From positions 1 to 64,000 of the forward strand of contig CADABS010000006.1 of the NCBI GenBank assembly GCA_902786245.1: DNA of 64,000 bases. Direction: 5' to 3'. This DNA comes from an uncultured Erysipelotrichaceae bacterium (lineage in GTDB: Bacteria > Bacillota_I > Bacilli_A > Erysipelotrichales > Erysipelotrichaceae). Within the stretch, counting starts at the first letter, position 1. The number at the start of each line of letters is the position of its first letter. The notes under the pieces are model-generated. The model was given only the letters and a program-made list of their open reading frames with translations, was not told where the DNA came from and did no database searches. A program made the position numbers and the translations under genes. Shown here piece by piece: positions 1 through 64,000 of this stretch.

Positions 1-262
1 GGACAGATATTCTCTTGCGCAGTACAGCGAGGAGATGTTATTGCATGTATCGTAATACGGGTTTTCCACCAGGCGGATACCCGGGTATTCTTCTTTCAGC
101 ACTTCAAACTTTTCTTTCAGATATCCGGTGACGACAGTGATATCTTCGATGCCGTTGGCGTGCAGTGCCTGAATGACGGTATCGATCATGCGTCTGCCGT
201 TGACGGCAATCAGCGGCTTCGGCGTTTCCAGGGTTACCGGACGCATGCGCTGGCTGATGCCG
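1..262 (-). pseudogene. LicC-like nucleotidyltransferase, 5'-truncated and running off the left edge
   Basis: The minus strand reads SQRMRPVTLETPKPL followed by a Rossmann-like stretch with YYDTCNNISSLYCARE. This is the N-terminal half of a sugar/phosphocholine nucleotidyltransferase of the LicC group, where the GxGxRM-PxT-TPKPL signature binds the nucleotide. The usual beta strand and the start codon before the glycine motif are missing: the frame loses homology at about 262, where a DUF4143 reading frame on the opposite strand begins. The in-frame ATG at 246 would start inside the signature and remove the phosphate-binding loop, so the protein is probably dead, unless this is an assembly artefact. 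A full relative lies at 6837-7727. The 3' end is outside the window. Confidence 0.7.
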
Positions 263-753
263 GACTGGTTTACCGGCTTGAAAAAGTTGAAAATCCGCAG
301 ATCCCACTGTCTGCATATTCAGACGCATCCAGTTTCAAAGTATACATGAATGATGTTGGAATTCTGCGCAGAAATTCCGGCATTGCATACCAGACAATTT
401 TGACTGAGCCGAAACAATTTCATAATGTTAAAGGCACATTTGCTGAGAATTACTGCATGACAGAAATGATATCATTGAATCTCAAGCCTTATTACTGGAA
501 AAATGGCAACAGTGCTGAAGTAGATTTCCTGTTTGAAGATGAAATGAACAGAATCATACCCCTCGAAACAAAATCAGCAGATAATACACGCGCCAAGAGT
601 TTTCATCTTTTCTGCAAACAATACAGTCCCGCGAAAGCATTTCTCGTATCAACTAAAAATATCGGCGATAATCTAAAAGATCAAACACATGAAATCAATC
701 TCCCACTGTATCTGATGTGGAATCTTAAGCGTTATATTCAATCCATTCATTGA
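247..753 (+). pseudogene. C-terminal remnant of a DUF4143 AAA-type ATPase
   Basis: From about 250 the plus frame reads LADAGLVYRLEKVENPQIP and then a segment ending near 753 that contains EVDFLFED and IPLETKSADN. This matches the C-terminal DUF4143 domain of the bacterial/archaeal AAA ATPase family (an E-x-D plus E-x-K nuclease-like fold). The N-terminal Walker ATPase half is absent. The frame is open upstream to an ATG at 160, but that part is only the antisense of the neighbouring nucleotidyltransferase fragment. No promoter or SD fits an authentic start, so I call it a remnant. Confidence 0.75.
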
Positions 754-767
754 ATGGTATATACGAA

Positions 768-788
768 AAGGACCCTTTCAGGTCCCTT
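768..788 (-). terminator. Rho-independent terminator after the CHAP/DUF4214 gene
   Basis: A GGACC/GGTCC stem with a 6-nt loop is followed on the minus strand by TTTT. It lies just past the stop of the minus-strand gene at 797. Confidence 0.7.
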
Positions 789-796
789 CATGTGTA

Positions 797-2017
797 TTAC
801 TGTATTCCGTAGCTGGCCATGATTTCATTGAATTCTCTCGAATATGCAAATCCGTTCATGACCTGATCGCGGTTCTTCTGTTTATTCTTCAGCTGTCCCA
901 CCCAGTCCTTGAGTCCGGGCTCATCATATTCTCTGCCAAGGAACGTTCTGTATAAAACCTTGACATACTCCGTATTGCCCAGTTTCTTGTTTCTGAATTC
1001 CTGGGAATGGAAGAAACCTGTACTGGCCGAATCGATAGCGGCCTGTTTCCGGTTGGACGCATATAATATCTGATTGACCCAGTTCTTCAGTCCGCCTTCA
1101 TCATATTTTCTTCCCAGTGCCTGGGTATAGCATCTTGCGACAAAGGAAGTAATGCCGTAGTTCTGGTCTCTCGGATCCGTCAGTTTCAGCGATCCTCTGG
1201 TAACACCGTAATTCTTGCAGATGCCCGTAAACTCATTGCTTTCCACGAATCCTCTGACAACATACAGCCGGGTTACGCCGTTTTCCAGGTGTTCCACCCA
1301 GTATTTCTTTCCGCCTTCATCGGACGCTCTGTCCATCATGACGGAATAGCATCTTTCGACATAATCTTCATCGGAAAGCTTCAGGCCTTTCATTTCTTCA
1401 CTGAAGAAGAAACCGTATACAACCTGCGCCGCATCTTTCTTCCCGGTCAGAAGATTGGACATCCAGTAATCCATTCCGCTTTCATCAGGTTCTCTGTTGA
1501 GACATAACTGGTACAGTCTTGTCACAAAAGCTTCAACCTGTTCTGCTTCCTGTCTGAATATCGGATGATAATAAACAAATTCACTTGTGCCGGTTGTAAC
1601 TCTGCCCTTCAGCGCAATATTGTCCTTCCGGTTCATATACCAGTAATTCTGCTCAAACAGCGTATACCGGTTGCCATTGACTGCTTTGACAATCGCATCA
1701 TGTCCGCCGGAAGTGGCCCAGTCGCCTACTGCCGGTGTATCCGTTCTGATAAACACAAGATCCTGTGCTCTGTCACCGTAGACCTCCCAGTAAAATCTGT
1801 CGACCAGCTCTGTGCAGACTCTGGATAAGTCATCCTGTTCATACGGATTGAAATAGGCATTCACGGTTACTCCGTTGAATGTCATCGTATCGACAACCTG
1901 GTCTTTCTGCGTTACTTTGACCTGCGTTCCCCAGTCACCGTCCGCATGTACCGGAACACCGTTCAGAGAAAAGATAAAAGCAAATACTGCAATTAAACTG
2001 AAAAGCCTCTTTTTCAT
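797..2017 (-). CDS. Secreted CHAP-like amidase with four DUF4214 units
   Basis: A 406-aa protein with an N-terminal signal peptide (MKKRLFSLIAVFAFIFSLNG, cleavage near HA-DG). Residues about 45-150 resemble a CHAP/NlpC-type cysteine amidase, with Cys68 in RVCTEL and His106 in SGGHDAIV as likely catalytic residues, so it may cut peptidoglycan. From about 155 to the end there are four repeats of the form FVxRxYxxxLxRxxDxxGLxxW (CLNREPDESGMDYW, MMDRASDEGGKKYW, ALGRKYDEGGLKNW, FLGREYDEPGLKDW), the DUF4214 signature. I chose the ATG at 2017 over the ATG 27 bases upstream because the GAGGCGG sequence and the signal peptide fit it. The gene follows rmd-manC-gmd with a 104-base gap. The CHAP call is the least certain part. 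Confidence 0.75.
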   Translation of the reverse strand: MKKRLFSLIAVFAFIFSLNGVPVHADGDWGTQVKVTQKDQVVDTMTFNGVTVNAYFNPYEQDDLSRVCTELVDRFYWEVYGDRAQDLVFIRTDTPAVGDWATSGGHDAIVKAVNGNRYTLFEQNYWYMNRKDNIALKGRVTTGTSEFVYYHPIFRQEAEQVEAFVTRLYQLCLNREPDESGMDYWMSNLLTGKKDAAQVVYGFFFSEEMKGLKLSDEDYVERCYSVMMDRASDEGGKKYWVEHLENGVTRLYVVRGFVESNEFTGICKNYGVTRGSLKLTDPRDQNYGITSFVARCYTQALGRKYDEGGLKNWVNQILYASNRKQAAIDSASTGFFHSQEFRNKKLGNTEYVKVLYRTFLGREYDEPGLKDWVGQLKNKQKNRDQVMNGFAYSREFNEIMASYGIQ

Positions 2018-2121
2018 ATTTATACCGCCTCGCCATGTATGCATTACTTATCATTATTTTACACAGCATTGTCAGATACAAAAAGAAGAACTTTTGCAGT
2101 TCTTCCTTTCTCTGTTTTGAA

Positions 2122-3162
2122 TTACCTGTTCGCTGCTTCTTTCTTTGCCAGTTCCAGGTCATGTTCAGCCATGATCCGGCAGAGATCTTCATAGCTTGTC
2201 TTCAGCGGATTCCAGCCGAGCACTGTCTTTGCCTTGGTCGGATCGCCCCACAGGTCGACGACATCGGTCGGTCTGTACCACTGCGGGTTGACGCAGACGA
2301 GCATCTTGCCTGTCTTCTTGTCATAGCCCTTTTCATCCAGACCTTCGCCTTCCCATCTGAGATCGATACCGACATGCTTGAAGGCAAGCTCCGTGAACTC
2401 TCTGACTGTGTGCTGAACACCAGTCGCAATAACGAAGTCATCCGGTTCATCCTGCTGCAGGATCAGCCACATGCACTCAACATAGTCCTTGGCATAGCCC
2501 CAGTCTCTCTTGGAATCCAGGTTGCCCAGTTCCAGATGATCCTGCAGACCGCAGGCAATTCTTCCTGCTGCCAGCGTAATCTTTCTTGTAACGAAGTTGT
2601 CGCCTCTGCGCTCAGACTCATGGTTGAAGAGAATACCGTTGCATGCGAACATGCCGTATGCTTCTCTGTATTCCTTGATCATCCAGTAGCCGTACTGCTT
2701 TGCGACTGCATACGGAGAGAACGGATGGAACGGTGTCTTTTCATTCTGCGGAACTTCCTCGACCTTGCCGTACAGTTCACTGGTGGAAGCCTGATAGATA
2801 CGTGTCTTCTTGTCCAGCTTGTTGATATGCACTGCTTCCAGGATACGCAGAACACCTAATGCGTCAACGTCACCTGTATATTCCGCCGCTTCAAAGGAAA
2901 CACCGACATGGCTCTGGGCTGCCAGGTTGTAGATTTCATCCGGCTGTACTTCACCGACAATGCGGATCAGAGATGAAGAGTCTGTCAGATCGCCTTCGTG
3001 GATCTTCAGCAGATTCTTAGCCAGCAGATGATCGATTCTCTCTGTTGTCTTGACCGAAGAACGGCGGATGATGCCGTGTACTTCATATCCCTTCTCCAGA
3101 AGGAATTCCGCAAGATACGAACCGTCCTGCCCGGTAATGCCTGTAATTAATGCTTTTTTCAT
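2122..3162 (-). CDS. gmd: GDP-mannose 4,6-dehydratase
   Basis: A 346-aa SDR enzyme that converts GDP-D-mannose to GDP-4-keto-6-deoxymannose using bound NADP. The nucleotide motif [12 protein letters not shown] is at the N-terminus, the catalytic TSE triad component is in QASTSELYG (around 126-129), and the YxxxK pair is Tyr151/Lys155 in [12 protein letters not shown]. Length and composition are typical of the family. It is the last gene of rmd-manC-gmd: manC ends 10 bases upstream. Its product feeds Rmd in the same operon. Cytoplasmic. Confidence 0.96.
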
Positions 3163-3172
3163 CTTTCTCTCC

Positions 3173-4252
3173 TTAAAGCAATTCGCTTCTTCCTTTATCT
3201 TCCAGTTCTGCCATCACCTGCTTGATTTCGCCGGCATGGTCTTTATGACAGATCAGAATCGCATCTTCCGTATCGACAATGACAATATCTTCCAGTCCGA
3301 CTGCCGCAATCAGCTTCTTACCGCCCTGAATAATGCAGGACTCGCTGCTGACGCTGATGACATCGCCGGAAATGACATTGTGATCAGAATCTTCTTTCTG
3401 CAGTCTGCCGACTGCCAGCCATGATCCGACATCATCCCATCCGAAGTTGCCCGGAATGACATAGATATTCTGCGCCTTTTCCATGACGCCATAGTCAATG
3501 GACTTGGATTCCATCGCCCTGAACTGTGTATTGAGCACATCATTGTATGCATCGGTACCGATGGCCCCCTTGATGTTCATCAGCTTTGCATATGTATCCG
3601 GCATCAGCTGTTCCATATTGCCGAGAATGCTGGAAACCTTCCAGACAAACTGGCCGGCATTCCAGAGATACTTTCCTGTTTCCAGATACTGCTTCGCTGT
3701 CTGCAGATCCGGCTTTTCAACGAACTTCTCGACTTTATAGGCAACGCCGTGCTTTACATCCGGCATGTACTTGATATAGCCGTAGCCTGTTTCCGGATAA
3801 TCCGGCGTAATGCCGATCTGGACGAGATTTGTATTCTCTTCCGCAATCTTCGCCGCTTCTTCCAGCGTATCCCGGAAGATATCCGGATGCTTGATCTGGT
3901 GGTCGCTGGGAAGAACGATCATGATCGCATCATCATACTTCTTTGCGATATGCACCGCACCCAGACCGATGCAGGGAGCCGTGTTTCTGCCCACCGGTTC
4001 ACAGAGAATATTCTCTTCCGGCAGACCCGGCAGCTGTTCCAGACATAATGCCCGGTAGTCTTCGTTGGTGGAAATGTAGATGTCTTCAATGTCAACGATC
4101 GGCAGAAGACGGTCGACCGTCAGCTGGATCATTGTTTTCCCGTCTCCGGTCAGAGACAGAAACTGCTTGGGAAGACTCTTCCTGGATTTCGGCCAGAAAC
4201 GGGTTCCTCTGCCTCCGGCCATGATCAATACTGTTTTCTTCAGATTTGTCAT
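3173..4252 (-). CDS. manC: Mannose-1-phosphate guanylyltransferase
   Basis: A 359-aa GTP:mannose-1-phosphate guanylyltransferase of the single-domain type, without a cupin/isomerase tail. It has the canonical signature [20 protein letters not shown] at the N-terminus, the FVEKP substrate motif, LWNAGQFVW and GWDDVGSW. It makes GDP-mannose for Gmd. It sits between rmd (33 bases upstream) and gmd (10 bases downstream). A second, type II enzyme is encoded at 26908-28221, so the window holds two guanylyltransferases. The ATG at 4252 follows an AGAGGAA SD. Confidence 0.95.
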
Positions 4253-4284
4253 ACGTTCCTCTTTAATAAACCCTACAGATTATA

Positions 4285-5232
4285 TCACGCGTTCTGCGTA
4301 TTTCTCCATACATCCAGCGTTTCCCGGATTGTCTGGATCAGCGGAATTTCCGGTGTCCATCCGGTATCGTTCTTCAGTTTGGAAATATCTGCTTCAATGA
4401 TCGGCACATCGACCGGTCTGAGCTTTGCAGGATCGACTCTGACTTCGATCTGTTTCTCCGATTCGCCCAGAATCATATCCAGAATCGAACGGATCTCAAC
4501 CGCTTTTCCCGATCCGACATTGTATGTTTCACCGGCAGTTCCTTTTTCCATTAACAGGCAGTATGCCCGGACAACATCCCTTACATCGGTAAAGTCTCTT
4601 TTCGCACTGAGATTGCCTACCGAAATCACCGGTTCCTTCAGGCCTTTTTCGATTTCCGCGACCTGTTTGCAGAAATCCGCAACGACAAACAGCGGTGCCT
4701 GGTTCGGACCGGTGTGATTGAACGAACGGGTGGACATGATATCCAGTTTATAGGCATCGCAGTATACCTTGGAAATCAGGTTCTGCGTTACCTTCGTTAC
4801 CGCATAGATATTGCCGGGACGGGTGTTGTTGTCTTCATTCACAGGCACTTCGTTTTCCCGGATATGGCCGTATTCCTCACCGGAGCCGATCATCAGGACT
4901 CTGGGTTTATAGTCCAGTTCCCGCAGTGCATCCAGCAGATTGACAGATCCCTTGATATTGATATCGATCGCCAGCTGCGGATTCTTCCAGGCAACCGCTA
5001 CAGAACTCAATGCGGCCAGATGGAAGATATAATCCGGATGTACATTTTTCAATACTGTCCGGATCTGTTCAATATCCGTAATATCCGCATCCAGAACTTC
5101 TATATCTTTATTGATTTTCTCATTCGGCATCTTCGTGCCGGTGACCTGCCAGTCTTTTCTGCTGTTCAGAATATAATCGATCAGATGATTTCCGACAAAT
5201 CCGGCAGCTCCGATAATCAGTACTTTCTTCAT
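4285..5232 (-). CDS. rmd: GDP-4-keto-6-deoxy-D-mannose reductase (GDP-D-rhamnose forming)
   Basis: A 315-aa extended SDR. It has GAAGFVGNHL (NAD(P) binding), DADITD, HLAALSSVAVAW, and the catalytic Tyr-x3-Lys in YAVTKVTQ. The family reduces the Gmd product to GDP-D-rhamnose, and the gmd neighbour supports this. The fucose route (GMER, fcl) is less likely because the protein is closer to the Rmd type, but sequence alone does not exclude it. The second ATG (5232) is preferred: the GGAG motif is 10 bases upstream, but only 4 bases from the ATG at 5238. First gene of rmd-manC-gmd. Confidence 0.85.
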   Translation of the reverse strand: MKKVLIIGAAGFVGNHLIDYILNSRKDWQVTGTKMPNEKINKDIEVLDADITDIEQIRTVLKNVHPDYIFHLAALSSVAVAWKNPQLAIDINIKGSVNLLDALRELDYKPRVLMIGSGEEYGHIRENEVPVNEDNNTRPGNIYAVTKVTQNLISKVYCDAYKLDIMSTRSFNHTGPNQAPLFVVADFCKQVAEIEKGLKEPVISVGNLSAKRDFTDVRDVVRAYCLLMEKGTAGETYNVGSGKAVEIRSILDMILGESEKQIEVRVDPAKLRPVDVPIIEADISKLKNDTGWTPEIPLIQTIRETLDVWRNTQNA

Positions 5233-5252
5233 ATGCATATCACTCCATCAAA

Positions 5253-5258
5253 AGTATA
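5253..5258 (-). promoter_or_regulatory. Extended -10 promoter for rmd-manC-gmd
   Basis: The minus strand has TTTGCTATACT, an extended -10 (TGn-TATACT), about 20 bases before the rmd start. No good -35 is visible. Confidence 0.4.
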
Positions 5259-5301
5259 GCAAAGAACAGGTATGTCCTCCCACGAATTTGGCGCAGAAAC
5301 T

Positions 5302-5325
5302 GAAAAGAGGCATCTTCTGCCTCTC
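5302..5325 (-). terminator. Terminator after the APC permease gene
   Basis: A perfect AGAGGCA/TGCCTCT stem with a 5-base loop, followed on the minus strand by TTTTC. It starts a few bases after the stop codon at 5330. Confidence 0.8.
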
Positions 5326-5329
5326 AGAT

Positions 5330-6823
5330 TCAGTCTGTTCCGTAGCTGCCTTCCAGATCGCTGTTCGCCGCAAATGCATTGTGCTGACGGCGGTAGAAGA
5401 TCAGTCCCATGATTACCCAGATAATAAGCATGATATAGGATTCCCTGCCGAAATGGACACCATTCAGACCCGGAATCGGGATCAGCTGCAGGATCATGAA
5501 GATCACGGAGAATACCACACCGGTACTTGCCATTGCCTTGAGGAATGCCGAACCGTCATTGAACCTCTTTGCCGTAACCAGCGTACTTGCACAGGTGAAG
5601 AAGTAGCCGATACTTGCACCGATGGCACTCATATCCACGAACCAGCCCAGTGCTTCTCTGCCCAGGATCGGCCCGCTGAGCGAAATGACGATGCAGAAGA
5701 TCATCGCATTCTTCGGTGTGCCGTACTTCGGATCGATCTTTCCGAACCATTCCGGCAGATATCCGTCTCTGCTCATCGAATACATCAGACGGCTCGATGC
5801 CAGATAGAAGCCCATGATACCGGACAGTACCGCACAGGATACACCCAGTCCGATCAGGACCTTGCCGAAGGTACCGAGCATTTCCTCCGCCGCAACCAGC
5901 AGGACCCATTCACCGGCCATGACTCTGTCCGGCCAGTTCTCCAGCGCTGCCGCCGCAACTGTGTTATTGGACGTATAGACAAAGCAGCCGAACGCGATCG
6001 CAATGATCATGATGAAGCTGACTTTCTTGAAAGAGAAATTGAATTCTTCCGCTGCCTGGGGAATCGCATCGAATCCGACATATGCCCACGGCGCAATCGC
6101 AAATGTCGCAAGAATCGCAGACATGATTCCGGAAGTTCCGGTATGCGCGAATCTGCCGATATCTGCCGTTGTCGCATTGGCTGCCATCGCTGCAGCTTTG
6201 TCAAAGCCCCAGACCGGCTCCATATTGATGCCCTTTGCCTTGGCACTGAACACACCTGCAATTGCCAGTGTGAATACGCAGATGACCAGCATACATGCCA
6301 GCACGGTCTGAATAATTCCTGCCTTTTTGACACCGATAATATTCAGATAGCCGAACAGAAGCAGAATCGACATCGCCAGGATCATTTCACCCATATAGAT
6401 ATCAAATCCGGCAATCGAATAATGGAAACCGAATTTCAGAATATCCGCAGTTCCGTCCAGACCGTCCACGATCAGACCGATCGCCGTACTGTTCATCGGC
6501 ACATTGGTCAGATACGCAACGACCAGAAACCATCCGCACAGGAACGCCGCATTTCTGCCGAAGCAGTTTTTTGTGAAAGTAAACTCGCCGCCTGCTTTGG
6601 GATATTTGGGAACCATGTATGCATAGCTGAATGCGATGACAATCATGACCAGCGCACCCAGGAACATGGCAATTGCTGTTCCGGCTACACCGGAATTCGG
6701 AAGAAACTTCTTGCCGGGATTGATGAAGGATCCCCATCCGATGACGCATCCGAAGGCAATTGCCCAAACATGCATCGGAGAGAGCTGACGCTGTAAATGT
6801 GTATCATTCTTCTTTTCGCTCAT
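5330..6823 (-). CDS. APC-superfamily amino acid/amine permease
   Basis: A 497-aa membrane protein with about 12 hydrophobic segments. The first carries the APC-type helix-break motif (GCVIGWGSFINPGKKFLPN) and the second repeat region has YPKAGGEFTFTKNCFG, typical of amino acid-polyamine-organocation transporters, including the ethanolamine-permease branch. The start is set at ATG 6823 because GGAG lies 7 bases upstream; longer frames start inside the end of the preceding gene. It is 13 bases behind the LicC-like cytidylyltransferase gene and probably cotranscribed. The pairing suggests uptake of the amine or amino acid that is then activated or attached to a surface polymer. Substrate unknown. 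Confidence 0.85.
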   Translation of the reverse strand: MSEKKNDTHLQRQLSPMHVWAIAFGCVIGWGSFINPGKKFLPNSGVAGTAIAMFLGALVMIVIAFSYAYMVPKYPKAGGEFTFTKNCFGRNAAFLCGWFLVVAYLTNVPMNSTAIGLIVDGLDGTADILKFGFHYSIAGFDIYMGEMILAMSILLLFGYLNIIGVKKAGIIQTVLACMLVICVFTLAIAGVFSAKAKGINMEPVWGFDKAAAMAANATTADIGRFAHTGTSGIMSAILATFAIAPWAYVGFDAIPQAAEEFNFSFKKVSFIMIIAIAFGCFVYTSNNTVAAAALENWPDRVMAGEWVLLVAAEEMLGTFGKVLIGLGVSCAVLSGIMGFYLASSRLMYSMSRDGYLPEWFGKIDPKYGTPKNAMIFCIVISLSGPILGREALGWFVDMSAIGASIGYFFTCASTLVTAKRFNDGSAFLKAMASTGVVFSVIFMILQLIPIPGLNGVHFGRESYIMLIIWVIMGLIFYRRQHNAFAANSDLEGSYGTD

Positions 6824-6836
6824 TTTTTTACTCCAA

Positions 6837-7727
6837 TCAGACATCGTATGTCTTATCAATAGCTTTTAATTCACGGAATGTATCGATTTCCACGATGTCC
6901 TCATCCTTGCAGGGCAGCACTTCGATCTTGTATTCTCCGCGGTATACCTGGTTCAGAACTGTTTCCCAGTATCTTTCTTTTCCGCCGGGCGCCTCGAAAG
7001 CTTCCTTGATGTGGTCCGCAAACCGGATGCCGTCTTCTTCATTCAGATAATAGATACCGACCATCTGATAGCAGTTGAGGCCGCCGACTTTTTCTTCATC
7101 GACATTGCCGTCTTTATCCACTGTCAGGCACCAGTCATCGGTTCTTTCCTTCCAGATGCCCAGTACATCCGAATGATAGTGATACTTGCGGATAATCTTC
7201 GGATTGGAGACAAGCAGATCCGCCTCAAATACATATGCGTTTCTGATCAGTTCCCTTGCGACCATTGCCGATCCGATGTTATTTGCTTCGTTGTAGCTCG
7301 GATTCTCGAGGAAACGGATCATCGGATATTTGTACAGAAGCTGATCAAACTGTTCTGCCAGATAGCCTCTGACGATCCAGATATCCTCAATACCGGCTTC
7401 CAGACATGCATCGATCAGCGTATCGATGATACGCTTGCCGTGTACACGTACGAGCGGCTTGGGTGTATTGAATGTAATCGGAACCAGTCTCGAACCGAAT
7501 CCTGCCGCAATGAATACCGCTCTCTTTACCCGGTGCGGTTCCAGTGCTTCCAGACCCTTTTCCGTAATTCTGCCGTCACTGATCAGACCTTCTTCCATCA
7601 GGTTCTTCATGATCCGGTTGATCGTACCGAGAGAATAGCCTGTTTTCTTTTCGATCTGACGCTGTGTCATCGCTTCGGTTTCTTCACTCAGCGACACCAG
7701 AATATCAAACTCTTTACGTTTTAACAT
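6837..7727 (-). CDS. Winged-helix domain fused to LicC-like cytidylyltransferase
   Basis: A 296-aa two-domain protein. Residues 1-65 form a MarR-like winged helix (TQRQIEKKTGYSLGTINRIM and a GLISDGRITEKG wing). Residues 70-296 are a nucleotidyltransferase with FIAAGFGSRLVPITFNTPKP, YNEANNIGSA, FEADLLVSNP and the C-terminal VEIDTFRELKAID, the pattern of the CTP:phosphocholine cytidylyltransferase (LicC) group. It likely makes a CDP-activated alcohol or amine for surface decoration. The fused HTH could sense or regulate its own pathway; a perfect palindrome lies in its promoter at 7801-7820. The SD GGAAAGG fits ATG 7727. The natural substrate cannot be told from sequence. Confidence 0.85.
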   Translation of the reverse strand: MLKRKEFDILVSLSEETEAMTQRQIEKKTGYSLGTINRIMKNLMEEGLISDGRITEKGLEALEPHRVKRAVFIAAGFGSRLVPITFNTPKPLVRVHGKRIIDTLIDACLEAGIEDIWIVRGYLAEQFDQLLYKYPMIRFLENPSYNEANNIGSAMVARELIRNAYVFEADLLVSNPKIIRKYHYHSDVLGIWKERTDDWCLTVDKDGNVDEEKVGGLNCYQMVGIYYLNEEDGIRFADHIKEAFEAPGGKERYWETVLNQVYRGEYKIEVLPCKDEDIVEIDTFRELKAIDKTYDV

Positions 7728-7766
7728 ATTCAGCCTTTCCTGTTCATTTTTCTGTTACAGTCGATG

Positions 7767-7820
7767 AACAATGAACACATTATACTCCTATAGTTCTCTT
7801 TTTAAACACTAAAGTTTAAA
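7767..7820 (-). promoter_or_regulatory. Promoter with palindromic operator candidate for the HTH-LicC gene
   Basis: The minus strand has a TATAAT -10 just upstream of the gene (within about 7778-7783). At 7801-7820 lies the perfect inverted repeat TTTAAAC-N6-GTTTAAA, covering the region where the -35 should be. This is the right position for a repressor, possibly the HTH domain of the gene product itself. Confidence 0.5.
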
Positions 7821-7864
7821 GTTTTCATATTTTCAAAGCACAAATTTGAACATGCCATTGCACA

Positions 7865-7894
7865 AAAAAACCGGAAGAGCTTCCTCCTCCGGTC
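7865..7894 (-). terminator. Terminator after the DUF4214/C39 gene
   Basis: An ACCGGA/TCCGGT stem followed on the minus strand by seven T residues, just past the stop at 7900. Confidence 0.85.
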
Positions 7895-7899
7895 CGCTG

Positions 7900-10383
7900 T
7901 CATCTCATAACCGAATAACTGACATATCCGCCCCGCAGATCATAGCTGTCCGTGCTTCTCTGCGACCAGAGCGTATCAATGGAATACCAGCCGTTCTTCC
8001 AGGGCATACCCGGATCTCTGACATACGTCTTTCCGCCGGAACTGCCATACAGAACAATACTGTGGGTATTACTCTGCACCGGGGTGCCGATATACTGGTA
8101 ATTCACATACAGGACAATGACTTTGCCTCTGGCCAGCTCTGCTTTCAGATCTCCGATCGTTCCGATTGCCTTGCTGGAAGCGTTCCAGGCAGATACCGCT
8201 GCCGGTATCGCCGCACCGCTTGATCCGCAGATGATCCGGTTGTATTCCTGCGTATTGTTATACAGCCAGGAACCGACTTCATTCGGCAGAACCGATCTGT
8301 TCAGCGCTCCCGACAATGCCATCGCAATCGATGTCGGCGAGCATCCCGATTCTCCCAGTGTCCACGCCCCGAAACGTGTACCGCTCCAGCGGCTGTCCGT
8401 CTGTGTATAGAAAGGCACATTATACGAGAGCGCCTGGCCGACCGTAATTCCGTAGCTTCCGCACAGAGACTTGAACTCCGGCGAATAGACAAAATTCATG
8501 ATCATCTGACTGCGGCTGGTACCGCCTGCCATCTTCTCCGCCCACCAGCTGACTTCCGAGCTCTTTGCCTCACGGCCCAGAACTCCCCTGTACAGTGCTT
8601 TGATGTATTCCTTATTGTTCAGCCCGAGATTGTTCATCTCCTGGCTGGAATAGAATGCATAGGCAATCTGCGCACCGCTGACCGCATGTGCATTCAGCTG
8701 CTTCGTCCAGTTATTCAGACCGGACACATCATACCTTCTGCCGAAACAGTTCCTGTACAGTCTGGCAACGAATTTCGTGATTCTTGCATTCATATCCCTG
8801 GGTTCGGATACGGATATTCTTCCTGCTATGACCCCATAGTTCCGGCACAGTCCCAGAAATTCCTGGGATCCGACAAATCCCTGCAGAACTGCGTTTCTGG
8901 TCATGCCTGCATCCAGGCATCCGGTCCAGTTCGCATTTCCGGAGGAATCCGGTTCACGGTCCAGCATTGTCCGGTAGGCAAGACGTACAAGTGCTTTATT
9001 GGACAGGTTCCGGTTATTCATTTCCGTGCTGTTGAAGAAACTTTTCACGACATCTGCCGCTGTCATCCTTCCGGCATTGATCTGTCTGCACCAGTTGTTC
9101 AGACCGCCTGTATCCGGCTTTCTCTCAAGACAGTTCTGATACAGCCTGGTCACAAACCTTGTAACATTCAGATTGCTGTCACGGGCTTCACTCAGAGAAA
9201 CTCTTCCTTTTTCGACATGATAGCTGCTGCACAGGTTTGCAAATTCCGCAGAATTCGTCAATGCGGCAATGACATAGTCATACGAAGCTCCGCCGTTCAA
9301 TGCACTGACATTCTTATTCAGGCCGCCGGCATCTGCTTCTCTCTGCATGACCGTCTGATAGGCCTTTTTGACAAAATCCGTATTGGAAATCGAAGGGTTC
9401 TTCTTTACAAGGTCCCACAGCATCGACCGTACCATCGCCGCAGCGGTTGCCTTTTTACTGCGCAGCTGATCTGCCCATGCACGTATATCCTTGTCTGATA
9501 AGGGCGTACTGCCGTTTGCGGACAGGTACACCATCTTCTCAGCACCTGTATAGGAAGGCTTCTTTACAATTGCGTAATTATGCGATAATACGTCTTCTTC
9601 GGATGTTTCTTCCGGTTCAACCTCATCCGTATCCTTCTCTTTTTTCTGATTCTTCTTTTTCTCCGCAGTCTTTTTATCTTCTGTCTTTTCTTCAATGACC
9701 TCTTCCGTCACTTCGGAATCTTCCGGTTCTTCATCATCGACTGCCTCTTTAGGTTCTGCATCGGTTTCTGCAGCGATATCCTCATCATCCGTCTCTTCTT
9801 CATTGATTATTTCAGGTTCTGTATCTTCCTCATCTTCTGTTTTTTCATCGGCAGATTGTTCTTCTTCAATGACTTCTGTTTCTTCATCAATAACTGTTTC
9901 CGAAGACTCTTCTGCAGGTACTTCCGGTTCTTCTGTCTCTTCTTCAATGACTTCTTCCGGCTGTTCTGTTTCTTCTTCAGCTGCTTCGGTATCTTCCGGC
10001 TCTTCATCAATGACCGGTTCTGACGGTTCTTCAGCTGCTTCGGTATCTTCCGGCTCTTCATCAATGACCGGTTCTGACGGTTCTTCAGCTGTTTCTTCCG
10101 GTTCTTCTGATTCTTCATCAATGACCGTTTCTTCCGATACAGCCGGCTGATCCGTTTCTTCCTCTGCGATTATTTTAGGCTGCTCCGCTGCTGTATCTTC
10201 TTCAGGTACAGTCTGTTCCACAGCCGTTTCTTCAATCATTTCCTCATTGATTTCGGAATCGGCTGTTTCCGTCTGCTCGGCTGTCTCTTCAGTTCCGGTC
10301 AGTACCGGTTCTTCCGCATTGATATACATTGTCTGCTGTCCCAGCAATAAAACAGCAAGAAAGACAGAAATCCCCTTTTTCAT
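7900..10383 (-). CDS. Secreted C39-like cysteine peptidase with acidic repeats and five DUF4214 units
   Basis: An 827-aa protein: signal peptide (MKKGISVFLAVLLLGQQTMY), a long Glu/Thr/Pro-rich acidic region to about residue 265 with an 18-aa tandem duplication, then five DUF4214 units (VMQREADAGGL, CLERKPDTGGL, MLDREPDSSGN, CFGRRYDVSGL, VLGREAKSSEV), and a C-terminal papain-fold peptidase_C39-like domain. Likely catalytic residues are Cys681 (GESGCSPTS), His774 (NTHSIVLYG) and Asp790 (VRDPGMPW). It probably acts on surface proteins or peptides. ATG 10383 is preferred because GGGGTGA and the signal peptide follow the promoter at 10408-10435. Single-gene unit with its own terminator. Mode of anchoring unknown: no LPXTG is seen. 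Confidence 0.88.
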   Translation of the reverse strand: MKKGISVFLAVLLLGQQTMYINAEEPVLTGTEETAEQTETADSEINEEMIEETAVEQTVPEEDTAAEQPKIIAEEETDQPAVSEETVIDEESEEPEETAEEPSEPVIDEEPEDTEAAEEPSEPVIDEEPEDTEAAEEETEQPEEVIEEETEEPEVPAEESSETVIDEETEVIEEEQSADEKTEDEEDTEPEIINEEETDDEDIAAETDAEPKEAVDDEEPEDSEVTEEVIEEKTEDKKTAEKKKNQKKEKDTDEVEPEETSEEDVLSHNYAIVKKPSYTGAEKMVYLSANGSTPLSDKDIRAWADQLRSKKATAAAMVRSMLWDLVKKNPSISNTDFVKKAYQTVMQREADAGGLNKNVSALNGGASYDYVIAALTNSAEFANLCSSYHVEKGRVSLSEARDSNLNVTRFVTRLYQNCLERKPDTGGLNNWCRQINAGRMTAADVVKSFFNSTEMNNRNLSNKALVRLAYRTMLDREPDSSGNANWTGCLDAGMTRNAVLQGFVGSQEFLGLCRNYGVIAGRISVSEPRDMNARITKFVARLYRNCFGRRYDVSGLNNWTKQLNAHAVSGAQIAYAFYSSQEMNNLGLNNKEYIKALYRGVLGREAKSSEVSWWAEKMAGGTSRSQMIMNFVYSPEFKSLCGSYGITVGQALSYNVPFYTQTDSRWSGTRFGAWTLGESGCSPTSIAMALSGALNRSVLPNEVGSWLYNNTQEYNRIICGSSGAAIPAAVSAWNASSKAIGTIGDLKAELARGKVIVLYVNYQYIGTPVQSNTHSIVLYGSSGGKTYVRDPGMPWKNGWYSIDTLWSQRSTDSYDLRGGYVSYSVMR
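9973..10091. repeat. 54-bp tandem repeat coding for an acidic 18-aa unit
   Basis: Two perfect 54-bp copies (9973-10026, 10027-10080) and the start of a third. They encode EEPEDTEAA/EEPSEPVID type units of the acidic region. In-frame length variation by slippage or recombination is plausible. Confidence 0.85.
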
Positions 10384-10407
10384 GTCTATCACCCCACACA
10401 AATAACA

Positions 10408-10435
10408 ATTATATGTCAATGTAAATATTTGTTAA
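10408..10435 (-). promoter_or_regulatory. Promoter of the DUF4214/C39 gene
   Basis: Minus strand TTAACA (-35), 16-base spacer, TATAAT (-10), 25 bases before the ATG at 10383. Confidence 0.65.
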
Positions 10436-10487
10436 TTATAATTATATGTTTCTTCCTTATTATAAAAGAAAAAGGGCATCCGCCCTT

Positions 10488-11591
10488 TCAGTGATATAAC
10501 GCATACAGGTCATCCGCACTGTGGATGCCATATGCATGCAGATCCAGTTTCGAACAGTCGCCTGTAACCTGCCGGTACCAGTCCATCGTTTCTCTGATCC
10601 GCGGCACATCCGCATGCAGGATTTCTGCCAATCCTTCCAGAATTGCCAGACCGTACGGGAAATCCGCCGTAAAGTACCTTGACTTGAAATCCGGGATCCA
10701 GCCGTTTTCCACCTGGATCATCGGCGATGTCAGATTGTGCAGACTCCGGATACTGCTCAGCTTCGCCGTCATCTTTTCCACCGTATCGCTTTCGTAATGC
10801 AGTTTCAGGGAGCGGACATTGGTCAGATCCATCTGATCCAGCATCCGGCACATATTCTGCAGTTCTCCGTCGCATGCGATCATCAGTTCGGATGACGCAT
10901 CCGACCATTCCCCATAGAACAGAGGATTGCGGTCATAGACCTTCCCCGGTACATAATCCGCAAACAGTGTTCTCAGCCGTGTTGTATGCAGGATCGGATT
11001 GCTCGGAGTCAACGTAACGCTCAGATAATTCGGAAGGGATACACAGGGAATGCCCCAGAGATATGACATGAACTCTGCGATAGCGCCTGCTTCAGCGGAA
11101 GGAATGGAGCCGACATAGAGACAGTCTCTCAGACCTTCACAGCGTACACGCTTTCCATACTGTTCCAGTCTTGCGACAGAAGGAACTCTCTGCAGACCGC
11201 ACAGCACTGCGCCTTTTTTCATGCATTCCCGGAACGAGAATTCTGCTCCGCCGGTACCCGGGATCACACAGATCATCAGTCCTTCCCGTACATACGGAAG
11301 GATCGTATCCGACAGATCCTTTAACATAAATGCCGGATAGGTCACAAACAGGATCCCGCTTTCCGCAAGTGCTTCTTTCGGGTCAGAAGTGATTTTCTTC
11401 AGAATACCTTTGGTCACATTGTCATTTTCATCGACGATTTCCAGTTCTGTGCTGAACTTTTCAGGCTTATTGGACCACATGGTCACTTCATAGCCCTTCG
11501 ACGCACATGTACAGGCAAACTGTGTACCGATATTGCCGCCGCCGACAACCGTGACCTTCAGGTTTGTTGGATTGAATCTGTCCTCCGGCAT
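10488..11591 (-). CDS. Opine (octopine/nopaline) dehydrogenase-family enzyme
   Basis: A 367-aa protein with an N-terminal NAD(P)-binding fold (VTVVGGGNIGTQFACTCASKG) and a C-terminal helical domain of the NAD/NADP octopine/nopaline dehydrogenase family (LPNYLSVTLTPSNPILHTTR contains the conserved N-P-x-x-H region with the catalytic His). Such enzymes reductively condense an amino acid with a 2-oxo acid. It lies 23 bases after the YidC-fusion gene and is the last gene of a three-gene operon (15715 to 10488), so it probably makes an N-carboxyalkyl amino acid or similar group for a surface polymer (inference). Substrate unknown. Confidence 0.85.
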   Translation of the reverse strand: MPEDRFNPTNLKVTVVGGGNIGTQFACTCASKGYEVTMWSNKPEKFSTELEIVDENDNVTKGILKKITSDPKEALAESGILFVTYPAFMLKDLSDTILPYVREGLMICVIPGTGGAEFSFRECMKKGAVLCGLQRVPSVARLEQYGKRVRCEGLRDCLYVGSIPSAEAGAIAEFMSYLWGIPCVSLPNYLSVTLTPSNPILHTTRLRTLFADYVPGKVYDRNPLFYGEWSDASSELMIACDGELQNMCRMLDQMDLTNVRSLKLHYESDTVEKMTAKLSSIRSLHNLTSPMIQVENGWIPDFKSRYFTADFPYGLAILEGLAEILHADVPRIRETMDWYRQVTGDCSKLDLHAYGIHSADDLYALYH

Positions 11592-11614
11592 ACTTTTATT
11601 CCTTTCCGCAAAGA

Positions 11615-13651
11615 CTATTTCTTTGCTTTGACTTTCAGATTCTTCGCGCCCGGTGTCCGGATCTGACGCTTTCTTTCACCGCGGATACCGGACTTCTTTT
11701 TCTCCGTTTCCGCATTCTCCGGTATCTCTGCAGGGATCTCTGCCGGGATTTCTTCCGGCATTTCCTGCTTCAGGGCAAGATTCTGCAATGTCCGGATAAT
11801 GAACTTTCCGCCTGCCTCAGCAGAATGATCCAGATTGTACAGATATTTATGCGCCAGCATATCGATCCGCTGGTGATATTCTCTGGAATGATCCAGCAGA
11901 TACTGAACTGTTTCTGCTGTACGGTCCAGTTCGTCCAGTTTCAGATTCTTTCCGAGTTCGCTCCTAAGCAGAATATTCAGCGGCACGACATCGATCTTCT
12001 GGTATTCCGGATTCATGACTTTCATCGGTGTATCGATAAACAGAATCGGACGCAGTGTCGTAAACGCGTATTCCCAGCAGATACCGGACCAGTCGGTGAT
12101 CAGAAGATCTGCCTCCAGGATCGGGTTGTTGGAAGAGAAATCCGTCTGGATCTCAATACCCTGCGGCTCATAGATTTCTTTCAGATGCGCCATGTACTCC
12201 TGTTTCAGACGTACTTCCTGGGGATGGGGACGGACGATGACTTCATAGTCCTTTCCCTTCAGTTGATCCAGGAGCTTTTCCAGACAGCTGTCGATAATGT
12301 TATCTGCCTGCCACGAAGGTGCAATCAGGATCTTCTTTTTCTGATTGACCGTATGCGATGTTCTGTTATATTCAGCCCGCATCTCATCGATCAGCGGATA
12401 GCCGACATCCACCAGCGTCTTATGCGGAAGATCATATGCGATCTCCGTCTGTTCGACTTCTTCCCGCTGGTGCGGACCGGAATTGAACACCACATCGAAG
12501 TGGTCCAGGCATCCGGTACGCTGGGTCATATTGACAGAACCCATACCGTGCTGGACATACACATACTTTACATCAGCCCGCACATAGCTGCGCTTGATAT
12601 GATAATTCTCCAGATCCGGCATGGTCATGACGACCATCTGCGCATCCATCTTCATCATCAGCGTAATCAGCTTATTGTCTCCGATATAGTACGGAATGAT
12701 ACGGTCATTCTTCTTTGCCATCTCAAAGATGGCATCTTTGGGATCGCTGGTCACATAATGGATCGGAATCCGGGAATTCTCCAGAATGTATTCAATAAAT
12801 CCCTTGAAATACTTATAGAAACCGCTCCGTTCCGAATAGAAGACAAGATGCTTGTTATCCGTCTGGAAGAAACGCTTGTAATCCGCCCGTTCCCGTTTTC
12901 TTGTCTCCGAGAAATACGATTCCTTCTTCTTGTCACCGACACCCTGGATACTGGCAAGGGCTTTTCTGCTTTCTTCCAGCTTATCGTAATCAACGAATCT
13001 TCTCGGCTTGATAATGAAATTCAGAATATACATCTGGGCAACCGCAAAGAGATTGCTGAAGACCCAGTACAGCGCAACACCGATCGATACGCCCCAGCCG
13101 AGATACAGCGACAAGCCGACCGAGAACAGCATCGTACCGTATTTGTTCCATTTCGACTGTTCATGCTGGAGGACATTGCTCGCATTCTGGGCAACGCTCA
13201 GCACCAGTGAAGACAGACCGGCAATGATCGGCGACCAGATATACTGCAGACCGGCTCTGCTCGGAACCGTTGATAAATCCACGCCGAGGAATGTCATATC
13301 AATAGCCGGATTATTGATTCCCGACCGGATCGCTGCGGTAACCCCCAGCAACAGCAGTATCTGCATTGCCAGAGGAACCATCGAAAGCAGCGGATGATAT
13401 CCCTTTTCTTTGAACAGCGCATTCTGCGCTTCGCCCAGTTCATCTTTCTGACCGTAGTATCTGACCTTCAGAAAGTTTACATCCGGCTGGATCTTGATCA
13501 TCGTAATGGAATTGAAATATGTCCACAGTGAAACCGGCAGAAGAAGAATTTTACTCAGAAACGTAAACAGGATAATGGCAAGTCCGTAATTTCCGCAGAT
13601 GCCATAACACCAGTTCATGATTCCGCCCAGTATGTCATAGATATAGCTCAC
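11615..13651 (-). CDS. YidC/Oxa1 domain fused to CDP-glycerol glycerophosphotransferase-like domain
   Basis: A 678-aa fusion. Residues 1-220 form a YidC/Oxa1 insertase domain with five hydrophobic helices, and Lys34 (FTFLSKILLLPV) sits where YidC has its groove arginine. Residues about 265-600 form a TagB/TagF-type CDP-glycerol:polyglycerophosphate transferase with His368 (YVQHGMGS), RPHP at 474-477 and TDWSG at 519-523, the family's catalytic and nucleotide-binding motifs. A basic tail (about 650-678) could hold it to the membrane. It would polymerise or transfer polyol-phosphate units at the inner face of the membrane. The start codon is GTG with GGAAGG upstream. It sits 15 bases after the phosphatase-superfamily gene. 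Confidence 0.93.
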   Translation of the reverse strand: MSYIYDILGGIMNWCYGICGNYGLAIILFTFLSKILLLPVSLWTYFNSITMIKIQPDVNFLKVRYYGQKDELGEAQNALFKEKGYHPLLSMVPLAMQILLLLGVTAAIRSGINNPAIDMTFLGVDLSTVPSRAGLQYIWSPIIAGLSSLVLSVAQNASNVLQHEQSKWNKYGTMLFSVGLSLYLGWGVSIGVALYWVFSNLFAVAQMYILNFIIKPRRFVDYDKLEESRKALASIQGVGDKKKESYFSETRKRERADYKRFFQTDNKHLVFYSERSGFYKYFKGFIEYILENSRIPIHYVTSDPKDAIFEMAKKNDRIIPYYIGDNKLITLMMKMDAQMVVMTMPDLENYHIKRSYVRADVKYVYVQHGMGSVNMTQRTGCLDHFDVVFNSGPHQREEVEQTEIAYDLPHKTLVDVGYPLIDEMRAEYNRTSHTVNQKKKILIAPSWQADNIIDSCLEKLLDQLKGKDYEVIVRPHPQEVRLKQEYMAHLKEIYEPQGIEIQTDFSSNNPILEADLLITDWSGICWEYAFTTLRPILFIDTPMKVMNPEYQKIDVVPLNILLRSELGKNLKLDELDRTAETVQYLLDHSREYHQRIDMLAHKYLYNLDHSAEAGGKFIIRTLQNLALKQEMPEEIPAEIPAEIPENAETEKKKSGIRGERKRQIRTPGAKNLKVKAKK

Positions 13652-13666
13652 GAAACTTACCTTCCT

Positions 13667-15715
13667 TTATTTTTTACTCACATAGGAATCTTCCAGCGAA
13701 TAGCTGACGTTCCATATATCCCTTGCATCGCCGTAGAACGTAATCACCGAAATCGAAGACTCCTGGAAGACCGGTTCATCCGGGAAGGTGATTCTTGTGA
13801 CATTCACGCTGTTCACCGCATGTCTTCTGGTTCTCACCTCATACGGATCGACATCAAACAGCGTTTCGCCGTATCTTGGATCATCCTCTCCCAGCAGAGA
13901 CTTCGCATAGGTATTGTACAGATTGTCAAAGGTTACCGGTGCACTGTTGATGATCAGATCATCCTGTTCCGTATCGGGCATCTTGACCAGGATCGTCGGG
14001 TTCTGGAAATACTGCACACCGCCGTGATCCGCCGTAATAATAATTGTGCTGGAATCGTAGATGCCCTGTTCCTTCATGTTCTCGATAATCTCGAAGCAGA
14101 TCTTCATGCATCCCTGCATCTGCCGCAGATGATTCTCGGTAGAACTTTCCATCTCTTCGTATTCCGCATTTTCATTCATCGTGTACGGACCATGGGCACC
14201 GAACAGATGATAGAACGTAAACGTCGGTTCATCATATACCGGATGGATGCCGGAATTCACGAAATCCTGATAGAACTGCGGGTCATTCGTTACATACTGC
14301 TCGCCGTTCTCCGTCGTTGTAATACCCGTATACTGCGTCAGCGGATTGTTGGAAAGTTCAAAGTACTTCTTCCATTTCATCGGTGCCGCAAAATATGCCG
14401 CAATCTGGTACAGACCTCTGGCAAAACCTTCCTCCGAAGTAATGCTGTAGCTGTATTCCAGCGGGATGACATTGTCGATTTCATCAAAATTTGCATATTT
14501 GATGAAATCCATATCACCCGTAAAGATACGTGTCCGCACACCTGCTTTGGCAAAATCATCGATCATCGTCGATTCTTCATATGCATGTTTCCAGTAATCA
14601 TCCATCGACCATGCCGGATCATATTCCACACCCGTCAGCATATACGGAACACCCAGCGAAGTCGGTGCAGCACCGGCAACGGCATTATTGAAGAAAGTAA
14701 AATCCTTCAGCTGCTGGCTGTAGTATTCATCCCAGGCAAAGTTGTTTTCAAACCAGACTGCGTCCAGCGTATCCACCAGAATGACGACCGTATTCTTACT
14801 GGCAGAAAGATCGAATTCATTGTTTTTGGTAATGTAGTAATCCTTGTTTTTCGTGCTGACCGTCGTACGGTCCATATAGGTCAGAGTGACGATCTGGGTT
14901 GCACACAGAATGAAGCATACCAGCCGGATGATGACTTTCGAAGTCTTCCTGAAGATCAGCGCAAGAACCGGAAAAGCAATCATCATCGCCGTCCAGAAAA
15001 CCGTACTGGTCTTTGTGCTTTCCGCAAAGCGCGACCAGTCGACTGCCATGCCGTTGAAAGACGGCAGTACCGGATTCAGGAAATTGCCCTGTACATACAG
15101 ACAGATCGTAAATGCGAAGCAGACGGCGGAAAGCAGATGGCAGGCAAAGTCATTCATGACGATCGACAGACCGATCGAGATTGCCAGTGCAATCACCGCA
15201 TATTTTTCCAGAATCGGCAGAACCTGTTCATAGCCGACCAGGAATTCGTCAATATTTCCCAGGAAAAGCGTACTGGGCATGAAGATGCCGAAGGTGACGA
15301 CAAACAGGGCTATGACCGGCACAAATTCCGTTAAACGGTCCATCCAGGCAAAAGATACTTTCAGCGTTTTCTTCTTTGTTTCGGATTCCGGCACCGCCTG
15401 TGCCTTCATCATCCGGACTTCCTGCAATCTTGTCAGCGCTTCTTCGTCATTCTCTTCGAAGAGGATCTCATCCGGTTCTGTCTTCCGGTTGCGGTTTGCC
15501 CATTTCGAGTTTTTGAACAGGGCATTTTTCATCCGCCGCCAGTACAGACCGAAGACCGTACCCAGACCGATTGCCACACCGGCTACCGCCTGGATCGCAT
15601 AGGTCATGACCGAAGGATCGATATATGCATGTACCGGTCTGGTCATAAACAGGAACATGAAGAAGATAAAATAGATATGTTTTATTAATAAAGGAAGCCT
15701 TTTCCTCATCCGCAT
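13667..15715 (-). CDS. Membrane-anchored alkaline phosphatase/sulfatase-superfamily protein
   Basis: A 682-aa protein with an N-terminal helix, a YIDPSVMTYAIQ stretch like that often found at the start of surface-polysaccharide proteins, four or more further membrane segments (to about 285), and an extracytoplasmic sulfatase-fold domain. Metal/nucleophile motifs are VVILVDTLDAVW (Asp and Thr nucleophile position), HLFGAHGPY and ITADHGG. This is the architecture of LtaS, EptA or OpgB-like phosphotransferases and hydrolases, so it may add or remove a phospho-group on an exported polymer. First gene of the operon with the YidC fusion and opine dehydrogenase. Distinct from LtaS proper in motif spacing; reaction uncertain. 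Confidence 0.8.
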   Translation of the reverse strand: MRMRKRLPLLIKHIYFIFFMFLFMTRPVHAYIDPSVMTYAIQAVAGVAIGLGTVFGLYWRRMKNALFKNSKWANRNRKTEPDEILFEENDEEALTRLQEVRMMKAQAVPESETKKKTLKVSFAWMDRLTEFVPVIALFVVTFGIFMPSTLFLGNIDEFLVGYEQVLPILEKYAVIALAISIGLSIVMNDFACHLLSAVCFAFTICLYVQGNFLNPVLPSFNGMAVDWSRFAESTKTSTVFWTAMMIAFPVLALIFRKTSKVIIRLVCFILCATQIVTLTYMDRTTVSTKNKDYYITKNNEFDLSASKNTVVILVDTLDAVWFENNFAWDEYYSQQLKDFTFFNNAVAGAAPTSLGVPYMLTGVEYDPAWSMDDYWKHAYEESTMIDDFAKAGVRTRIFTGDMDFIKYANFDEIDNVIPLEYSYSITSEEGFARGLYQIAAYFAAPMKWKKYFELSNNPLTQYTGITTTENGEQYVTNDPQFYQDFVNSGIHPVYDEPTFTFYHLFGAHGPYTMNENAEYEEMESSTENHLRQMQGCMKICFEIIENMKEQGIYDSSTIIITADHGGVQYFQNPTILVKMPDTEQDDLIINSAPVTFDNLYNTYAKSLLGEDDPRYGETLFDVDPYEVRTRRHAVNSVNVTRITFPDEPVFQESSISVITFYGDARDIWNVSYSLEDSYVSKK

Positions 15716-15774
15716 AACGCTCTGCCTCTCAGATATACTGAAAACATCTCTGAATACGTATTTTCAGCATATCG

Positions 15775-15803
15775 ATTATAAGTGTTTTCACATTCCATGG
15801 CAA
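15775..15803 (-). promoter_or_regulatory. Promoter of the phosphatase/YidC-fusion/opine dehydrogenase operon
   Basis: Minus strand TTGCCA, 18-base spacer, TATAAT, about 60 bases before the ATG at 15715. A CTGAAAA/TTTTCAG inverted repeat lies in the leader (about 15738-15766). Confidence 0.65.
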
Positions 15804-15853
15804 CAAACATGGATTTACAGATGCCATTTTTTATCCGCACCTGTCTGCATGGT

Positions 15854-15880
15854 CAAAAAAACAGGATTTTTCAATCCTGC
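15854..15880 (-). terminator. Terminator of the long glycan operon
   Basis: A CAGGATT/AATCCTG stem followed on the minus strand by seven T residues, directly after the stop at 15881. Confidence 0.85.
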
Positions 15881-16954
15881 TCAGTGATTTGCGATGAATT
15901 CTGACAGTATATCCAGGAACTGCTTCTTGATCCTGTCATTGTCAAAGTCCTTCAGCCGCTCTTTTCCGCTCTCGATCATCTGCTTTCTGAGTTTCTGATC
16001 CGATACTGCCAGATGGATCGCTTCCGAGACGACCCGGGGATCCTTGTCTTTGAGCAGGATGCCCGCACCGTTCAGCGTTTCACCGACCGCAGTGCTGTCA
16101 TAGGCAATGATCGGCACATTGAAATACATTGCCTCGACAAGCGGAACGCAGAAGCCTTCATGCTCGCTCATGCATACAAATACATCTGCCAGATGATAAT
16201 ATGCCAGGATATGGCTGAACGGCACATGTCCGGTGAAGATGACATCGTCCAGATCGAGCTGCTCCGCATACAGCTGCAGTTTTTTCCCGTATTCATCCTT
16301 CTTGTCCATACTGCCGACAATAAACAGCCTGGACTTCGGATTGACATAGGTCTTGTACATATAGAAAGCAGAAATGATATCTTCCTGTTTCTTGTTCGGT
16401 GCAATTCTGCCGGTAAACAGAATATTCGTATAGCCGTCATCTTTATACTGATCGATGACGGACTGTTCCGGTGTCTTTGCATAATCTTCGAATTTGATCA
16501 GGATCGGAAGAACCTTGATATCTGTTTTATAGCCCAGATGCATCAGATCGTTTCTGTTGAAATTTGAATCCGCAATGCACAGATCCGGCACATCCGCAAA
16601 GGCTTTGACTTCTTCGATGCCGGTTCTGCACAGATTCGCAAGATTCTTGTTATACGGTTCAAAGAAATGCGCCGGCGTGACATTGTGATAGACAACGATT
16701 TTCTTCGCATTGGCATGTCTGACCGTATTCCCGATATTGGAGCCGATGGACATATGATAGATGATCACATCCTCCGGTCTTTCACCGTATTCACTGTAGC
16801 TGTGCACGGTTCCCTTCGGCAGACGCGGATCAATATTCTCCGCATAGATCTCTGTTTCGTATCCGGCGGATTCCAGCGCATCTTTCAGCGCAATCGTATC
16901 GTTTCCGACAGCGTCGCCATAGGCCATTGTCGGCAGCATCTGTACTACTCTCAT
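15881..16954 (-). CDS. Glycosyltransferase family 4-type
   Basis: A 357-aa GT-B retaining glycosyltransferase. The C-terminal nucleotide-sugar domain has LFTGRIAPNKKQEDII, FTGHVPFSHILAYYHLAD and the E-x7-E motif in EHEGFCVPLVEAMYF. Likely donor is GDP-mannose or GDP-rhamnose, because the same operon makes it (inference). The ATG overlaps the stop of the upstream glycosyltransferase by 4 bases. Last gene of the operon, followed by a strong terminator. Confidence 0.88.
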   Translation of the reverse strand: MRVVQMLPTMAYGDAVGNDTIALKDALESAGYETEIYAENIDPRLPKGTVHSYSEYGERPEDVIIYHMSIGSNIGNTVRHANAKKIVVYHNVTPAHFFEPYNKNLANLCRTGIEEVKAFADVPDLCIADSNFNRNDLMHLGYKTDIKVLPILIKFEDYAKTPEQSVIDQYKDDGYTNILFTGRIAPNKKQEDIISAFYMYKTYVNPKSRLFIVGSMDKKDEYGKKLQLYAEQLDLDDVIFTGHVPFSHILAYYHLADVFVCMSEHEGFCVPLVEAMYFNVPIIAYDSTAVGETLNGAGILLKDKDPRVVSEAIHLAVSDQKLRKQMIESGKERLKDFDNDRIKKQFLDILSEFIANH

Positions 16955-18141
16955 CCTCTGACTCCTTTCTGCTTGTCGATTGCATAATCGATCAGCGACT
17001 TCATCCGGCGGCAGATGATATCCCAGCGGTAATTCTCCATAACATACCGGTAGCCGTTATCGCCCATCTCCCGGTTGATATCCGCAAAATGCGTCAGCTG
17101 CGTGAGCTTCGACGCAAAGCCCGTATAGTTATGGTAGTAATAGCCGCCATGGCTCTTTTCGATATGCCCCTTCAGCACCTCGCATTCCCCGTTGACCAGG
17201 ACCGGACGGTGCAGATAGAACGCTTCCAGCACGACGATCGACAGACTTTCGAACTTCGATGGAAGAACCAGCAGCTGACTGCCCGCAATGCCGTCGAACT
17301 TATCTTCTTCGCTGACAAATCCGAGCGACATGATATCCGGATCTTCCGGAATCGGAATGACCGGCTTGCCCATCAGGATCAGCTTCAGATCCGACGGATG
17401 CGCCTTCTTGTATTTCTGGAAGAAACTGAACAGTTCCGGGCAGTTCTTGCCGTCATCGATTCTGCCGGCATAGACGATATAGTTATTCACGCCGTATTTC
17501 TCTTTGAACCGTTCCGCATCCACGACTTCCGGCACATCCACGCCGGCGCCGCCCATGGCATAGGGCACATCGTAGTTCCAGAACTTTCTCTGAATAAAGT
17601 CTTTTTCCTCTGTCGTCATATAGCAGATGCCGGCAGGTTTCCGGAATACCCCTTTGAACATATGCATCTTGATGAACGGTTCATCATGGGCAAACGGCAC
17701 AAGGATCGCTTTATCCGCAACTTCCGTGATGCCGGCTGCGGTCGGATAGTACAGGTAGGTAAAGAACAGGAACAGATCATAATCATTTTTATGCTTTCTG
17801 ATATATTCGATCAGTTCCGGCACAAACGGTCCCTGCTTCTCCAGCCATTCCCTTTCCCTGCTCTTTGGCAGCTGGTTGTTGATGAACATATTGTTCACCC
17901 GGGTAAAGGCCGTCCGGCTGCGGGTCGATGCCACGCTGAAACGGCGGACTCTGACACCGTTGAGCACGGTCTCATCTTCCGCATATTCATCTTTCCATGT
18001 CTGGTAGTCTATTGCTTTGGATGTCAGCACTTCGATGTCATAAAACAGGATCAGTTTTTCCGCCAGCTGCCTGGTCAGAAGCTCCGCTCCGCCATTGACT
18101 TCCATGCCGTATCTCTGGACGACAAAACAGAGCTTTTTCAT
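16951..18141 (-). CDS. Glycosyltransferase family 4-type
   Basis: A 396-aa GT-B enzyme. The N-terminal acceptor domain begins KLCFVVQRYGMEVNGGAELL, the usual start of GT4 polysaccharide transferases. The C-terminal domain has VYAGRIDDGKNCPELFSFF and SKFESLSIVVLEAFYLHRPV. It resembles the transferase at 18649-19851 in layout, suggesting ancient duplication. Overlaps the downstream transferase by 4 bases and the upstream coiled-coil gene by 4 bases, so expression is probably coupled. Confidence 0.87.
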   Translation of the reverse strand: MKKLCFVVQRYGMEVNGGAELLTRQLAEKLILFYDIEVLTSKAIDYQTWKDEYAEDETVLNGVRVRRFSVASTRSRTAFTRVNNMFINNQLPKSREREWLEKQGPFVPELIEYIRKHKNDYDLFLFFTYLYYPTAAGITEVADKAILVPFAHDEPFIKMHMFKGVFRKPAGICYMTTEEKDFIQRKFWNYDVPYAMGGAGVDVPEVVDAERFKEKYGVNNYIVYAGRIDDGKNCPELFSFFQKYKKAHPSDLKLILMGKPVIPIPEDPDIMSLGFVSEEDKFDGIAGSQLLVLPSKFESLSIVVLEAFYLHRPVLVNGECEVLKGHIEKSHGGYYYHNYTGFASKLTQLTHFADINREMGDNGYRYVMENYRWDIICRRMKSLIDYAIDKQKGVRG

Positions 18142-18656
18142 TTCTCACCCAGCTGCTTTCTGAGTTCATCCACTTCTGTTTCCAGCAGGGCAATCCTGTT
18201 TTCCAGACGCTCGATCAGTTCTTCGGTATTCTTATAGAAACGCATCTGCTTTTCCATCGGACTTTCCTGCACTGCGCCTCTCATCGGCGTTTCATCGTTC
18301 AGAAGAATATATTTTTCAATCTGATTCAGGCTCTTGGCCGTATTCAGATTGAAATTCGTCTGATGTTTCTGGAAACGGATGACGGAATCCGCCTTGCGCA
18401 GAACCCGCTTCACGAAGTATTTGAACTTGTTGTCCGTATACTCGACCGGTGCCAGCCGGCAGGTATCCCTGGCCTGATCAATTTCCCGGATCAGCCGCTC
18501 CTGGCTGTAATCCTCTGTCAGTTCCAGACTGTCCTGATCATATGACTGGGTATCGATTTCATCGAATTTCAGCATTTCCTGCGTATAGCCCCTGTCTTCG
18601 ATGTTCTGACGGATTTCACCCATGATTTTTTCGATATCGATCCTGTTTTCAGACAT
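18138..18656 (-). CDS. Coiled-coil protein of the glycan operon, function unknown
   Basis: A 172-aa protein with no signal peptide or membrane segment. The N-terminus (SENRIDIEKIMGEIRQNIED) matches a short motif often seen at the start of glycan-cluster proteins in Bacillota. Middle residues include a basic stretch (KYFVKRVLRKADSVIRFQ), and the C-terminal 40 residues are a heptad coiled coil (ELIERLENRIALLETEVDEL). It may scaffold glycosyltransferases at the membrane or measure chain length, but this is only inference from position. ATG 18656 is chosen because GGGAGG lies 9 bases upstream; it overlaps the preceding gene by 8 bases. Confidence 0.75.
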   Translation of the reverse strand: MSENRIDIEKIMGEIRQNIEDRGYTQEMLKFDEIDTQSYDQDSLELTEDYSQERLIREIDQARDTCRLAPVEYTDNKFKYFVKRVLRKADSVIRFQKHQTNFNLNTAKSLNQIEKYILLNDETPMRGAVQESPMEKQMRFYKNTEELIERLENRIALLETEVDELRKQLGEK

Positions 18657-19851
18657 TTTCTGTTCCTCCCTGCACTGATGCAAAGTATTCATTCAGCTTC
18701 CGCACAATTGCTTTCCAGCTGAAATTCTCCAGTACATATTCTTTTCCGTTTTCACCCATGATCCGGCAGATCTCCGGATGGGCCAGGAAATAATCGGTGC
18801 ACCCTTCAAATTCAAAGTAATCATTGAAATACAGACCGCCGTTGGTTGTCTTTACAAAATTCTTTGTCACGGCACAGTCGTTATGCACAAGCACCGGTCT
18901 GCCCCCGAGCCAGCTTTCCATGATGACAATGGAGAAGCTTTCATGCACGGAAGGCATGCACATAAAGGCAGATGCGGCACATGCGTCATGCTTATCCTGC
19001 AGATCGACAAACCCGAGATCATGGATCCTGTCCTGCACGGAAGCTGGCAGCTTCACATCACCGCCGCCGATCAGTACCATCTCAAGATCGCTTTCCGGAT
19101 GGCGTCTGATATACATGGCGAAGTACTTGAGCAGCAGATAGATATTCTTGCCCGCATCCTTCCGGCCGGCATAGAGAATAAACGGTCTGCGGATATTGAA
19201 CTTTGTACGGAAATGTTCCGCATCGGAATCAAATTCCGTATCGACACCGGCTCCCAGTACGACCTGCTTTGCATGGGACAGATCGAACATCCGGTTGGCC
19301 AGTTCGTATTCCGGCTGGGAAAGATAAATGAATCCCCCTGCCTGCTCGAATACATCTTTGAAGATGCTCATATGAATATAGGATTCCTCATGGAAACAGG
19401 GAATCACCACGGATTTTTCCGGACATGCCAGAATACCGTAATACGTCGGACCGAACATATACGGGATATAGACAAACAGACTGTATTCATCCTGATGTTC
19501 ATGAATATATTCATACAGATCCGGCGAATTCACCATTTCCTGCATGAATTCAGTCTCTTCCGCTCTGGTTAAGGGAATATTGCTGATGAGCTTTGCATTG
19601 ATTTCATCAAACCGCCTTGTATTGCGCTTTCTGACTTTGAATCTTCTGACATCAATGCCGCCGACGTTCTCCAGCCCTTCCGGATAGAAATCGATATTCC
19701 AGTCCGATCCGAACTGCTCAACGCATGTCGTCAGGACTTCCAGTTCCGTTCCGGCTTCCTTCAGATGCTTCACGATGCCGCGCAGCTCTGTTTCCGCCCC
19801 GCCGGGAATATTCTCTCCATACCATGGAGCTACAAATCCGATCTTCTTCAT
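18649..19851 (-). CDS. Glycosyltransferase family 4-type
   Basis: A 400-aa GT-B enzyme, starting KKIGFVAPWYGENIPGGAE, with LYAGRKDAGKNIYLLLKYF and SVHESFSIVIMESWLGGRPV in the donor domain. Likely adds mannose- or rhamnose-type residues to the exported polymer (inference from the operon). The start is ATG 19851, which overlaps the wzt stop by 4 bases (ATGA); an earlier in-frame ATG lies inside wzt and is not preferred. Similar in order and length to the transferase at 16951. Confidence 0.87.
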   Translation of the reverse strand: MKKIGFVAPWYGENIPGGAETELRGIVKHLKEAGTELEVLTTCVEQFGSDWNIDFYPEGLENVGGIDVRRFKVRKRNTRRFDEINAKLISNIPLTRAEETEFMQEMVNSPDLYEYIHEHQDEYSLFVYIPYMFGPTYYGILACPEKSVVIPCFHEESYIHMSIFKDVFEQAGGFIYLSQPEYELANRMFDLSHAKQVVLGAGVDTEFDSDAEHFRTKFNIRRPFILYAGRKDAGKNIYLLLKYFAMYIRRHPESDLEMVLIGGGDVKLPASVQDRIHDLGFVDLQDKHDACAASAFMCMPSVHESFSIVIMESWLGGRPVLVHNDCAVTKNFVKTTNGGLYFNDYFEFEGCTDYFLAHPEICRIMGENGKEYVLENFSWKAIVRKLNEYFASVQGGTENV

Positions 19852-21116
19852 GACTGTTCCTCGCCGATATGCCACTTGGAATCATAATGAATGATTCCTG
19901 CCTCATGATGAATGTTCACCACATTGAAACGCATGTATTCGTTATAATAGTCGACCGGTGTCGTATTCGGTTCAATGATCGAGCACTGCAGAATATACTT
20001 GCCGGACATCAGATTCAGCGGTTCGCTTTCAAAGATGACCGTTCCTCTCTTCCCGGTCACCCGGATCGTTTCCCCGGCAATGGCCGAATTCGTACCGAAT
20101 ACCCAGACCCCGTCCAGGGTAAAAATACCCATACCGAAAACGAGTTCATCAATCTGCTTGTTTACCTTGTATTCAAAGCGCAGATAGTACTTTTCATCGG
20201 AGCGCAGCGCATTGACCGCATTGCCTTCGCTGTTGATCAGTGTACACTTCACAATCTGTGCCTTCTGGTTGCCGAAATGGATCGCATCCGGATCCATCGA
20301 CAGACTGTCGACATCTTCCTCTTCGATTTCAACCGATGGCTGTGCAGACGCAGCTGCCGCATTGATTTCCTCGATCCTCTTGGCATCCATATGCGCCATG
20401 TATCTGTCCACGACATCCGCCGCATTTCCTTCCGAAGCGATTTCGCCTTCATTGATCCAGATCGCCCGGTTGCAGAAAGACTTGACCGTATTTCCGTCAT
20501 GCGTTACCAGAACGATCGTAATGCCCGAAGCCTTCAGCTCCTGCATCCGCTCAAAACACTTGGCCTGGAAATTCGCATCGCCGACCGCCAGAATCTCATC
20601 AATAAGCAGAATATCCGCATTGACATTGATTGCGACCGCAAAAGCCAGACGCATATACATACCCGAGGAATACGTTCTGACCGGATTGTCGATGAACTCT
20701 CTCAGTTCAGAGAACTCGATGATATCATCGACTCTGGCATCGATTTCCTTCTTGGTCAGACCGAAGATCGATGCATTGATATAAATATTCTCGCGGCCGC
20801 TCATATCCGGATGGAAGCCGGCACCGAGTTCAATCAGGGAAGAAACCCTTCCCTGCATTTCGATCGTACCCTGATCGGGATACATGATCTTTGTCAGAAG
20901 CTTCAGGGTCGTACTCTTGCCGCAGCCGTTGTGTCCGACCAGGGCAACCGCTTCACCCTTCTTCACATTGAAGCTGATGTTCTTCAGCACCTGTCTGTTT
21001 TCGTACTTTCTGCGGCTGGAGAAAAGAGCCAGTTCCTTCAGGGTCCTGCCCTTGTCCAGATATACCTTGAACGACTTGGATACGTTCTTTACTTCAATAG
21101 CGTTCTGTGCGTCCAT
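19848..21116 (-). CDS. wzt: Polysaccharide ABC exporter ATPase with C-terminal substrate domain
   Basis: A 422-aa protein. Residues 1-250 are an ABC ATPase of the TagH/Wzt class: Walker A GHNGCGKST, signature YSSGMYMRLAFAV and Walker B ILLIDEILAVGD. Residues about 265-422 form a beta-rich domain like the Wzt C-terminal domain, which binds the modified end of the glycan before export. It pairs with Wzm. The start is ATG 21116, sharing one base with the wzm stop; the open frame continuing upstream is antisense-like and overlaps wzm. The C-terminal domain suggests that the polymer is recognised by a terminal modification. Confidence 0.93.
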   Translation of the reverse strand: MDAQNAIEVKNVSKSFKVYLDKGRTLKELALFSSRRKYENRQVLKNISFNVKKGEAVALVGHNGCGKSTTLKLLTKIMYPDQGTIEMQGRVSSLIELGAGFHPDMSGRENIYINASIFGLTKKEIDARVDDIIEFSELREFIDNPVRTYSSGMYMRLAFAVAINVNADILLIDEILAVGDANFQAKCFERMQELKASGITIVLVTHDGNTVKSFCNRAIWINEGEIASEGNAADVVDRYMAHMDAKRIEEINAAAASAQPSVEIEEEDVDSLSMDPDAIHFGNQKAQIVKCTLINSEGNAVNALRSDEKYYLRFEYKVNKQIDELVFGMGIFTLDGVWVFGTNSAIAGETIRVTGKRGTVIFESEPLNLMSGKYILQCSIIEPNTTPVDYYNEYMRFNVVNIHHEAGIIHYDSKWHIGEEQS

Positions 21117-21892
21117 CAGAGTTCCTCCGCGAAATGCAGCTTCAGTCTGCCGAATACAAGCACACCGGCAATCAGTGTGACAATGCCGAAAACGACTGCG
21201 GTGATCAGCGTATTCATCTCCGGAACCTGGCCGTAGTAAAGAATATCCCTGTATGCGACGATGACCGGTGTCATCGGATTCAGATTGAACAGAAACATGA
21301 AACGTTCCGGAATCTGGTCCAGACCGTACATGACCGGCGTTCCGAACTGCCATGCCATCATGATGATATTCATCAGATACTCGATATCCCGCATATATAC
21401 GGTAATGCCCGATATTAACATCGTCAGTCCCAGTGCGATCAGATATTCAATGATCATGATCAGCGGCAGATATAATAACGCGACCGGATTCATCGGCTTG
21501 CCCGAGAAAACAACGACCGCAAATACAACGATCAGACTCAAAAGCATATTCACAAACTGGCTTGTCACAAAAGACAGCGGAATGACTTCTCTGGGGAAAT
21601 AGATCTTCTTGATCATATCCCCCTGCTGGCGGATACATCCCGCTCCTGCGGCCATGCAGGAAGAGAAAAAGATCCAGGGCACCAGCGCGACAAACAGGAA
21701 CAGATAATAGTCCTTGATGCCGTTGCGCATGATGATCGAGAAAACCAGTGTATAGACAGCCAGCTGCAGCAGCGGATTCAGAAATGTCCAGGCAAATCCG
21801 AGGACCGAGCCTTTGTATCTGCCTTTGAGATCCCTGTGCACCAGACTGTACACCATCTCCCGGTATGCATATATTTCCTTAATAATCTTCAT
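21116..21892 (-). CDS. wzm: Polysaccharide ABC exporter permease
   Basis: A 258-aa ABC-2 type permease with six hydrophobic segments. It opens with the cytoplasmic YREMVYSLVHRDLKGRYKGS motif seen in TagG/Wzm/RfbA. It forms the channel for a lipid-linked polysaccharide with the adjacent Wzt. The gene overlaps the upstream glycosyltransferase by 14 bases and wzt by one base. Confidence 0.93.
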   Translation of the reverse strand: MKIIKEIYAYREMVYSLVHRDLKGRYKGSVLGFAWTFLNPLLQLAVYTLVFSIIMRNGIKDYYLFLFVALVPWIFFSSCMAAGAGCIRQQGDMIKKIYFPREVIPLSFVTSQFVNMLLSLIVVFAVVVFSGKPMNPVALLYLPLIMIIEYLIALGLTMLISGITVYMRDIEYLMNIIMMAWQFGTPVMYGLDQIPERFMFLFNLNPMTPVIVAYRDILYYGQVPEMNTLITAVVFGIVTLIAGVLVFGRLKLHFAEEL

Positions 21893-23111
21893 AGATCTCC
21901 TTCCAGCGTTTCAGTATCCTCTCTGCAGGCATGGACTGCACTTCATCCGAAGTCATATACGCATGTGCGTTCTCCTGCAGTTTCAGATAATATGCCCGGT
22001 CCGTATACAGCTTCTTCATCAGGGCAGCCGCATGTGTGACATCCGGCTGTGCCCACAGGAACTGTTTCTGATACGGGTAGATATCCTTCCCGACCGGCAC
22101 AAGCATATAGCGGACCAGCGCCGCTGTATCATCGGTCTGAAACTCGGTATTCGCCGAATACCCGGTCGCCACGACCGGTGTACCCAGAATCATCGCTTCC
22201 GCCGGCACCAGACCGAAGCCCTCCGAACGGTGCAGCGACACATAGACATCCGCTGCCGCAATCAGACTGTTCACTTCAATCTTCGGCATCATCCGGTTGA
22301 TGAAATAGATATGATACCCGGCCAGACCTTCCTCGATTTCCTTCTGTTCCTGTTCCGTGACATGCGAAATCTTGATCACCAGACCGACATTGTCCTCCGG
22401 TGAAAATGCCTTTTTAAACGCCTGAATGACACCCCGTGGATTCTTCCGTTCGGAAATCGATGTGCTGTCATACATCATCAGATACAGAAACCTGTCTTCC
22501 GGCAGATTGAAATGAGCCCGGTCAAATGCCGGATCCGCTTCTGCCCGTACTGCAAAGGGAATCGTAATCACCGGTTTATCCGTCACTTTGCGGATCGATG
22601 CGCTGACATATTCCGCCGGGGTCCAGATCTCATCCAGCTGATTGATCATCGGGATCCACTGCTTCGGAAACTCTTCCATCTCCCACAGCCAGAAGGCAAT
22701 GTTATAGTGATTCTTCCATTCCTTTTTCCCGGACAGATGATATACATACTCAAACTCATGCATATTGATATGGATCAGATTGATGCCGTATCTGTAGGTA
22801 TCCGTCAGTTTTTCATCAAATTCATGATTCGAGTGCACCGAATACCCTTCCCTGGCGAAATTGATGAACGCATGGGGAATGCCTGCTTCTTCAATTTCAC
22901 GGGCAACCAGACGGCAGCTCTGTCCGAGACCCGAATCCTCCCAGAAAGCACCTAAAAGATTGATGCCCTGTTCAAAGGCATCAGCCTGAAATTGATATTT
23001 CGGATCCCTGCTCATCCGGTCGATATTCACCTGGTTCAGTCTGCTCCGGATCAGGCGCACCAGATTGGCAGGCACCACCTTTTTGATTGCTTCCTTGGTT
23101 TCTCTTTTCAT
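21879..23111 (-). CDS. Glycosyltransferase family 4-type
   Basis: A 410-aa GT-B enzyme with a basic N-terminus, DSTSISERKNPRGVIQAF in the nucleotide-binding lobe and HRSEGFGLVPAEAMILGTPV (E-x7-E). The N-terminal domain carries LIHINMHEFEYV and a WLWEMEEFPKQW segment found in polysaccharide-cluster mannosyl/rhamnosyltransferases. Overlaps wzm by 14 bases and the upstream transferase by 4 bases. Confidence 0.87.
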   Translation of the reverse strand: MKRETKEAIKKVVPANLVRLIRSRLNQVNIDRMSRDPKYQFQADAFEQGINLLGAFWEDSGLGQSCRLVAREIEEAGIPHAFINFAREGYSVHSNHEFDEKLTDTYRYGINLIHINMHEFEYVYHLSGKKEWKNHYNIAFWLWEMEEFPKQWIPMINQLDEIWTPAEYVSASIRKVTDKPVITIPFAVRAEADPAFDRAHFNLPEDRFLYLMMYDSTSISERKNPRGVIQAFKKAFSPEDNVGLVIKISHVTEQEQKEIEEGLAGYHIYFINRMMPKIEVNSLIAAADVYVSLHRSEGFGLVPAEAMILGTPVVATGYSANTEFQTDDTAALVRYMLVPVGKDIYPYQKQFLWAQPDVTHAAALMKKLYTDRAYYLKLQENAHAYMTSDEVQSMPAERILKRWKEIYEDY

Positions 23112-24196
23112 ACATCCAGTTTTCTCAGCATCTCTGCATATTTCTGTCCGACACTAGGCGCATCGTAGAAGTCGACGATCCGCTGATATGCCTCCGTATC
23201 CGGCACATGTTCCTCCAGCATCAGATCGGCCAGACGCATTGCGCTGATATCCGCGCTGCCATCCAGCGTAAAGAACGAAATGCAATTGCCGGATACTTCC
23301 TTCAGCGTATCCAGTTCTCCGGCAAGTACCGGCTTATTATAATTCATCGCCTCAATAATTGGAATGCCGAACCCCTCTGCCCGGGACGGGAAGACAAAAG
23401 CATGGCAGGACGCATATTCCCGGTTTCTTTCTTCTTCCGTGACATAGCCCAGATATGTGATGCCCGGAGTGGATGCGCTGATCTCATGGAACAGCTTCTC
23501 CACCGGCTCCTCCCGCATCTTTCCGGCAATGCGCAGACCCCTTGTGCCGCCCTTGTTTCGGTAAATGTGATATGCCTTGAGCAGTATATCCGTTCCCTTG
23601 CGCGTTTCCAGATTTCCAAGATACAGGAAATCGCCGTGATCGCTGACCGGCAGTTTTGGAAGTTTCGGTACGATGACATAGCCGACAAAGGTATCTCTGT
23701 CTGCCATTTCCGGGAAATACTTTATGGTTTCCTGCCGGGCATTTTCCGAATCGAAGATGAACTTGTCAAAATACTTCATCGTCTGCCGTATGCCGCAGCG
23801 GAAATAGATGGAATACAGCTTCGGGAAATGTTCCGGATCCGACAGCGGAAACATATCATAGATCGTCGTGAACATTCTTCCGTAGGGATTGACGATCTTT
23901 ACCGGCACCAGGATATTGCCTTCCCAGAAAACATCCGGCTTATGCATATGGATGCACTTCTGCACATATTTGTAATAAGAAAACAGATGGATGCTTTTGG
24001 AAATCGGCCGGCCGTATTCATATACCGTCATCCCCATATCCTTCATTTCCTTCATTTCTTCGCTTTCACTTACATCCGTAACCAATGCGAAATGGAACTC
24101 CGGATATCTGCTGAGTTCTCTGACCAGATAATATATATACATGCCGATCCCGCTCGGGCGTGTTCCCATGACCCGGGCATCCATCAATATTTCCAT
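23108..24196 (-). CDS. Glycosyltransferase family 4-type (mannosyltransferase-like)
   Basis: A 362-aa GT-B enzyme. The N-terminus reads MDARVMGTRPSGIGMYIYYL, the acceptor-site pattern of WbdA/WbaZ-like GT4 mannosyltransferases, with FLYLGNLETRKGTDILLKAY and PSRAEGFGIPIIEAMNYNKP further on. With manA, the mutase and manC in the same operon, GDP-mannose is the likely donor. The ATG has a GGAG SD; gap to the hexomutase gene upstream is 17 bases. Confidence 0.88.
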   Translation of the reverse strand: MEILMDARVMGTRPSGIGMYIYYLVRELSRYPEFHFALVTDVSESEEMKEMKDMGMTVYEYGRPISKSIHLFSYYKYVQKCIHMHKPDVFWEGNILVPVKIVNPYGRMFTTIYDMFPLSDPEHFPKLYSIYFRCGIRQTMKYFDKFIFDSENARQETIKYFPEMADRDTFVGYVIVPKLPKLPVSDHGDFLYLGNLETRKGTDILLKAYHIYRNKGGTRGLRIAGKMREEPVEKLFHEISASTPGITYLGYVTEEERNREYASCHAFVFPSRAEGFGIPIIEAMNYNKPVLAGELDTLKEVSGNCISFFTLDGSADISAMRLADLMLEEHVPDTEAYQRIVDFYDAPSVGQKYAEMLRKLDV

Positions 24197-24213
24197 TCTG
24201 TTCTCCTGTCCGA

Positions 24214-25908
24214 TCAGTTCATGAATACTTCCAGCGATTCACTGATCTTCTTTTCTGTTTCTTCCGCATCCGCCTTAGTTTTCGCCTGTACGGAGATATA
24301 TGTTTTCAGCTTCGGCTCTGTTCCGGACGGACGCACGACCACGGAACATCCGTCTGCCAGTCTGTACTTCAGTACATCCGACTTCGGCAGTCCGTCAACG
24401 CCTTCTTTATAGTCTGTGCAGGAAAGAACTTCCCTGCCGCCGAATGCATCGATATTTCCCCGGAAATCCTGCATGATTCCCTGCATCTTCGCAAATCCGG
24501 CAGAACCTTCGAATTCATACGAATGCAGTGTATTCAGACAGTATCCGTATGTTTCATAGAGTTCATTCAGTTTCTCAATCAGGGAAATATTCTGTGTCTT
24601 GTAATATGCGAACATCTCACAGATCATGAACGCCGCATCGACTGCGTCCTTGTCCCGGACATAGGAACCGGTCAGATAGCCGTAGCTTTCTTCAAAGCCG
24701 CAGATATAATCCTCTTCATGTCCTTCCTGTTCCAGTTTTCCGATCTGTTCGCCGATGAACTTGAAACCGGTCAGCACATTGACCGTTCTGACACCGTAGT
24801 GCTCCGCAATCTTCTCCGCCAGGTCCATGGTAACAATCGTTTTGACAAATACCGGATTCGCAGGCATCGTGCCGTTCGCTGTTCTTCTTGCACAGATATA
24901 ATCCAGCATCAGCAGTCCGACTTCATTGCCGGAAAGCAGCACATACTCTCCGTCTGCGTTCTTCACTGCGATACCGCATCTGTCGCAGTCCGGGTCTGTC
25001 GCCAGCAGCAGATCCGCATTTTTCTTACGGGCATACTGCATACCCAGTTCCATCGCCTCGCGGATCTCCGGATTGGGATACGGACAGGTCGGGAAATGTC
25101 CGTCCGGCTGTTCCTGTTCCGCAACGACCGTAATATTGGTAAAGCCGGATTCCTTCAGGGTGCGCAGTACCGGTTTCAGTCCGGTGCCGTTGAGCGGAGA
25201 ATAGACAATTGCGACATCCTTGTCGATCTCTTCTCCTTCTTTTAACATCGTCTGCGCCTTGACTTCATTTACAAACGCCGTATAGACATCTTCGCCGATA
25301 TACTCGATCATGCCTTCCTGCATATATGCGTCAAACTTCGTATAGACACCGGCAGGAACGTCATTGAATGTATCGACCTTCTCGATTTCGGCAAGGATCG
25401 CAGCCGCTGCCTCTGTCGTAATCTGGCAGCCATCCGCTCCGTATACCTTATATCCGTTGTATTTGGAAGGATTGTGCGAAGCCGTTACCATGATGCCGGC
25501 TGCACAGTGCAGATACCGCACCGCATAAGAAAGACACGGTGTGGGCATCAGCTCTGTATAGATGCATACATGAATGCCATTGGCCGCAAAGACCGCGGAG
25601 GCAACCTTTGCGAACAGGTCCGATTTGATCCGGGAATCATAGGATACCGCGATCTTCCGGTCCGCTTCCGCAAAACTGTTCTTTACATAATCCGCCAGTC
25701 CCTGCGAGGCTTTGGCAACCGTATAGATATTCATCCGGTTTGTGCCGGCGCCGATCACTCCGCGCAGTCCGCCGGTGCCGAATGCCAGATCTCTGTAGAA
25801 TGCGTCTTCGATCTGTACATCGTCCATCGATTTCAGTTCTTCCGTCAGATCCGGATCCGCGACGGCATTTTTCAGCCAGTTCTCATATTTTCCCATTAAC
25901 TCACTCAT
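24214..25908 (-). CDS. Phosphoglucomutase/phosphomannomutase
   Basis: A 564-aa alpha-D-phosphohexomutase of the PgcA type. It has the phosphoserine loop in VTASHNPSKYNGYK, the metal-binding DPDCDR loop, a sugar-binding FEESYG loop and the C-terminal phosphate site RPSGTEPKLK. It interconverts hexose 1- and 6-phosphates. Here it most likely supplies mannose-1-phosphate for ManC, as it is 9 bases after manA, but a glucose role is also possible. The ATG at 25908 has GAGGAGG 5 bases upstream. Confidence 0.93.
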   Translation of the reverse strand: MSELMGKYENWLKNAVADPDLTEELKSMDDVQIEDAFYRDLAFGTGGLRGVIGAGTNRMNIYTVAKASQGLADYVKNSFAEADRKIAVSYDSRIKSDLFAKVASAVFAANGIHVCIYTELMPTPCLSYAVRYLHCAAGIMVTASHNPSKYNGYKVYGADGCQITTEAAAAILAEIEKVDTFNDVPAGVYTKFDAYMQEGMIEYIGEDVYTAFVNEVKAQTMLKEGEEIDKDVAIVYSPLNGTGLKPVLRTLKESGFTNITVVAEQEQPDGHFPTCPYPNPEIREAMELGMQYARKKNADLLLATDPDCDRCGIAVKNADGEYVLLSGNEVGLLMLDYICARRTANGTMPANPVFVKTIVTMDLAEKIAEHYGVRTVNVLTGFKFIGEQIGKLEQEGHEEDYICGFEESYGYLTGSYVRDKDAVDAAFMICEMFAYYKTQNISLIEKLNELYETYGYCLNTLHSYEFEGSAGFAKMQGIMQDFRGNIDAFGGREVLSCTDYKEGVDGLPKSDVLKYRLADGCSVVVRPSGTEPKLKTYISVQAKTKADAEETEKKISESLEVFMN

Positions 25909-25917
25909 GTTTCCTCC

Positions 25918-26904
25918 TCAGCAGTTTACTTTCAGAAACTGCGCCTGTCCGTGTATCGTTATTTCTGCGCTGTCCGCAGGAATGAATATTGTATCGCCTT
26001 TAAAGAAGTTGATGCTTTCGCCGCCCTGGGCAAACACAACACCGCATCCGTCAATGCATACCAGAACCATGAACGAATTGTCTTCGGTTCTGAAGCTGTA
26101 CATACTGCGCAGCCGTTCAGTATTGATCAGCAGTCTTTCCACCTGGAAATACCTGCAGCGGCACAGCAGTTCCGAGGCATAGCCGGGCTTGTACTTCAGT
26201 ACACGCATCGGCTGTCTGGGTGCGCCGGTGCTTTTCAGATTGGCAACCTGCAGTGCCTTGTCGATATGCAGTTCCCGCTTCTTTCCGTTTTTATCGGTAC
26301 GGTTGTAGTCATACAGACGGTAGGTCAGATTCGAGCTTTCCTGGATCTCCGCGATCAGCGCACCGGCACCGATCGCATGGACCGTACCCGGCGTGACCAG
26401 AAAGACATCGTTTTTATGGATATCGACTTTCTGCAGGTAGCTTTCGATCGATCCGTCTTCGGCGCATTTCCGCAGCATATCCTTCGTCAGATCGCGGTGA
26501 AAGCCGTAGACAAGCTGCGCACCCGGTGCCGCATCGAGCACATACCACATCTCCGTCTTGCCCAGCTGTCCGTTTTCAAATTCCCGGGCATAGGCATCAT
26601 CGGGATGGACCTGCACGGAAAGATTTTTCTTCGCATCGATGAACTTGATCAGGATCGGAATGCCGTATTCATCCGACGGATGGGTACCGAGATATTCCGG
26701 ATGTTCCTTCAGTACATCCCCCAGCATTTTTCCTTTATGGATGCCGGTCGCAGCCATACTCTGACCGTCGGGATGGGTGGAACACTCCCAGGATTCCGCA
26801 AACGGAGTGATATCGATGTTCTTTGAAAAATCGTCACGCAGACGCGTGCCGCCCCATAGATAATCCTTTCCGCATGGCTGCAGTAAAAATGGCTGATTGT
26901 TCAC
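25918..26904 (-). CDS. manA: Mannose-6-phosphate isomerase, class I
   Basis: A 328-aa zinc-dependent cupin isomerase converting fructose-6-P to mannose-6-P. Zinc ligands are in LSVQVHPDDAYA, KTEMWYVL and GTVHAIGAG. The YDYNRTDKNGKKRELH motif is typical of the short Gram-positive type. The start codon is GTG with GGAG 6 bases upstream. It begins 3 bases after the type II guanylyltransferase gene and is followed by the hexomutase, giving manC-manA-pmm order. Confidence 0.95.
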   Translation of the reverse strand: MNNQPFLLQPCGKDYLWGGTRLRDDFSKNIDITPFAESWECSTHPDGQSMAATGIHKGKMLGDVLKEHPEYLGTHPSDEYGIPILIKFIDAKKNLSVQVHPDDAYAREFENGQLGKTEMWYVLDAAPGAQLVYGFHRDLTKDMLRKCAEDGSIESYLQKVDIHKNDVFLVTPGTVHAIGAGALIAEIQESSNLTYRLYDYNRTDKNGKKRELHIDKALQVANLKSTGAPRQPMRVLKYKPGYASELLCRCRYFQVERLLINTERLRSMYSFRTEDNSFMVLVCIDGCGVVFAQGGESINFFKGDTIFIPADSAEITIHGQAQFLKVNC

Positions 26905-26907
26905 AGT

Positions 26908-28221
26908 TCACTCCAATTCATATTTCTTTTTATCCGAAGTGCGGATCGATTCCCCTCTCTGCACTTCGATGACTTCCAGATCCGTATCGGCTTTGATCGT
27001 ATGACGGCATCCGGCTTCCATGGTAATAACATCGCCGGGATGCACAGGCTGTTCCATACCGTCCACGACGGTCTTTCCTTCGCCGGATACGATCATCCAC
27101 ATCTCGTCACGGTGTTCGTGGCTGTGGTAGCTCATTCTCTTGCCGGCATGGATATACAGCTTGATCGTCATCGATTCATCGGAGACATCCAGTACCTTCA
27201 GACTGCCCCAGGACTTCTCCGCAAACATGACCGTCTGTCCGATATGGTCGACAAACGGGCTGATATCGATGGATTCCGTCTTCGATGTCACGAGAATACC
27301 CTGCTGGGAAGCAGAGATGACCAGATCCTTCAGATCGATTGCCAGTACGGGAATATCCATATCATTGATGACATTGACATTCCGGCAGCTGGAACTGAGC
27401 ACTGCCTTGCCGATCACGGCATCCGGCATCATTTCGGTAATGGCTGCCCAGGTGCCCAGGTCGCGGATACGGCTGTCGCATGCCAGCACCTTCAGTCCCT
27501 TTTCTTTTTCCAGCACTGCCCTGTCAAAGCTGACGGAAGGCATCTGCGGATATCTGCTGAACAGATCATCATAGCCCTGATAGTCCAGCATGCTGTGGGC
27601 GATTTCCAGTACATGTCCGAGCCGGAAGGATACAACACCGGCATTCCACAATGCACCGTTTTCAATCATCCTGGCGGCTGTAAATGCATTCGGCTTCTCG
27701 ACAAAAGAAGAAACCGCAGAAAGCTTATCCTTGCTTTGCGGAACGATATATCCATACCGGGTACTCGCCTCCTTCGGCACCGTGCCAAGCAGGGTAATGC
27801 CGTCAGAGTTATCAGAAGTGCTCTCGGCGAGGTCCAGGAAGGATTCAAAAAAACTGTCATCCGCGTAAAGATCTACCGGACAGACAACAATGGATTCATC
27901 CAGCGAAACATTTTTTACATCTTTCAGGTATTCCAGCGCAAGAATGATTGCCGGAAATGTATCTCTGCGGTCGGGCTCCACCGAGATTCCCACCCGATGG
28001 CCAAGCTGACTGATGACAGTCGACGCCTGGGACTTGGATGTAGCGACAGTCACGTCCACTTCCGCATCGATTTCCATGATCTGGCGGTATACCCTCTGGA
28101 TCATGGATTCCTGTTCATTTCTGCTGTTTTTAAACAATTTAATGAACTGTTTGGATCTGACGTCATTGGACAGCGGCCAGAGCTTTTTTCCCGAGCCGCC
28201 TGATAACAATATGATATTCAC
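26908..28221 (-). CDS. Type II mannose-1-phosphate guanylyltransferase (with cupin domain)
   Basis: A 437-aa protein. Residues 1-290 are a nucleotidyltransferase (LSGGSGKKLWPLSNDVRSKQ, FVEKPNAFTAARM, LWNAGVVSF). Residues about 325-437 are an isomerase-type cupin (SYHSHEHRDEMWMIVSGEG, HTIKADTDLEVIEVQRG). This is the CpsB/AlgA/ManC layout. The normally invariant GTR of the nucleotide loop is GKK here, and the usual VGSW is LGTW, so activity may be altered. The start is GTG with GGAGGG 9 bases upstream. First gene of the long operon to 15881. A single-domain canonical enzyme is at 3173-4252. Confidence 0.85.
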   Translation of the reverse strand: MNIILLSGGSGKKLWPLSNDVRSKQFIKLFKNSRNEQESMIQRVYRQIMEIDAEVDVTVATSKSQASTVISQLGHRVGISVEPDRRDTFPAIILALEYLKDVKNVSLDESIVVCPVDLYADDSFFESFLDLAESTSDNSDGITLLGTVPKEASTRYGYIVPQSKDKLSAVSSFVEKPNAFTAARMIENGALWNAGVVSFRLGHVLEIAHSMLDYQGYDDLFSRYPQMPSVSFDRAVLEKEKGLKVLACDSRIRDLGTWAAITEMMPDAVIGKAVLSSSCRNVNVINDMDIPVLAIDLKDLVISASQQGILVTSKTESIDISPFVDHIGQTVMFAEKSWGSLKVLDVSDESMTIKLYIHAGKRMSYHSHEHRDEMWMIVSGEGKTVVDGMEQPVHPGDVITMEAGCRHTIKADTDLEVIEVQRGESIRTSDKKKYELE

Positions 28222-28284
28222 TGATCAGTCCCTCCGTAATGCACTATTATCATAATTCAAATACGGTTCTTTTGAAAGCATGCC

Positions 28285-28315
28285 AAAAGCGGAACACCCC
28301 ATGGCATCCCGCTTT
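28285..28315 (-). terminator. Hairpin after the DUF4214/serine hydrolase gene
   Basis: AAAGCGG/CCGCTTTT stem just past the stop at 28322. The T-tail is short, so termination may be partial. Confidence 0.55.
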
Positions 28316-28321
28316 CATATG

Positions 28322-30601
28322 CTATTTCACCATTTCATTATGGGCAGCTTCCATAGCTTCCATGACACCGGTCAGCCGTTCCAGTGAACCCGGCATATTC
28401 GTCATGACGGCAGCGATATAGGTGCCGCTGTCCGCATAGACGATTCCCGCATCATTGGCCGCATTGTATCCGCCATACCAGATATAGCCGGCCTTCGAAC
28501 GGGTCGTATACCTGTTTCCAAGTGTACTGTGAATCAGCGATCTGCTTGGATTCTGATACCAGGTGCCGACGGTCTTTCCGGTCGCAGAAGACGTAAAGAA
28601 ATCATAGTTTCTTGCCCAGAGCTTTGCCATATCCCTCGGCGTATAGTACGTAAACTTGAAGTAATTGCCCGGATCAGTCACATCCGCATCCTTTTTCCAC
28701 TGTTCATACGGTGCCTCTCCATATCTGTCATACAGTGTCAGATAGGCCGAATCCGAAGAATTCACCACCGTCTGCAGCATCAGATCCTGTGACTCATTGA
28801 TACTGGCAGGATTCATGCATGTAAGAGCCGCCACATAGAAGCCTTTGATCGAACTTGCGGAATACAGACGCACATCCGGGTTATAGGAAACACCTCTGCC
28901 GGTATTGAGATCCAGCAGAATGAACCCGATCGAATAGCCGCCTGCCGTAATACTGTCTGCGGCTGCCTGCAGACGCGACTGTATCGCACCGCCCGGTGTA
29001 TATCCGCCGAAGCCCTGCACCGAAGCAGAGGAAGAAGCGGAATTCAGCGATGAGATCATTGTCTTCAGGTCATTGCCGGCCATGATGCCGTAGCTTCTGC
29101 ACAGCTTCCGGAATTCCTGTGAACGGACAAAGCCATTGATGATATCACTGCGGGAAGTACCGCTGTTCAATTTCTTTGTCCATTCCGCAAATCCCGATTC
29201 ATCCGGATCACGGTCAAGAATGGTCTGATACGCCGCTGTGACAAAGTCTTCATTGTTCAGATTCCGGGCTGCCAGCTCCGCGCTGGAGAAGAATGACTTC
29301 ACCGCTTCCCCGCCGTTCATATTTCCCGATGCCAGCTGATTCACCCAGGTGCGCAGTCCTGATATATCGTATTTTCTGCCCAGGCATTTTTCATACAGAC
29401 GCGCAACAAAGCGGGAAATGACCGGATACCGGTCGCGGACATCGGTCAGAGTCCTTGAACCCGGCTGAATGCCGTAGCTTCTGCACATCGCAATGAATTC
29501 CTGCGATCCGATCATTCCGGTCAGCGCATAATCCCATGAACAGCCGTTTTCCAGTGCATACATCCAGTGACGCAGACCGGATTCATCTGCTTCCCTGTCA
29601 AACAGCGCCGCATAGCCTAGGCGTACATATTCTTCATCGCTCAGATTCTTTTCTGCCAGTTCTCTGCTTGTCATGAAGCCGCCCGCAATATCCGCTCCGG
29701 TCATATGACCGTTCAGCAGCTGTTTCAGCCAGTTCTCCAGTCCCGAAACATCATATTTTCTGCCCAGACATTTTTCATACAGGCGGGCAACGAATTTCGT
29801 CGCTTTGATATTCTGATCACGGATATTCGTCAGAGCAACCTGTCCGGGTTTCACGCCGTATTCCCGGCAGAGATTTTTAAATTCCTGCGATCCGGAGAAT
29901 CCGTACAGGATATAGTCCTTTGTCGCACCTGCCTCCAGTGCGCTGAACCATGTATTGAAACCCGATTCATCCGGCTCCCGGTCGAGAAAGACACGGTATG
30001 CAGTTTCCGTAAACGCCGCATTGTCCAGGTTCTTCTGTGTCATTTCTTCGCTGTAGAAGAACGAAGCCGCAACCCCGGCAGCCGTCTTTGTTCCGCTTTT
30101 CAGCTGTCTGGTCCAGTTATCCATACCGCCCTGGTCATAATCCCGATCAAGGCATACATTGTAAAGTCTTGCGATGAATCCTTCCACGCTGCGGTCGGAT
30201 GGCAGTGTTTTGACAATTGCCGTCCTGAAGACCGGTACGGATTCTTCCTCTGCCGGCAGTTCTTCTTCCGGATTCTCATCGGTATCCTGTACAGCAGGTG
30301 TTTCCCCGGCAGGGATCTCTTCCGCCGGTGCTGTTTCTTCCTGCACAGTCTCCTCCGCAGGAACTTCTGTTTCTTCAGCAGAAGTTTCTTCCGCCGGTTC
30401 TTCTGTTTCAGTGTTTTCCTGTACTGCAGGCTCCTCTTCTTCCGGAATCTCTTCCGGTTCTGACTCTGCAGGTACTTCCTGTTCTTCTGTCAGAACGGTT
30501 TCTTCTGTCTGTACAGGCGTTTCTGTTTCTTCCGCATGGATCGGCATAACTGTCATTCCAAGCATTGCGCATGAAATAATCAGGCTGATGGTTTTATTCA
30601 T
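28322..30601 (-). CDS. Secreted class A beta-lactamase-fold serine hydrolase with six DUF4214 units
   Basis: A 759-aa protein: signal peptide (ends near PIHAEE), a Glu/Pro/Val-rich acidic linker to about 130, six DUF4214 units (CLDRDYDQGGM, FLDREPDESGF, CLGRKYDVSGL, LFDREADESGL, CLGRKYDISGL, ILDRDPDESGF), and a C-terminal serine hydrolase. Likely catalytic residues are Ser583-x-x-Lys586 (SASSIKGF), SDS at 616-618 and the KTG-like KAG at 703-705. Fold and motifs match beta-lactamase2/class A-like enzymes; real activity may be D,D-peptidase-like rather than drug hydrolysis. Its hairpin terminators bound it as a single-gene unit. Confidence 0.88.
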   Translation of the reverse strand: MNKTISLIISCAMLGMTVMPIHAEETETPVQTEETVLTEEQEVPAESEPEEIPEEEEPAVQENTETEEPAEETSAEETEVPAEETVQEETAPAEEIPAGETPAVQDTDENPEEELPAEEESVPVFRTAIVKTLPSDRSVEGFIARLYNVCLDRDYDQGGMDNWTRQLKSGTKTAAGVAASFFYSEEMTQKNLDNAAFTETAYRVFLDREPDESGFNTWFSALEAGATKDYILYGFSGSQEFKNLCREYGVKPGQVALTNIRDQNIKATKFVARLYEKCLGRKYDVSGLENWLKQLLNGHMTGADIAGGFMTSRELAEKNLSDEEYVRLGYAALFDREADESGLRHWMYALENGCSWDYALTGMIGSQEFIAMCRSYGIQPGSRTLTDVRDRYPVISRFVARLYEKCLGRKYDISGLRTWVNQLASGNMNGGEAVKSFFSSAELAARNLNNEDFVTAAYQTILDRDPDESGFAEWTKKLNSGTSRSDIINGFVRSQEFRKLCRSYGIMAGNDLKTMISSLNSASSSASVQGFGGYTPGGAIQSRLQAAADSITAGGYSIGFILLDLNTGRGVSYNPDVRLYSASSIKGFYVAALTCMNPASINESQDLMLQTVVNSSDSAYLTLYDRYGEAPYEQWKKDADVTDPGNYFKFTYYTPRDMAKLWARNYDFFTSSATGKTVGTWYQNPSRSLIHSTLGNRYTTRSKAGYIWYGGYNAANDAGIVYADSGTYIAAVMTNMPGSLERLTGVMEAMEAAHNEMVK

Positions 30602-30673
30602 AGATATACTCTTCCTCTGTCTGTCACGGACTTTTGGTCCGTAGGGTATACTAGCACCGTCAGGCCGATTTTA

Positions 30674-30705
30674 AAAGCGGTGAACATTGGAGAATTCACC
30701 GCTTT
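30674..30705 (-). terminator. Terminator after the DUF4214/GH25 gene
   Basis: A perfect 11-bp stem AAAGCGGTGAA/TTCACCGCTTT with TAAAA tail on the minus strand, 18 bases past the stop at 30723. Confidence 0.85.
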
Positions 30706-30722
30706 CTGCATTAATTCACTGA

Positions 30723-33245
30723 TTATTGAATAAGCCGTTTCGGATCGACATACATGACATCTCTGTCCAGAGGATTGCTTGTATATTGATGGATCGAGGC
30801 AAATCCGGAGAAATCCTGATGAAGCGTACCGTCATTATTTCCCCAGTGCGCCACCCATTTATCATATTCATCGCATCCGCTGATAATACCTTCCTTGAAC
30901 CAGCTGTACGACGCGTAGATTCCGACATGATATCCGGCATCCTGCACCTTTTTGCAGAAACGCTGACACATTGCGGAGATGGTCTTGGAATCTGTCACAT
31001 GATGGCGCTGCTTGTAGAAATCCGCGTCTTCCATGTCATACCATACACCGCACTGGATATCTCTGCCCTTGATCAGATTCAGCAGGTAATCCGCTTCTGC
31101 TTCGGCAGTGGAAGGACTCAGCGCATAGCTGTACAGATAGACACCGTAAGGAATCTTCAGTTTTTCGCACAGATTCATATTCCGCACCGCCCGCTGATCT
31201 GTATTCGTTCCGTACGCTACCCGGATAATGACGAAGCCATCCTGATATTTCTTCAGATTGATATCGCCGTTATGGGTACTGATATCGATGCCTTCCATGA
31301 AGATATTCTCCGCCTGCTGCTTCTGCATATGGATGATTCTGCCGGTCTGCGGATCAACCTGATAGTACACCTGATCCTGCAGGAATGACTCTCTGGCAAT
31401 GTTGCCGTTCCAGTCATAATAGACCTGGTAGGTTTGTCCCTTTTCATCCGTTACATCATATATGCCGCTCTTCTTCGTCTTCAGCGTTGCCTTCAGTCCG
31501 GTAAACTCCGTGGAATTCAGGAATCCTTCCACGACATCTGCCCGGCTCATGCCGTTATTCAGTTTGTTCACCCAGTATTTCTGTCCTTTTTCTTCCGGAT
31601 TTCTGTCCAGGATCGTCACATATGCACGCCGGACAAATTCCTCATTGCTCAGATTCATCGCCGCCAGTTCCCGGCTGTAGAAGAAACCTCTGGCAACTTC
31701 CGCCGGGGTTCTTTCTTTTGTGTACAGGAACCTTGTCCAGTATTCCAGACCGCCTCCGTCAAACTTTCTGCCGAGGCAGTTGACATAAAGCCTGGATACA
31801 AATCTGGTTATATCGATATTCCTGTCGCGGTAGGCTGTCACCGGATAGCCGCCTCTGGAAATACCGTATTCCTCACAGATGCCCGTAAACTCCTGCGATT
31901 CAATAAAGCCCCGGAGAATATAGTCATACGTACAACCGGCTTCCAGTGCATCCACCCAGTAATTCAGACCGGAACTGTCTGATTCCCGGTTCAGAAATAC
32001 CCGGTAGGCAACCTTGATCCATGCGACATTCTTCAGCTTCTTACTCGTGTATTCTTTACTGTAGAAGAAACCCCGGGCAATCGAAGCGCCGGTGGCCCTG
32101 CCTTCCCGCAGCTGTGTGCACCAGTCTTTCAGACCATGCGCATCCGGTTCTCTGTCCAGACAGAGCTGATACATTCTGGTGACAAATCCTTCGATGCCGT
32201 CCAGTTCTTCTTTCTTCATTTCAGCTGCGTCTTTCGCATAGCGGTTTTTCTCATTGATGCCCGCTTCTTCAACCTTAATCTGATATGTCTCCACCGCTGC
32301 CGCATTGACTGATCCCGTAACAGCAGCCGTACCCGGCGCCACCGCAGTGATCACTCCATCCGCAGCAGATACGATTTTCTCATTGTCCGATACATATGTG
32401 ATGCCTGCCCATGTGCTCTCCGGTTCAAATGTTTCCCCTTCAACCAGAGTGATTTCCTCTGTATGCATCTGTGCATAAACCGCATGCAGAGTCATATCTT
32501 CCTCCGCAGTGATTTCTTCTGTGATTACCGGACCGTTTTCTTCAGCTGCCCATCCGACGAATATTTCATCCGTCTGCGGCACCGGAAGATCAACAGCGCT
32601 GCCGGCAGTATATGTACATGCAAGACGGCTGCTCAGATTTCCTTTTTCATCCTCCAGCAGACCGGTATATGCCTCATAGATGACCGTCACCGGAATCTCT
32701 TCTGTTTCCGGTGTTTTCTCTTCTGCCGGCATTTCTTCGGGAACAGATTCTTCAACTGTTTCCTCTGCAGCAGGTTCTGATTCCGGTTCTTCCGGTACAG
32801 CTTCTTCAACTGTTTCCTCTGCAGCAGGTTCTGATTCCGGTTCTTCCGGTACAGCTTCTTCAGACGTTTCCTGTTCTGCGGAAATCTCCTGTTCTTCCGG
32901 TTTTTCTTCTGATGCAGATTCTGCCGGTTCGGTTTCAGGAAGTTCTGTCTCTTCCGATGCCGGTTCTTCGGACAGCTGCTGTACTGCGGGAATTTCCTGT
33001 TCTTCCTCTGTTTCCGGTGCAGTTTCTGTCTGCACAGCAGGTTCCGCTTCAGGGTACTCTGTATCTTCCGGTTCAGTTTCTTCCGCTGTTTCCTGTTCAG
33101 CAGGAATCTCCTGCTCTTCCGGTGCAGATTCTGTCAGTTCGGTTTCAGGCAGTTCCGTCTCTTCTGCATATACAGGAAATGACTGCAGGAGAAGCGCAGA
33201 CAGGATCGATACTGTCAGTTTTTTCCATTTTCTGTTTCTGTACAT
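30723..33245 (-). CDS. Secreted GH25 lysozyme with acidic repeats, Ig-like domains and four DUF4214 units
   Basis: An 840-aa protein: signal peptide (ends near VYAEE), an acidic Glu-rich region with an 18-aa tandem duplication, an InlB-like beta-repeat (GWAAEENGPVITEEITAEED), a Big_2-like domain (VAPGTAAVTGSV), four DUF4214 units (CLDREPDAHGL, FLNRESDSSGL, CLGRKFDGGGL, ILDRNPEEKGQ), and a C-terminal GH25 muramidase (EGIDISTHNGDINLKKYQ, VWYDMEDADFYK with the D-x-E catalytic pair). It should cleave the peptidoglycan glycan backbone. ATG 33245 is preferred for its GGGACAG SD and signal peptide; an ATG 24 bases upstream lacks an SD. Confidence 0.9.
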   Translation of the reverse strand: MYRNRKWKKLTVSILSALLLQSFPVYAEETELPETELTESAPEEQEIPAEQETAEETEPEDTEYPEAEPAVQTETAPETEEEQEIPAVQQLSEEPASEETELPETEPAESASEEKPEEQEISAEQETSEEAVPEEPESEPAAEETVEEAVPEEPESEPAAEETVEESVPEEMPAEEKTPETEEIPVTVIYEAYTGLLEDEKGNLSSRLACTYTAGSAVDLPVPQTDEIFVGWAAEENGPVITEEITAEEDMTLHAVYAQMHTEEITLVEGETFEPESTWAGITYVSDNEKIVSAADGVITAVAPGTAAVTGSVNAAAVETYQIKVEEAGINEKNRYAKDAAEMKKEELDGIEGFVTRMYQLCLDREPDAHGLKDWCTQLREGRATGASIARGFFYSKEYTSKKLKNVAWIKVAYRVFLNRESDSSGLNYWVDALEAGCTYDYILRGFIESQEFTGICEEYGISRGGYPVTAYRDRNIDITRFVSRLYVNCLGRKFDGGGLEYWTRFLYTKERTPAEVARGFFYSRELAAMNLSNEEFVRRAYVTILDRNPEEKGQKYWVNKLNNGMSRADVVEGFLNSTEFTGLKATLKTKKSGIYDVTDEKGQTYQVYYDWNGNIARESFLQDQVYYQVDPQTGRIIHMQKQQAENIFMEGIDISTHNGDINLKKYQDGFVIIRVAYGTNTDQRAVRNMNLCEKLKIPYGVYLYSYALSPSTAEAEADYLLNLIKGRDIQCGVWYDMEDADFYKQRHHVTDSKTISAMCQRFCKKVQDAGYHVGIYASYSWFKEGIISGCDEYDKWVAHWGNNDGTLHQDFSGFASIHQYTSNPLDRDVMYVDPKRLIQ
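32755..32866. repeat. 54-bp tandem repeat in the GH25 gene
   Basis: Two perfect or near-perfect 54-bp units encoding an 18-aa acidic unit (VPEEPESEPAAEETVEEA). Same unit length as in the C39 gene but a different sequence. Confidence 0.8.
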
Positions 33246-33325
33246 ATTTCTCTGTCCCTTCCGATGCATGCATCTGTGAACTCTATATTATCAGATACGT
33301 CTGTTTCTGCAAAACCGGCGCATCC

Positions 33326-34234
33326 TCAGACTGCCGCAAATACCTGCAGTTTCTTCTCCTGTATCTCGACTCTGACTTCGCTGTGCTCCCCGCCGTCTTC
33401 GCCGTCCAGCGTCCAGGATACCGGATTTCTGAAAATAAACTGCGCATTCTTGAACTTGGCGGAATAAATGTATTTCGAATTTGTATCCCCGGATGCGGCT
33501 GCGCCGATCAGTTCGCCCAGTTCTTTCGCATTGTTCGGAACACTGATCAGGGTCAGTTCCAGATATCCGTCATCCAGGGATGAATCTGCGATAAAGCTCG
33601 ACTTCATGCCCGCAACGGATATCGAATTCGATACAAATCCGAACAGATAATCGCCTTCTGTTTCAATACCGTCATGAATGACTTTCACATGCTGGTTGTA
33701 ATTGATATCGTCTTTGAGCTTCGAGAATACTTCCAGAACATATGCCGCATAGCCGATCGCATTTTTCATATCCTGCGGCGTTGTATAGCTGACTTCGGTA
33801 AATGCCCCGAATGCCGCAACATAATTGAAATACCTGCTGTTGAACCGGCCCAGATCGCATCTGCGGGTTTTTCCGCTGATGATATAGGAACAGATTTCCT
33901 TGGCGCTGATATGTTCTTTTTCATACAGAGATTTGGAGAAGTCATTGGCACTGCCGTTGGGCACATAGCCGACCGGCAGATCCGCACCGATCTCCATCAG
34001 CTTATTTGTAATATGATTGAGCGTTCCGTCGCCGCCGCAGACCGCCAGAACATCAAATTCCTGATGATGGTCTTCCAGTACCTTCTCCACTGACAGCGGT
34101 GTATCCCCGATGACCGGCACAGCCGTCACAAGATAGCCTCCGGCGGTCAGGTCTTCGATCATTCCCGGCAGATTCTTTCCGGCAGTTCCGGTTCCGGCCT
34201 TTGAATTAAAAATCAGAAGTGCTTTCTTTTCCAT
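33326..34234 (-). CDS. Diacylglycerol kinase-family lipid kinase
   Basis: A 302-aa DAGK_cat domain protein: FNSKAGTGTAGK at the N-terminus, VCGGDGTLNHITNKLM (the GGDGT ATP-binding motif) and PNGSANDFSKS. Such kinases phosphorylate diacylglycerol or related lipids on the cytoplasmic face and often recycle DAG from lipoteichoic acid synthesis. ATG 34234 is preferred because GGAG lies 9 bases upstream. It lies 50 bases behind the sigma factor gene on the same strand and may be cotranscribed. Confidence 0.88.
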   Translation of the reverse strand: MEKKALLIFNSKAGTGTAGKNLPGMIEDLTAGGYLVTAVPVIGDTPLSVEKVLEDHHQEFDVLAVCGGDGTLNHITNKLMEIGADLPVGYVPNGSANDFSKSLYEKEHISAKEICSYIISGKTRRCDLGRFNSRYFNYVAAFGAFTEVSYTTPQDMKNAIGYAAYVLEVFSKLKDDINYNQHVKVIHDGIETEGDYLFGFVSNSISVAGMKSSFIADSSLDDGYLELTLISVPNNAKELGELIGAAASGDTNSKYIYSAKFKNAQFIFRNPVSWTLDGEDGGEHSEVRVEIQEKKLQVFAAV

Positions 34235-34284
34235 ACGCTCTGTCTCCAACAGAAACATTATACCGCACTGCTTTTCACCCGTGT

Positions 34285-34890
34285 TTAATGTGACTCATCG
34301 CTGAGAATCGCCCTGCGCATCTTCTTTTTGACCTGGTGCATGCGCTTGTCCACGGTCTTTACCTTCCGGTTCAGCCGGTCTGCCAGCTGCATATGTTTTT
34401 CACCCATGGCCCAGGCGCGTACATATTCACGGTCTGTTTCCGACATATTCAGATACGTATGGTTCATTCTCCGCACCGCTTCCGAATAGTTCAGACTGTA
34501 TTCCGGATCATAAACGGTTTTCGGCGCTGCCACGAAACCGTAGTACTGATCCTCTCCGAATTTGATTTCCAGCGTCTGTGTCGATACTTCTGCGGATGCC
34601 ATCCGGGCATATCTGCGCAGTGCGGAAAACAGCCGCTTCTGCAGAGAGTTTGTAATAAACGTCGCACAGGACGTATTCCGGTCGCCGCGGTAGCAGTCAA
34701 CGATTTCATACAGAGACACCATTGTCTCCTGGATAATATCCTCCCGGTACATGGCAAGCTTGCTGGAAGGTGCGATCCTGCCTTTGATCATCCCGCAGAC
34801 ATTCAGACGGAAGTACCAAAAAAGAGTCTCCTGCGCATAGGCATCGCACATTCGACTCATATAAACCAGTTCATCCACGTTGATTTTCAT
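34285..34890 (-). CDS. Sigma-70-family factor, SigH-like by gene order
   Basis: A 201-aa small sigma factor. Region 2 is around 50-90 (REDIIQETMVSLYEIVDCYR, then FITNSLQKRLFSALRRYARM), and region 4 is around 145-195 (ETDREYVRAWAMGEKHMQLA followed by a DNA-binding helix). In Bacillus the order cysS-mrnC-rlmB-rae1-sigH is conserved; here rlmB is directly followed by this gene, 18 bases away, without rae1. So it is probably the SigH orthologue, but its sequence is divergent and I leave the symbol empty. The ATG has a GGAGGAAA SD. Under the cysS T-box if the operon is continuous. Confidence 0.8.
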   Translation of the reverse strand: MKINVDELVYMSRMCDAYAQETLFWYFRLNVCGMIKGRIAPSSKLAMYREDIIQETMVSLYEIVDCYRGDRNTSCATFITNSLQKRLFSALRRYARMASAEVSTQTLEIKFGEDQYYGFVAAPKTVYDPEYSLNYSEAVRRMNHTYLNMSETDREYVRAWAMGEKHMQLADRLNRKVKTVDKRMHQVKKKMRRAILSDESH

Positions 34891-34908
34891 ATTCCTTTTC
34901 CTCCTGTA

Positions 34909-35625
34909 TTACAGGGGAAAACGTCTGTCATTGATCCCGTACATCAGGATAGAAGCAGATACGGACGCATTCAGGGAAGAGATCTTTCCTTTCATCGGTA
35001 TGGACACGACATAGTCGCATTTTTCCCGCAGCAGTCTGGATATGCCCTTGCCTTCGTTGCCGATGATCAGCACCGTCGGAAAATCATAGGCAAGCGAGCG
35101 GTAGTCCTGACCGTCCATGTCTGCCGCAACTGCCCACCATCCGGCTTTCTGCAGTTCTTCCAGCGTCCTGGAAAGATTTGTTACGGCAGCGCATTTCACC
35201 GTATCGATCGCCCCGGCGCTTACCTTGGCAACGGAAGCTGTCAGACCGACGGAATGTGTCTTTTTAAAGATCACTCCGGTTGCCTGTACCGCATCCGCTG
35301 TCCGCAGGATCGCACCGAGATTATGCGGATCCTCGAGTTCATCCAGCATAATGATCAGACCGTGCTCTCCCTTCGGAACAGAATCCGTCAGTTCTTTTAC
35401 GGTGTATGTTTTGTACGGTTCGATTTCCGCGACAACGCCCTGGTGCCGGTCGCTTTCCGTCATCTTTGTCAGGGTGCGGCGGTCCGTCTTCTTCACCGGT
35501 ACGTTTCTCTTCCGGGCCATCTCCAGGATTGCTCTGTCATCCGACGAGATCCAGATCTGCCTGATCCTGTCAGAATCCTGCAGGATCTGCTTCACAACGT
35601 TTTTCCCGTACATATATTGTGTCAT
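34909..35625 (-). CDS. rlmB: 23S rRNA (guanosine-2'-O-)-methyltransferase
   Basis: A 238-aa SpoU/TrmH family SPOUT methyltransferase. The N-terminal L30e-like RNA-binding region is followed by the three SPOUT motifs: DELEDPHNLGAILRTADA, IIGNEGKGISRLLREKCD and IPMKGKISSLNASVSASI. It methylates G2251 of 23S rRNA in orthologues. Overlaps the end of mrnC by 4 bases (ATGA) in a cysS-mrnC-rlmB operon. Confidence 0.95.
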   Translation of the reverse strand: MTQYMYGKNVVKQILQDSDRIRQIWISSDDRAILEMARKRNVPVKKTDRRTLTKMTESDRHQGVVAEIEPYKTYTVKELTDSVPKGEHGLIIMLDELEDPHNLGAILRTADAVQATGVIFKKTHSVGLTASVAKVSAGAIDTVKCAAVTNLSRTLEELQKAGWWAVAADMDGQDYRSLAYDFPTVLIIGNEGKGISRLLREKCDYVVSIPMKGKISSLNASVSASILMYGINDRRFPL

Positions 35626-36011
35626 GAACCTGCCTCCTGTATACTCCGAACTTTCTCCCAGATTTCTGCCAATCTTCTCTCATTTTTCTGCATATACAGA
35701 GCCCCAATCAGCGCCTCAAACCCTGTGGATAACCGGTATGTCTGCACATCCGTATTGTGGGGAACCGACCCGGAACCGCTGTTCCTGCCGCGATGGAAAA
35801 CCGCTTCTTCCTCTTCCGTGAAAAAGCCTTCCGCATGCAGAGTTTCATAGAAAGAAGCCTGCGCCTTCGCACTGACATATGCGATGGAAAGACTCTGCAG
35901 TTTCTTTCCTTTATTGGAACCTTCTTCAATCAATGTACTGCGCACCAGCAGAGACCATACCGCATCTCCGAGAAATGCCAGCGTTCTGCCTGAACAGTCA
36001 TTGGGATTCAT
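35622..36011 (-). CDS. mrnC: Mini-ribonuclease III
   Basis: A 129-aa RNase III catalytic-domain-only protein without a dsRNA-binding domain. It has LAFLGDAVWSLLVRSTLIEE and a C-terminal RLSTGFEALIGALYM signature. Mini-III processes 23S rRNA precursor ends in Bacillota. The true start is ATG 36011, which shares one base with the cysS stop (TGATG); a TTG one codon upstream is not preferred. Confidence 0.94.
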   Translation of the reverse strand: MNPNDCSGRTLAFLGDAVWSLLVRSTLIEEGSNKGKKLQSLSIAYVSAKAQASFYETLHAEGFFTEEEEAVFHRGRNSGSGSVPHNTDVQTYRLSTGFEALIGALYMQKNERRLAEIWEKVRSIQEAGS

Positions 36012-37345
36012 CAAAGCAGACCTCTCTCTGTCAGTTTAGCACGGTAGATATCCGCTGTCGCAAAATCCTTTGCCTTCTTGGCTTCATTCCACTTCGCGAA
36101 CATGTCTTTGTCTTCTTCTGTCAGGACGATCTTCTCTGCAGTTATCCCCAGAATCCCCAGCATTTTTTCCACAGCGTTCCGATATGCGCCTGTAACCGTG
36201 AAATCGACTTCTCTCTGACGCAGCGACTGATTCAGTTTTTTGACGGTTTCGAAGATCACCGCATACGCATTCGGCGTATTCATATCATCATCCAGTGCGT
36301 CCAGGAATGCCCGGTATGCGGTCTCATCATATGCATCTGTGAAGGCAACATCTGCCAGTGCCGCCTTGATATCTGCCTGCTTTAGCGGAGATAGAACCTT
36401 ATCGAGTTCCTTGCGCGCTGTTTCAACCGTTTCTTCCGAGAAGTTCAGTTCCTTGCGGTAGTGCACCGAAGAAACAAGCCATCTGGTCAGATTCGTACCG
36501 AGTTTATCGACAACATCCTTTGCCCACATCGTATTGCCCAGCGACTTGGACATCTTCTCACCGTCGATATTGACCATCGCATTGTGAATCCAGTAATTCG
36601 CCAGCGAATTGCCATGCAGAGCCTCGTGCTGTGCCACTTCATTTTCATGATGCGGGAACTTCAGGTCCATGCCGCCGCCGTGAATATCGATCTTATCGCC
36701 GAGATTGTTATTGATCATAACAACGCATTCCGTATGCCAGCCCGGTCTTCCCAGACCCCACGGCGATTCCCATTTGATACCCATGTCCGTCTTCTTCCAT
36801 AATGCGAAGTCATACGGATTCTTCTTCTGGTCATTGGTTTCAATACGGGCACCCGCTTCCAGCTGTTCCAGTTTCTGATGCGAAATCTCTCCGTACTTCG
36901 GATCGCTGTCAACGCTGAAGTAAACATCGCCGTCAACTTCATAGGCATGGCCGCTTTTGACCAGATCATCAATGAAAGCAATGATCTCATCCATTGTCTC
37001 CGTTACTCTCGGAGTGATATCCGGCAGTTCCGTATTCAGCATCGTGCGCACCTGCTGGTAGGCATCAATATATCTTTCCGCAATGACATTTTCCGTTGTG
37101 CCTTCCTCGGCTGCCTTTTTGATGATCTTGTCATCGACATCCGTGAAGTTCGATACATAGGTAACGGAATATCCCTCTGCTTCAAACAGACGCTTGAGCA
37201 CATCGAATACGATCATCGGACGGGCATTGCCGATATGCGCATAGTTGTATACCGTAGGTCCGCATACATACATGTCCACATGACCTTCTCTGATCGGTTT
37301 GAAATCTTCTACCTGCAGTGTTTTTGAGTTATACAGTCTGATCAT
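36011..37345 (-). CDS. cysS: Cysteinyl-tRNA synthetase
   Basis: A 444-aa class I synthetase: CGPTVYNYAHIGNARP (zinc Cys and HIGN), FPHHENEVAQHEAL and KMSKSLGN. It charges tRNA-Cys. A cysteine T-box leader (37361-37553) precedes it. Heads the operon with mrnC, rlmB and the sigma factor. Confidence 0.98.
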   Translation of the reverse strand: MIRLYNSKTLQVEDFKPIREGHVDMYVCGPTVYNYAHIGNARPMIVFDVLKRLFEAEGYSVTYVSNFTDVDDKIIKKAAEEGTTENVIAERYIDAYQQVRTMLNTELPDITPRVTETMDEIIAFIDDLVKSGHAYEVDGDVYFSVDSDPKYGEISHQKLEQLEAGARIETNDQKKNPYDFALWKKTDMGIKWESPWGLGRPGWHTECVVMINNNLGDKIDIHGGGMDLKFPHHENEVAQHEALHGNSLANYWIHNAMVNIDGEKMSKSLGNTMWAKDVVDKLGTNLTRWLVSSVHYRKELNFSEETVETARKELDKVLSPLKQADIKAALADVAFTDAYDETAYRAFLDALDDDMNTPNAYAVIFETVKKLNQSLRQREVDFTVTGAYRNAVEKMLGILGITAEKIVLTEEDKDMFAKWNEAKKAKDFATADIYRAKLTERGLL

Positions 37346-37360
37346 AGTTCCTCCCTAAAT

Positions 37361-37553
37361 AAAAACGTCTCCAAAAAGACGCCTGTGCGCGGTTCCACTT
37401 TTCTTGCTTCTTGAGACATTAACGCTGTCACACGTATCCTCCTACATTTCGGAAGATCCCTCCGGGGTGCATTCGGTCTGTTTCCATGCAAGAATACTCG
37501 CACCAGATGTATTCCTCTCTTCTGCTTTCGGCAGCCTACTGGTCCCCTTCACC
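37361..37553 (-). ncRNA. Cysteine T-box riboswitch (tRNA-Cys sensing leader)
   Basis: The minus-strand leader of cysS contains the T-box sequence AAAAGTGGAACCGCG (37388-37402), whose TGGA pairs with the UCCA end of uncharged tRNA-Cys, and a specifier TGC codon at 37471-37469 within GAATGCACC. Upstream is a stem I with GGGACCAGTAGG. A terminator, CGTCT/AGACG followed by five T (37361-37382), ends the leader. Uncharged tRNA-Cys should favour the antiterminator and switch on cysS and downstream genes. Confidence 0.93.
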
Positions 37554-37635
37554 GGTTTATTAAATAATACACGAGAATCATACCATTTTTTTTAAAGTCA
37601 TTTATAATGAAATATATAAAAGAGAGGGAATAATT

Positions 37636-37950
37636 ATGTCAGACGAACTCAACAATCTGAAAGAACAAGCCGGAGAAGCTCTTGAAAAGGTCAAGGAAGC
37701 CGGCACAGCAGCTGCAGACAAATTCAAAGAAACCGGTGTCGGAAAAACACTGCTCGGTGAAGACGGCAAGATCGGCAAAGACGATGTCGACAGACTGACA
37801 GGCGAATTCAAGGAATCCAAGGTCGGCAAGGCAATCTTCGGCGAAGACGGAAAATTCGACAAGGATGACGTAAACAGAATCACAGAAGACATCAAGACAG
37901 GTGCACAGGAAACACTGTCCAAAGTCAAAGGTCTCTTCAATAAAGAATAA
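37636..37950 (+). CDS. Small acidic tandem-repeat protein, unknown function
   Basis: A 104-aa protein, no signal peptide or membrane segment. Residues about 35-90 hold two 28-aa repeats of the form VGKxxxGEDGKxxKDDVxRxT (GVGKTLLGEDGKIGKDD and KVGKAIFGEDGKFDKDD). The GEDGK...KDD loop looks like a degenerate EF-hand, but the usual loop Asp at position 1 is lacking. The flanks are amphipathic helices rich in Lys/Glu. Strong SD (GAGAGGG) and its own terminator. Divergent from the cysS T-box promoter region. The family is not one I recognise. Confidence 0.85.
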   Translation: MSDELNNLKEQAGEALEKVKEAGTAAADKFKETGVGKTLLGEDGKIGKDDVDRLTGEFKESKVGKAIFGEDGKFDKDDVNRITEDIKTGAQETLSKVKGLFNKE

Positions 37951-37960
37951 TTCAGAAATG

Positions 37961-37986
37961 ACCGGTTCACAGTGAGCCGGTTTTAT
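37961..37986 (+). terminator. Terminator of the small repeat protein gene
   Basis: ACCGGTTCAC/GTGAGCCGGT stem-like hairpin followed by TTTTATTTT on the plus strand. Confidence 0.8.
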
Positions 37987-37992
37987 TTTGGC

Positions 37993-38023
37993 AAAAAAAG
38001 AACCGCATTTCTGCGGCTCTCTT
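37993..38023 (-). terminator. Terminator of gap
   Basis: CCGCA/TGCGG stem in AGAGCCGCAGAAATGCGG, followed on the minus strand by seven T residues, just past the gap stop. Confidence 0.85.
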
Positions 38024-38042
38024 TCAATTATGAGTTTGTCTC

Positions 38043-39083
38043 TTACTTAACGTTGGAGAAGTACTTAATTGTACGGACCATCTGAGAAGTATAGGAGTTC
38101 TCGTTGTCATACCAGGAAACAACCTGTACCAGATATGTGCCATCGCCCATATCGGATACCATTGTCTGGTTAGCATCGAACAGTGAACCATACTTCATGC
38201 CGATGATGTCAGAGGAAACGAGCTTCTCAGTTGTGTAACCGAAGGACTCATTTGCCTGTGCCTTCATAGCAGCGTTGATTCCGTCAACAGTAACGTTCTC
38301 GCCCTTGACAACTGCATGCAGGATTGTTGTGGAACCTGTAGGAGTCGGAACTCTCTGTGCAGCGCCGATGAGCTTGCCGTTCAGTTCAGGGATAACCAGA
38401 CCGATAGCCTTAGCAGCACCTGTGCTGTTCGGAACGATGTTGGCAGCGCCAGCTCTTGCTCTCTGGACATCGCCTTTTCTCTGCGGTCCGTCGAGGATCA
38501 TCTGATCGCCTGTGTATGCATGAACAGTTGTCATGATACCGCTCTGGATCGGAGCATAGTCGTTCAGAGCCTTTGTCATCGGAGCCAGGCAGTTTGTTGT
38601 GCAGGAAGCTGCAGAAATAACTGTGTCATCCGCTGTCAGTGTTTCATGGTTTACATTGTAAACAATTGTCGGCAGATCATTTCCTGCAGGAGCAGAAATA
38701 ACGACCTTGCGGGCACCTGCATTGATGTGTGCAGAAGCCTTAGCCTTGCTTGTGTAGAAACCTGTGCATTCGAGAACAACGTCGATCTTGAGTTCGCCCC
38801 AAGGCAGGTTGTTCGCATCAGCTTCCTTGTAGATCTGCAGTGTCTTGCCATCTACTGTAATTGTGTTTGCATCATCGTCAGCTGTTACTGTGTGGAGGTT
38901 TTCGCCGATCTTTCCACAGTAGCCGCCCTGTGCTGTGTCATACTTCAGCAGGTGGGCCAGCATGGAAGGCTTTGTCAGGTCATTGATAGCAACGACTTCG
39001 TAGCCTTCAGCACCGAACATCTGTCTGAAAGCGAGACGGCCGATACGGCCAAAACCATTAATCGCAACTCTTACATCACTCAT
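38043..39083 (-). CDS. gap: Glyceraldehyde-3-phosphate dehydrogenase (NAD type, type I)
   Basis: A 346-aa glycolytic enzyme with [16 protein letters not shown] (NAD binding), the catalytic SCTTNCLAP Cys region and [15 protein letters not shown] near the end. Oxidises GAP to 1,3-bisphosphoglycerate in the cytoplasm. Monocistronic, with a strong consensus promoter (39119-39147) and GGAGG SD, in line with high expression. Confidence 0.98.
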
Positions 39084-39118
39084 ATTGTCTTTTAAGGACC
39101 TCCTTATGTTGCAATAAA

Positions 39119-39147
39119 ATTATATGATTTACATTGATATGAGTCAA
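39119..39147 (-). promoter_or_regulatory. Strong promoter of gap
   Basis: Minus strand TTGACT, 17-base spacer, TATAAT: a near-consensus sigma-A promoter, 36 bases before the ATG. Confidence 0.85.
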
Positions 39148-39186
39148 TTGTGAACAATTGGATTATCGATGAATTTGTCCATGCAT

Positions 39187-40539
39187 TCACTGCACCGCAG
39201 ACCGTGCTTTTTCAGCCCGTTTCAGCCATATACCGGACAGATAATACGCAAGGAACAGCGCTGATGTCACCGTCCAGGAAACAGGATAGCACAGGACCGT
39301 GTCATAAATCGTCTCCGCCGGAACCAGCAGGATCCAAAGCACCCGCAGCACACCGACACCCAGTGTCGTCATGATCATCGGCATCAGCGTATCGCCGCAT
39401 GCGCGCATACCCTGGGAATAGACTTCCACAAAACAGAACACCGCCCAGTACGGACACATGAAACGGAGAATGGAAACGCCTTCCCGGATGACAGTTTCTT
39501 CCGGCGTAAACAGACGGTACAGGAACGGACCCAGCACATAGCATCCCAGAGAGATCAATGCCGCACCGATTGCATACATAACTACTGCCGTACGCATGCC
39601 TTTCTTCACCCGGGGAATATTGCCGGCTCCGAAGTTCTGTCCGCAGAAAGTCAGCACCGCGGTTCCGAGGGCACCGGATGTATTCCAGAACACCGCATCG
39701 ATCTTGCCGAAAGCGGTATATGCCGCAACAATATCCGTGCCATGGCTGTTGATGCCTGCCTGAATCACAAGATTGGCAAAACCGTACAGCGAAGACTGAA
39801 TACCGGTAGGCATGCCGATCCGCAGGATCTCCTTCAGCACAGCAGGTTCATAATGCAGTTCGCGCAGTTCAAATCTGTACATATCATCCGTATGCTTCAG
39901 CACAAACAGCGTCAGCGCACAGCTGACCGACTGGGCAATCACGGTTGCCAGCGCAACCCCGAAAATATCCATATGCGCGGCACAGACAAATACGATGTCG
40001 AGAATGATATTCACAATACACGCCGCAATCAGAAAATACAGCGGCCGCTTCGAATCGCCGATCGCACGCAGTATGCCGGCGCCGGTGTTGTAGATCAGCG
40101 ACGGCACAAAGCCGATCATATAGATTCTGAAATAAAGAAGTGAATACGGATAGATGTCCGCAGGAATATTCATCAGATTCAGCAGATACGGAGCCATGAC
40201 TTCCGCCGCAGCCGTGAACACCAGTCCGAGTACGACTGCCAGCCACATCCCCGAGCACACACCGTGATGTACGCCTTCTGAATCCCGCCGTCCGAACCGC
40301 TGGGCAACGATCACGGTCGCACCGGAGGAAAGGCCGACCGAAAAGCCGACCAGCAGATTGATGACCGTACCGGTGGATCCGCCGACCGCGCCGAGCGCCT
40401 GCTTTCCGACATAATTGCCGACGACGATCGCATCGACCGTGTTATAGAGCTGCTGGAACAATGAGCCGAACATGATCGGCCAGAAAAAACGCATCAGCTG
40501 TTCGCTGATCCTGCCATGCAATAAGTCTGTGTTTTTCAT
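39187..40539 (-). CDS. MATE-family multidrug/organic cation efflux protein
   Basis: A 450-aa protein with 12 predicted membrane helices. The N-terminal half has QLYNTVDAIVVGNYVGKQAL and the middle region FCGQNFGAGN, both MATE signatures. It is Na+ or H+-coupled efflux. A TetR regulator is encoded directly upstream on the same strand, but a hairpin separates them (40578-40600), so the genes are probably separate transcripts. The extended -10 TGCTATACT ends 10 bases before the ATG and no SD is visible, hence a short-leader or leaderless mRNA is possible. Confidence 0.9.
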   Translation of the reverse strand: MKNTDLLHGRISEQLMRFFWPIMFGSLFQQLYNTVDAIVVGNYVGKQALGAVGGSTGTVINLLVGFSVGLSSGATVIVAQRFGRRDSEGVHHGVCSGMWLAVVLGLVFTAAAEVMAPYLLNLMNIPADIYPYSLLYFRIYMIGFVPSLIYNTGAGILRAIGDSKRPLYFLIAACIVNIILDIVFVCAAHMDIFGVALATVIAQSVSCALTLFVLKHTDDMYRFELRELHYEPAVLKEILRIGMPTGIQSSLYGFANLVIQAGINSHGTDIVAAYTAFGKIDAVFWNTSGALGTAVLTFCGQNFGAGNIPRVKKGMRTAVVMYAIGAALISLGCYVLGPFLYRLFTPEETVIREGVSILRFMCPYWAVFCFVEVYSQGMRACGDTLMPMIMTTLGVGVLRVLWILLVPAETIYDTVLCYPVSWTVTSALFLAYYLSGIWLKRAEKARSAVQ

Positions 40540-40577
40540 ACGAGAAGACAGTATAGCACTACCTGACCAAAAGAAAA

Positions 40578-40600
40578 GAATGATACTTCCCGTATCATTC
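40578..40600 (-). terminator. Terminator after the TetR gene
   Basis: A perfect 9-bp stem GAATGATAC/GTATCATTC with a 5-base loop, followed on the minus strand by TTTTCTTTTGG. It overlaps the tetR stop codon region and lies between tetR and the MATE gene. Confidence 0.7.
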
Positions 40601-41161
40601 CGCCTCGGCAGCTGACAGTCTGATGACAGCCCTCCGGATATTCCCCTTGATCATTTTTTCCAGTTTGCCGGCGACGACTTCCGGTGCGTGCCTCATACCG
40701 CTCCTGGCCCAGTCTACGACAACACCGACAAATGCGAATTTATAGAAATTCGCAACAAACTCTCTGTTTTCATCCGTTACCGTATACCCGTATGAGCATT
40801 CATCTACGACATTCAGAAGCAGTCTCCTTGTAACGGTATAGAGAAATCTCTGCATATATTCCATCGAAATACTGTTCGTTGTCGCTTTGACAAACTCCCT
40901 GTTTTCTTTGAGATACTCGAGAAGGCAGCGGACCGCTTCGGGCCATCGTTCTGCGCAGACGTTATCGCCCATAGCTCTTCCGGCTTCAGTTGTATATACC
41001 CATTCAATCAACTCATAAATATCATGAAAATGATAATAGAAAGTCTGTCGGTTAACTCCGCAGATGCCTGCCAGGTCAGATATGGTAATATTTTCCAGAG
41101 GCTTGCAGCTGATCATCCGTTTCAGCGCATTGGCAAACGCTACTTTAGTCTCATTTGTCAT
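40595..41161 (-). CDS. TetR/AcrR-family regulator
   Basis: A 188-aa regulator. The N-terminal HTH reads ENITISDLAGICGVNRQTFYYHFHDIYELIEW, the TetR signature (the Dha-type TetR/DhaS subfamily has the same FYYHF). The C-terminal domain is a divergent ligand-binding helical bundle. Its promoter overlaps a perfect 18-bp palindrome (41212-41229), probably its own operator. Likely controls the adjacent MATE gene. Confidence 0.9.
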   Translation of the reverse strand: MTNETKVAFANALKRMISCKPLENITISDLAGICGVNRQTFYYHFHDIYELIEWVYTTEAGRAMGDNVCAERWPEAVRCLLEYLKENREFVKATTNSISMEYMQRFLYTVTRRLLLNVVDECSYGYTVTDENREFVANFYKFAFVGVVVDWARSGMRHAPEVVAGKLEKMIKGNIRRAVIRLSAAEAE

Positions 41162-41184
41162 AACGGCCCTTCTTCCTACTCTAT

Positions 41185-41229
41185 ATTATAGTACAAAAAA
41201 GCACGTAAGATACATTTTAATTAAAATGT
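41185..41229 (-). promoter_or_regulatory. Promoter and palindromic operator candidate of the TetR gene
   Basis: TATAAT -10 at 41185-41190 on the minus strand; the perfect 18-bp palindrome ACATTTTAATTAAAATGT lies at 41212-41229, just upstream of the -35 position. Confidence 0.55.
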
Positions 41230-41319
41230 CATCTATTTGCGCAGGGTTCCTTTCTTCGCATTCATCTTTTCATCCCGGCTGTTTTCATTTAGTATAATAA
41301 AGAGCATAGGAGGTTCCCA

Positions 41320-42225
41320 ATGCCTAGAAAAAAAGTATGCGATTTCTGCCTCAGCGAAAGCAAAGGCCTGTTCGGCAAACTCGATCAGCTGCCGGACGGC
41401 CATTATATATGCAAAGACTGCAAAACAACCATTCAGAACTATGGTCTGCCCCTGCGCTATGACCTGTTCCAGTGCCTGGTCACAGCCCAGTCCAATATGA
41501 AAGACATGATCATGGACGCATGGCTTGAAAACAATAAAGCGGATGATGCGCTTGCCCGCTTCTATCCGGCACCGAAAATCGCCATGCACAAAGGCGAGCA
41601 CTGCATTACTGCCGCACCGGCTGTCATCACCGTCAAAAAGGATATGATTCCCGAAGAAGACGCAGTACAGACCATTGAGCAGATCCAGAAGGGATTCATT
41701 CATAACATCCCGGATTCCAGAGAACGCACCGGCAATGAAAAAGTGCAGGGCATGCTGTATGAAACAGAAGCCGCTTTATATTTCATTTCTGATAAATTCA
41801 TCAACTGCCACCGTCTCGGCTATATGCTGAGAAACCGGGAATACAATGACCGCATCGAAGTCGTTACACCGACCAAGAGCTTTACCTACAAGGTCGATCA
41901 TGCGGATCTGTTCTATCTGCGGGAAAGATTCTTCCAGAAGGTCAATGCGAAGAAACACCATAAGCATCAGCACCTGATCTATATCAACAGCGACAGCGAA
42001 GTCACGATCACACCGGGTGTCTATGATATTCCCAAAGCACTGCGCCCGGGTATCTATAAAGTCAAGGCAATCAAGGATGCCGGCCTGCATATCCGCGACA
42101 CATTCGGCAGAGTCCGCGATTACTACGAAAACGAAGAACATATCGATCTCTCTGACGGCGGCGTGCTGGAATGCACCGGCGAATACAAGCTGCAGTGGAT
42201 CGGTGAAAAGAAGGAGCAGAAATAG
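41320..42225 (+). CDS. DUF4428-type zinc-ribbon protein, unknown function
   Basis: A 301-aa cytoplasmic-looking protein. The N-terminus has a zinc ribbon, CDFCLSE...CKDCK (about residues 6-35), as in DUF4428 proteins. Further on there is LYETEAALYFISDKFINC, a His/Lys-rich HHKHQH cluster, and ITPGVYDIPKALRPGIYKVK. SD AGGAGG fits ATG 41320. Divergent from the tetR promoter region. Followed by an AGGAAC/GTTCCT terminator at 42224-42247. I do not know its role. Confidence 0.85.
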   Translation: MPRKKVCDFCLSESKGLFGKLDQLPDGHYICKDCKTTIQNYGLPLRYDLFQCLVTAQSNMKDMIMDAWLENNKADDALARFYPAPKIAMHKGEHCITAAPAVITVKKDMIPEEDAVQTIEQIQKGFIHNIPDSRERTGNEKVQGMLYETEAALYFISDKFINCHRLGYMLRNREYNDRIEVVTPTKSFTYKVDHADLFYLRERFFQKVNAKKHHKHQHLIYINSDSEVTITPGVYDIPKALRPGIYKVKAIKDAGLHIRDTFGRVRDYYENEEHIDLSDGGVLECTGEYKLQWIGEKKEQK

Positions 42226-42247
42226 GAACATAGTTCCTGTTTTTGTT
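42224..42247 (+). terminator. Terminator between the DUF4428 gene and the next gene
   Basis: Perfect 6-bp stem AGGAAC-ATA-GTTCCT followed by GTTTTTGTTT. Confidence 0.75.
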
Positions 42248-42255
42248 TAAGGCGC

Positions 42256-42624
42256 ATGGTTACCAAAGAAGAACTGTTTGAAATTCTCTGTGCAAAAGAA
42301 TATACCCGGTACTATTCCCGGCAGCTGGCCCTGCAGAACCTGGAAGTCATTGCCCGGGAAATCCAGAATGAAAAACCCCTGGCAGTATGCCTGGGATTCG
42401 AAGATACGCCAAGAGGCAGCGGCCACAGCCTTGCCATGGTATTATGCAAAACAGATCTGTATTTCGGCACAGGCTATAACACACCGCATACCGTACGGGT
42501 ACCGCTGGCCCGGATCCGGAAATGTTACTGGGACAGCCCGTGCATGGTTCTGGAATTCAGTACCGGCACCGTCCACATCCGTACCGATGAGAACTTCGTC
42601 AGAGCCGTGCAGAGCCGGCTGTGA
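42256..42624 (+). CDS. Small protein, possibly PH-like, unknown function
   Basis: A 122-aa protein without signal peptide. The C-terminal half (LYFGTGYNTPHTVRVPLARI and VLEFSTGTVHIR) has alternating strands like bacterial PH-like (bPH/YokE) domains, but I cannot confirm it. The SD (AAGG, 3 bases from the ATG) is weak. It lies after a terminator and runs tail to tail into the gene on the opposite strand at 42625 with no gap. No clear promoter was seen. Confidence 0.7.
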   Translation: MVTKEELFEILCAKEYTRYYSRQLALQNLEVIAREIQNEKPLAVCLGFEDTPRGSGHSLAMVLCKTDLYFGTGYNTPHTVRVPLARIRKCYWDSPCMVLEFSTGTVHIRTDENFVRAVQSRL

Positions 42625-42963
42625 TCATTTCTGATCGGCGCCGAATATACTGCCGATGACACTGACCAGCAGCGCCGCGATCATCGCTGTGGGCAGGCCG
42701 CTGACATAGGAGCCTTCCGCCAGATGAAACGCCATCATCAGAACAATGCCGTTCAGGACAAAGGAAAACAGTCCGAATGTCATCAGAGTAACAGGAAACG
42801 ACAGTACTTTCAGCACCGGTTTCACAATGGCATTCATCAATGCCAGGATCAGAGCGGTCACTGCCAGCGCTGTTTTGTCAGAGAAGGCAATGCCTTCCAG
42901 TACTGCGTCCGCAAACCACAGCGCCAGAAAGTCTGCGAACCATACAACAATCATCTTCTTCAT
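42625..42963 (-). CDS. YvlD-type 4-TM membrane protein (phage holin superfamily IV-like)
   Basis: A 112-aa protein with four hydrophobic helices: IVVWFADFLALWFAD, ALAVTALILALMNAIVKPV, VTLMTFGLFSFVLNGIVLMM and a last one near TAMIAALLVSVIGS. The NAIVKPVLKVLSFPVTL motif is typical of this family (YvlD/phage_holin_4_2). ATG 42963 is preferred over an ATG six codons upstream as the natural start of the first helix. Function in cells is poorly known. Confidence 0.85.
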   Translation of the reverse strand: MKKMIVVWFADFLALWFADAVLEGIAFSDKTALAVTALILALMNAIVKPVLKVLSFPVTLMTFGLFSFVLNGIVLMMAFHLAEGSYVSGLPTAMIAALLVSVIGSIFGADQK

Positions 42964-42986
42964 GAACGCATTGTAGCACACATACA

Positions 42987-43018
42987 GAAAAAGGGGGGCA
43001 TCGTGCGATGTCCCTTTC
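42987..43018 (-). terminator. Terminator after the ChbG-like deacetylase gene
   Basis: A GGGACATCG/CGATGCCCC stem followed on the minus strand by five T. Confidence 0.75.
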
Positions 43019-43026
43019 CTATCGGA

Positions 43027-43824
43027 TCAGTGCTTTTTCCACTCTTCCGGCAGATCATTGAAGCTGATCAGTTCAATATTGTTATCCCTGATCCAGTTTT
43101 TGATTTTCTCAGAAGTCATGCATTCAAGATCCTTGGCCCGGCAGGTCGTGAAGCTTGTCAGTGCAAACAGTTCCGCATCGCAGTATCCGCAATGAGAAAT
43201 AACATAGCCGTATTCGCAGTTCAGAATGCCGCCCTGATCTGATGTGATAAATCCGGTCGGATCTTCACCCAGCTGCGCTTCCGGACCGCCCATGACATAC
43301 CAGCCCATGCCGCCCTGTCTGACTTCCGGTCTGTCCATCAGTTCGACCGAGCACAGAATATCATATTCCTTTGCCAGGGAGCGGGTGACTTCATCCGTTG
43401 TCTTTGTGCCGTAGGCATGGTTATGGATATAATCCGGCTTGTGTCCGATCAGTTCGATATATCTTTCGATCTGTGCCTTGAACTCGGCATAGAGCTCATC
43501 TTTGTGATCAGCCAGATGATCATGATTGTTTTCATCCGTATCCAGGGCTCTGTTCTCTCTGGAACCGAGGAATGTACCGTCTTCATGCGTCAGCGTCGGA
43601 AGTCTGTCATGACCGAGGATCGAAGGACCGGTCGATGCGTTCAGGTCGATGCCGAAGGCAATCTGATCCAGATACGGACGGATCCACTCCACGCATTCTT
43701 CGATCCAGGGCATATTCGCAAACATGCCGGTATTGCGTACAACGCCGTTTTTAATGCCGTGGATACAGCCGAGGGAAACTGCTCTTGTAATGCCGTAATC
43801 GTCGCTCTGTACTAATAATTTCAT
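43027..43824 (-). CDS. ChbG/YdjC-family deacetylase-like protein
   Basis: A 265-aa protein of the YdjC/ChbG (GH-like carbohydrate deacetylase) family. The N-terminal metal site is in QSDDYGITRAV (Asp pair), further His are in HKPDYIHNHAYGT, and SHCGYCD holds the C-terminal site. It may deacetylate a beta-linked sugar such as chitobiose before cleavage. It lies after the cellobiose-type EIIC gene, 58 bases downstream, with a hairpin (43846-43870) between. ATG 43824 is preferred to an upstream GTG; the SD is weak (AAAGTGAG). Confidence 0.8.
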   Translation of the reverse strand: MKLLVQSDDYGITRAVSLGCIHGIKNGVVRNTGMFANMPWIEECVEWIRPYLDQIAFGIDLNASTGPSILGHDRLPTLTHEDGTFLGSRENRALDTDENNHDHLADHKDELYAEFKAQIERYIELIGHKPDYIHNHAYGTKTTDEVTRSLAKEYDILCSVELMDRPEVRQGGMGWYVMGGPEAQLGEDPTGFITSDQGGILNCEYGYVISHCGYCDAELFALTSFTTCRAKDLECMTSEKIKNWIRDNNIELISFNDLPEEWKKH

Positions 43825-43845
43825 TCTGTTTCTCACTTTCTATTG

Positions 43846-43870
43846 GAAAAGGAGAGGATGCCCCTCCTTC
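43846..43870 (-). terminator. Hairpin between the EIIC and ChbG-like genes
   Basis: AAGGAG/CTCCTT stem followed on the minus strand by TTTTCC. It could be a partial terminator that lowers the downstream gene, or a leader element of it. Confidence 0.5.
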
Positions 43871-43882
43871 AGTTATTATATA

Positions 43883-45148
43883 TTATTCAGCTGTTTCTGA
43901 TTCCTTTTCGAGCATCTGCTTGTCATATGCTTTGACAAACGGAACGTAGGCAAGGACGATGACTGCGAACAGTACGCAGCCCCAGATCAGACCGCCGATA
44001 CCATAGTTCATCATGTTTCCGACGAAGAATGGAAGGTTTGCCGCATTGGAGCCGGCTGTACCGTTTGCATATCCCAGCAGACCGATCATCTTCAGAATAT
44101 GTGTACCCCAGACAGATACCGTCGGAGCGATGATGACCCAGGGAATGAAGAAGAACGGATTCAGGATCATCGGCATGCCGAAGTATGCAGGTTCATCGAC
44201 ACCGAACAGCGCCGGCAGGAAGCTCAGTCTTGTAATGGACTTGTTGGATTCAGACTTGCAGAAGATCAGCGCGGCAACCAGCATCGGAATCGAACCTGTA
44301 CCGAAGCTCAGCGCATCGCCGATGAACATATTCGGCAGCGGCTGATTTGCCTGATATGCAGTCATGTTTTCCATCTGCAGCTGCATGAACAGCATCATGA
44401 TGATCGGTCCGGCTGTCATACCGCCATGGATACCGCAGAACCAGAGACCGTACAGGAAGACCATCAGGACCCAGTAGCCGAACACATTGGAACCCAGTGC
44501 TTTCAGCGGTGAAGAAACGATCGTATAGATCAGCTGATGGAAAGAACCCAGCGAAGTACCTGCGAACACTTTGCCCAGGATTGCAAACAGAATCATAGCG
44601 ATCGCACCCGGGATCAGAGATGTGAACTGTGCGGAAACCATCGGCGGAACCTGTTCCGGCAGCTTGATGACGATATTGTTCTTTTCACAGAACATGAAGA
44701 TCACACCGACAGCGAACGCAATGATAATTGCCGTGAACATGCCCTGGGAACCCAGCCAGCTGACAGGCAGCTGTGCTGCTCCGTAGGGATCCTCCGGAAC
44801 CGTATACGGTGTAACGATCAGGAAACATACAAGCGATGTCAGCGCAACAGCGATATCAGACTTAGCGAATCTGAAGTTTCTTGCGAACTGCAGCGCAACC
44901 AGGAAGGATACATAGACACCGAACATGCCGATCGTCCACTGATAGATCACGCTCAGAATACCTTTGATACCGGTCGATGTGATAAATGCCTGATATGCAT
45001 CAATACCCAGACCGTTGAACAGTGCTGCAAATCCGCCGAGCATTGTAACCGGCATCAGCAGCATAAATGAACTCTGTATGACATTCAGAACTTTATTCTG
45101 TGCAAACTTGCTGGACAGAATGACAAGTTTATCCAGGAACTTTTCCAT
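43883..45148 (-). CDS. PTS cellobiose/lactose-family IIC component
   Basis: A 421-aa membrane protein with about 10 hydrophobic segments. It has the IIC signatures FCGIHGGMTAGPI, PNMFIGDALSFGTGSIP and SFLPALFGVDEPAYFGMPM, all typical of CelB/LacE-type IIC. It imports and, with IIA and IIB partners encoded elsewhere, phosphorylates a beta-glucoside or diacetylchitobiose-like sugar. Promoter region holds a cre site (45200-45213), so CcpA control is likely. The RpiR-family regulator is encoded divergently. Confidence 0.93.
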   Translation of the reverse strand: MEKFLDKLVILSSKFAQNKVLNVIQSSFMLLMPVTMLGGFAALFNGLGIDAYQAFITSTGIKGILSVIYQWTIGMFGVYVSFLVALQFARNFRFAKSDIAVALTSLVCFLIVTPYTVPEDPYGAAQLPVSWLGSQGMFTAIIIAFAVGVIFMFCEKNNIVIKLPEQVPPMVSAQFTSLIPGAIAMILFAILGKVFAGTSLGSFHQLIYTIVSSPLKALGSNVFGYWVLMVFLYGLWFCGIHGGMTAGPIIMMLFMQLQMENMTAYQANQPLPNMFIGDALSFGTGSIPMLVAALIFCKSESNKSITRLSFLPALFGVDEPAYFGMPMILNPFFFIPWVIIAPTVSVWGTHILKMIGLLGYANGTAGSNAANLPFFVGNMMNYGIGGLIWGCVLFAVIVLAYVPFVKAYDKQMLEKESETAE

Positions 45149-45199
45149 TTCTCTTTCTCCTTTTTGACAGCACGGGCTGATCAGACCCGTTCATTACTG

Positions 45200-45213
45200 T
45201 GAAAGCGCTTTTA
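45200..45213 (-). promoter_or_regulatory. cre site for CcpA-type catabolite control
   Basis: TGAAAGCGCTTTTA fits the cre consensus (TGNNANCGNTNNCA-like) with one imperfect end. It lies between the PTS EIIC gene and the RpiR gene. Confidence 0.75.
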
Positions 45214-45326
45214 CCTCACACACATACTATAGCCAAACCCAAAACATGTGTCAATATCATTTTTATGTTTTTGAAACACATTTTATTTCTTATCCTGTAT
45301 AATGTTGTCAGAAAAGGAAAAAGATC

Positions 45327-46076
45327 ATGAATGTATTTGAACTGATGGACTCCCGGAAATCCTCATTTTCCAAAACAGACAGAGTTATCTATGAGGCAAT
45401 CAAAAAATTCCCGGCTGAATATGCAAACAACAGTATTACCAGCATCTGCAGCAGCGGCAACCTGACCAAATCCGCACTGACAAGATTCGCCCAGAAACTC
45501 GGCTATGCCGGATTCGTGGAATTCCAGTACCAGTTCCAGCAGGATCTGAGGTCATTTGATCATCAGAACGAATCTCTTTCCAGTGCCGATATCTACGGAA
45601 AGGTTCTGAAACAGGTCAGTGAAACTGCAGACAGAGACAGAATCAGAGCACTGATTCAGAAAATGCGCACGTCCGGACAGGTATTCATTCTCGGATCAAA
45701 TCTTTCCCGTCTGCCTGCCGAGGAGCTGCTGATCACATTGTCCTTTAAGAAAGACATCCGCTCTGCAATTCCGGATATGGATATTCTGCCCTATCATTTC
45801 CATACAGATGACATGATCATCATCTATTCCGCAATCAGCGGAAGTACTTTCCAGCCGCTTTTGAAATTGCTCCGCCGGGAGGGACAGGAAAAACCGCATA
45901 TGGTTCTGATTACCGTCAACGCAAAACATCCCCTGCGCCATAACTTCGATGAAGTCTTCGTGCTGCCCACCTCCTCGATGGCCGAATCCCCTGCCAAAAC
46001 CGTTCTCTCCGATACCTTCGCGTTTCTGATGTTCAATGACATTCTCGCGGATCTGCTTGCCGAAGAAAAAGAATAA
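45327..46076 (+). CDS. MurR/RpiR-family regulator
   Basis: A 249-aa protein. Residues 1-75 hold an HTH of the RpiR family (SITSICSSGNLTKSALTRFAQKLGY), residues about 100-235 a SIS sugar-phosphate-binding domain (VFILGSNLSRLPAEELL, MIIIYSAISGSTFQPLLKLL). It likely senses a sugar phosphate and controls the divergent EIIC gene and perhaps the two GH1 genes. TATAAT and a GGAAAAAG SD are upstream. Confidence 0.93.
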   Translation: MNVFELMDSRKSSFSKTDRVIYEAIKKFPAEYANNSITSICSSGNLTKSALTRFAQKLGYAGFVEFQYQFQQDLRSFDHQNESLSSADIYGKVLKQVSETADRDRIRALIQKMRTSGQVFILGSNLSRLPAEELLITLSFKKDIRSAIPDMDILPYHFHTDDMIIIYSAISGSTFQPLLKLLRREGQEKPHMVLITVNAKHPLRHNFDEVFVLPTSSMAESPAKTVLSDTFAFLMFNDILADLLAEEKE

Positions 46077-46080
46077 AGTT

Positions 46081-46125
46081 AAAAAAAAGAATGAGTCCCG
46101 TCAATCTGACAGGCTCATTCTTTCT
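46081..46125. terminator. Bidirectional terminator between RpiR and GH1 genes
   Basis: AGAATGAG/CTCATTCT stem flanked by an A-run (left) and T-rich stretch (right), serving both convergent genes. Confidence 0.8.
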
Positions 46126-46132
46126 TATTGGA

Positions 46133-47608
<1,476 letters not shown>

Positions 47609-47616
47609 TCATAAAA

Positions 47617-47634
47617 CATTCACTGAAATGAATG
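47617..47634. promoter_or_regulatory. Inverted repeat in the leader of the first GH1 gene
   Basis: Perfect CATTCA-N6-TGAATG, in the 5' leader, 36 bases before the ATG at 47581. Could be an operator for the RpiR protein or an RNA hairpin. A candidate TATAAT lies upstream around 47703-47708. Confidence 0.35.
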
Positions 47635-47774
47635 ATCAGATCCTGTCTGAGAGGTGAACTCACATGAACAAGTGTCCTATGATATCTGCACCTTTACTGT
47701 TATCCATATTATAGCATGTTTACCATAGTTAACCGGTATAATAACCCCTGTTTATACGCATCCGGTCAGGGCAA

Positions 47775-47812
47775 AACAAAAACGGCATACGCTGATTGAT
47801 GATATGCCGCTT
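47775..47812 (-). terminator. Terminator of the thiamine transporter gene
   Basis: CGGCATA/TATGCCG stem followed on the minus strand by TTTTTGTTTTG, just past the stop at 47819. Confidence 0.8.
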
Positions 47813-47818
47813 TGTTTC

Positions 47819-48361
47819 TTATTTGAAATGCCTGTCTTTGTTCAGACGCTCCGAAATCAGCGGAACAACGATCAGACACAACAGCATCGTCGGAATCATA
47901 TACCATGCGTTATAGGTAAAGCTTCCCCACCACGGTGTGCTCCAGTAGATCGTGCCGGCAATGACATGCAGAGCCAGACGGATCAGATTGGTAACCGCAA
48001 CACCGGAATAGAATTTTCCGTAATTCGGGAACAGACTTGCCAGACCGTAGATACCGAAAGCAATCGGATATTCCATCAGGAACTGCAGAACGATCTGGAA
48101 CAGACTGAATCCGTCATTGCTCTGAACCACATAGACACGTCCTGTCAGAAACATCAGCAGGACCGACAGCAGACATACTGCCGTGCCTTTTTTCCATCCC
48201 AGATGATAGGACGCAAGAAGCAGCGGTATGACCGCCAGTCCCAGCGATCCTCCGTTGGGCATCTGGAACAGCCCGGTCGCATTCGCCAGCCAGTCGAAGA
48301 CGAAGAACAATGCCAGGTACATTGCCATGTACGTGATAGAACGGATCTGATCATTTCTCAT
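47819..48361 (-). CDS. thiT: ThiT-type thiamine ECF substrate-binding membrane protein
   Basis: A 180-aa protein with about six hydrophobic segments and the ThiT features GGSLGLAVIPLLLASYHLGW, LQFLMEYPIAFGIYGLASLF and YWSTPWWGSFTYNAWYM. It is the substrate-capturing S-component that needs shared ECF energising subunits, not present in this window. The TPP riboswitch upstream (48410-48484) supports the thiamine role. ATG 48361 follows GGAGGTG; the open frame continuing upstream crosses the riboswitch and is not translated. Confidence 0.93.
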   Translation of the reverse strand: MRNDQIRSITYMAMYLALFFVFDWLANATGLFQMPNGGSLGLAVIPLLLASYHLGWKKGTAVCLLSVLLMFLTGRVYVVQSNDGFSLFQIVLQFLMEYPIAFGIYGLASLFPNYGKFYSGVAVTNLIRLALHVIAGTIYWSTPWWGSFTYNAWYMIPTMLLCLIVVPLISERLNKDRHFK

Positions 48362-48409
48362 AAAAAATACACCTCCATTTTCATTGAGGCGTAAGGAATC
48401 AAATACATC
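48362..48409 (-). promoter_or_regulatory. Expression platform of the TPP riboswitch
   Basis: In the leader, GCGUAGGGA (48415-48423, aptamer 3' part) can pair with UCCUUACGC (48389-48397) over 9 bases. The neighbouring GCCUC can instead pair with the SD region GGAGG (48372-48376). This looks like an SD-sequestering translational switch. Confidence 0.6.
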
Positions 48410-48484
48410 TGAACTCCCTACGCTAGTACGAACTAGATCAGGTGGATAAGGGTCTTTCTCAGCACAGTTGTGCACCCCTGTTCA
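48410..48484 (-). ncRNA. TPP riboswitch aptamer
   Basis: Minus strand shows the THI-element core: ACAGGGGUGC, GCUGAGA, ACCUGAUCUAGUUCGUAC and GCGUAGGGA. These match the conserved P1-J/GCUGAGA and CUGAUC...UAGCGUAGGGA of the TPP aptamer. TPP binding should repress the downstream thiT. Confidence 0.95.
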
Positions 48485-48492
48485 CGTATGTA

Positions 48493-48521
48493 ATTATAAA
48501 AAGAAAAGAGTCCTGTGTAAA
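48493..48521 (-). promoter_or_regulatory. Promoter of the TPP riboswitch/thiT transcript
   Basis: Minus strand TTTACA, 17-base spacer, TATAAT; the start falls just upstream of the aptamer. It overlaps the end of the lipoprotein gene. Confidence 0.8.
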
Positions 48522-48525
48522 GAAC

Positions 48526-49263
48526 TCATTCGTAGGTGTATTCCGTATAGGTCAGAACCTTCTCCTGATTTTCCGATACGATCGAATATACCGCGGAAGA
48601 AACGATCAGTCCCTTCTCATTGTATGTCAGTATGGTATGTCCCTTGAACACACCTGCCATCATCGTATTGATCCGGGTCAGGCGGCCTGCACCGTCATAC
48701 TCCATCGTATAGTCATAGGTCGAAACCGGATCTGTCGTATTGTCGGTCAGCTTGGAATGCGTACCGTGCCCGCTATTGTCATAATCGAACACGATCGTGC
48801 GCAGCGGTACCGAATCCGCTGTTTTTCCTGTTCCCTCATAATCCGCCAGGGATACCATCTTTCCGTCTGTATACAGATATTCCGTAAACACATTATTACC
48901 GGAACGGGAAATCGCCATCTTCTTCTCGTTATAGTTGTACGTATATGTAACTGCACCGATCTTCTCATCGCTGCCGTCATTCAGAGAATAGACGGAACAT
49001 GCGCCGGTACTGAAATCGCATTCCGTTACCGTACGGCTGGATGCGGGCTTGACCTTTTTCACCACATCTTCCACCGTTGTATAAGTATCGGCCGCATCAG
49101 GAATATATACTGTTGCGATCCGCTTGGTGACTGCCGCCGCTTTCATGAACTGCGGATAGAGATAATAATACTCAGCTGAATACGCCGCGGAATGCTTGGC
49201 GCATCCGGTCAGGAAAACACACAGGATTCCCGACAAAATGAATGAAAATATCTTCTTTATCAT
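48526..49263 (-). CDS. Secreted lipoprotein with YD-repeat-like region, unknown function
   Basis: A 245-aa protein with a lipobox (LTGCAKHS, Cys at about 21), so it is anchored to the outer face of the membrane. The C-terminal half is rich in Tyr and has YDYTMEYDGAGRLTRI, similar to RHS/YD repeats but few in number. A weak hairpin (48508-48528) at its end may terminate. Promoter at 49295-49323. Confidence 0.85.
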   Translation of the reverse strand: MIKKIFSFILSGILCVFLTGCAKHSAAYSAEYYYLYPQFMKAAAVTKRIATVYIPDAADTYTTVEDVVKKVKPASSRTVTECDFSTGACSVYSLNDGSDEKIGAVTYTYNYNEKKMAISRSGNNVFTEYLYTDGKMVSLADYEGTGKTADSVPLRTIVFDYDNSGHGTHSKLTDNTTDPVSTYDYTMEYDGAGRLTRINTMMAGVFKGHTILTYNEKGLIVSSAVYSIVSENQEKVLTYTEYTYE

Positions 49264-49294
49264 AGCCGCCTCCTCGACGCCCCCTTACGGGCTC

Positions 49295-49323
49295 ATTATA
49301 CAGAAAATACGATTTTTTCACAA
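49295..49323 (-). promoter_or_regulatory. Promoter of the lipoprotein gene
   Basis: Minus strand TTGTGA, 17-base spacer, TATAAT, 31 bases before the ATG. Confidence 0.7.
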
Positions 49324-49612
49324 ATCAGCGCCTTTTTTACATTATACGAAGTACAGCCTTTGTCTCAAAAAATGCACAGAAAAAAAGCATTGTCTGCCCA
49401 AATCAATGCTTTTTAACCGTTTCTATTACCGCTTTTTGGAGGACACGGTATTGATGTTCACTGACCGATTTTGAGGATTTAACAGGAAAGAGCACTTTAT
49501 CGGTTAGTTCATACTAACTATAATACAGATGAACTCTCTGCCTGTCAATACCATTATTTGTTTATATTGCAAAAAAACATATACCCGTCATTGGTATCTG
49601 CTGTTTCTGTAT
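49324..49612. other. Intergenic stretch with terminator and a palindrome
   Basis: No coding region is seen. It has a hairpin AAAAAGCATTG/CAATGCTTTTT at 49383-49414, which could terminate transcription in either direction. At 49503-49518 lies the perfect palindrome GTTAGT-TCAT-ACTAAC, overlapped by a TATAAT on the plus strand. A plus-strand frame from 49529 to 49834 has no family match and is antisense to the Rpn remnant, so I leave it out. Confidence 0.6.
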
Positions 49613-49774
49613 TCACCCGCACAGGATCCCGCGGATTTCGGATTCGCTCTTTCTGCTGATTTCCATCAGCGCATTGTACAGTTCCAATGCCCATTTTCTG
49701 TGCCCCTTGAAAATCAGCGCGAATATTTCCGGCTTATACTGCCGGCTGACTGTTTCTTTGTTATTTGCAGACAT
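49613..49774 (-). pseudogene. Truncated Rpn-family (PD-(D/E)XK) gene, 53 codons
   Basis: A short open frame, MSANNKETVSRQYKPEIFAL, followed by IFKGHRKWALELYNALMEIS and an early stop. This is the N-terminus of Rpn/PD-(D/E)XK transposase-like proteins (the RxYKxxxFxxxF...ALxLYNAL pattern). The nuclease core is absent. SD AGGAGG and a TTTAAA-17-TATAAT promoter (49816-49844) are intact, so the stub may still be expressed. A complete member is at 55301-56113 but the N-termini differ. Confidence 0.7.
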
Positions 49775-49815
49775 ACCATCCTCCTAAGCAAAAGAGGATA
49801 CGTTTCCGCACCCTC

Positions 49816-49844
49816 ATTATACTTATTCAAATGAAATCTTTAAA
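49816..49844 (-). promoter_or_regulatory. Promoter of the Rpn remnant
   Basis: TTTAAA, 17-base spacer, TATAAT on the minus strand, about 42 bases before the ATG at 49774. Confidence 0.6.
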
Positions 49845-49867
49845 TCGTATCAAAATCCGTTATTTCG

Positions 49868-51343
<1,476 letters not shown>

Positions 51344-51427
51344 TCAATATCTTACTACAAAGGCCACCCTGAATACATCGGCACATCCTTCCTTTCCGTC
51401 AGGACAATAAAAATATAGAATATACAT

Positions 51428-53560
51428 ATGAGCAGACCCGATATATACATACTGCAGAGTCTGGAAGACTCTGTTCATACTTTTCTGTCAGATACCGACG
51501 CATGGATCCGCTACGAAGAAACCGATGCGCAGAACATCCGCGCATCCATTGCGGAATACGCAAAGAAACAGATTCTTCCGCTGATGAAAGACATGTCTGT
51601 CGATGAACTGGCAAGACTGAAGCAGAATCTGCGGATCACCGCCCTGAAAGAAAGCGGCTTTCTTTCTCTGGCAGATATTCTGCAGAGCACAAAGAAACAG
51701 CTGGCAGATGTCAACGGCATCTCCGATGAAACCGCAGAATACCTTCTTTCCGCCTGCGAAAGCATCCAGAAAGACATTGCGGCATCCTCGCATTTCAAAC
51801 TGAAAACAGAACCGGAGATGACGGAGATCCTCCGCAGTATCCATACCCTGCTGGGACATGAAAAAATGGTTGTGCGGGCATCTTCTCTGAGTGAAAGATA
51901 CAGAGACAGACTGACTGCCTGTCTGGAAGAAATCCAGCCCCTGAAGAAAAACAGCTTCGCATGGTTTTTCGTATCCGGCCGGAAAAAGAAAGAAGCCCTG
52001 TCTGCCTTTGAAGAACTGCAGGAGATCACTTCATCTGATGCATTCCGCATACTGGATACGCTCCATGACGAAGAAAAGAACCTGCGGGAAATCACCGGCC
52101 AGCAGCTGTTCGAAGACTACCGGACAAGACCTGCCGTCTATGAAAAAGTCCTGATTGAACAGGATGACCGGTTCGTCGATTACGACACGATCGAAGGCGG
52201 CATTCCTTCCCAGATGGCAGCGGAAATCAACCGCCTCGAACTGCATACTGACCTGCTGAAGGCAGAACTGAGAAGCTACCAGACCTTCGGCGTCAAATAC
52301 ATCCTGACCCAGAAGAACGTTCTTCTCGGCGATGAGATGGGCCTTGGCAAAACCGTGGAAGCCATTGCGGCAATGACCCATCTTGCCGCAAACGGTGCCA
52401 TGCATTTCATGGTCGTATGCCCGGCCGGTGTACTGATCAACTGGAACCGGGAAATCCTCCATCACAGCCGGCTGACACCGGTCATGATCCATGGCCGCGA
52501 TATGAACGCACTGGAAGAATGGCTCCGCTATGGAGGTATCGCCGTAACCACCTATGAATCCATATCGAAATTCGATCTTCCCGAAGACTTCGAAATGGAA
52601 ATGATCACCGCGGATGAAGCACAGTACATCAAGAATCCGAATGCCCGGAGAACACAGAGATTCAGAAAATTCTCCCTGCAGGCAAAGCGGACGCTGTATA
52701 TGACCGGAACACCGCTGGAAAACAGAGTTGATGAGATGTGCGAACTGATCCGGGCATTGCAGCCGAATGTCGCACTGGAACTGGAAAGCAGAAAATACCT
52801 TGCGGCAGCCCCGCTGTTCAAAGAACTCGCTGCCCCTGTCTACCTGCGCAGAAGAAGAGAAGACGTACTGAACGAACTTCCGGATATCATCTACACCGAT
52901 GAATGGTGCGAACTGTCCCTGTCCGAACGCATGCAGTATATGCAGGATGTGCGCGACGGAGCTTTCAACCGCATGCGCAGAGTCTCCTGGATCCGGGCAG
53001 ATCTTTTCTCCACAAAGGCAAACCGCCTGAAAGAACTCGTCGAAACCGCAAAGGAAGAAGGCAGAAGAGTACTGGTCTTCTCCTGGTTCCTGGATACAGT
53101 CTGCACGGTCCGTTCCCTGCTGAATGACAGCTGCACAGGTGTCATCACCGGTGCCGTTCGCCCAGCCGAGCGTCAGGAAATCATCGACCGTTTCAGCGAA
53201 GCCCCTCCCGGTTCAGTTCTGATCATGCAGGCAATGGCCGGCGGCATCGGTCTCAATATCCAGAGCGCATCCATGATCATCTTCGCCGAGCCGCAGATCA
53301 AACCCTCCATTGAACAGCAGTCCATTTCCCGTGCCTACCGCATGGGTCAGACCAGAACCGTCACCGTCCACCGGCTGCTGGCCGTCAATACCATTGACGA
53401 AGCCATGTGCGAAATGCTGGAAAGAAAACAGGAGATCTTCGATGCCTTCGCAGATGAATCCGTCATGGCTGAAGAAGAACTCAATACTGCCGAACAGAGC
53501 GCATGGATCCAGTCCATGATCAGAAAGGAACAGGAGAAACTGCAGGAAGAGCTGATGTAA
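51428..53560 (+). CDS. Snf2/SWI2-family ATPase (DEAD-box-like helicase)
   Basis: A 710-aa protein. The N-terminal 280 residues are helical and unassigned. From about 285 it has the Snf2 motifs: VLLGDEMGLGKTVEAIAAM (I), MITADEAQYIKN (DEAQ, II), YMTGTPLENR (III), then the helicase C lobe with VLVFSWFL and motifs LIMQAMAGGIGLNIQSA (V) and ISRAYRMGQTRTVTVHR (VI). It should move on double-stranded DNA or displace DNA-bound proteins. No SWIM zinc or nuclease domain is seen. No SD: a TAGAAT -10-like hexamer lies 6 bases before the ATG, so a leaderless mRNA is possible. Confidence 0.9.
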   Translation: MSRPDIYILQSLEDSVHTFLSDTDAWIRYEETDAQNIRASIAEYAKKQILPLMKDMSVDELARLKQNLRITALKESGFLSLADILQSTKKQLADVNGISDETAEYLLSACESIQKDIAASSHFKLKTEPEMTEILRSIHTLLGHEKMVVRASSLSERYRDRLTACLEEIQPLKKNSFAWFFVSGRKKKEALSAFEELQEITSSDAFRILDTLHDEEKNLREITGQQLFEDYRTRPAVYEKVLIEQDDRFVDYDTIEGGIPSQMAAEINRLELHTDLLKAELRSYQTFGVKYILTQKNVLLGDEMGLGKTVEAIAAMTHLAANGAMHFMVVCPAGVLINWNREILHHSRLTPVMIHGRDMNALEEWLRYGGIAVTTYESISKFDLPEDFEMEMITADEAQYIKNPNARRTQRFRKFSLQAKRTLYMTGTPLENRVDEMCELIRALQPNVALELESRKYLAAAPLFKELAAPVYLRRRREDVLNELPDIIYTDEWCELSLSERMQYMQDVRDGAFNRMRRVSWIRADLFSTKANRLKELVETAKEEGRRVLVFSWFLDTVCTVRSLLNDSCTGVITGAVRPAERQEIIDRFSEAPPGSVLIMQAMAGGIGLNIQSASMIIFAEPQIKPSIEQQSISRAYRMGQTRTVTVHRLLAVNTIDEAMCEMLERKQEIFDAFADESVMAEEELNTAEQSAWIQSMIRKEQEKLQEELM

Positions 53561-53588
53561 AGCCTTTCCCACAATCAGAATCCTCCGC

Positions 53589-53594
53589 TATAAT
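53589..53594 (+). promoter_or_regulatory. -10 element very close to the start of the next gene
   Basis: TATAAT ends 6 bases before ATG 53601, so a transcript would start at or near the start codon. -35 is weak (TTCCCA). Confidence 0.5.
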
Positions 53595-53600
53595 GAGACC

Positions 53601-54035
53601 ATGATAGATAAGAAAACCGCAAAGAAGCTGCGCCACTGGCAGCTCGATATCGTCGACCAGATCGAAGCATTCGAATACATCGTCGACCACTACAAAAAAG
53701 AACCGCAGTATCTGAACCCGGTCAAAAGAGTACTGGAAGAAAGAAAAAAACACCTGGAAATCATGAAAGGTGTTACCGGTATCGATGTCGAACCGGACCA
53801 GAACGATCTGAAATACTCCAAGCGCATTCTGAAATTCTTCTCTGACCGCAGACTGTTCAGCTGCTGGGCGGGCGTTCTTTCGGAAAACGCAAGAATGCAT
53901 ACGGAAATGACTGCAGAGTTTCCTCAGCTCAAGCGGATCGTCGAAGCAGAAAAAAGATTCTCTGATTCCCTGAAACGGACTGAACTCGTCGCAAAGAAAC
54001 AAAGAGATCTGAACAGAAAGATCAACAGCAACTGA
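53601..54035 (+). CDS. Coiled-coil-rich basic protein, unknown function
   Basis: A 144-aa protein without signal or membrane segment, mostly alpha-helical and rich in Lys/Arg/Glu (KKPQYLNPVKRVLEERKKH-like region). No family recognised. It follows the Snf2 gene after 40 bases, with a TATAAT directly before the ATG and no SD, hence probably leaderless. A strong terminator follows. Confidence 0.75.
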   Translation: MIDKKTAKKLRHWQLDIVDQIEAFEYIVDHYKKEPQYLNPVKRVLEERKKHLEIMKGVTGIDVEPDQNDLKYSKRILKFFSDRRLFSCWAGVLSENARMHTEMTAEFPQLKRIVEAEKRFSDSLKRTELVAKKQRDLNRKINSN

Positions 54036-54060
54036 CACCTGGAAACAGGTGTTTTTGTTT
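54035..54060 (+). terminator. Strong terminator
   Basis: ACACCTG/CAGGTGT stem with GAAA loop followed by TTTTTG, directly at the stop of the 53601 gene. Confidence 0.9.
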
Positions 54061-54068
54061 CAGGTGAT

Positions 54069-54410
54069 TCAGAAGATTACTTTCAGAATGATACTGATGA
54101 TCAGCAGTGTTACACCTGCATTCCAGAAACTGCTGTCTGCCGCATTATTTCTCTGATAGCCGCCTGCTCTGTCCACTTCCTGCGCAATCATGATATGCCC
54201 AGCCGGATTCAGGCCATTGGAAAAACCGGAAGGAAGACCGGGTCTTGCCGGGGCAATGCCGGCACCGAGTATTAGCAGAACAATACCTGTCAGGATGCCT
54301 GCCGTACTGAATGTATTCACGTCACCCTTTCTGAATACTGTATACCCGAGACACACCAGCAGCGCACATCCGCAGATGATCAGATATTTTTTCGTCAGAA
54401 TATTTTTCAT
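54069..54410 (-). CDS. Small membrane protein, unknown function
   Basis: A 113-aa protein with three hydrophobic helices: YLIICGCALLVCLGYTVF, STAGILTGIVLLILGAGIA and a C-terminal VTLLIISIILKVIF. The loop between is Gly/Pro-rich (PARPGLPSGFSNGL). Six bases behind the FocA-type gene on the same strand, so possibly cotranscribed. No known domain. Confidence 0.7.
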   Translation of the reverse strand: MKNILTKKYLIICGCALLVCLGYTVFRKGDVNTFSTAGILTGIVLLILGAGIAPARPGLPSGFSNGLNPAGHIMIAQEVDRAGGYQRNNAADSSFWNAGVTLLIISIILKVIF

Positions 54411-54416
54411 CGTCTT

Positions 54417-55160
54417 TTACTTTCCGTAAATCACTGTATACATAACCGGAATGAACAGCGCTCCGCCGATCATATTCCCGACCGTTACCGGGATCAGATT
54501 GGCAAACAGACCTGCAGCCGTTACATTTCCTCCGGCGAACATTCCAAGCGGGATATAAGTCATATTGGCAACACTGTGCTCAAACCCGGCAAAGACGAAT
54601 AGCATGATCGGAAACCATATTGCAAAAATCTTTCCTGTCAGATCTTTGGAACCTGCCTGAAACCAGCATGCAAGCACGACCAGAATATTGCACAGAATGC
54701 CTTTGATCACTGCTTCCATAAACGGCATGGATGCCTTGGATACGGCCAGTGCCTGTGCCCTTGCCTGCAGATCGCCTGTATATAAACCGCTGTTGGCCAG
54801 CAGGAATGCCAGCAGCACCGATCCGCACAGATTGCCGAGATAGACAACGCCCCAGTTTGTCAGCATGCCCTTCCATGTAATCTGATGATCCATCAGTGCC
54901 AGTGTCATCAGATTATTGCCGGTGAACAGTTCTGCTCCGCACAGAATCACCAGCATCAGTCCGACCGGAAACAGCGCCGATCCGATCAGTTTGGATACCG
55001 TTCCTGCTTCTGATGCGGTCGCGCTCAGAAAGACATGGCAGCCAAACCCGATAAACATACCTGCCAGAATTCCCAGCAGAAACATTTTATGTACCGGCAG
55101 AGATGCTTTGTTCTTTCCGTTATTGATCCATATCTGCAGTATTTCTTTAGGTGTATTCAT
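54417..55160 (-). CDS. Formate/nitrite transporter family (FocA/NirC-type)
   Basis: A 247-aa protein with six hydrophobic helices and the FNT signatures FIGFGCHVFLSA, GAELFTGNNLMTLALMDH, NWGVVYLGNLCGSVLLAF and VGNMIGGALF. The channel moves formate, nitrite or related anions across the membrane. The second ATG (55160) is preferred: GGAGGG is 8 bases upstream but only 2 from the first ATG. Confidence 0.93.
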   Translation of the reverse strand: MNTPKEILQIWINNGKNKASLPVHKMFLLGILAGMFIGFGCHVFLSATASEAGTVSKLIGSALFPVGLMLVILCGAELFTGNNLMTLALMDHQITWKGMLTNWGVVYLGNLCGSVLLAFLLANSGLYTGDLQARAQALAVSKASMPFMEAVIKGILCNILVVLACWFQAGSKDLTGKIFAIWFPIMLFVFAGFEHSVANMTYIPLGMFAGGNVTAAGLFANLIPVTVGNMIGGALFIPVMYTVIYGK

Positions 55161-55300
55161 AATCATGGCCCTCCGGTTCAGATATATAAACGATTCATCA
55201 ATATTATCTCACACCGGATAAACCATATATATTTTTTTCAGATTCATCATGCGCTTTTCTGATTCTGATGCGAATACATATATCAGAAAGGCGGTGCAAT

Positions 55301-56113
55301 ATGATAAATAAAAATCCTAGAGAGGAATACAGAAACCTGACCATCCGGAACAGTTTTATGTTCAATGCTGTGTTTTCGGATCACCGACTGCTCGCTGAGC
55401 TTCTTGCCCGGATCCTGCCCCAGGAACATCTCGACCCCAACGGCATTATCATCAGGGAAAAGGATGACAAACAGTACATCCAGGCAAGAGGAGTACGCTA
55501 TGACGTATACCTCAGCAGCGGCACACATCTGTTCGATGTAGAACTGCAGATTGAACAGGACAGATTCCTGTTTGACAGAGCTGTGTACAATGCCTCCGCA
55601 ATGATTCAGTCGCAGGTTCATCCCGGAACGGACAGTTATGAACTGACATTCAAAACATACGTAATATTTATCTGTGCTTTCGATGTCAACCGTGGAAGAA
55701 GACTGAGACATTTCACGTTCAAAGATGATGAAGGAAAGAACTCATTTGACAAGGTCAATATCATCATGATCGGCTGTGTATCAAAAGAAAACGATAATGA
55801 ACAGCTGAAAACATTCGCGGACTACATCATGGATCCCGCAAAAATGCCAGATGATCCGTTCATCCGCGAAATCGAACATGGTGTAGAATTAAAGCGGAAA
55901 GATCCGGAAAGCGAGAAATCATATATGGATTGGATGTATGAGCGGATGAAAGCTGTCAGAGAAACAAGAATAAGGGACGTGCAGACAATGTATGAAATCC
56001 TGATGGAAGATGGATATACCCATGAAAAGGCTGTCAGCCGGATTTCCGGCAAGTTTGAAATTACACCTGCTGCGATTGAAAAAATGCTTGCGGAATCTGA
56101 AGATAACAGATGA
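55301..56113 (+). CDS. Rpn-family PD-(D/E)XK nuclease (recombination-promoting/putative transposase)
   Basis: A 270-aa protein. N-terminal NSFMFNAVFSDHRLLAELLARILP, core EVxxQ-like VELQIEQDRFLFDRAVYNAS, typical of Rpn/T31 PD-(D/E)XK proteins (IPR010106-like), with the VRYDVYLSSGTHLFDVELQ metal/nuclease site (D and ExQ). It could promote recombination or act in defence. ATG 55301 is preferred (AGGCGG SD), 33 bases into the open frame. Followed by a good terminator at 56119-56150. Related stub at 49613. Confidence 0.88.
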   Translation: MINKNPREEYRNLTIRNSFMFNAVFSDHRLLAELLARILPQEHLDPNGIIIREKDDKQYIQARGVRYDVYLSSGTHLFDVELQIEQDRFLFDRAVYNASAMIQSQVHPGTDSYELTFKTYVIFICAFDVNRGRRLRHFTFKDDEGKNSFDKVNIIMIGCVSKENDNEQLKTFADYIMDPAKMPDDPFIREIEHGVELKRKDPESEKSYMDWMYERMKAVRETRIRDVQTMYEILMEDGYTHEKAVSRISGKFEITPAAIEKMLAESEDNR

Positions 56114-56118
56114 ACCGG

Positions 56119-56150
56119 AAAGTCTGAAATTCCATCAGACTTTTCTTTTT
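56119..56150 (+). terminator. Terminator of the Rpn gene
   Basis: AAAGTCTGA/TCAGACTTT stem followed by TCTTTTT. Confidence 0.8.
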
Positions 56151-56244
56151 GCTTTATCCCGTTAAATCATTGAAATATTGTTATTGGTCTGCCGGGATGA
56201 ATATGATAGAATAAACACATTATCAGCAGAAAGAAGAACCGATT

Positions 56245-57255
56245 ATGGACATTCAGATCCCTGTAAACTATGATCCTGTATTATCCGTCAGAGAAACGCA
56301 GGAAGCGATCAAATACATTCGCGATACCTTTCAGAAAGAAATAGGCAGAGAACTCGGGCTTTCCAGAATCAGCGCACCGCTGTTTGTACCGAGAAGCTCT
56401 GGTCTCAACGACAACCTGAACGGCATCGAACGGCCGGTTTCCTTCGATATTCAGGAAATGTCCGGCGAGCGCATCGAAGTCGTGCAGTCGCTTGCCAAAT
56501 GGAAAAGATATGCACTGAAGAAATACGGCTTTCAGATTCATGAAGGACTCTATACCAACATGAACGCCATCCGCCGGGATGAGCTTCTTGACAATCTCCA
56601 TTCCGTCTACGTTGACCAGTGGGACTGGGAAAAAGTCATTGCCAAAGAAGAAAGAACGACAGAGACATTGAAAGAAACCGCCCGGGAAATCTTCAAGGTC
56701 ATCAAGCATATGGAACATGAAGTCTGGTATAAATACCCCCAGGCTGTCTGCCATCTGGCGGATGATGTTTTCTTCATCACCTCCCAGGAACTGGAGGACA
56801 TGTATCCTGATCTGACACCGAAGGAAAGAGAAAACGCAATCACAAGAGAAAAGAAATGCGTATTCATCACCGAGATCGGCAAGCCGCTGAAGAGAAGCGG
56901 ACGTTCCCATGACGGCAGAGCGCCGGACTATGATGACTGGGACTACAACGGCGATATGCTGTTCTGGCTGCCGTCTCTGGAAAAGGCCCTTGAAATCACT
57001 TCCATGGGCATCCGGGTCGATGAAAACTCGATCGTATCCCAGTGCAGAGCAGCCAACTGCGAAGGAAGACTGGTTCTTCCCTATCACCAGATGATCCAGA
57101 AGAAGCAGCTGCCTTACACGATCGGCGGCGGTATCGGACAGTCGAGACTGTGCATGTTACTGCTGAATAAAGCACATATCGGCGAAGTACAGGCATCGAT
57201 CTGGCCGCAGGAAATGATTGATATCTGTGAAGCAAATCATATGCCGTTACTCTAG
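56245..57255 (+). CDS. asnA: Aspartate-ammonia ligase
   Basis: A 336-aa class II synthetase-fold enzyme making asparagine from aspartate, ammonia and ATP. It has [52 protein letters not shown] and [16 protein letters not shown]. Length fits AsnA. No T-box was seen upstream. A terminator follows at 57254-57278. Confidence 0.97.
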
Positions 57256-57278
57256 GATGCCTTCATGGTATCCTTTTT
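57254..57278 (+). terminator. Terminator of asnA
   Basis: AGGAT-GCC/GGTATCCT stem and TTTTT, starting at the stop of asnA. Confidence 0.75.
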
Positions 57279-57296
57279 ATCAATGGAGGTCGGTCC

Positions 57297-59066
57297 ATGA
57301 CAAGAACAAAAGAAAAACAATACTCAACCGGGGAGCTGCTGAAACGGTTCTCTCCGTACCTGTTTAAGTATAAGAAAATGCTGGTATTCGATCTGTGCTG
57401 CGCCGCACTGACAACACTGTGCGACATTACGCTGCCCCGGATCATGTCTGCCCTGACGAATACCGCAATGAATAACGCAGCCGCCCTGACCGTTTCTCTG
57501 GTACTGAAGCTGGCAGGTCTGTATGCCGTTCTCCGCCTGATCGATGCGGCAGCCTATTTCTATATGAGTTCCCAGGGGCATATCATGGGTGTTCACATCG
57601 AAACAGACATGCGTACGGACGCATTCGATCACCTTGAACGTCTGTCAGACAGCTACTATGCCAATACCAAGATCGGCCAGGTCATGGGCAGAATTACAAG
57701 CGACCTGTTCGATGTCACGGAATTTGCGCATCATTGTCCTGAAGAATTCTTCATTGCCGGAATCAAGATCCTTGTTTCATTTATCATCCTGAGCCAGGCA
57801 AGCATTACTCTGACACTGATCATCTTTGCGTGTATTCCGGTGATGCTGATTGTTTCCATCAAGCTCAACCACCGTTTCCGCAAAGCAACCAAGGAACAGC
57901 GCCGTCAGATCGGTGAACTGAATGCAAGAGTCGAAGATTCACTGCTCGGTGAGAAAGTCGTCAAGGCATTCACGGCGGAAGAGATGGAAATTGCCAAATT
58001 CAACGAAGGCAACCAGAAGTTCAAAGCCATCAAAACCGAGCGCTACTATGCCATGGCCAATTACAGCATGTCCACCCGACTGTTTGACGGACTCATGTAT
58101 GTCACGACGATCATCGCCGGCGGACTGTTCCTGGTCAGCGGCCGGATCAATGCCGGAGACCTGGTCGCATATATCCTGTATGTCACGACCCTGATTGCGA
58201 CCATCCGCCGTATCGTTGAATTCGCCGAACAATTCTCTTCCGGCATTACCGGTATCGAGCGTTTCCTGGAAATCATGGATACCCCGATCGACATCAAAGA
58301 CGCAGAAGATGCCGTACCTCTGGAAGTCAAAGACGGACATATCGTCTTCGACCATGTCACCTTCGAATATCCCGATGACCATAACCGGGTCCTGCATGAT
58401 CTGTGCCTGGATATCAAACCCGGCGAAAACCTGGCGCTTGTCGGTGAAAGCGGCGGCGGAAAGACGACCCTTGCGTCTCTGATTCCGCGTTTCTATGACA
58501 CAACTTCCGGAAATATTCTGATTGATGATCAGAATATCCGTCAGGTAACACTGAAGAGCCTGCGCTCTGCCATCGGCATCGTCCAGCAGGATGTATATCT
58601 GTTCTCCGGAACGGTTGCGGAAAACATCGCTTATGGCAAACCAGACGCAACCCGGGAAGAAATCATCCATGCCGCAAAGCTTGCCGGTGCGGATGCGTTC
58701 ATCAATGAACTCAAAGACGGATATGATTCCTATGTCGGCGAAAGAGGCGTCAAGCTCTCCGGCGGACAGAAGCAGCGCATTTCCATTGCCCGGGTATTCC
58801 TCAAGAATCCGCCCATCCTGCTGCTGGATGAAGCGACCAGTGCACTGGACAACGAAAGCGAAATTCTCATTGAGCAGAGTCTGGCAGACCTCTCGGTCGG
58901 CCGCACGACCCTGACGATTGCCCACAGACTCACGACCATCCGCAATGCGGACAGAATCATCGTTCTGGGTAAAAACGGCATTGAAGAAGAAGGCAATCAC
59001 GAACAGCTGCTCGCCAATAAAGGTACCTATTACCGGCTTTGGAACGGTATTTCCCGCAATGCCTGA
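57297..59066 (+). CDS. ABC-type exporter, ATPase fused to permease
   Basis: A 589-aa half-transporter. Residues 1-320 are a six-helix transmembrane domain, residues about 345-589 the ATPase: GESGGGKTTLASLI (Walker A), LSGGQKQRISIARVFL (signature), ILLLDEATSALD (Walker B) and IAHRLTTIRNADRI (H-loop). Probably homodimeric MdlB/LmrA-like; the substrate is unknown. SD GGAGG. A long imperfect inverted repeat lies at 59177-59226. Confidence 0.94.
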   Translation: MTRTKEKQYSTGELLKRFSPYLFKYKKMLVFDLCCAALTTLCDITLPRIMSALTNTAMNNAAALTVSLVLKLAGLYAVLRLIDAAAYFYMSSQGHIMGVHIETDMRTDAFDHLERLSDSYYANTKIGQVMGRITSDLFDVTEFAHHCPEEFFIAGIKILVSFIILSQASITLTLIIFACIPVMLIVSIKLNHRFRKATKEQRRQIGELNARVEDSLLGEKVVKAFTAEEMEIAKFNEGNQKFKAIKTERYYAMANYSMSTRLFDGLMYVTTIIAGGLFLVSGRINAGDLVAYILYVTTLIATIRRIVEFAEQFSSGITGIERFLEIMDTPIDIKDAEDAVPLEVKDGHIVFDHVTFEYPDDHNRVLHDLCLDIKPGENLALVGESGGGKTTLASLIPRFYDTTSGNILIDDQNIRQVTLKSLRSAIGIVQQDVYLFSGTVAENIAYGKPDATREEIIHAAKLAGADAFINELKDGYDSYVGERGVKLSGGQKQRISIARVFLKNPPILLLDEATSALDNESEILIEQSLADLSVGRTTLTIAHRLTTIRNADRIIVLGKNGIEEEGNHEQLLANKGTYYRLWNGISRNA

Positions 59067-59176
59067 TCTGAATATACAAATCCCCGCAATCCAGGTTTCA
59101 TGGCTGTGCCTGCGGAAGAACCCCTCTGCTGCAGCACAGACGCAATAACTCAAAAAGATACCGAAGAACAGGAAAT

Positions 59177-59226
59177 GAAAGCAGTATTTCAAGAACTGTG
59201 AAAACAGCTTTGAAGTACTGCTTTTC
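59177..59226. terminator. Long imperfect inverted repeat between the ABC gene and the RT gene
   Basis: GAAAGCAGTA-TTCAAG ... CTTTGAA-TACTGCTTTTC, about 17 paired bases with small mismatches, ending in TTTTC on the plus strand. It may terminate the ABC transcript and, on the minus strand, the RT transcript. Confidence 0.55.
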
Positions 59227-59250
59227 ATATATTGATTCGTTCTCTGTCAT

Positions 59251-59268
59251 ACCGCAGAGAGCTGCGGT
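59251..59268 (-). other. Hairpin downstream of the reverse transcriptase gene
   Basis: A perfect ACCGCAG/CTGCGGT stem with a 4-base loop, 55 bases past the RT stop. No T-run follows on the minus strand, so a structured 3' RNA is an alternative to termination. Confidence 0.4.
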
Positions 59269-59322
59269 GCTGTGCAGTTCTTTTGCGGCTGAATTATATC
59301 GCCGTCATCCCGGCCTGCAGCT

Positions 59323-60540
59323 TTATGATTCTTCAGCCAGTTTCCGGCTGTCTTCCTTCCAGCGGTAATACTCTGCCACCAAAGGCGTATAGCCCAGTTT
59401 CTTCAGGTGTTCATATGTGATGGCATAGTTTCCTTTATTGTGCTTTCCTGTCTTCAGATACCGCAGATACCGGATCATGCATGTATCGATTTCGTGCAGC
59501 CCATCTGTCCTTGTCAGCAGCGGAAAATAGAACCGGGTCCAGGTAAAACTGCCCGATCCGCTGAGATCATAGAATATACTGTCAAAAGAACGGATCATGG
59601 AACGCGCAGCCGCATCATAGGACGAATGATTCTGTTTCCGCCTGCGCCAGAACTTCTTTGCTTTCCTTCTGATCTTCCGCTTCATTTTTTCCACTGTACT
59701 CTGCGCAAGATCAATTTCTCCCCGCTCATAGCGAAAACCGAGAAACTCCCATGGTTCACCCGGTTCTGATATTTTCTGTTTTTCTTCATTCAGAATCAGA
59801 CCCATCTGCCCCAGATAATCTGTGATCTCCTGCAGACATGTATTCATTTCTTCTTCGGTATCGAAGAAAAGAATCATGTCATCGGAATAGCGGAAATACG
59901 GAATGCCTTTTTCTTCCATCTGCCGGTCCATCTCTGTCAGATATACATCTGCCAGGAAGCCGGATATTGGCACACCTGCCATGGCGCCTCTTTTTTCATT
60001 GATGATCTGTCCTTCCCAAATGCACGCATCCTGTTCCAGCAGATCCCGGAAAAACATGTACAGTTTTTCATCCTGTGCAAATACGTTCTTCAGCTGAGAA
60101 AGCAGTATATCCGTATGTATGGAATTGAAATAATCATGAATATCCAGTTTCAGCACATATTTCCTGTCAATATCACGGATCATGCGTATGTCGCGGAACG
60201 CTGATCCTGCATGTCTGTCTCTGCGGAACGAATACAGATGATCTGAAAAATACGGATCAAAGATATACAGCTGCCATGCCAGCATTTTCAGGATCCATGT
60301 TTCATCGCTGCTGTAGCAGTACACTGTTCTTTTCTTCTGCGAACTCCGCTTGGCGATCATCCTTTTCTGCGGCAGGGAAAAATGCATATTGTCCTGAAAC
60401 GCAAGATACCGTTTTTCCGCAATGAAAGCATCCAGCTCTTCCGATTCCGCTTTGGACAGCTGGTTTCTTTCTGTTTTACAGGCACGGAAGTCATTCCATG
60501 CGTTTTGATCTGTCAGGATATCCAGCAGTGAATGCATCAT
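59323..60540 (-). CDS. Stand-alone reverse transcriptase
   Basis: A 405-aa RT (about 435 if an unsupported 30-codon extension is used). Palm motifs: KLDIHDYFNSI (domain 3), GVPISGFLADVYL (domain 4), FRYSDDMILFF (catalytic YSDD, domain 5), and NEEKQKISEPGEPWEFLGFR (domains 6-7). The thumb-like C-terminus has FTWTRFYFPLLTRTDG and YLRYLKTGKHNKGNY. There is no maturase X or HNH endonuclease, so it is not a full group II intron protein, and I find no retron NAxxH/VTG motif. It best fits an unclassified, possibly defence-type RT. It lies 13 bases behind the inverted-repeat RNA (60554-60685). No SD. Confidence 0.85.
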   Translation of the reverse strand: MMHSLLDILTDQNAWNDFRACKTERNQLSKAESEELDAFIAEKRYLAFQDNMHFSLPQKRMIAKRSSQKKRTVYCYSSDETWILKMLAWQLYIFDPYFSDHLYSFRRDRHAGSAFRDIRMIRDIDRKYVLKLDIHDYFNSIHTDILLSQLKNVFAQDEKLYMFFRDLLEQDACIWEGQIINEKRGAMAGVPISGFLADVYLTEMDRQMEEKGIPYFRYSDDMILFFDTEEEMNTCLQEITDYLGQMGLILNEEKQKISEPGEPWEFLGFRYERGEIDLAQSTVEKMKRKIRRKAKKFWRRRKQNHSSYDAAARSMIRSFDSIFYDLSGSGSFTWTRFYFPLLTRTDGLHEIDTCMIRYLRYLKTGKHNKGNYAITYEHLKKLGYTPLVAEYYRWKEDSRKLAEES

Positions 60541-60553
60541 GTCAAAGAAAAAA

Positions 60554-60685
60554 AGGAAAGAGAAATTGCTTTGAAGTAAGCTGTGCTTCCGATACCGGCA
60601 GGTACGTGACCGGACTGCCCGCAAAGCCATACCATGCGGTCACGCTGCAGCCGCCGCAGGCGCGTTATACGCTTTTCTCTTTCCT
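60554..60685 (-). ncRNA. Candidate structured RNA upstream of the RT gene (12-bp inverted-repeat bounded)
   Basis: On the minus strand the 132-nt stretch starts AGGAAAGAGAAA (60685-60674) and ends TTTCTCTTTCCT (60565-60554), a perfect 12-bp terminal stem like a retron a1/a2 pair. Inside: AGC follows a1 directly; the hairpins GCGT-ATA-ACGC (60662-60672), CTGC/GCAG (60645-60659) and an 8-bp CGTGACCG/CGGTCACG stem (60605-60612 with 60637-60644). It lies 11 bases past the 60697 gene stop. A T-run follows the second arm (60541-60553), so a terminator with a large loop is the alternative reading. Confidence 0.55.
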
Positions 60686-60696
60686 GATCAATGCGG

Positions 60697-61224
60697 CTAC
60701 AGATACTTATGGAGCCGCTGCGAAATGTATTCCGGACGATTCGGATAATGTTCAATAAAATTGATGAAGGTGATACCGTTCTTCTGCGCTTCTTCTTTGC
60801 TCCAGCGGTATTCCCGGTGCGAAGCTGTTGTCTTTCCGATCAGCATCATGATCAGTTTCGGCTTTTCTCCGTCACAGACAACAATGGAATAATCCATAAA
60901 TCTGCCTGTACCGCCGAAGGTTCTCGGCGATACATTTTCACGGACCGTGTACTGCGGGAATTCATCTGCCAGCACCTCCAGAATTCTCTGCCGGCATGTC
61001 TTTCCGTCATTCATCGGCGTATACATGGACGGTGTTTCACTGTTCTCCTGTGCAGCAGGCTGGCTGCTGAGTTCATCGACGTAGTTTTTCAGTTCTCCTG
61101 CATGTTCCTGAATCGTATCCTTCAGGGAATTGAACAGAGCAGATGCTTTTTCCTTGTTTTCGTCACTGACTGCTTCTTTCAGTGCTTCAGCGCCTTCTTT
61201 GAGAAGTTTATCAAAAAGTCCCAT
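60697..61224 (-). CDS. Conserved-looking hypothetical protein, unknown function
   Basis: A 175-aa soluble protein. The N-terminal 60 residues are a charged helix (DKLLKEGAEALKEAVSDENK), the C-terminal half has RQRILEVLADEFPQYTVREN and MDYSIVVCDGEKPKLIMMLI, which hints at a small nuclease-like or NTF2-like alpha/beta fold, but I cannot assign it. SD AAGGAG. Directly upstream of the RNA element and RT on the same strand, so it may be a partner or just a neighbour. Confidence 0.75.
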   Translation of the reverse strand: MGLFDKLLKEGAEALKEAVSDENKEKASALFNSLKDTIQEHAGELKNYVDELSSQPAAQENSETPSMYTPMNDGKTCRQRILEVLADEFPQYTVRENVSPRTFGGTGRFMDYSIVVCDGEKPKLIMMLIGKTTASHREYRWSKEEAQKNGITFINFIEHYPNRPEYISQRLHKYL

Positions 61225-61318
61225 GGTTCTCCTTCCCGGCGTATGCCTGATGAATTATTATCTTTCAAAGGGATCTCTGTCTGTTTTCATTATACATGAA
61301 TCATGCATGCACTCAACA

Positions 61319-61342
61319 GAAAAGACGGATCTTCCGGTCCGC
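61319..61342 (-). terminator. Hairpin after the aldo/keto reductase gene
   Basis: GGCGGAC/GATCCGTC imperfect stem followed on the minus strand by TTTTC, just past the stop at 61343. Confidence 0.55.
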
Positions 61343-62533
61343 CTAGTCTTTCATATGCAGTGCTTCTTCGATTTCATCGCCTCTCTGTTTTTTCGTGACC
61401 GACCATTTCGGTCCGTTCGCGTACATTTCTGTCAGTTCCATCAGTGCTTTCGGCACATCGATCGACTGCGGACATGCATGAGTACACTGGCCGCACTGGA
61501 TGCAGGCAGACGGCAGCTTGTCCTGGTCCAGCGCATCCAGACGCATACCGACGATTGCGCCGGCTGAATACTTATAGTCGTTATAGCAGGAAAGCAGATA
61601 CGGAATATTCAGTCCCATCGGACATCCGTCGCAGCAGTACCGGCAGGCAGTGCACGGAACACCGGATTTCAGACTCTCTGCGATCTCAGACAATGTATTC
61701 CGTTCTTCTTCACTGAGCGGCACATGTTCTTTGAATGTCTTCAGGTTGTCTTCCACCTGGGATACTTCATTCATACCCGAAAGAATGACTTTGATATTGG
61801 GCAGATCCTGCAGGAAACGGAAGGCATAGGACGCATCCGATGCCGTATCGCTGAACTTCTTCAGCTTCGCCGACTGTTCCTCTCTGAGAACTGCCAGCTT
61901 TCCGCCGCGGCACGGCTCCATGACCCATACACCCAGTCCGTGCTTTGTGATGATGTCATACTTTCTCTTTGCGTCCTGCAGCGTCCAGTCGAGGTAGTTG
62001 CACTGGATCTGCACAAACTCAAAGACGCCTTCATACCTGGTCAGGAATTCTTCCAGAAGGTCCGGGCCGCCATGGAACGAGAAGCCGAGATGTCTGATCT
62101 TCCCTTCTTCTTTCATTTTCAGAATGTCCGGGATGATATGGTATTCTTCGCTTTCATAGATTTTGACAGACCATTCCGTGATGTTGTGGAACAGATAGAA
62201 ATCAAAGTAATCTGTTTCGCATTTCTGCAGAGACAGATTGAACAGTGCGATATTGTCGACCGGTCCGTTCAGCGAATGGCCGGGGAACTTATCCGCAATA
62301 TAGTAGCTGTCCCGCGGATACTTCTTCAATGCCTTTGTCATCGCAATTTCCGACTTTCCGCCAAGGTACGGATATGCCGTATCGAAGTAGTTGACACCGC
62401 TGGCAATCGCAAGATCAAACATTTTCTGTACTTTATCCTGGTCGATCTCACCGGTTGCGGGATCCGTCGCAAAACGCATGCAGCCGAATCCCAGCCGGGA
62501 TAATTTCAATCCGTGAAAATCACTGTATATCAT
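61343..62533 (-). CDS. Aldo/keto reductase with C-terminal ferredoxin-like domain
   Basis: A 396-aa protein. Residues 1-290 are an aldo/keto reductase barrel (RLGFGCMRFATDP, NYFDTAYPYLGGKSE, YFDFYLFHNI). The C-terminal 100 residues carry two Cys clusters, CTACRYCCDGCP and CIQCGQCTHACPQSI, for [4Fe-4S] binding. This is the Fe-S aldo/keto reductase type common in anaerobic Bacillota; substrate not known. ATG 62533 fits AGGAGGAG. Confidence 0.93.
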   Translation of the reverse strand: MIYSDFHGLKLSRLGFGCMRFATDPATGEIDQDKVQKMFDLAIASGVNYFDTAYPYLGGKSEIAMTKALKKYPRDSYYIADKFPGHSLNGPVDNIALFNLSLQKCETDYFDFYLFHNITEWSVKIYESEEYHIIPDILKMKEEGKIRHLGFSFHGGPDLLEEFLTRYEGVFEFVQIQCNYLDWTLQDAKRKYDIITKHGLGVWVMEPCRGGKLAVLREEQSAKLKKFSDTASDASYAFRFLQDLPNIKVILSGMNEVSQVEDNLKTFKEHVPLSEEERNTLSEIAESLKSGVPCTACRYCCDGCPMGLNIPYLLSCYNDYKYSAGAIVGMRLDALDQDKLPSACIQCGQCTHACPQSIDVPKALMELTEMYANGPKWSVTKKQRGDEIEEALHMKD

Positions 62534-62671
62534 ATGCTCTCCTCCTGTCATTCCTGTATTTCTATTTTACTATGTACCGGGTTTCCATGAACATACATGC
62601 ATCTATATTTTTTCACTTACTATATTGCATTACATAATAGTATATGATACATTGTACATGGAGGTAATGAC

Positions 62672-62974
62672 ATGGACGCGCAATTCAAAAAAGGTGTATT
62701 GGAACTCTGTGTACTCTCCCAGCTGAAAGAACAGGACCGGTACGGATATGAACTGACCGAAAGAATATCCAAAGAACTGTCCGTTACCGCCGGAACCCTG
62801 TATCTGATTCTGAAGCGGCTGAAAGACAGCGGATATGTGGAGACCTATCTGATGGAATCCACCGGCGGACCGGCAAGAAAGTATTATCATCTGACCGAGC
62901 AGGGAGAAAACTACAGAAAGAATCAAAAGCAGGAATGGCTTGCATTTGTTGAGAAAGCGGGGAAACTGATATGA
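62672..62974 (+). CDS. PadR-family regulator
   Basis: A 100-aa winged-helix PadR protein (KGVLELCVLSQLKEQDRYGYELTERI, then TLYLILKRLKDSGYVETYLM, and the GGPARKYYHLTEQG wing). It has a good SD and overlaps the next gene by 4 bases (ATGA). It is the usual regulator of HAAS/DUF4097 envelope-stress operons. Possible operator: ATGATACATTGTACAT just upstream (62642-62657). Confidence 0.93.
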   Translation: MDAQFKKGVLELCVLSQLKEQDRYGYELTERISKELSVTAGTLYLILKRLKDSGYVETYLMESTGGPARKYYHLTEQGENYRKNQKQEWLAFVEKAGKLI

Positions 62975-64000
62975 CGAAACAGGAATATATTGATGCACTG
63001 AACGTGCAGCTCAGAGACTATCCGGCAGACTTCCGGAGCGATATCCTCGATGCCTTCGAAGGACATTTCCAGGAAGGACTGAACGCCGGAAAGACAGAAG
63101 ATGAGATCATCGAAGATCTCGGCAGTGTCAGAGATGTTGCGGAAAACATACGGATGATGCACGGCTCTCCGGAACATACTCCGGCAGAAGAGTCTTACCG
63201 GAATTTCCGCAATAATCTGAATGAACTGAAATCCACACTGAAAGATACGATCCGTTCCATGACCGATGTCATGACCCAGACCGTCAATACCGCAACGGAT
63301 ATCGTCGCAGATCTGACGGAAAGAACGGATTCCGTCCGGAATGAGGAAACCGGCATCATCACCGGCGCAAAGACGATCCGTATTCTCACCCATAAAGCGG
63401 TTCTGGATACGCTCATTGAACCGGGCGATGAACTGAAATATGAATTCGTATCCAAGCCGGGTCTTTTCTCCAAGATTCTGTCCGTACTTACCGTCCGGCA
63501 GGATCAGGATGAAGTATCCTTCAATGTATCAGAAGGACATGCATATCTTCATCTCAGCGTTCCGCAGGAAGTCGCGGAAATCAATTTTGACATCTCCGGC
63601 GGCGGTATTGAGATACAGGAACTTTCGCTGAACAGAATTCTCGGAAAGACCGCTTCTGCGGACATCCGTCTTGACCGGATGCGGACAGGAATCATCACCG
63701 TCCGGACATCTTCCGGCGATATCCGGGTCCGCGAATCTTCGTTCAGTCAGCTGGAAGCCGAAACAGCCAGCGGCGATATCATTCTGAAAATGACAGAGGG
63801 CAATGCCTTATTGAAATGCAGCAGCGGCGATATTGCGGTCGACCGTCATCTCGGTGAAGAACTGACCGTTTCCAGTGCCTCCGGCGATCTGGAAATCGAT
63901 CCTGTCAGCGTACCTGTCATCAATATGAAAACCGCATCCGGCGATATTGAACTGCATTCCACCGATTATCCGTCCAGAATCGAACTCAGCTCCGCATCCG
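62971..64000 (+). CDS. HAAS-domain (DUF1700) and DUF4097 protein, partial at right edge
   Basis: At least 343 aa are visible. The N-terminus (MTKQEYIDALNVQLRDYP, then a helical EIIEDLGSVRDVAENI pair) is the HAAS/DUF1700 signalling region. A helical linker runs to about 115, then a beta-helix DUF4097 region with repeated TVRTSSGDIRV, TASGDIILK, SSGDIAV, SASGDLEI, TASGDIEL turns. Partner of the PadR regulator, in systems thought to respond to envelope stress. Runs past the window end, so it is incomplete here. Confidence 0.9.
   Translation, partial: MTKQEYIDALNVQLRDYPADFRSDILDAFEGHFQEGLNAGKTEDEIIEDLGSVRDVAENIRMMHGSPEHTPAEESYRNFRNNLNELKSTLKDTIRSMTDVMTQTVNTATDIVADLTERTDSVRNEETGIITGAKTIRILTHKAVLDTLIEPGDELKYEFVSKPGLFSKILSVLTVRQDQDEVSFNVSEGHAYLHLSVPQEVAEINFDISGGGIEIQELSLNRILGKTASADIRLDRMRTGIITVRTSSGDIRVRESSFSQLEAETASGDIILKMTEGNALLKCSSGDIAVDRHLGEELTVSSASGDLEIDPVSVPVINMKTASGDIELHSTDYPSRIELSSAS

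What the first reader, a model, noticed from the sequence alone, without database searches (positions are those of the whole stretch)
59323..60685. Stand-alone reverse transcriptase preceded by a 132-nt inverted-repeat-bounded RNA
The RT has YSDD and GVPISGFLADVYL motifs, no endonuclease or maturase domain, and sits behind an RNA-like element. That element has a perfect 12-bp a1/a2-like stem, an AGC directly after a1, several short hairpins and a GC-rich 8-bp stem. This arrangement recalls retron msr-msd and defence RT (DRT) ncRNAs, yet the RT lacks retron NAxxH/VTG motifs. It may be an undescribed RT-ncRNA defence unit. The T-run after a2 means a large-loop terminator is possible.
Basis: partly seen in the sequence, partly recalled or inferred. 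Interest (0 to 1): 0.8.

Follow-up and report, generated by a model that had tools for sequence, protein, structure and literature searches.

The report
Three-part RT, structured RNA, accessory cassette
A gut bacterium carries a compact three-part unit (a small accessory protein, a 132-nt pseudoknotted RNA and a reverse transcriptase) that is conserved across several bacterial phyla and probably makes DNA from the RNA to fight phages, although each part had only been catalogued separately and no function has been tested.

Summary
A perfect 12-bp inverted repeat (60554-60565 / 60674-60685, minus strand) bounds a 132-nt element directly before an intact reverse transcriptase (RT) that starts at 60540, not 60630. 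It is more than chance: the RNA precedes the RT in 76 of 78 related loci in Bacillota, Bacteroidota and Actinomycetota, with strong covariation. The RNA is Rfam RT-5 and the RT is PADLOC class UG26, so neither part is undescribed. It is not a retron: the "AGC" after the stem belongs to a second helix.

Beyond the finding: (1) the closing stem, absent from the Rfam model, is real; (2) a conserved pseudoknot is 99.7% paired with compensatory changes; (3) a nearly invariant UUCAAA loop lies where DRT10, as described, carries its template; (4) the RT is not stand-alone: a 175-aa gene (60697-61224) precedes the RNA in 66 of 78 loci and, in related genomes, occurs only with the cassette.

Best reading: an untested class 2 DRT-like defence unit whose RNA templates short, probably protein-primed repetitive cDNA. 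The RNA-RT partnership is well supported; template, product, defence and accessory role are inferred.

The parts
60697..61224 (-). Accessory gene, 175 aa: amphipathic N-terminal helix, coiled region, C-terminal (about 77-175) degenerate Vsr/PD-(D/E)XK-like domain; matches PADLOC RTasCOG2852
   Evidence: Upstream of the RNA in 66 of 78 loci; in relatives only in the 8 genomes with RT-5+UG26; PADLOC hit in 37 of 56 members; AlphaFold model with I-Bth0305I Z 9.0, Vsr Z 7.9
60554..60685 (-). RT-5 ncRNA, 132 nt, including closing stem P1
   Evidence: RF03026 64.7 bits over 60562-60665; model R1 built here 123.4 bits, sole hit in the genome (the window was among the sequences the model was built from)
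60674..60685 (-). P1 5' strand (purine-rich AGGAAAGAGAAA)
60554..60565 (-). P1 3' strand (UUUCUCUUUCCU), running into a U-tract
60662..60672 (-).
   Evidence: 91% of cells paired, compensatory changes
60656..60661 (-). Pseudoknot 5' strand GCCUGC
   Evidence: 99.7% paired over 49 sequences, 4 of 6 pairs with changes on both sides
60617..60622 (-). Pseudoknot 3' strand GCGGGC, in the loop of P4
60604..60645 (-). P3 (8 bp, 60638-60645 with 60604-60611) enclosing P4 (60625-60628 with 60613-60616)
   Evidence: P3 97% and 89% paired (two blocks), P4 92%, compensatory changes in most pairs
60576..60590 (-). P5 hairpin just upstream of the candidate template loop
   Evidence: all 6 pairs show compensatory changes
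60566..60575 (-). Candidate template loop UUCAAAGCAA
   Evidence: UUCAAA in 66 of 73 homologues; position analogous to the DRT10 template loop as described in PMC12632851; template role inferred
60548..60554 (-). U-tract after P1, possible large-loop terminator
   Evidence: sequence; 57% T in the stretch around the 3' end of P1 over the loci
59323..60540 (-). UG26 reverse transcriptase, 405 aa, start ATG 60540, catalytic aspartates D133, D220, D221 invariant
   Evidence: PADLOC RT_UG26 E 2.1e-141; alignment of 72 relatives; AlphaFold pLDDT 93.7
61289..61316 (-). Promoter-like site upstream of the accessory gene (TTGAGT-16-TATAAT)
   Evidence: consensus scan, 2 sites found with 1.0 expected by chance; weak

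Best explanation
The locus is a three-component cassette: accessory gene, RT-5 ncRNA, UG26 RT. Shown by comparison: the RNA is a conserved, pseudoknotted partner of this RT subclade, and the accessory gene is genetically linked to both. Inferred: the RT binds the RNA as a ribonucleoprotein; the short loop UUCAAAGCNN between hairpin P5 (5' template boundary) and closing stem P1 is copied, probably repeatedly and probably primed by a hydroxyl residue of the RT, giving short repetitive cDNA as in DRT9 (UG28) and DRT10 (UG17); phage infection changes the amount or state of this DNA, and the accessory protein, which has lost recognisable nuclease residues and may sit at the membrane, reads that change and harms the infected cell.
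For: RT is UG26 (469 bits), next best UG17/DRT10 (112 bits). RNA is RT-5, within about 150 nt upstream of the RT in nearly all of 76 of 78 loci. Closing stem, P2-P5 and pseudoknot covary. UUCAAA invariant in 66 of 73 although the following nucleotides vary, placed directly after a stable hairpin; [quoted passage not shown] Accessory: 66 of 78 loci, same genomes in the genus, distances correlate with the RT (r 0.85, 0 of 1000 permutations). RTasCOG2852 occurs in 1 of 392 phylum genomes, the one with RT-5 beside it. Amphipathic N-terminus (shuffle p <= 0.05 in 80%), replaced by a clear transmembrane helix in L090. RT model resembles GsI-IIC, G2L4, DRT9 and DRT2 RTs. The authors of PMC12632851 state that every characterised UG enzyme has been implicated in phage defence.
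Against: No expression, activity or phage data. The A-B-A' signature of DRT10 is not clearly met: a 3-nt repeat is present in 63 of 73 sequences, mostly UUC 10-11 nt later, but the second copy overlaps P1, and the UUG variants do not carry a matching copy. DRT10 template loops are poorly conserved, whereas this one is nearly invariant, which would also fit an RT-binding motif. The accessory is missing in 12 of 78 loci including a whole Ruminococcus clade, so it is not always needed. Neighbouring genes are mostly metabolic, not a clear defence island. Correlated distances also arise from joint inheritance. A UG26 RT at 35% identity (L015) has no detectable RT-5 beside it.
Confidence: 0.55

Rival explanations
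1. Retron: the RNA is an msr-msd and the RT makes branched msDNA from it.
For: Inverted repeat bounding the RNA upstream of an RT, and an AGC after the first arm in the window.
Against: Retron RT models score far below cut-off (St85 61 against 235 bits). NAxxH in 3 and VTG in 5 of 72 RTs. The G after a1 pairs within P2 in 46 of 49 sequences, plus 2 as G-U. RT-5 has a pseudoknot and no long msd hairpin.
Confidence: 0.03
2. Cis-acting leader or attenuator: the structure with its U-tract terminates transcription and controls RT expression, without being a template.
For: T-run after P1; the RT start follows within 30 nt in 56 loci, of which only 6 have a Shine-Dalgarno-like motif, so the RNA and RT start are tightly packed.
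Against: The RNA keeps its full architecture when it lies 45-145 nt from the RT with an own ribosome-binding motif (12 of 16 long-gap loci; L082, L104). The invariant loop and pseudoknot exceed what a terminator needs. The two roles do not exclude each other.
Confidence: 0.15
3. DRT2-like: rolling-circle copying of most of the RNA creates a concatemeric gene.
For: One frame of the window RNA concatemer is open.
Against: Only 20 of 73 homologues have any open frame when the whole RNA is concatenated (11.6 in shuffles), and RNA length mod 3 is not conserved. Partial-template versions were not exhaustively tested.
Confidence: 0.05
4. The RT-RNA unit is real but serves something other than phage defence, for example a housekeeping or mobile-element function.
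For: Flanks are mostly metabolic genes; in Ruminococcus the RT-RNA pair sits between the same chromosomal genes in several species.
Against: Patchy presence in close relatives (8 of 36 genus genomes, the window's own included, carry the full cassette), variable sites, spread over at least three phyla, and the defence role of characterised UG relatives.
Confidence: 0.2

Closest known systems
DRT10 (UG17 RT + ncRNA + SLATT), PMC12632851
   Same: Second-best RT profile; ncRNA of similar length (137 vs 132 nt) with closing stem, inner stem-loops and a loop after a stable hairpin; small accessory gene next to the RT; SLATT is a predicted membrane protein and this accessory has a possible membrane-binding N-terminus
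   Different: RT belongs to UG26, not UG17; accessory is a degenerate Vsr-like protein, not SLATT; loop sequence nearly invariant instead of variable; A-B-A' pattern not established. A pseudoknot was not looked for in DRT10 here
DRT9 (UG28 RT + ncRNA), PMC12483538, PMC12489045
   Same: RT fold (Z 23); ncRNA with a conserved template loop
   Different: DRT9 template is a poly-U tract and the RNA is 188 nt; here the invariant motif is UUCAAA and its template role is only inferred
Rfam RT-5 RNA (RF03026)
   Same: The window RNA is a member above the gathering score
   Different: The Rfam model ends at the closing stem without pairing it and does not draw the pseudoknot; both are shown here
PADLOC RT_UG26 and RTasCOG2852
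   Same: RT and accessory match these DRT-candidate profiles
   Different: The profiles list parts only; no RNA is attached in the hits seen here. What the source papers say on these classes could not be read
Vsr / I-Bth0305I PD-(D/E)XK nucleases
   Same: Fold of the accessory C-terminal domain in the predicted model
   Different: No acidic residue of an active site is conserved; invariant are F156, N162, Y166, R170

Membership tests
UG26 reverse transcriptase (PADLOC RT_UG26) | Full-length match to the class profile, best among all RT profiles | tested here: met
   E 2.1e-141, profile 2-397 of 398; next best class UG17 5.6e-33
Rfam RT-5 RNA (RF03026) | Covariance-model score above the curated gathering score | tested here: met
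   64.7 against 45.7 bits, full model 1-104
PADLOC RTasCOG2852 | Profile match over the whole protein | tested here: met
   E 1.6e-5 over residues 1-175; 37 of 56 homologues at E <= 0.001; PADLOC gives no curated cut-off here
Retron | Retron-type RT above the curated model cut-offs, with NAxxH and VTG motifs | tested here: not met
   St85 61.4 bits (cut-off 235), others lower; motifs in 3 and 5 of 72
Retron | Unpaired branching G after a1 and an msd hairpin | tested here: not met
   The G is paired in P2 in 46 of 49 (GC) plus 2 GU
DRT10 | RT of class UG17 | tested here: not met
   UG26 469 bits against UG17 112 bits
DRT10 | SLATT partner gene | tested here: not met
   The recurrent neighbour is the COG2852-type accessory; no other partner recurs
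DRT10 | ncRNA with closing stem, four inner stem-loops and a loop directly after a stable stem-loop | tested here: met
   P1 with P2, P3/P4, P5 and loop, compared only with the text of PMC12632851, not with a DRT10 alignment
DRT10 | A-B-A' template repeat | tested here: inconclusive
   63 of 73 carry a 3-nt repeat against 38.7 in shuffles, but confounded by P1 and not matched in the UUG variants
DRT10 | C-terminal priming residue and tandem-repeat cDNA | not testable with these tools
   Y376 is invariant in 72 RTs and is only a candidate
DRT9 | Poly-U template in the ncRNA | tested here: not met
   Invariant loop is UUCAAA
DRT2 | Concatemer of the template forms a continuous gene | tested here: not met
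   20 of 73 open with the whole RNA as template; partial templates not exhaustively tested
Group II intron | Maturase model above cut-off and intron RNA | tested here: not met
   TIGR04416 132.6 against cut-off 300; no intron RNA family in the locus
PD-(D/E)XK / Vsr nuclease (accessory) | Fold | tested here: met
   I-Bth0305I Z 9.0 over 88 residues, Vsr Z 7.9; Foldseek alone found nothing below E 0.1, so moderate
PD-(D/E)XK / Vsr nuclease (accessory) | Conserved catalytic acidic residues | tested here: not met
   No invariant D/E in the C-terminal domain of 56 homologues
Anti-phage defence system | Protection against phage | not testable with these tools
   Needs experiment

The most novel reading that the evidence does not exclude
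UG26/RT-5 works on the principle of telomerase: an RT with a pseudoknot-bearing template RNA that adds short repeats read from the UUCAAA loop, and the DNA is sensed by a membrane-tethered, catalytically dead Vsr-like protein, a DNA-product/effector pairing not described for other DRTs in the papers read here.
Probability: 0.25. Interest if true: 0.85.

Novelty: new variant of a known kind. Interest (0 to 1): 0.6.

Why it matters
Three entries that sit in separate catalogues (an Rfam RNA of unknown role, an uncharacterised RT class and an RT-associated gene) turn out to be one compact, horizontally spread cassette. It gives the RT-5 RNA a partner and a likely job, defines cassette boundaries for cloning, and offers a further test of the proposal that repetitive, RNA-templated DNA synthesis unifies class 2 DRTs and links them to telomerase. 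The conserved pseudoknot and invariant loop make exact mutants easy to design.

Tried and rejected
Close relatives in plasmid and phage records: none at E 1e-30; IMG/VR gave two distant matches only. UG17 loci for a direct RNA comparison: none in 245 phylum genomes, which does not show absence. DRT2-like concatemer gene: not conserved. A-B-A' repeat: inconclusive. A weak RT-5 match 12 kb from another UG26 RT in one relative (L011, 42 bits, below cut-off) lies beside an IS200-type transposase and not an RT. Literature: no held paper on RT-5 or RF03026, nor on COG2852 with RTs; UG26 is named only as found in cold-seep viruses; the papers on the 224 RNA motifs and on UG/Abi RTs are not held, so a prior linkage of RT-5 with UG26 cannot be excluded. 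My ORF finder missed the accessory in L039 and L045; tblastn finds it. The stem finder gave a spurious site in L103, corrected by the covariance model. Two E. coli look-ups were of no use.

Full report
What is there. On the minus strand of the window lie, in order: a 175-aa gene (61224-60697), an 11-nt gap, a 132-nt element bounded by a perfect 12-bp inverted repeat (60685-60554), and a reverse transcriptase of 405 aa (60540-59323).

Identity of the parts. The RT matches PADLOC RT_UG26 over its full length (E 2.1e-141), with UG17 (DRT10) the next class at 5.6e-33. Pfam sees only RVT_1. Group II and retron models stay below their cut-offs. The RNA scores 64.7 bits against Rfam RT-5, gathering score 45.7. 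The small gene matches PADLOC RTasCOG2852 (E 1.6e-5), as do 37 of 56 family members. So each part had been catalogued, in separate places.

Conservation of the RNA. A scan of bacterial and archaeal genomes with an alignment of nine RTs gave 80 loci, mostly ruminant-gut Erysipelotrichaceae, Clostridia, Bacteroidales and a few Actinomycetota. For 78 with the RT start present, the RNA lies upstream in 76; the two others are L100, cut by the contig end, and L070. The closing stem P1 differs in sequence between clades (GAAAGAGAAA/UUUCUCUUUC in Erysipelotrichaceae, GAAAAAGGGGA/UCCCCUUUUUC in Bacteroidales, GGCGGGGAGGGCGGAA/UUCCGCCCUUCCCGCC in a Coriobacteriales genome). Cognate strands score 9.8 against 6.0 for strands from different clades, and none of 2000 permutations reaches the observed sum. 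The stem finder favours stems, but the permutation treats cognate and non-cognate pairs alike.

Inner structure. On a 49-sequence MAFFT alignment, the structure taken from Rfam plus a P2 hairpin and a pseudoknot that I proposed by eye pairs in 89% of cells against 72% in shuffles, with 262 cells changed on both sides against 85. The pseudoknot GCCUGC with GC(A/G)GGC in the P4 loop is paired in 99.7% of cells, with compensatory changes in 4 of 6 pairs; sliding the partner by one column drops it to 19-36%. The Rfam consensus line shows these bases unpaired.

Candidate template. Between P5 and the 3' strand of P1 lies a loop of 10-12 nt that begins UUCAAA in 66 of 73 sequences; positions 7 and 8 are mostly GC in Bacillota and A/U in Bacteroidales, and the next two are free. 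[quoted passage not shown] RT-5 fits this description, but I compared it with text only. The DRT10 A-B-A' signature is inconclusive here: UUC usually recurs 10-11 nt later, but inside or at the edge of P1, and the four UUG variants do not keep a matching copy. I therefore claim the loop as the best template candidate, and make no claim on the exact product.

The third gene. tblastn with the 175-aa protein finds a relative directly upstream of the RNA in 66 of 78 loci, down to about 25% identity in Bacteroidales. Among 60 genomes (the window's own and 59 relatives) it occurs, apart from weak coiled-coil hits, in exactly the 8 that carry RT-5 beside UG26. In 392 genomes of the phylum the RTasCOG2852 family rings once, next to the RT-5 of that same genome. 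No other neighbour recurs across the loci as a whole. Distances of accessory and RT correlate (r 0.85), as joint inheritance would also give. It is missing in 12 loci, among them a Ruminococcus clade with conserved flanks.

Fold of the accessory. The C-terminal 100 residues are predicted with high confidence and align best with I-Bth0305I (Z 9.0) and Vsr (Z 7.9); Foldseek alone gives nothing significant. No acidic active-site residue is conserved; F156, N162, Y166 and R170 are invariant. The first 18 residues form an amphipathic helix in 80% of homologues by a shuffle test, and a plain transmembrane helix in L090. Membrane attachment is an inference, and amphipathic helices also occur in coiled coils.

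Expression layout. No room for a promoter exists between the accessory stop and the RNA; a promoter-like site precedes the accessory gene, at a rate close to chance. A T-run follows P1. In loci where the RT starts within 30 nt only 6 of 56 have a Shine-Dalgarno-like motif, against 12 of 16 with longer gaps. A plausible reading is one operon in which the RNA 3' end forms at P1 plus the T-run and the RT is made at low level by read-through; this is untested.

Mobility. The cassette is patchy within the genus; in one cassette-free relative (G011) the same two flanking genes lie 4.1 kb apart with unrelated genes between them. The RT tree mixes families and phyla; some contig taxonomies come from metagenome bins and may be wrong.

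Mechanism and verdict. By sequence class and fold (GsI-IIC, G2L4, DGR, DRT9 and DRT2 RTs) and by RNA layout, the unit works most likely like the ncRNA-templated class 2 DRTs. It is not a retron, DRT2, DRT9 or DRT10 by tested features. Defence is inferred from relatives: the DRT10 authors state that all characterised UG enzymes have been implicated in phage defence. I rate it a new variant of a known kind.

Noticed in passing
window 51428-53560 (+): SNF2-type helicase of 710 aa matching PADLOC DrmD (1.3e-121) and DpdE profiles, followed by a 144-aa ORF at 53601-54035; no further DISARM or Dpd genes were looked for.
   Followed up: partly
window 55268-56113 (+): PD-(D/E)XK nuclease family transposase (PF12784, 1.3e-11) close to the cassette.
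   Followed up: no
L002 (G000:C16:49860-50510): A second, distant RT (25% identity, E 3.9e-17) near a contig end of the same genome.
   Followed up: no
L011 1493-1619 (-): Weak RT-5-like RNA (42 bits Rfam, 28.9 bits own model, E 0.0007) beside an IS200-type transposase instead of an RT.
   Followed up: partly
L015: UG26 RT (35% identity to the window's) with neither RT-5 nor the accessory gene next to it; it may have another RNA.
   Followed up: partly
L025, L027, L041, L042, L048 accessory genes: The accessory N-terminal region carries one to three copies of a coiled repeat (around SEENKEKA), so its length varies from 129 to over 200 aa.
   Followed up: no
L066, L068, L069, L073, L089: Ruminococcus clade with RNA and RT between the same chromosomal genes, without the accessory; four of the five have UUGAA instead of UUCAA in the loop.
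   Followed up: partly
closing stem P1 in nearly all loci: The 5' strand is almost purely purine and the 3' strand almost purely pyrimidine although the sequence changes between clades; the reason is unknown.
   Followed up: no
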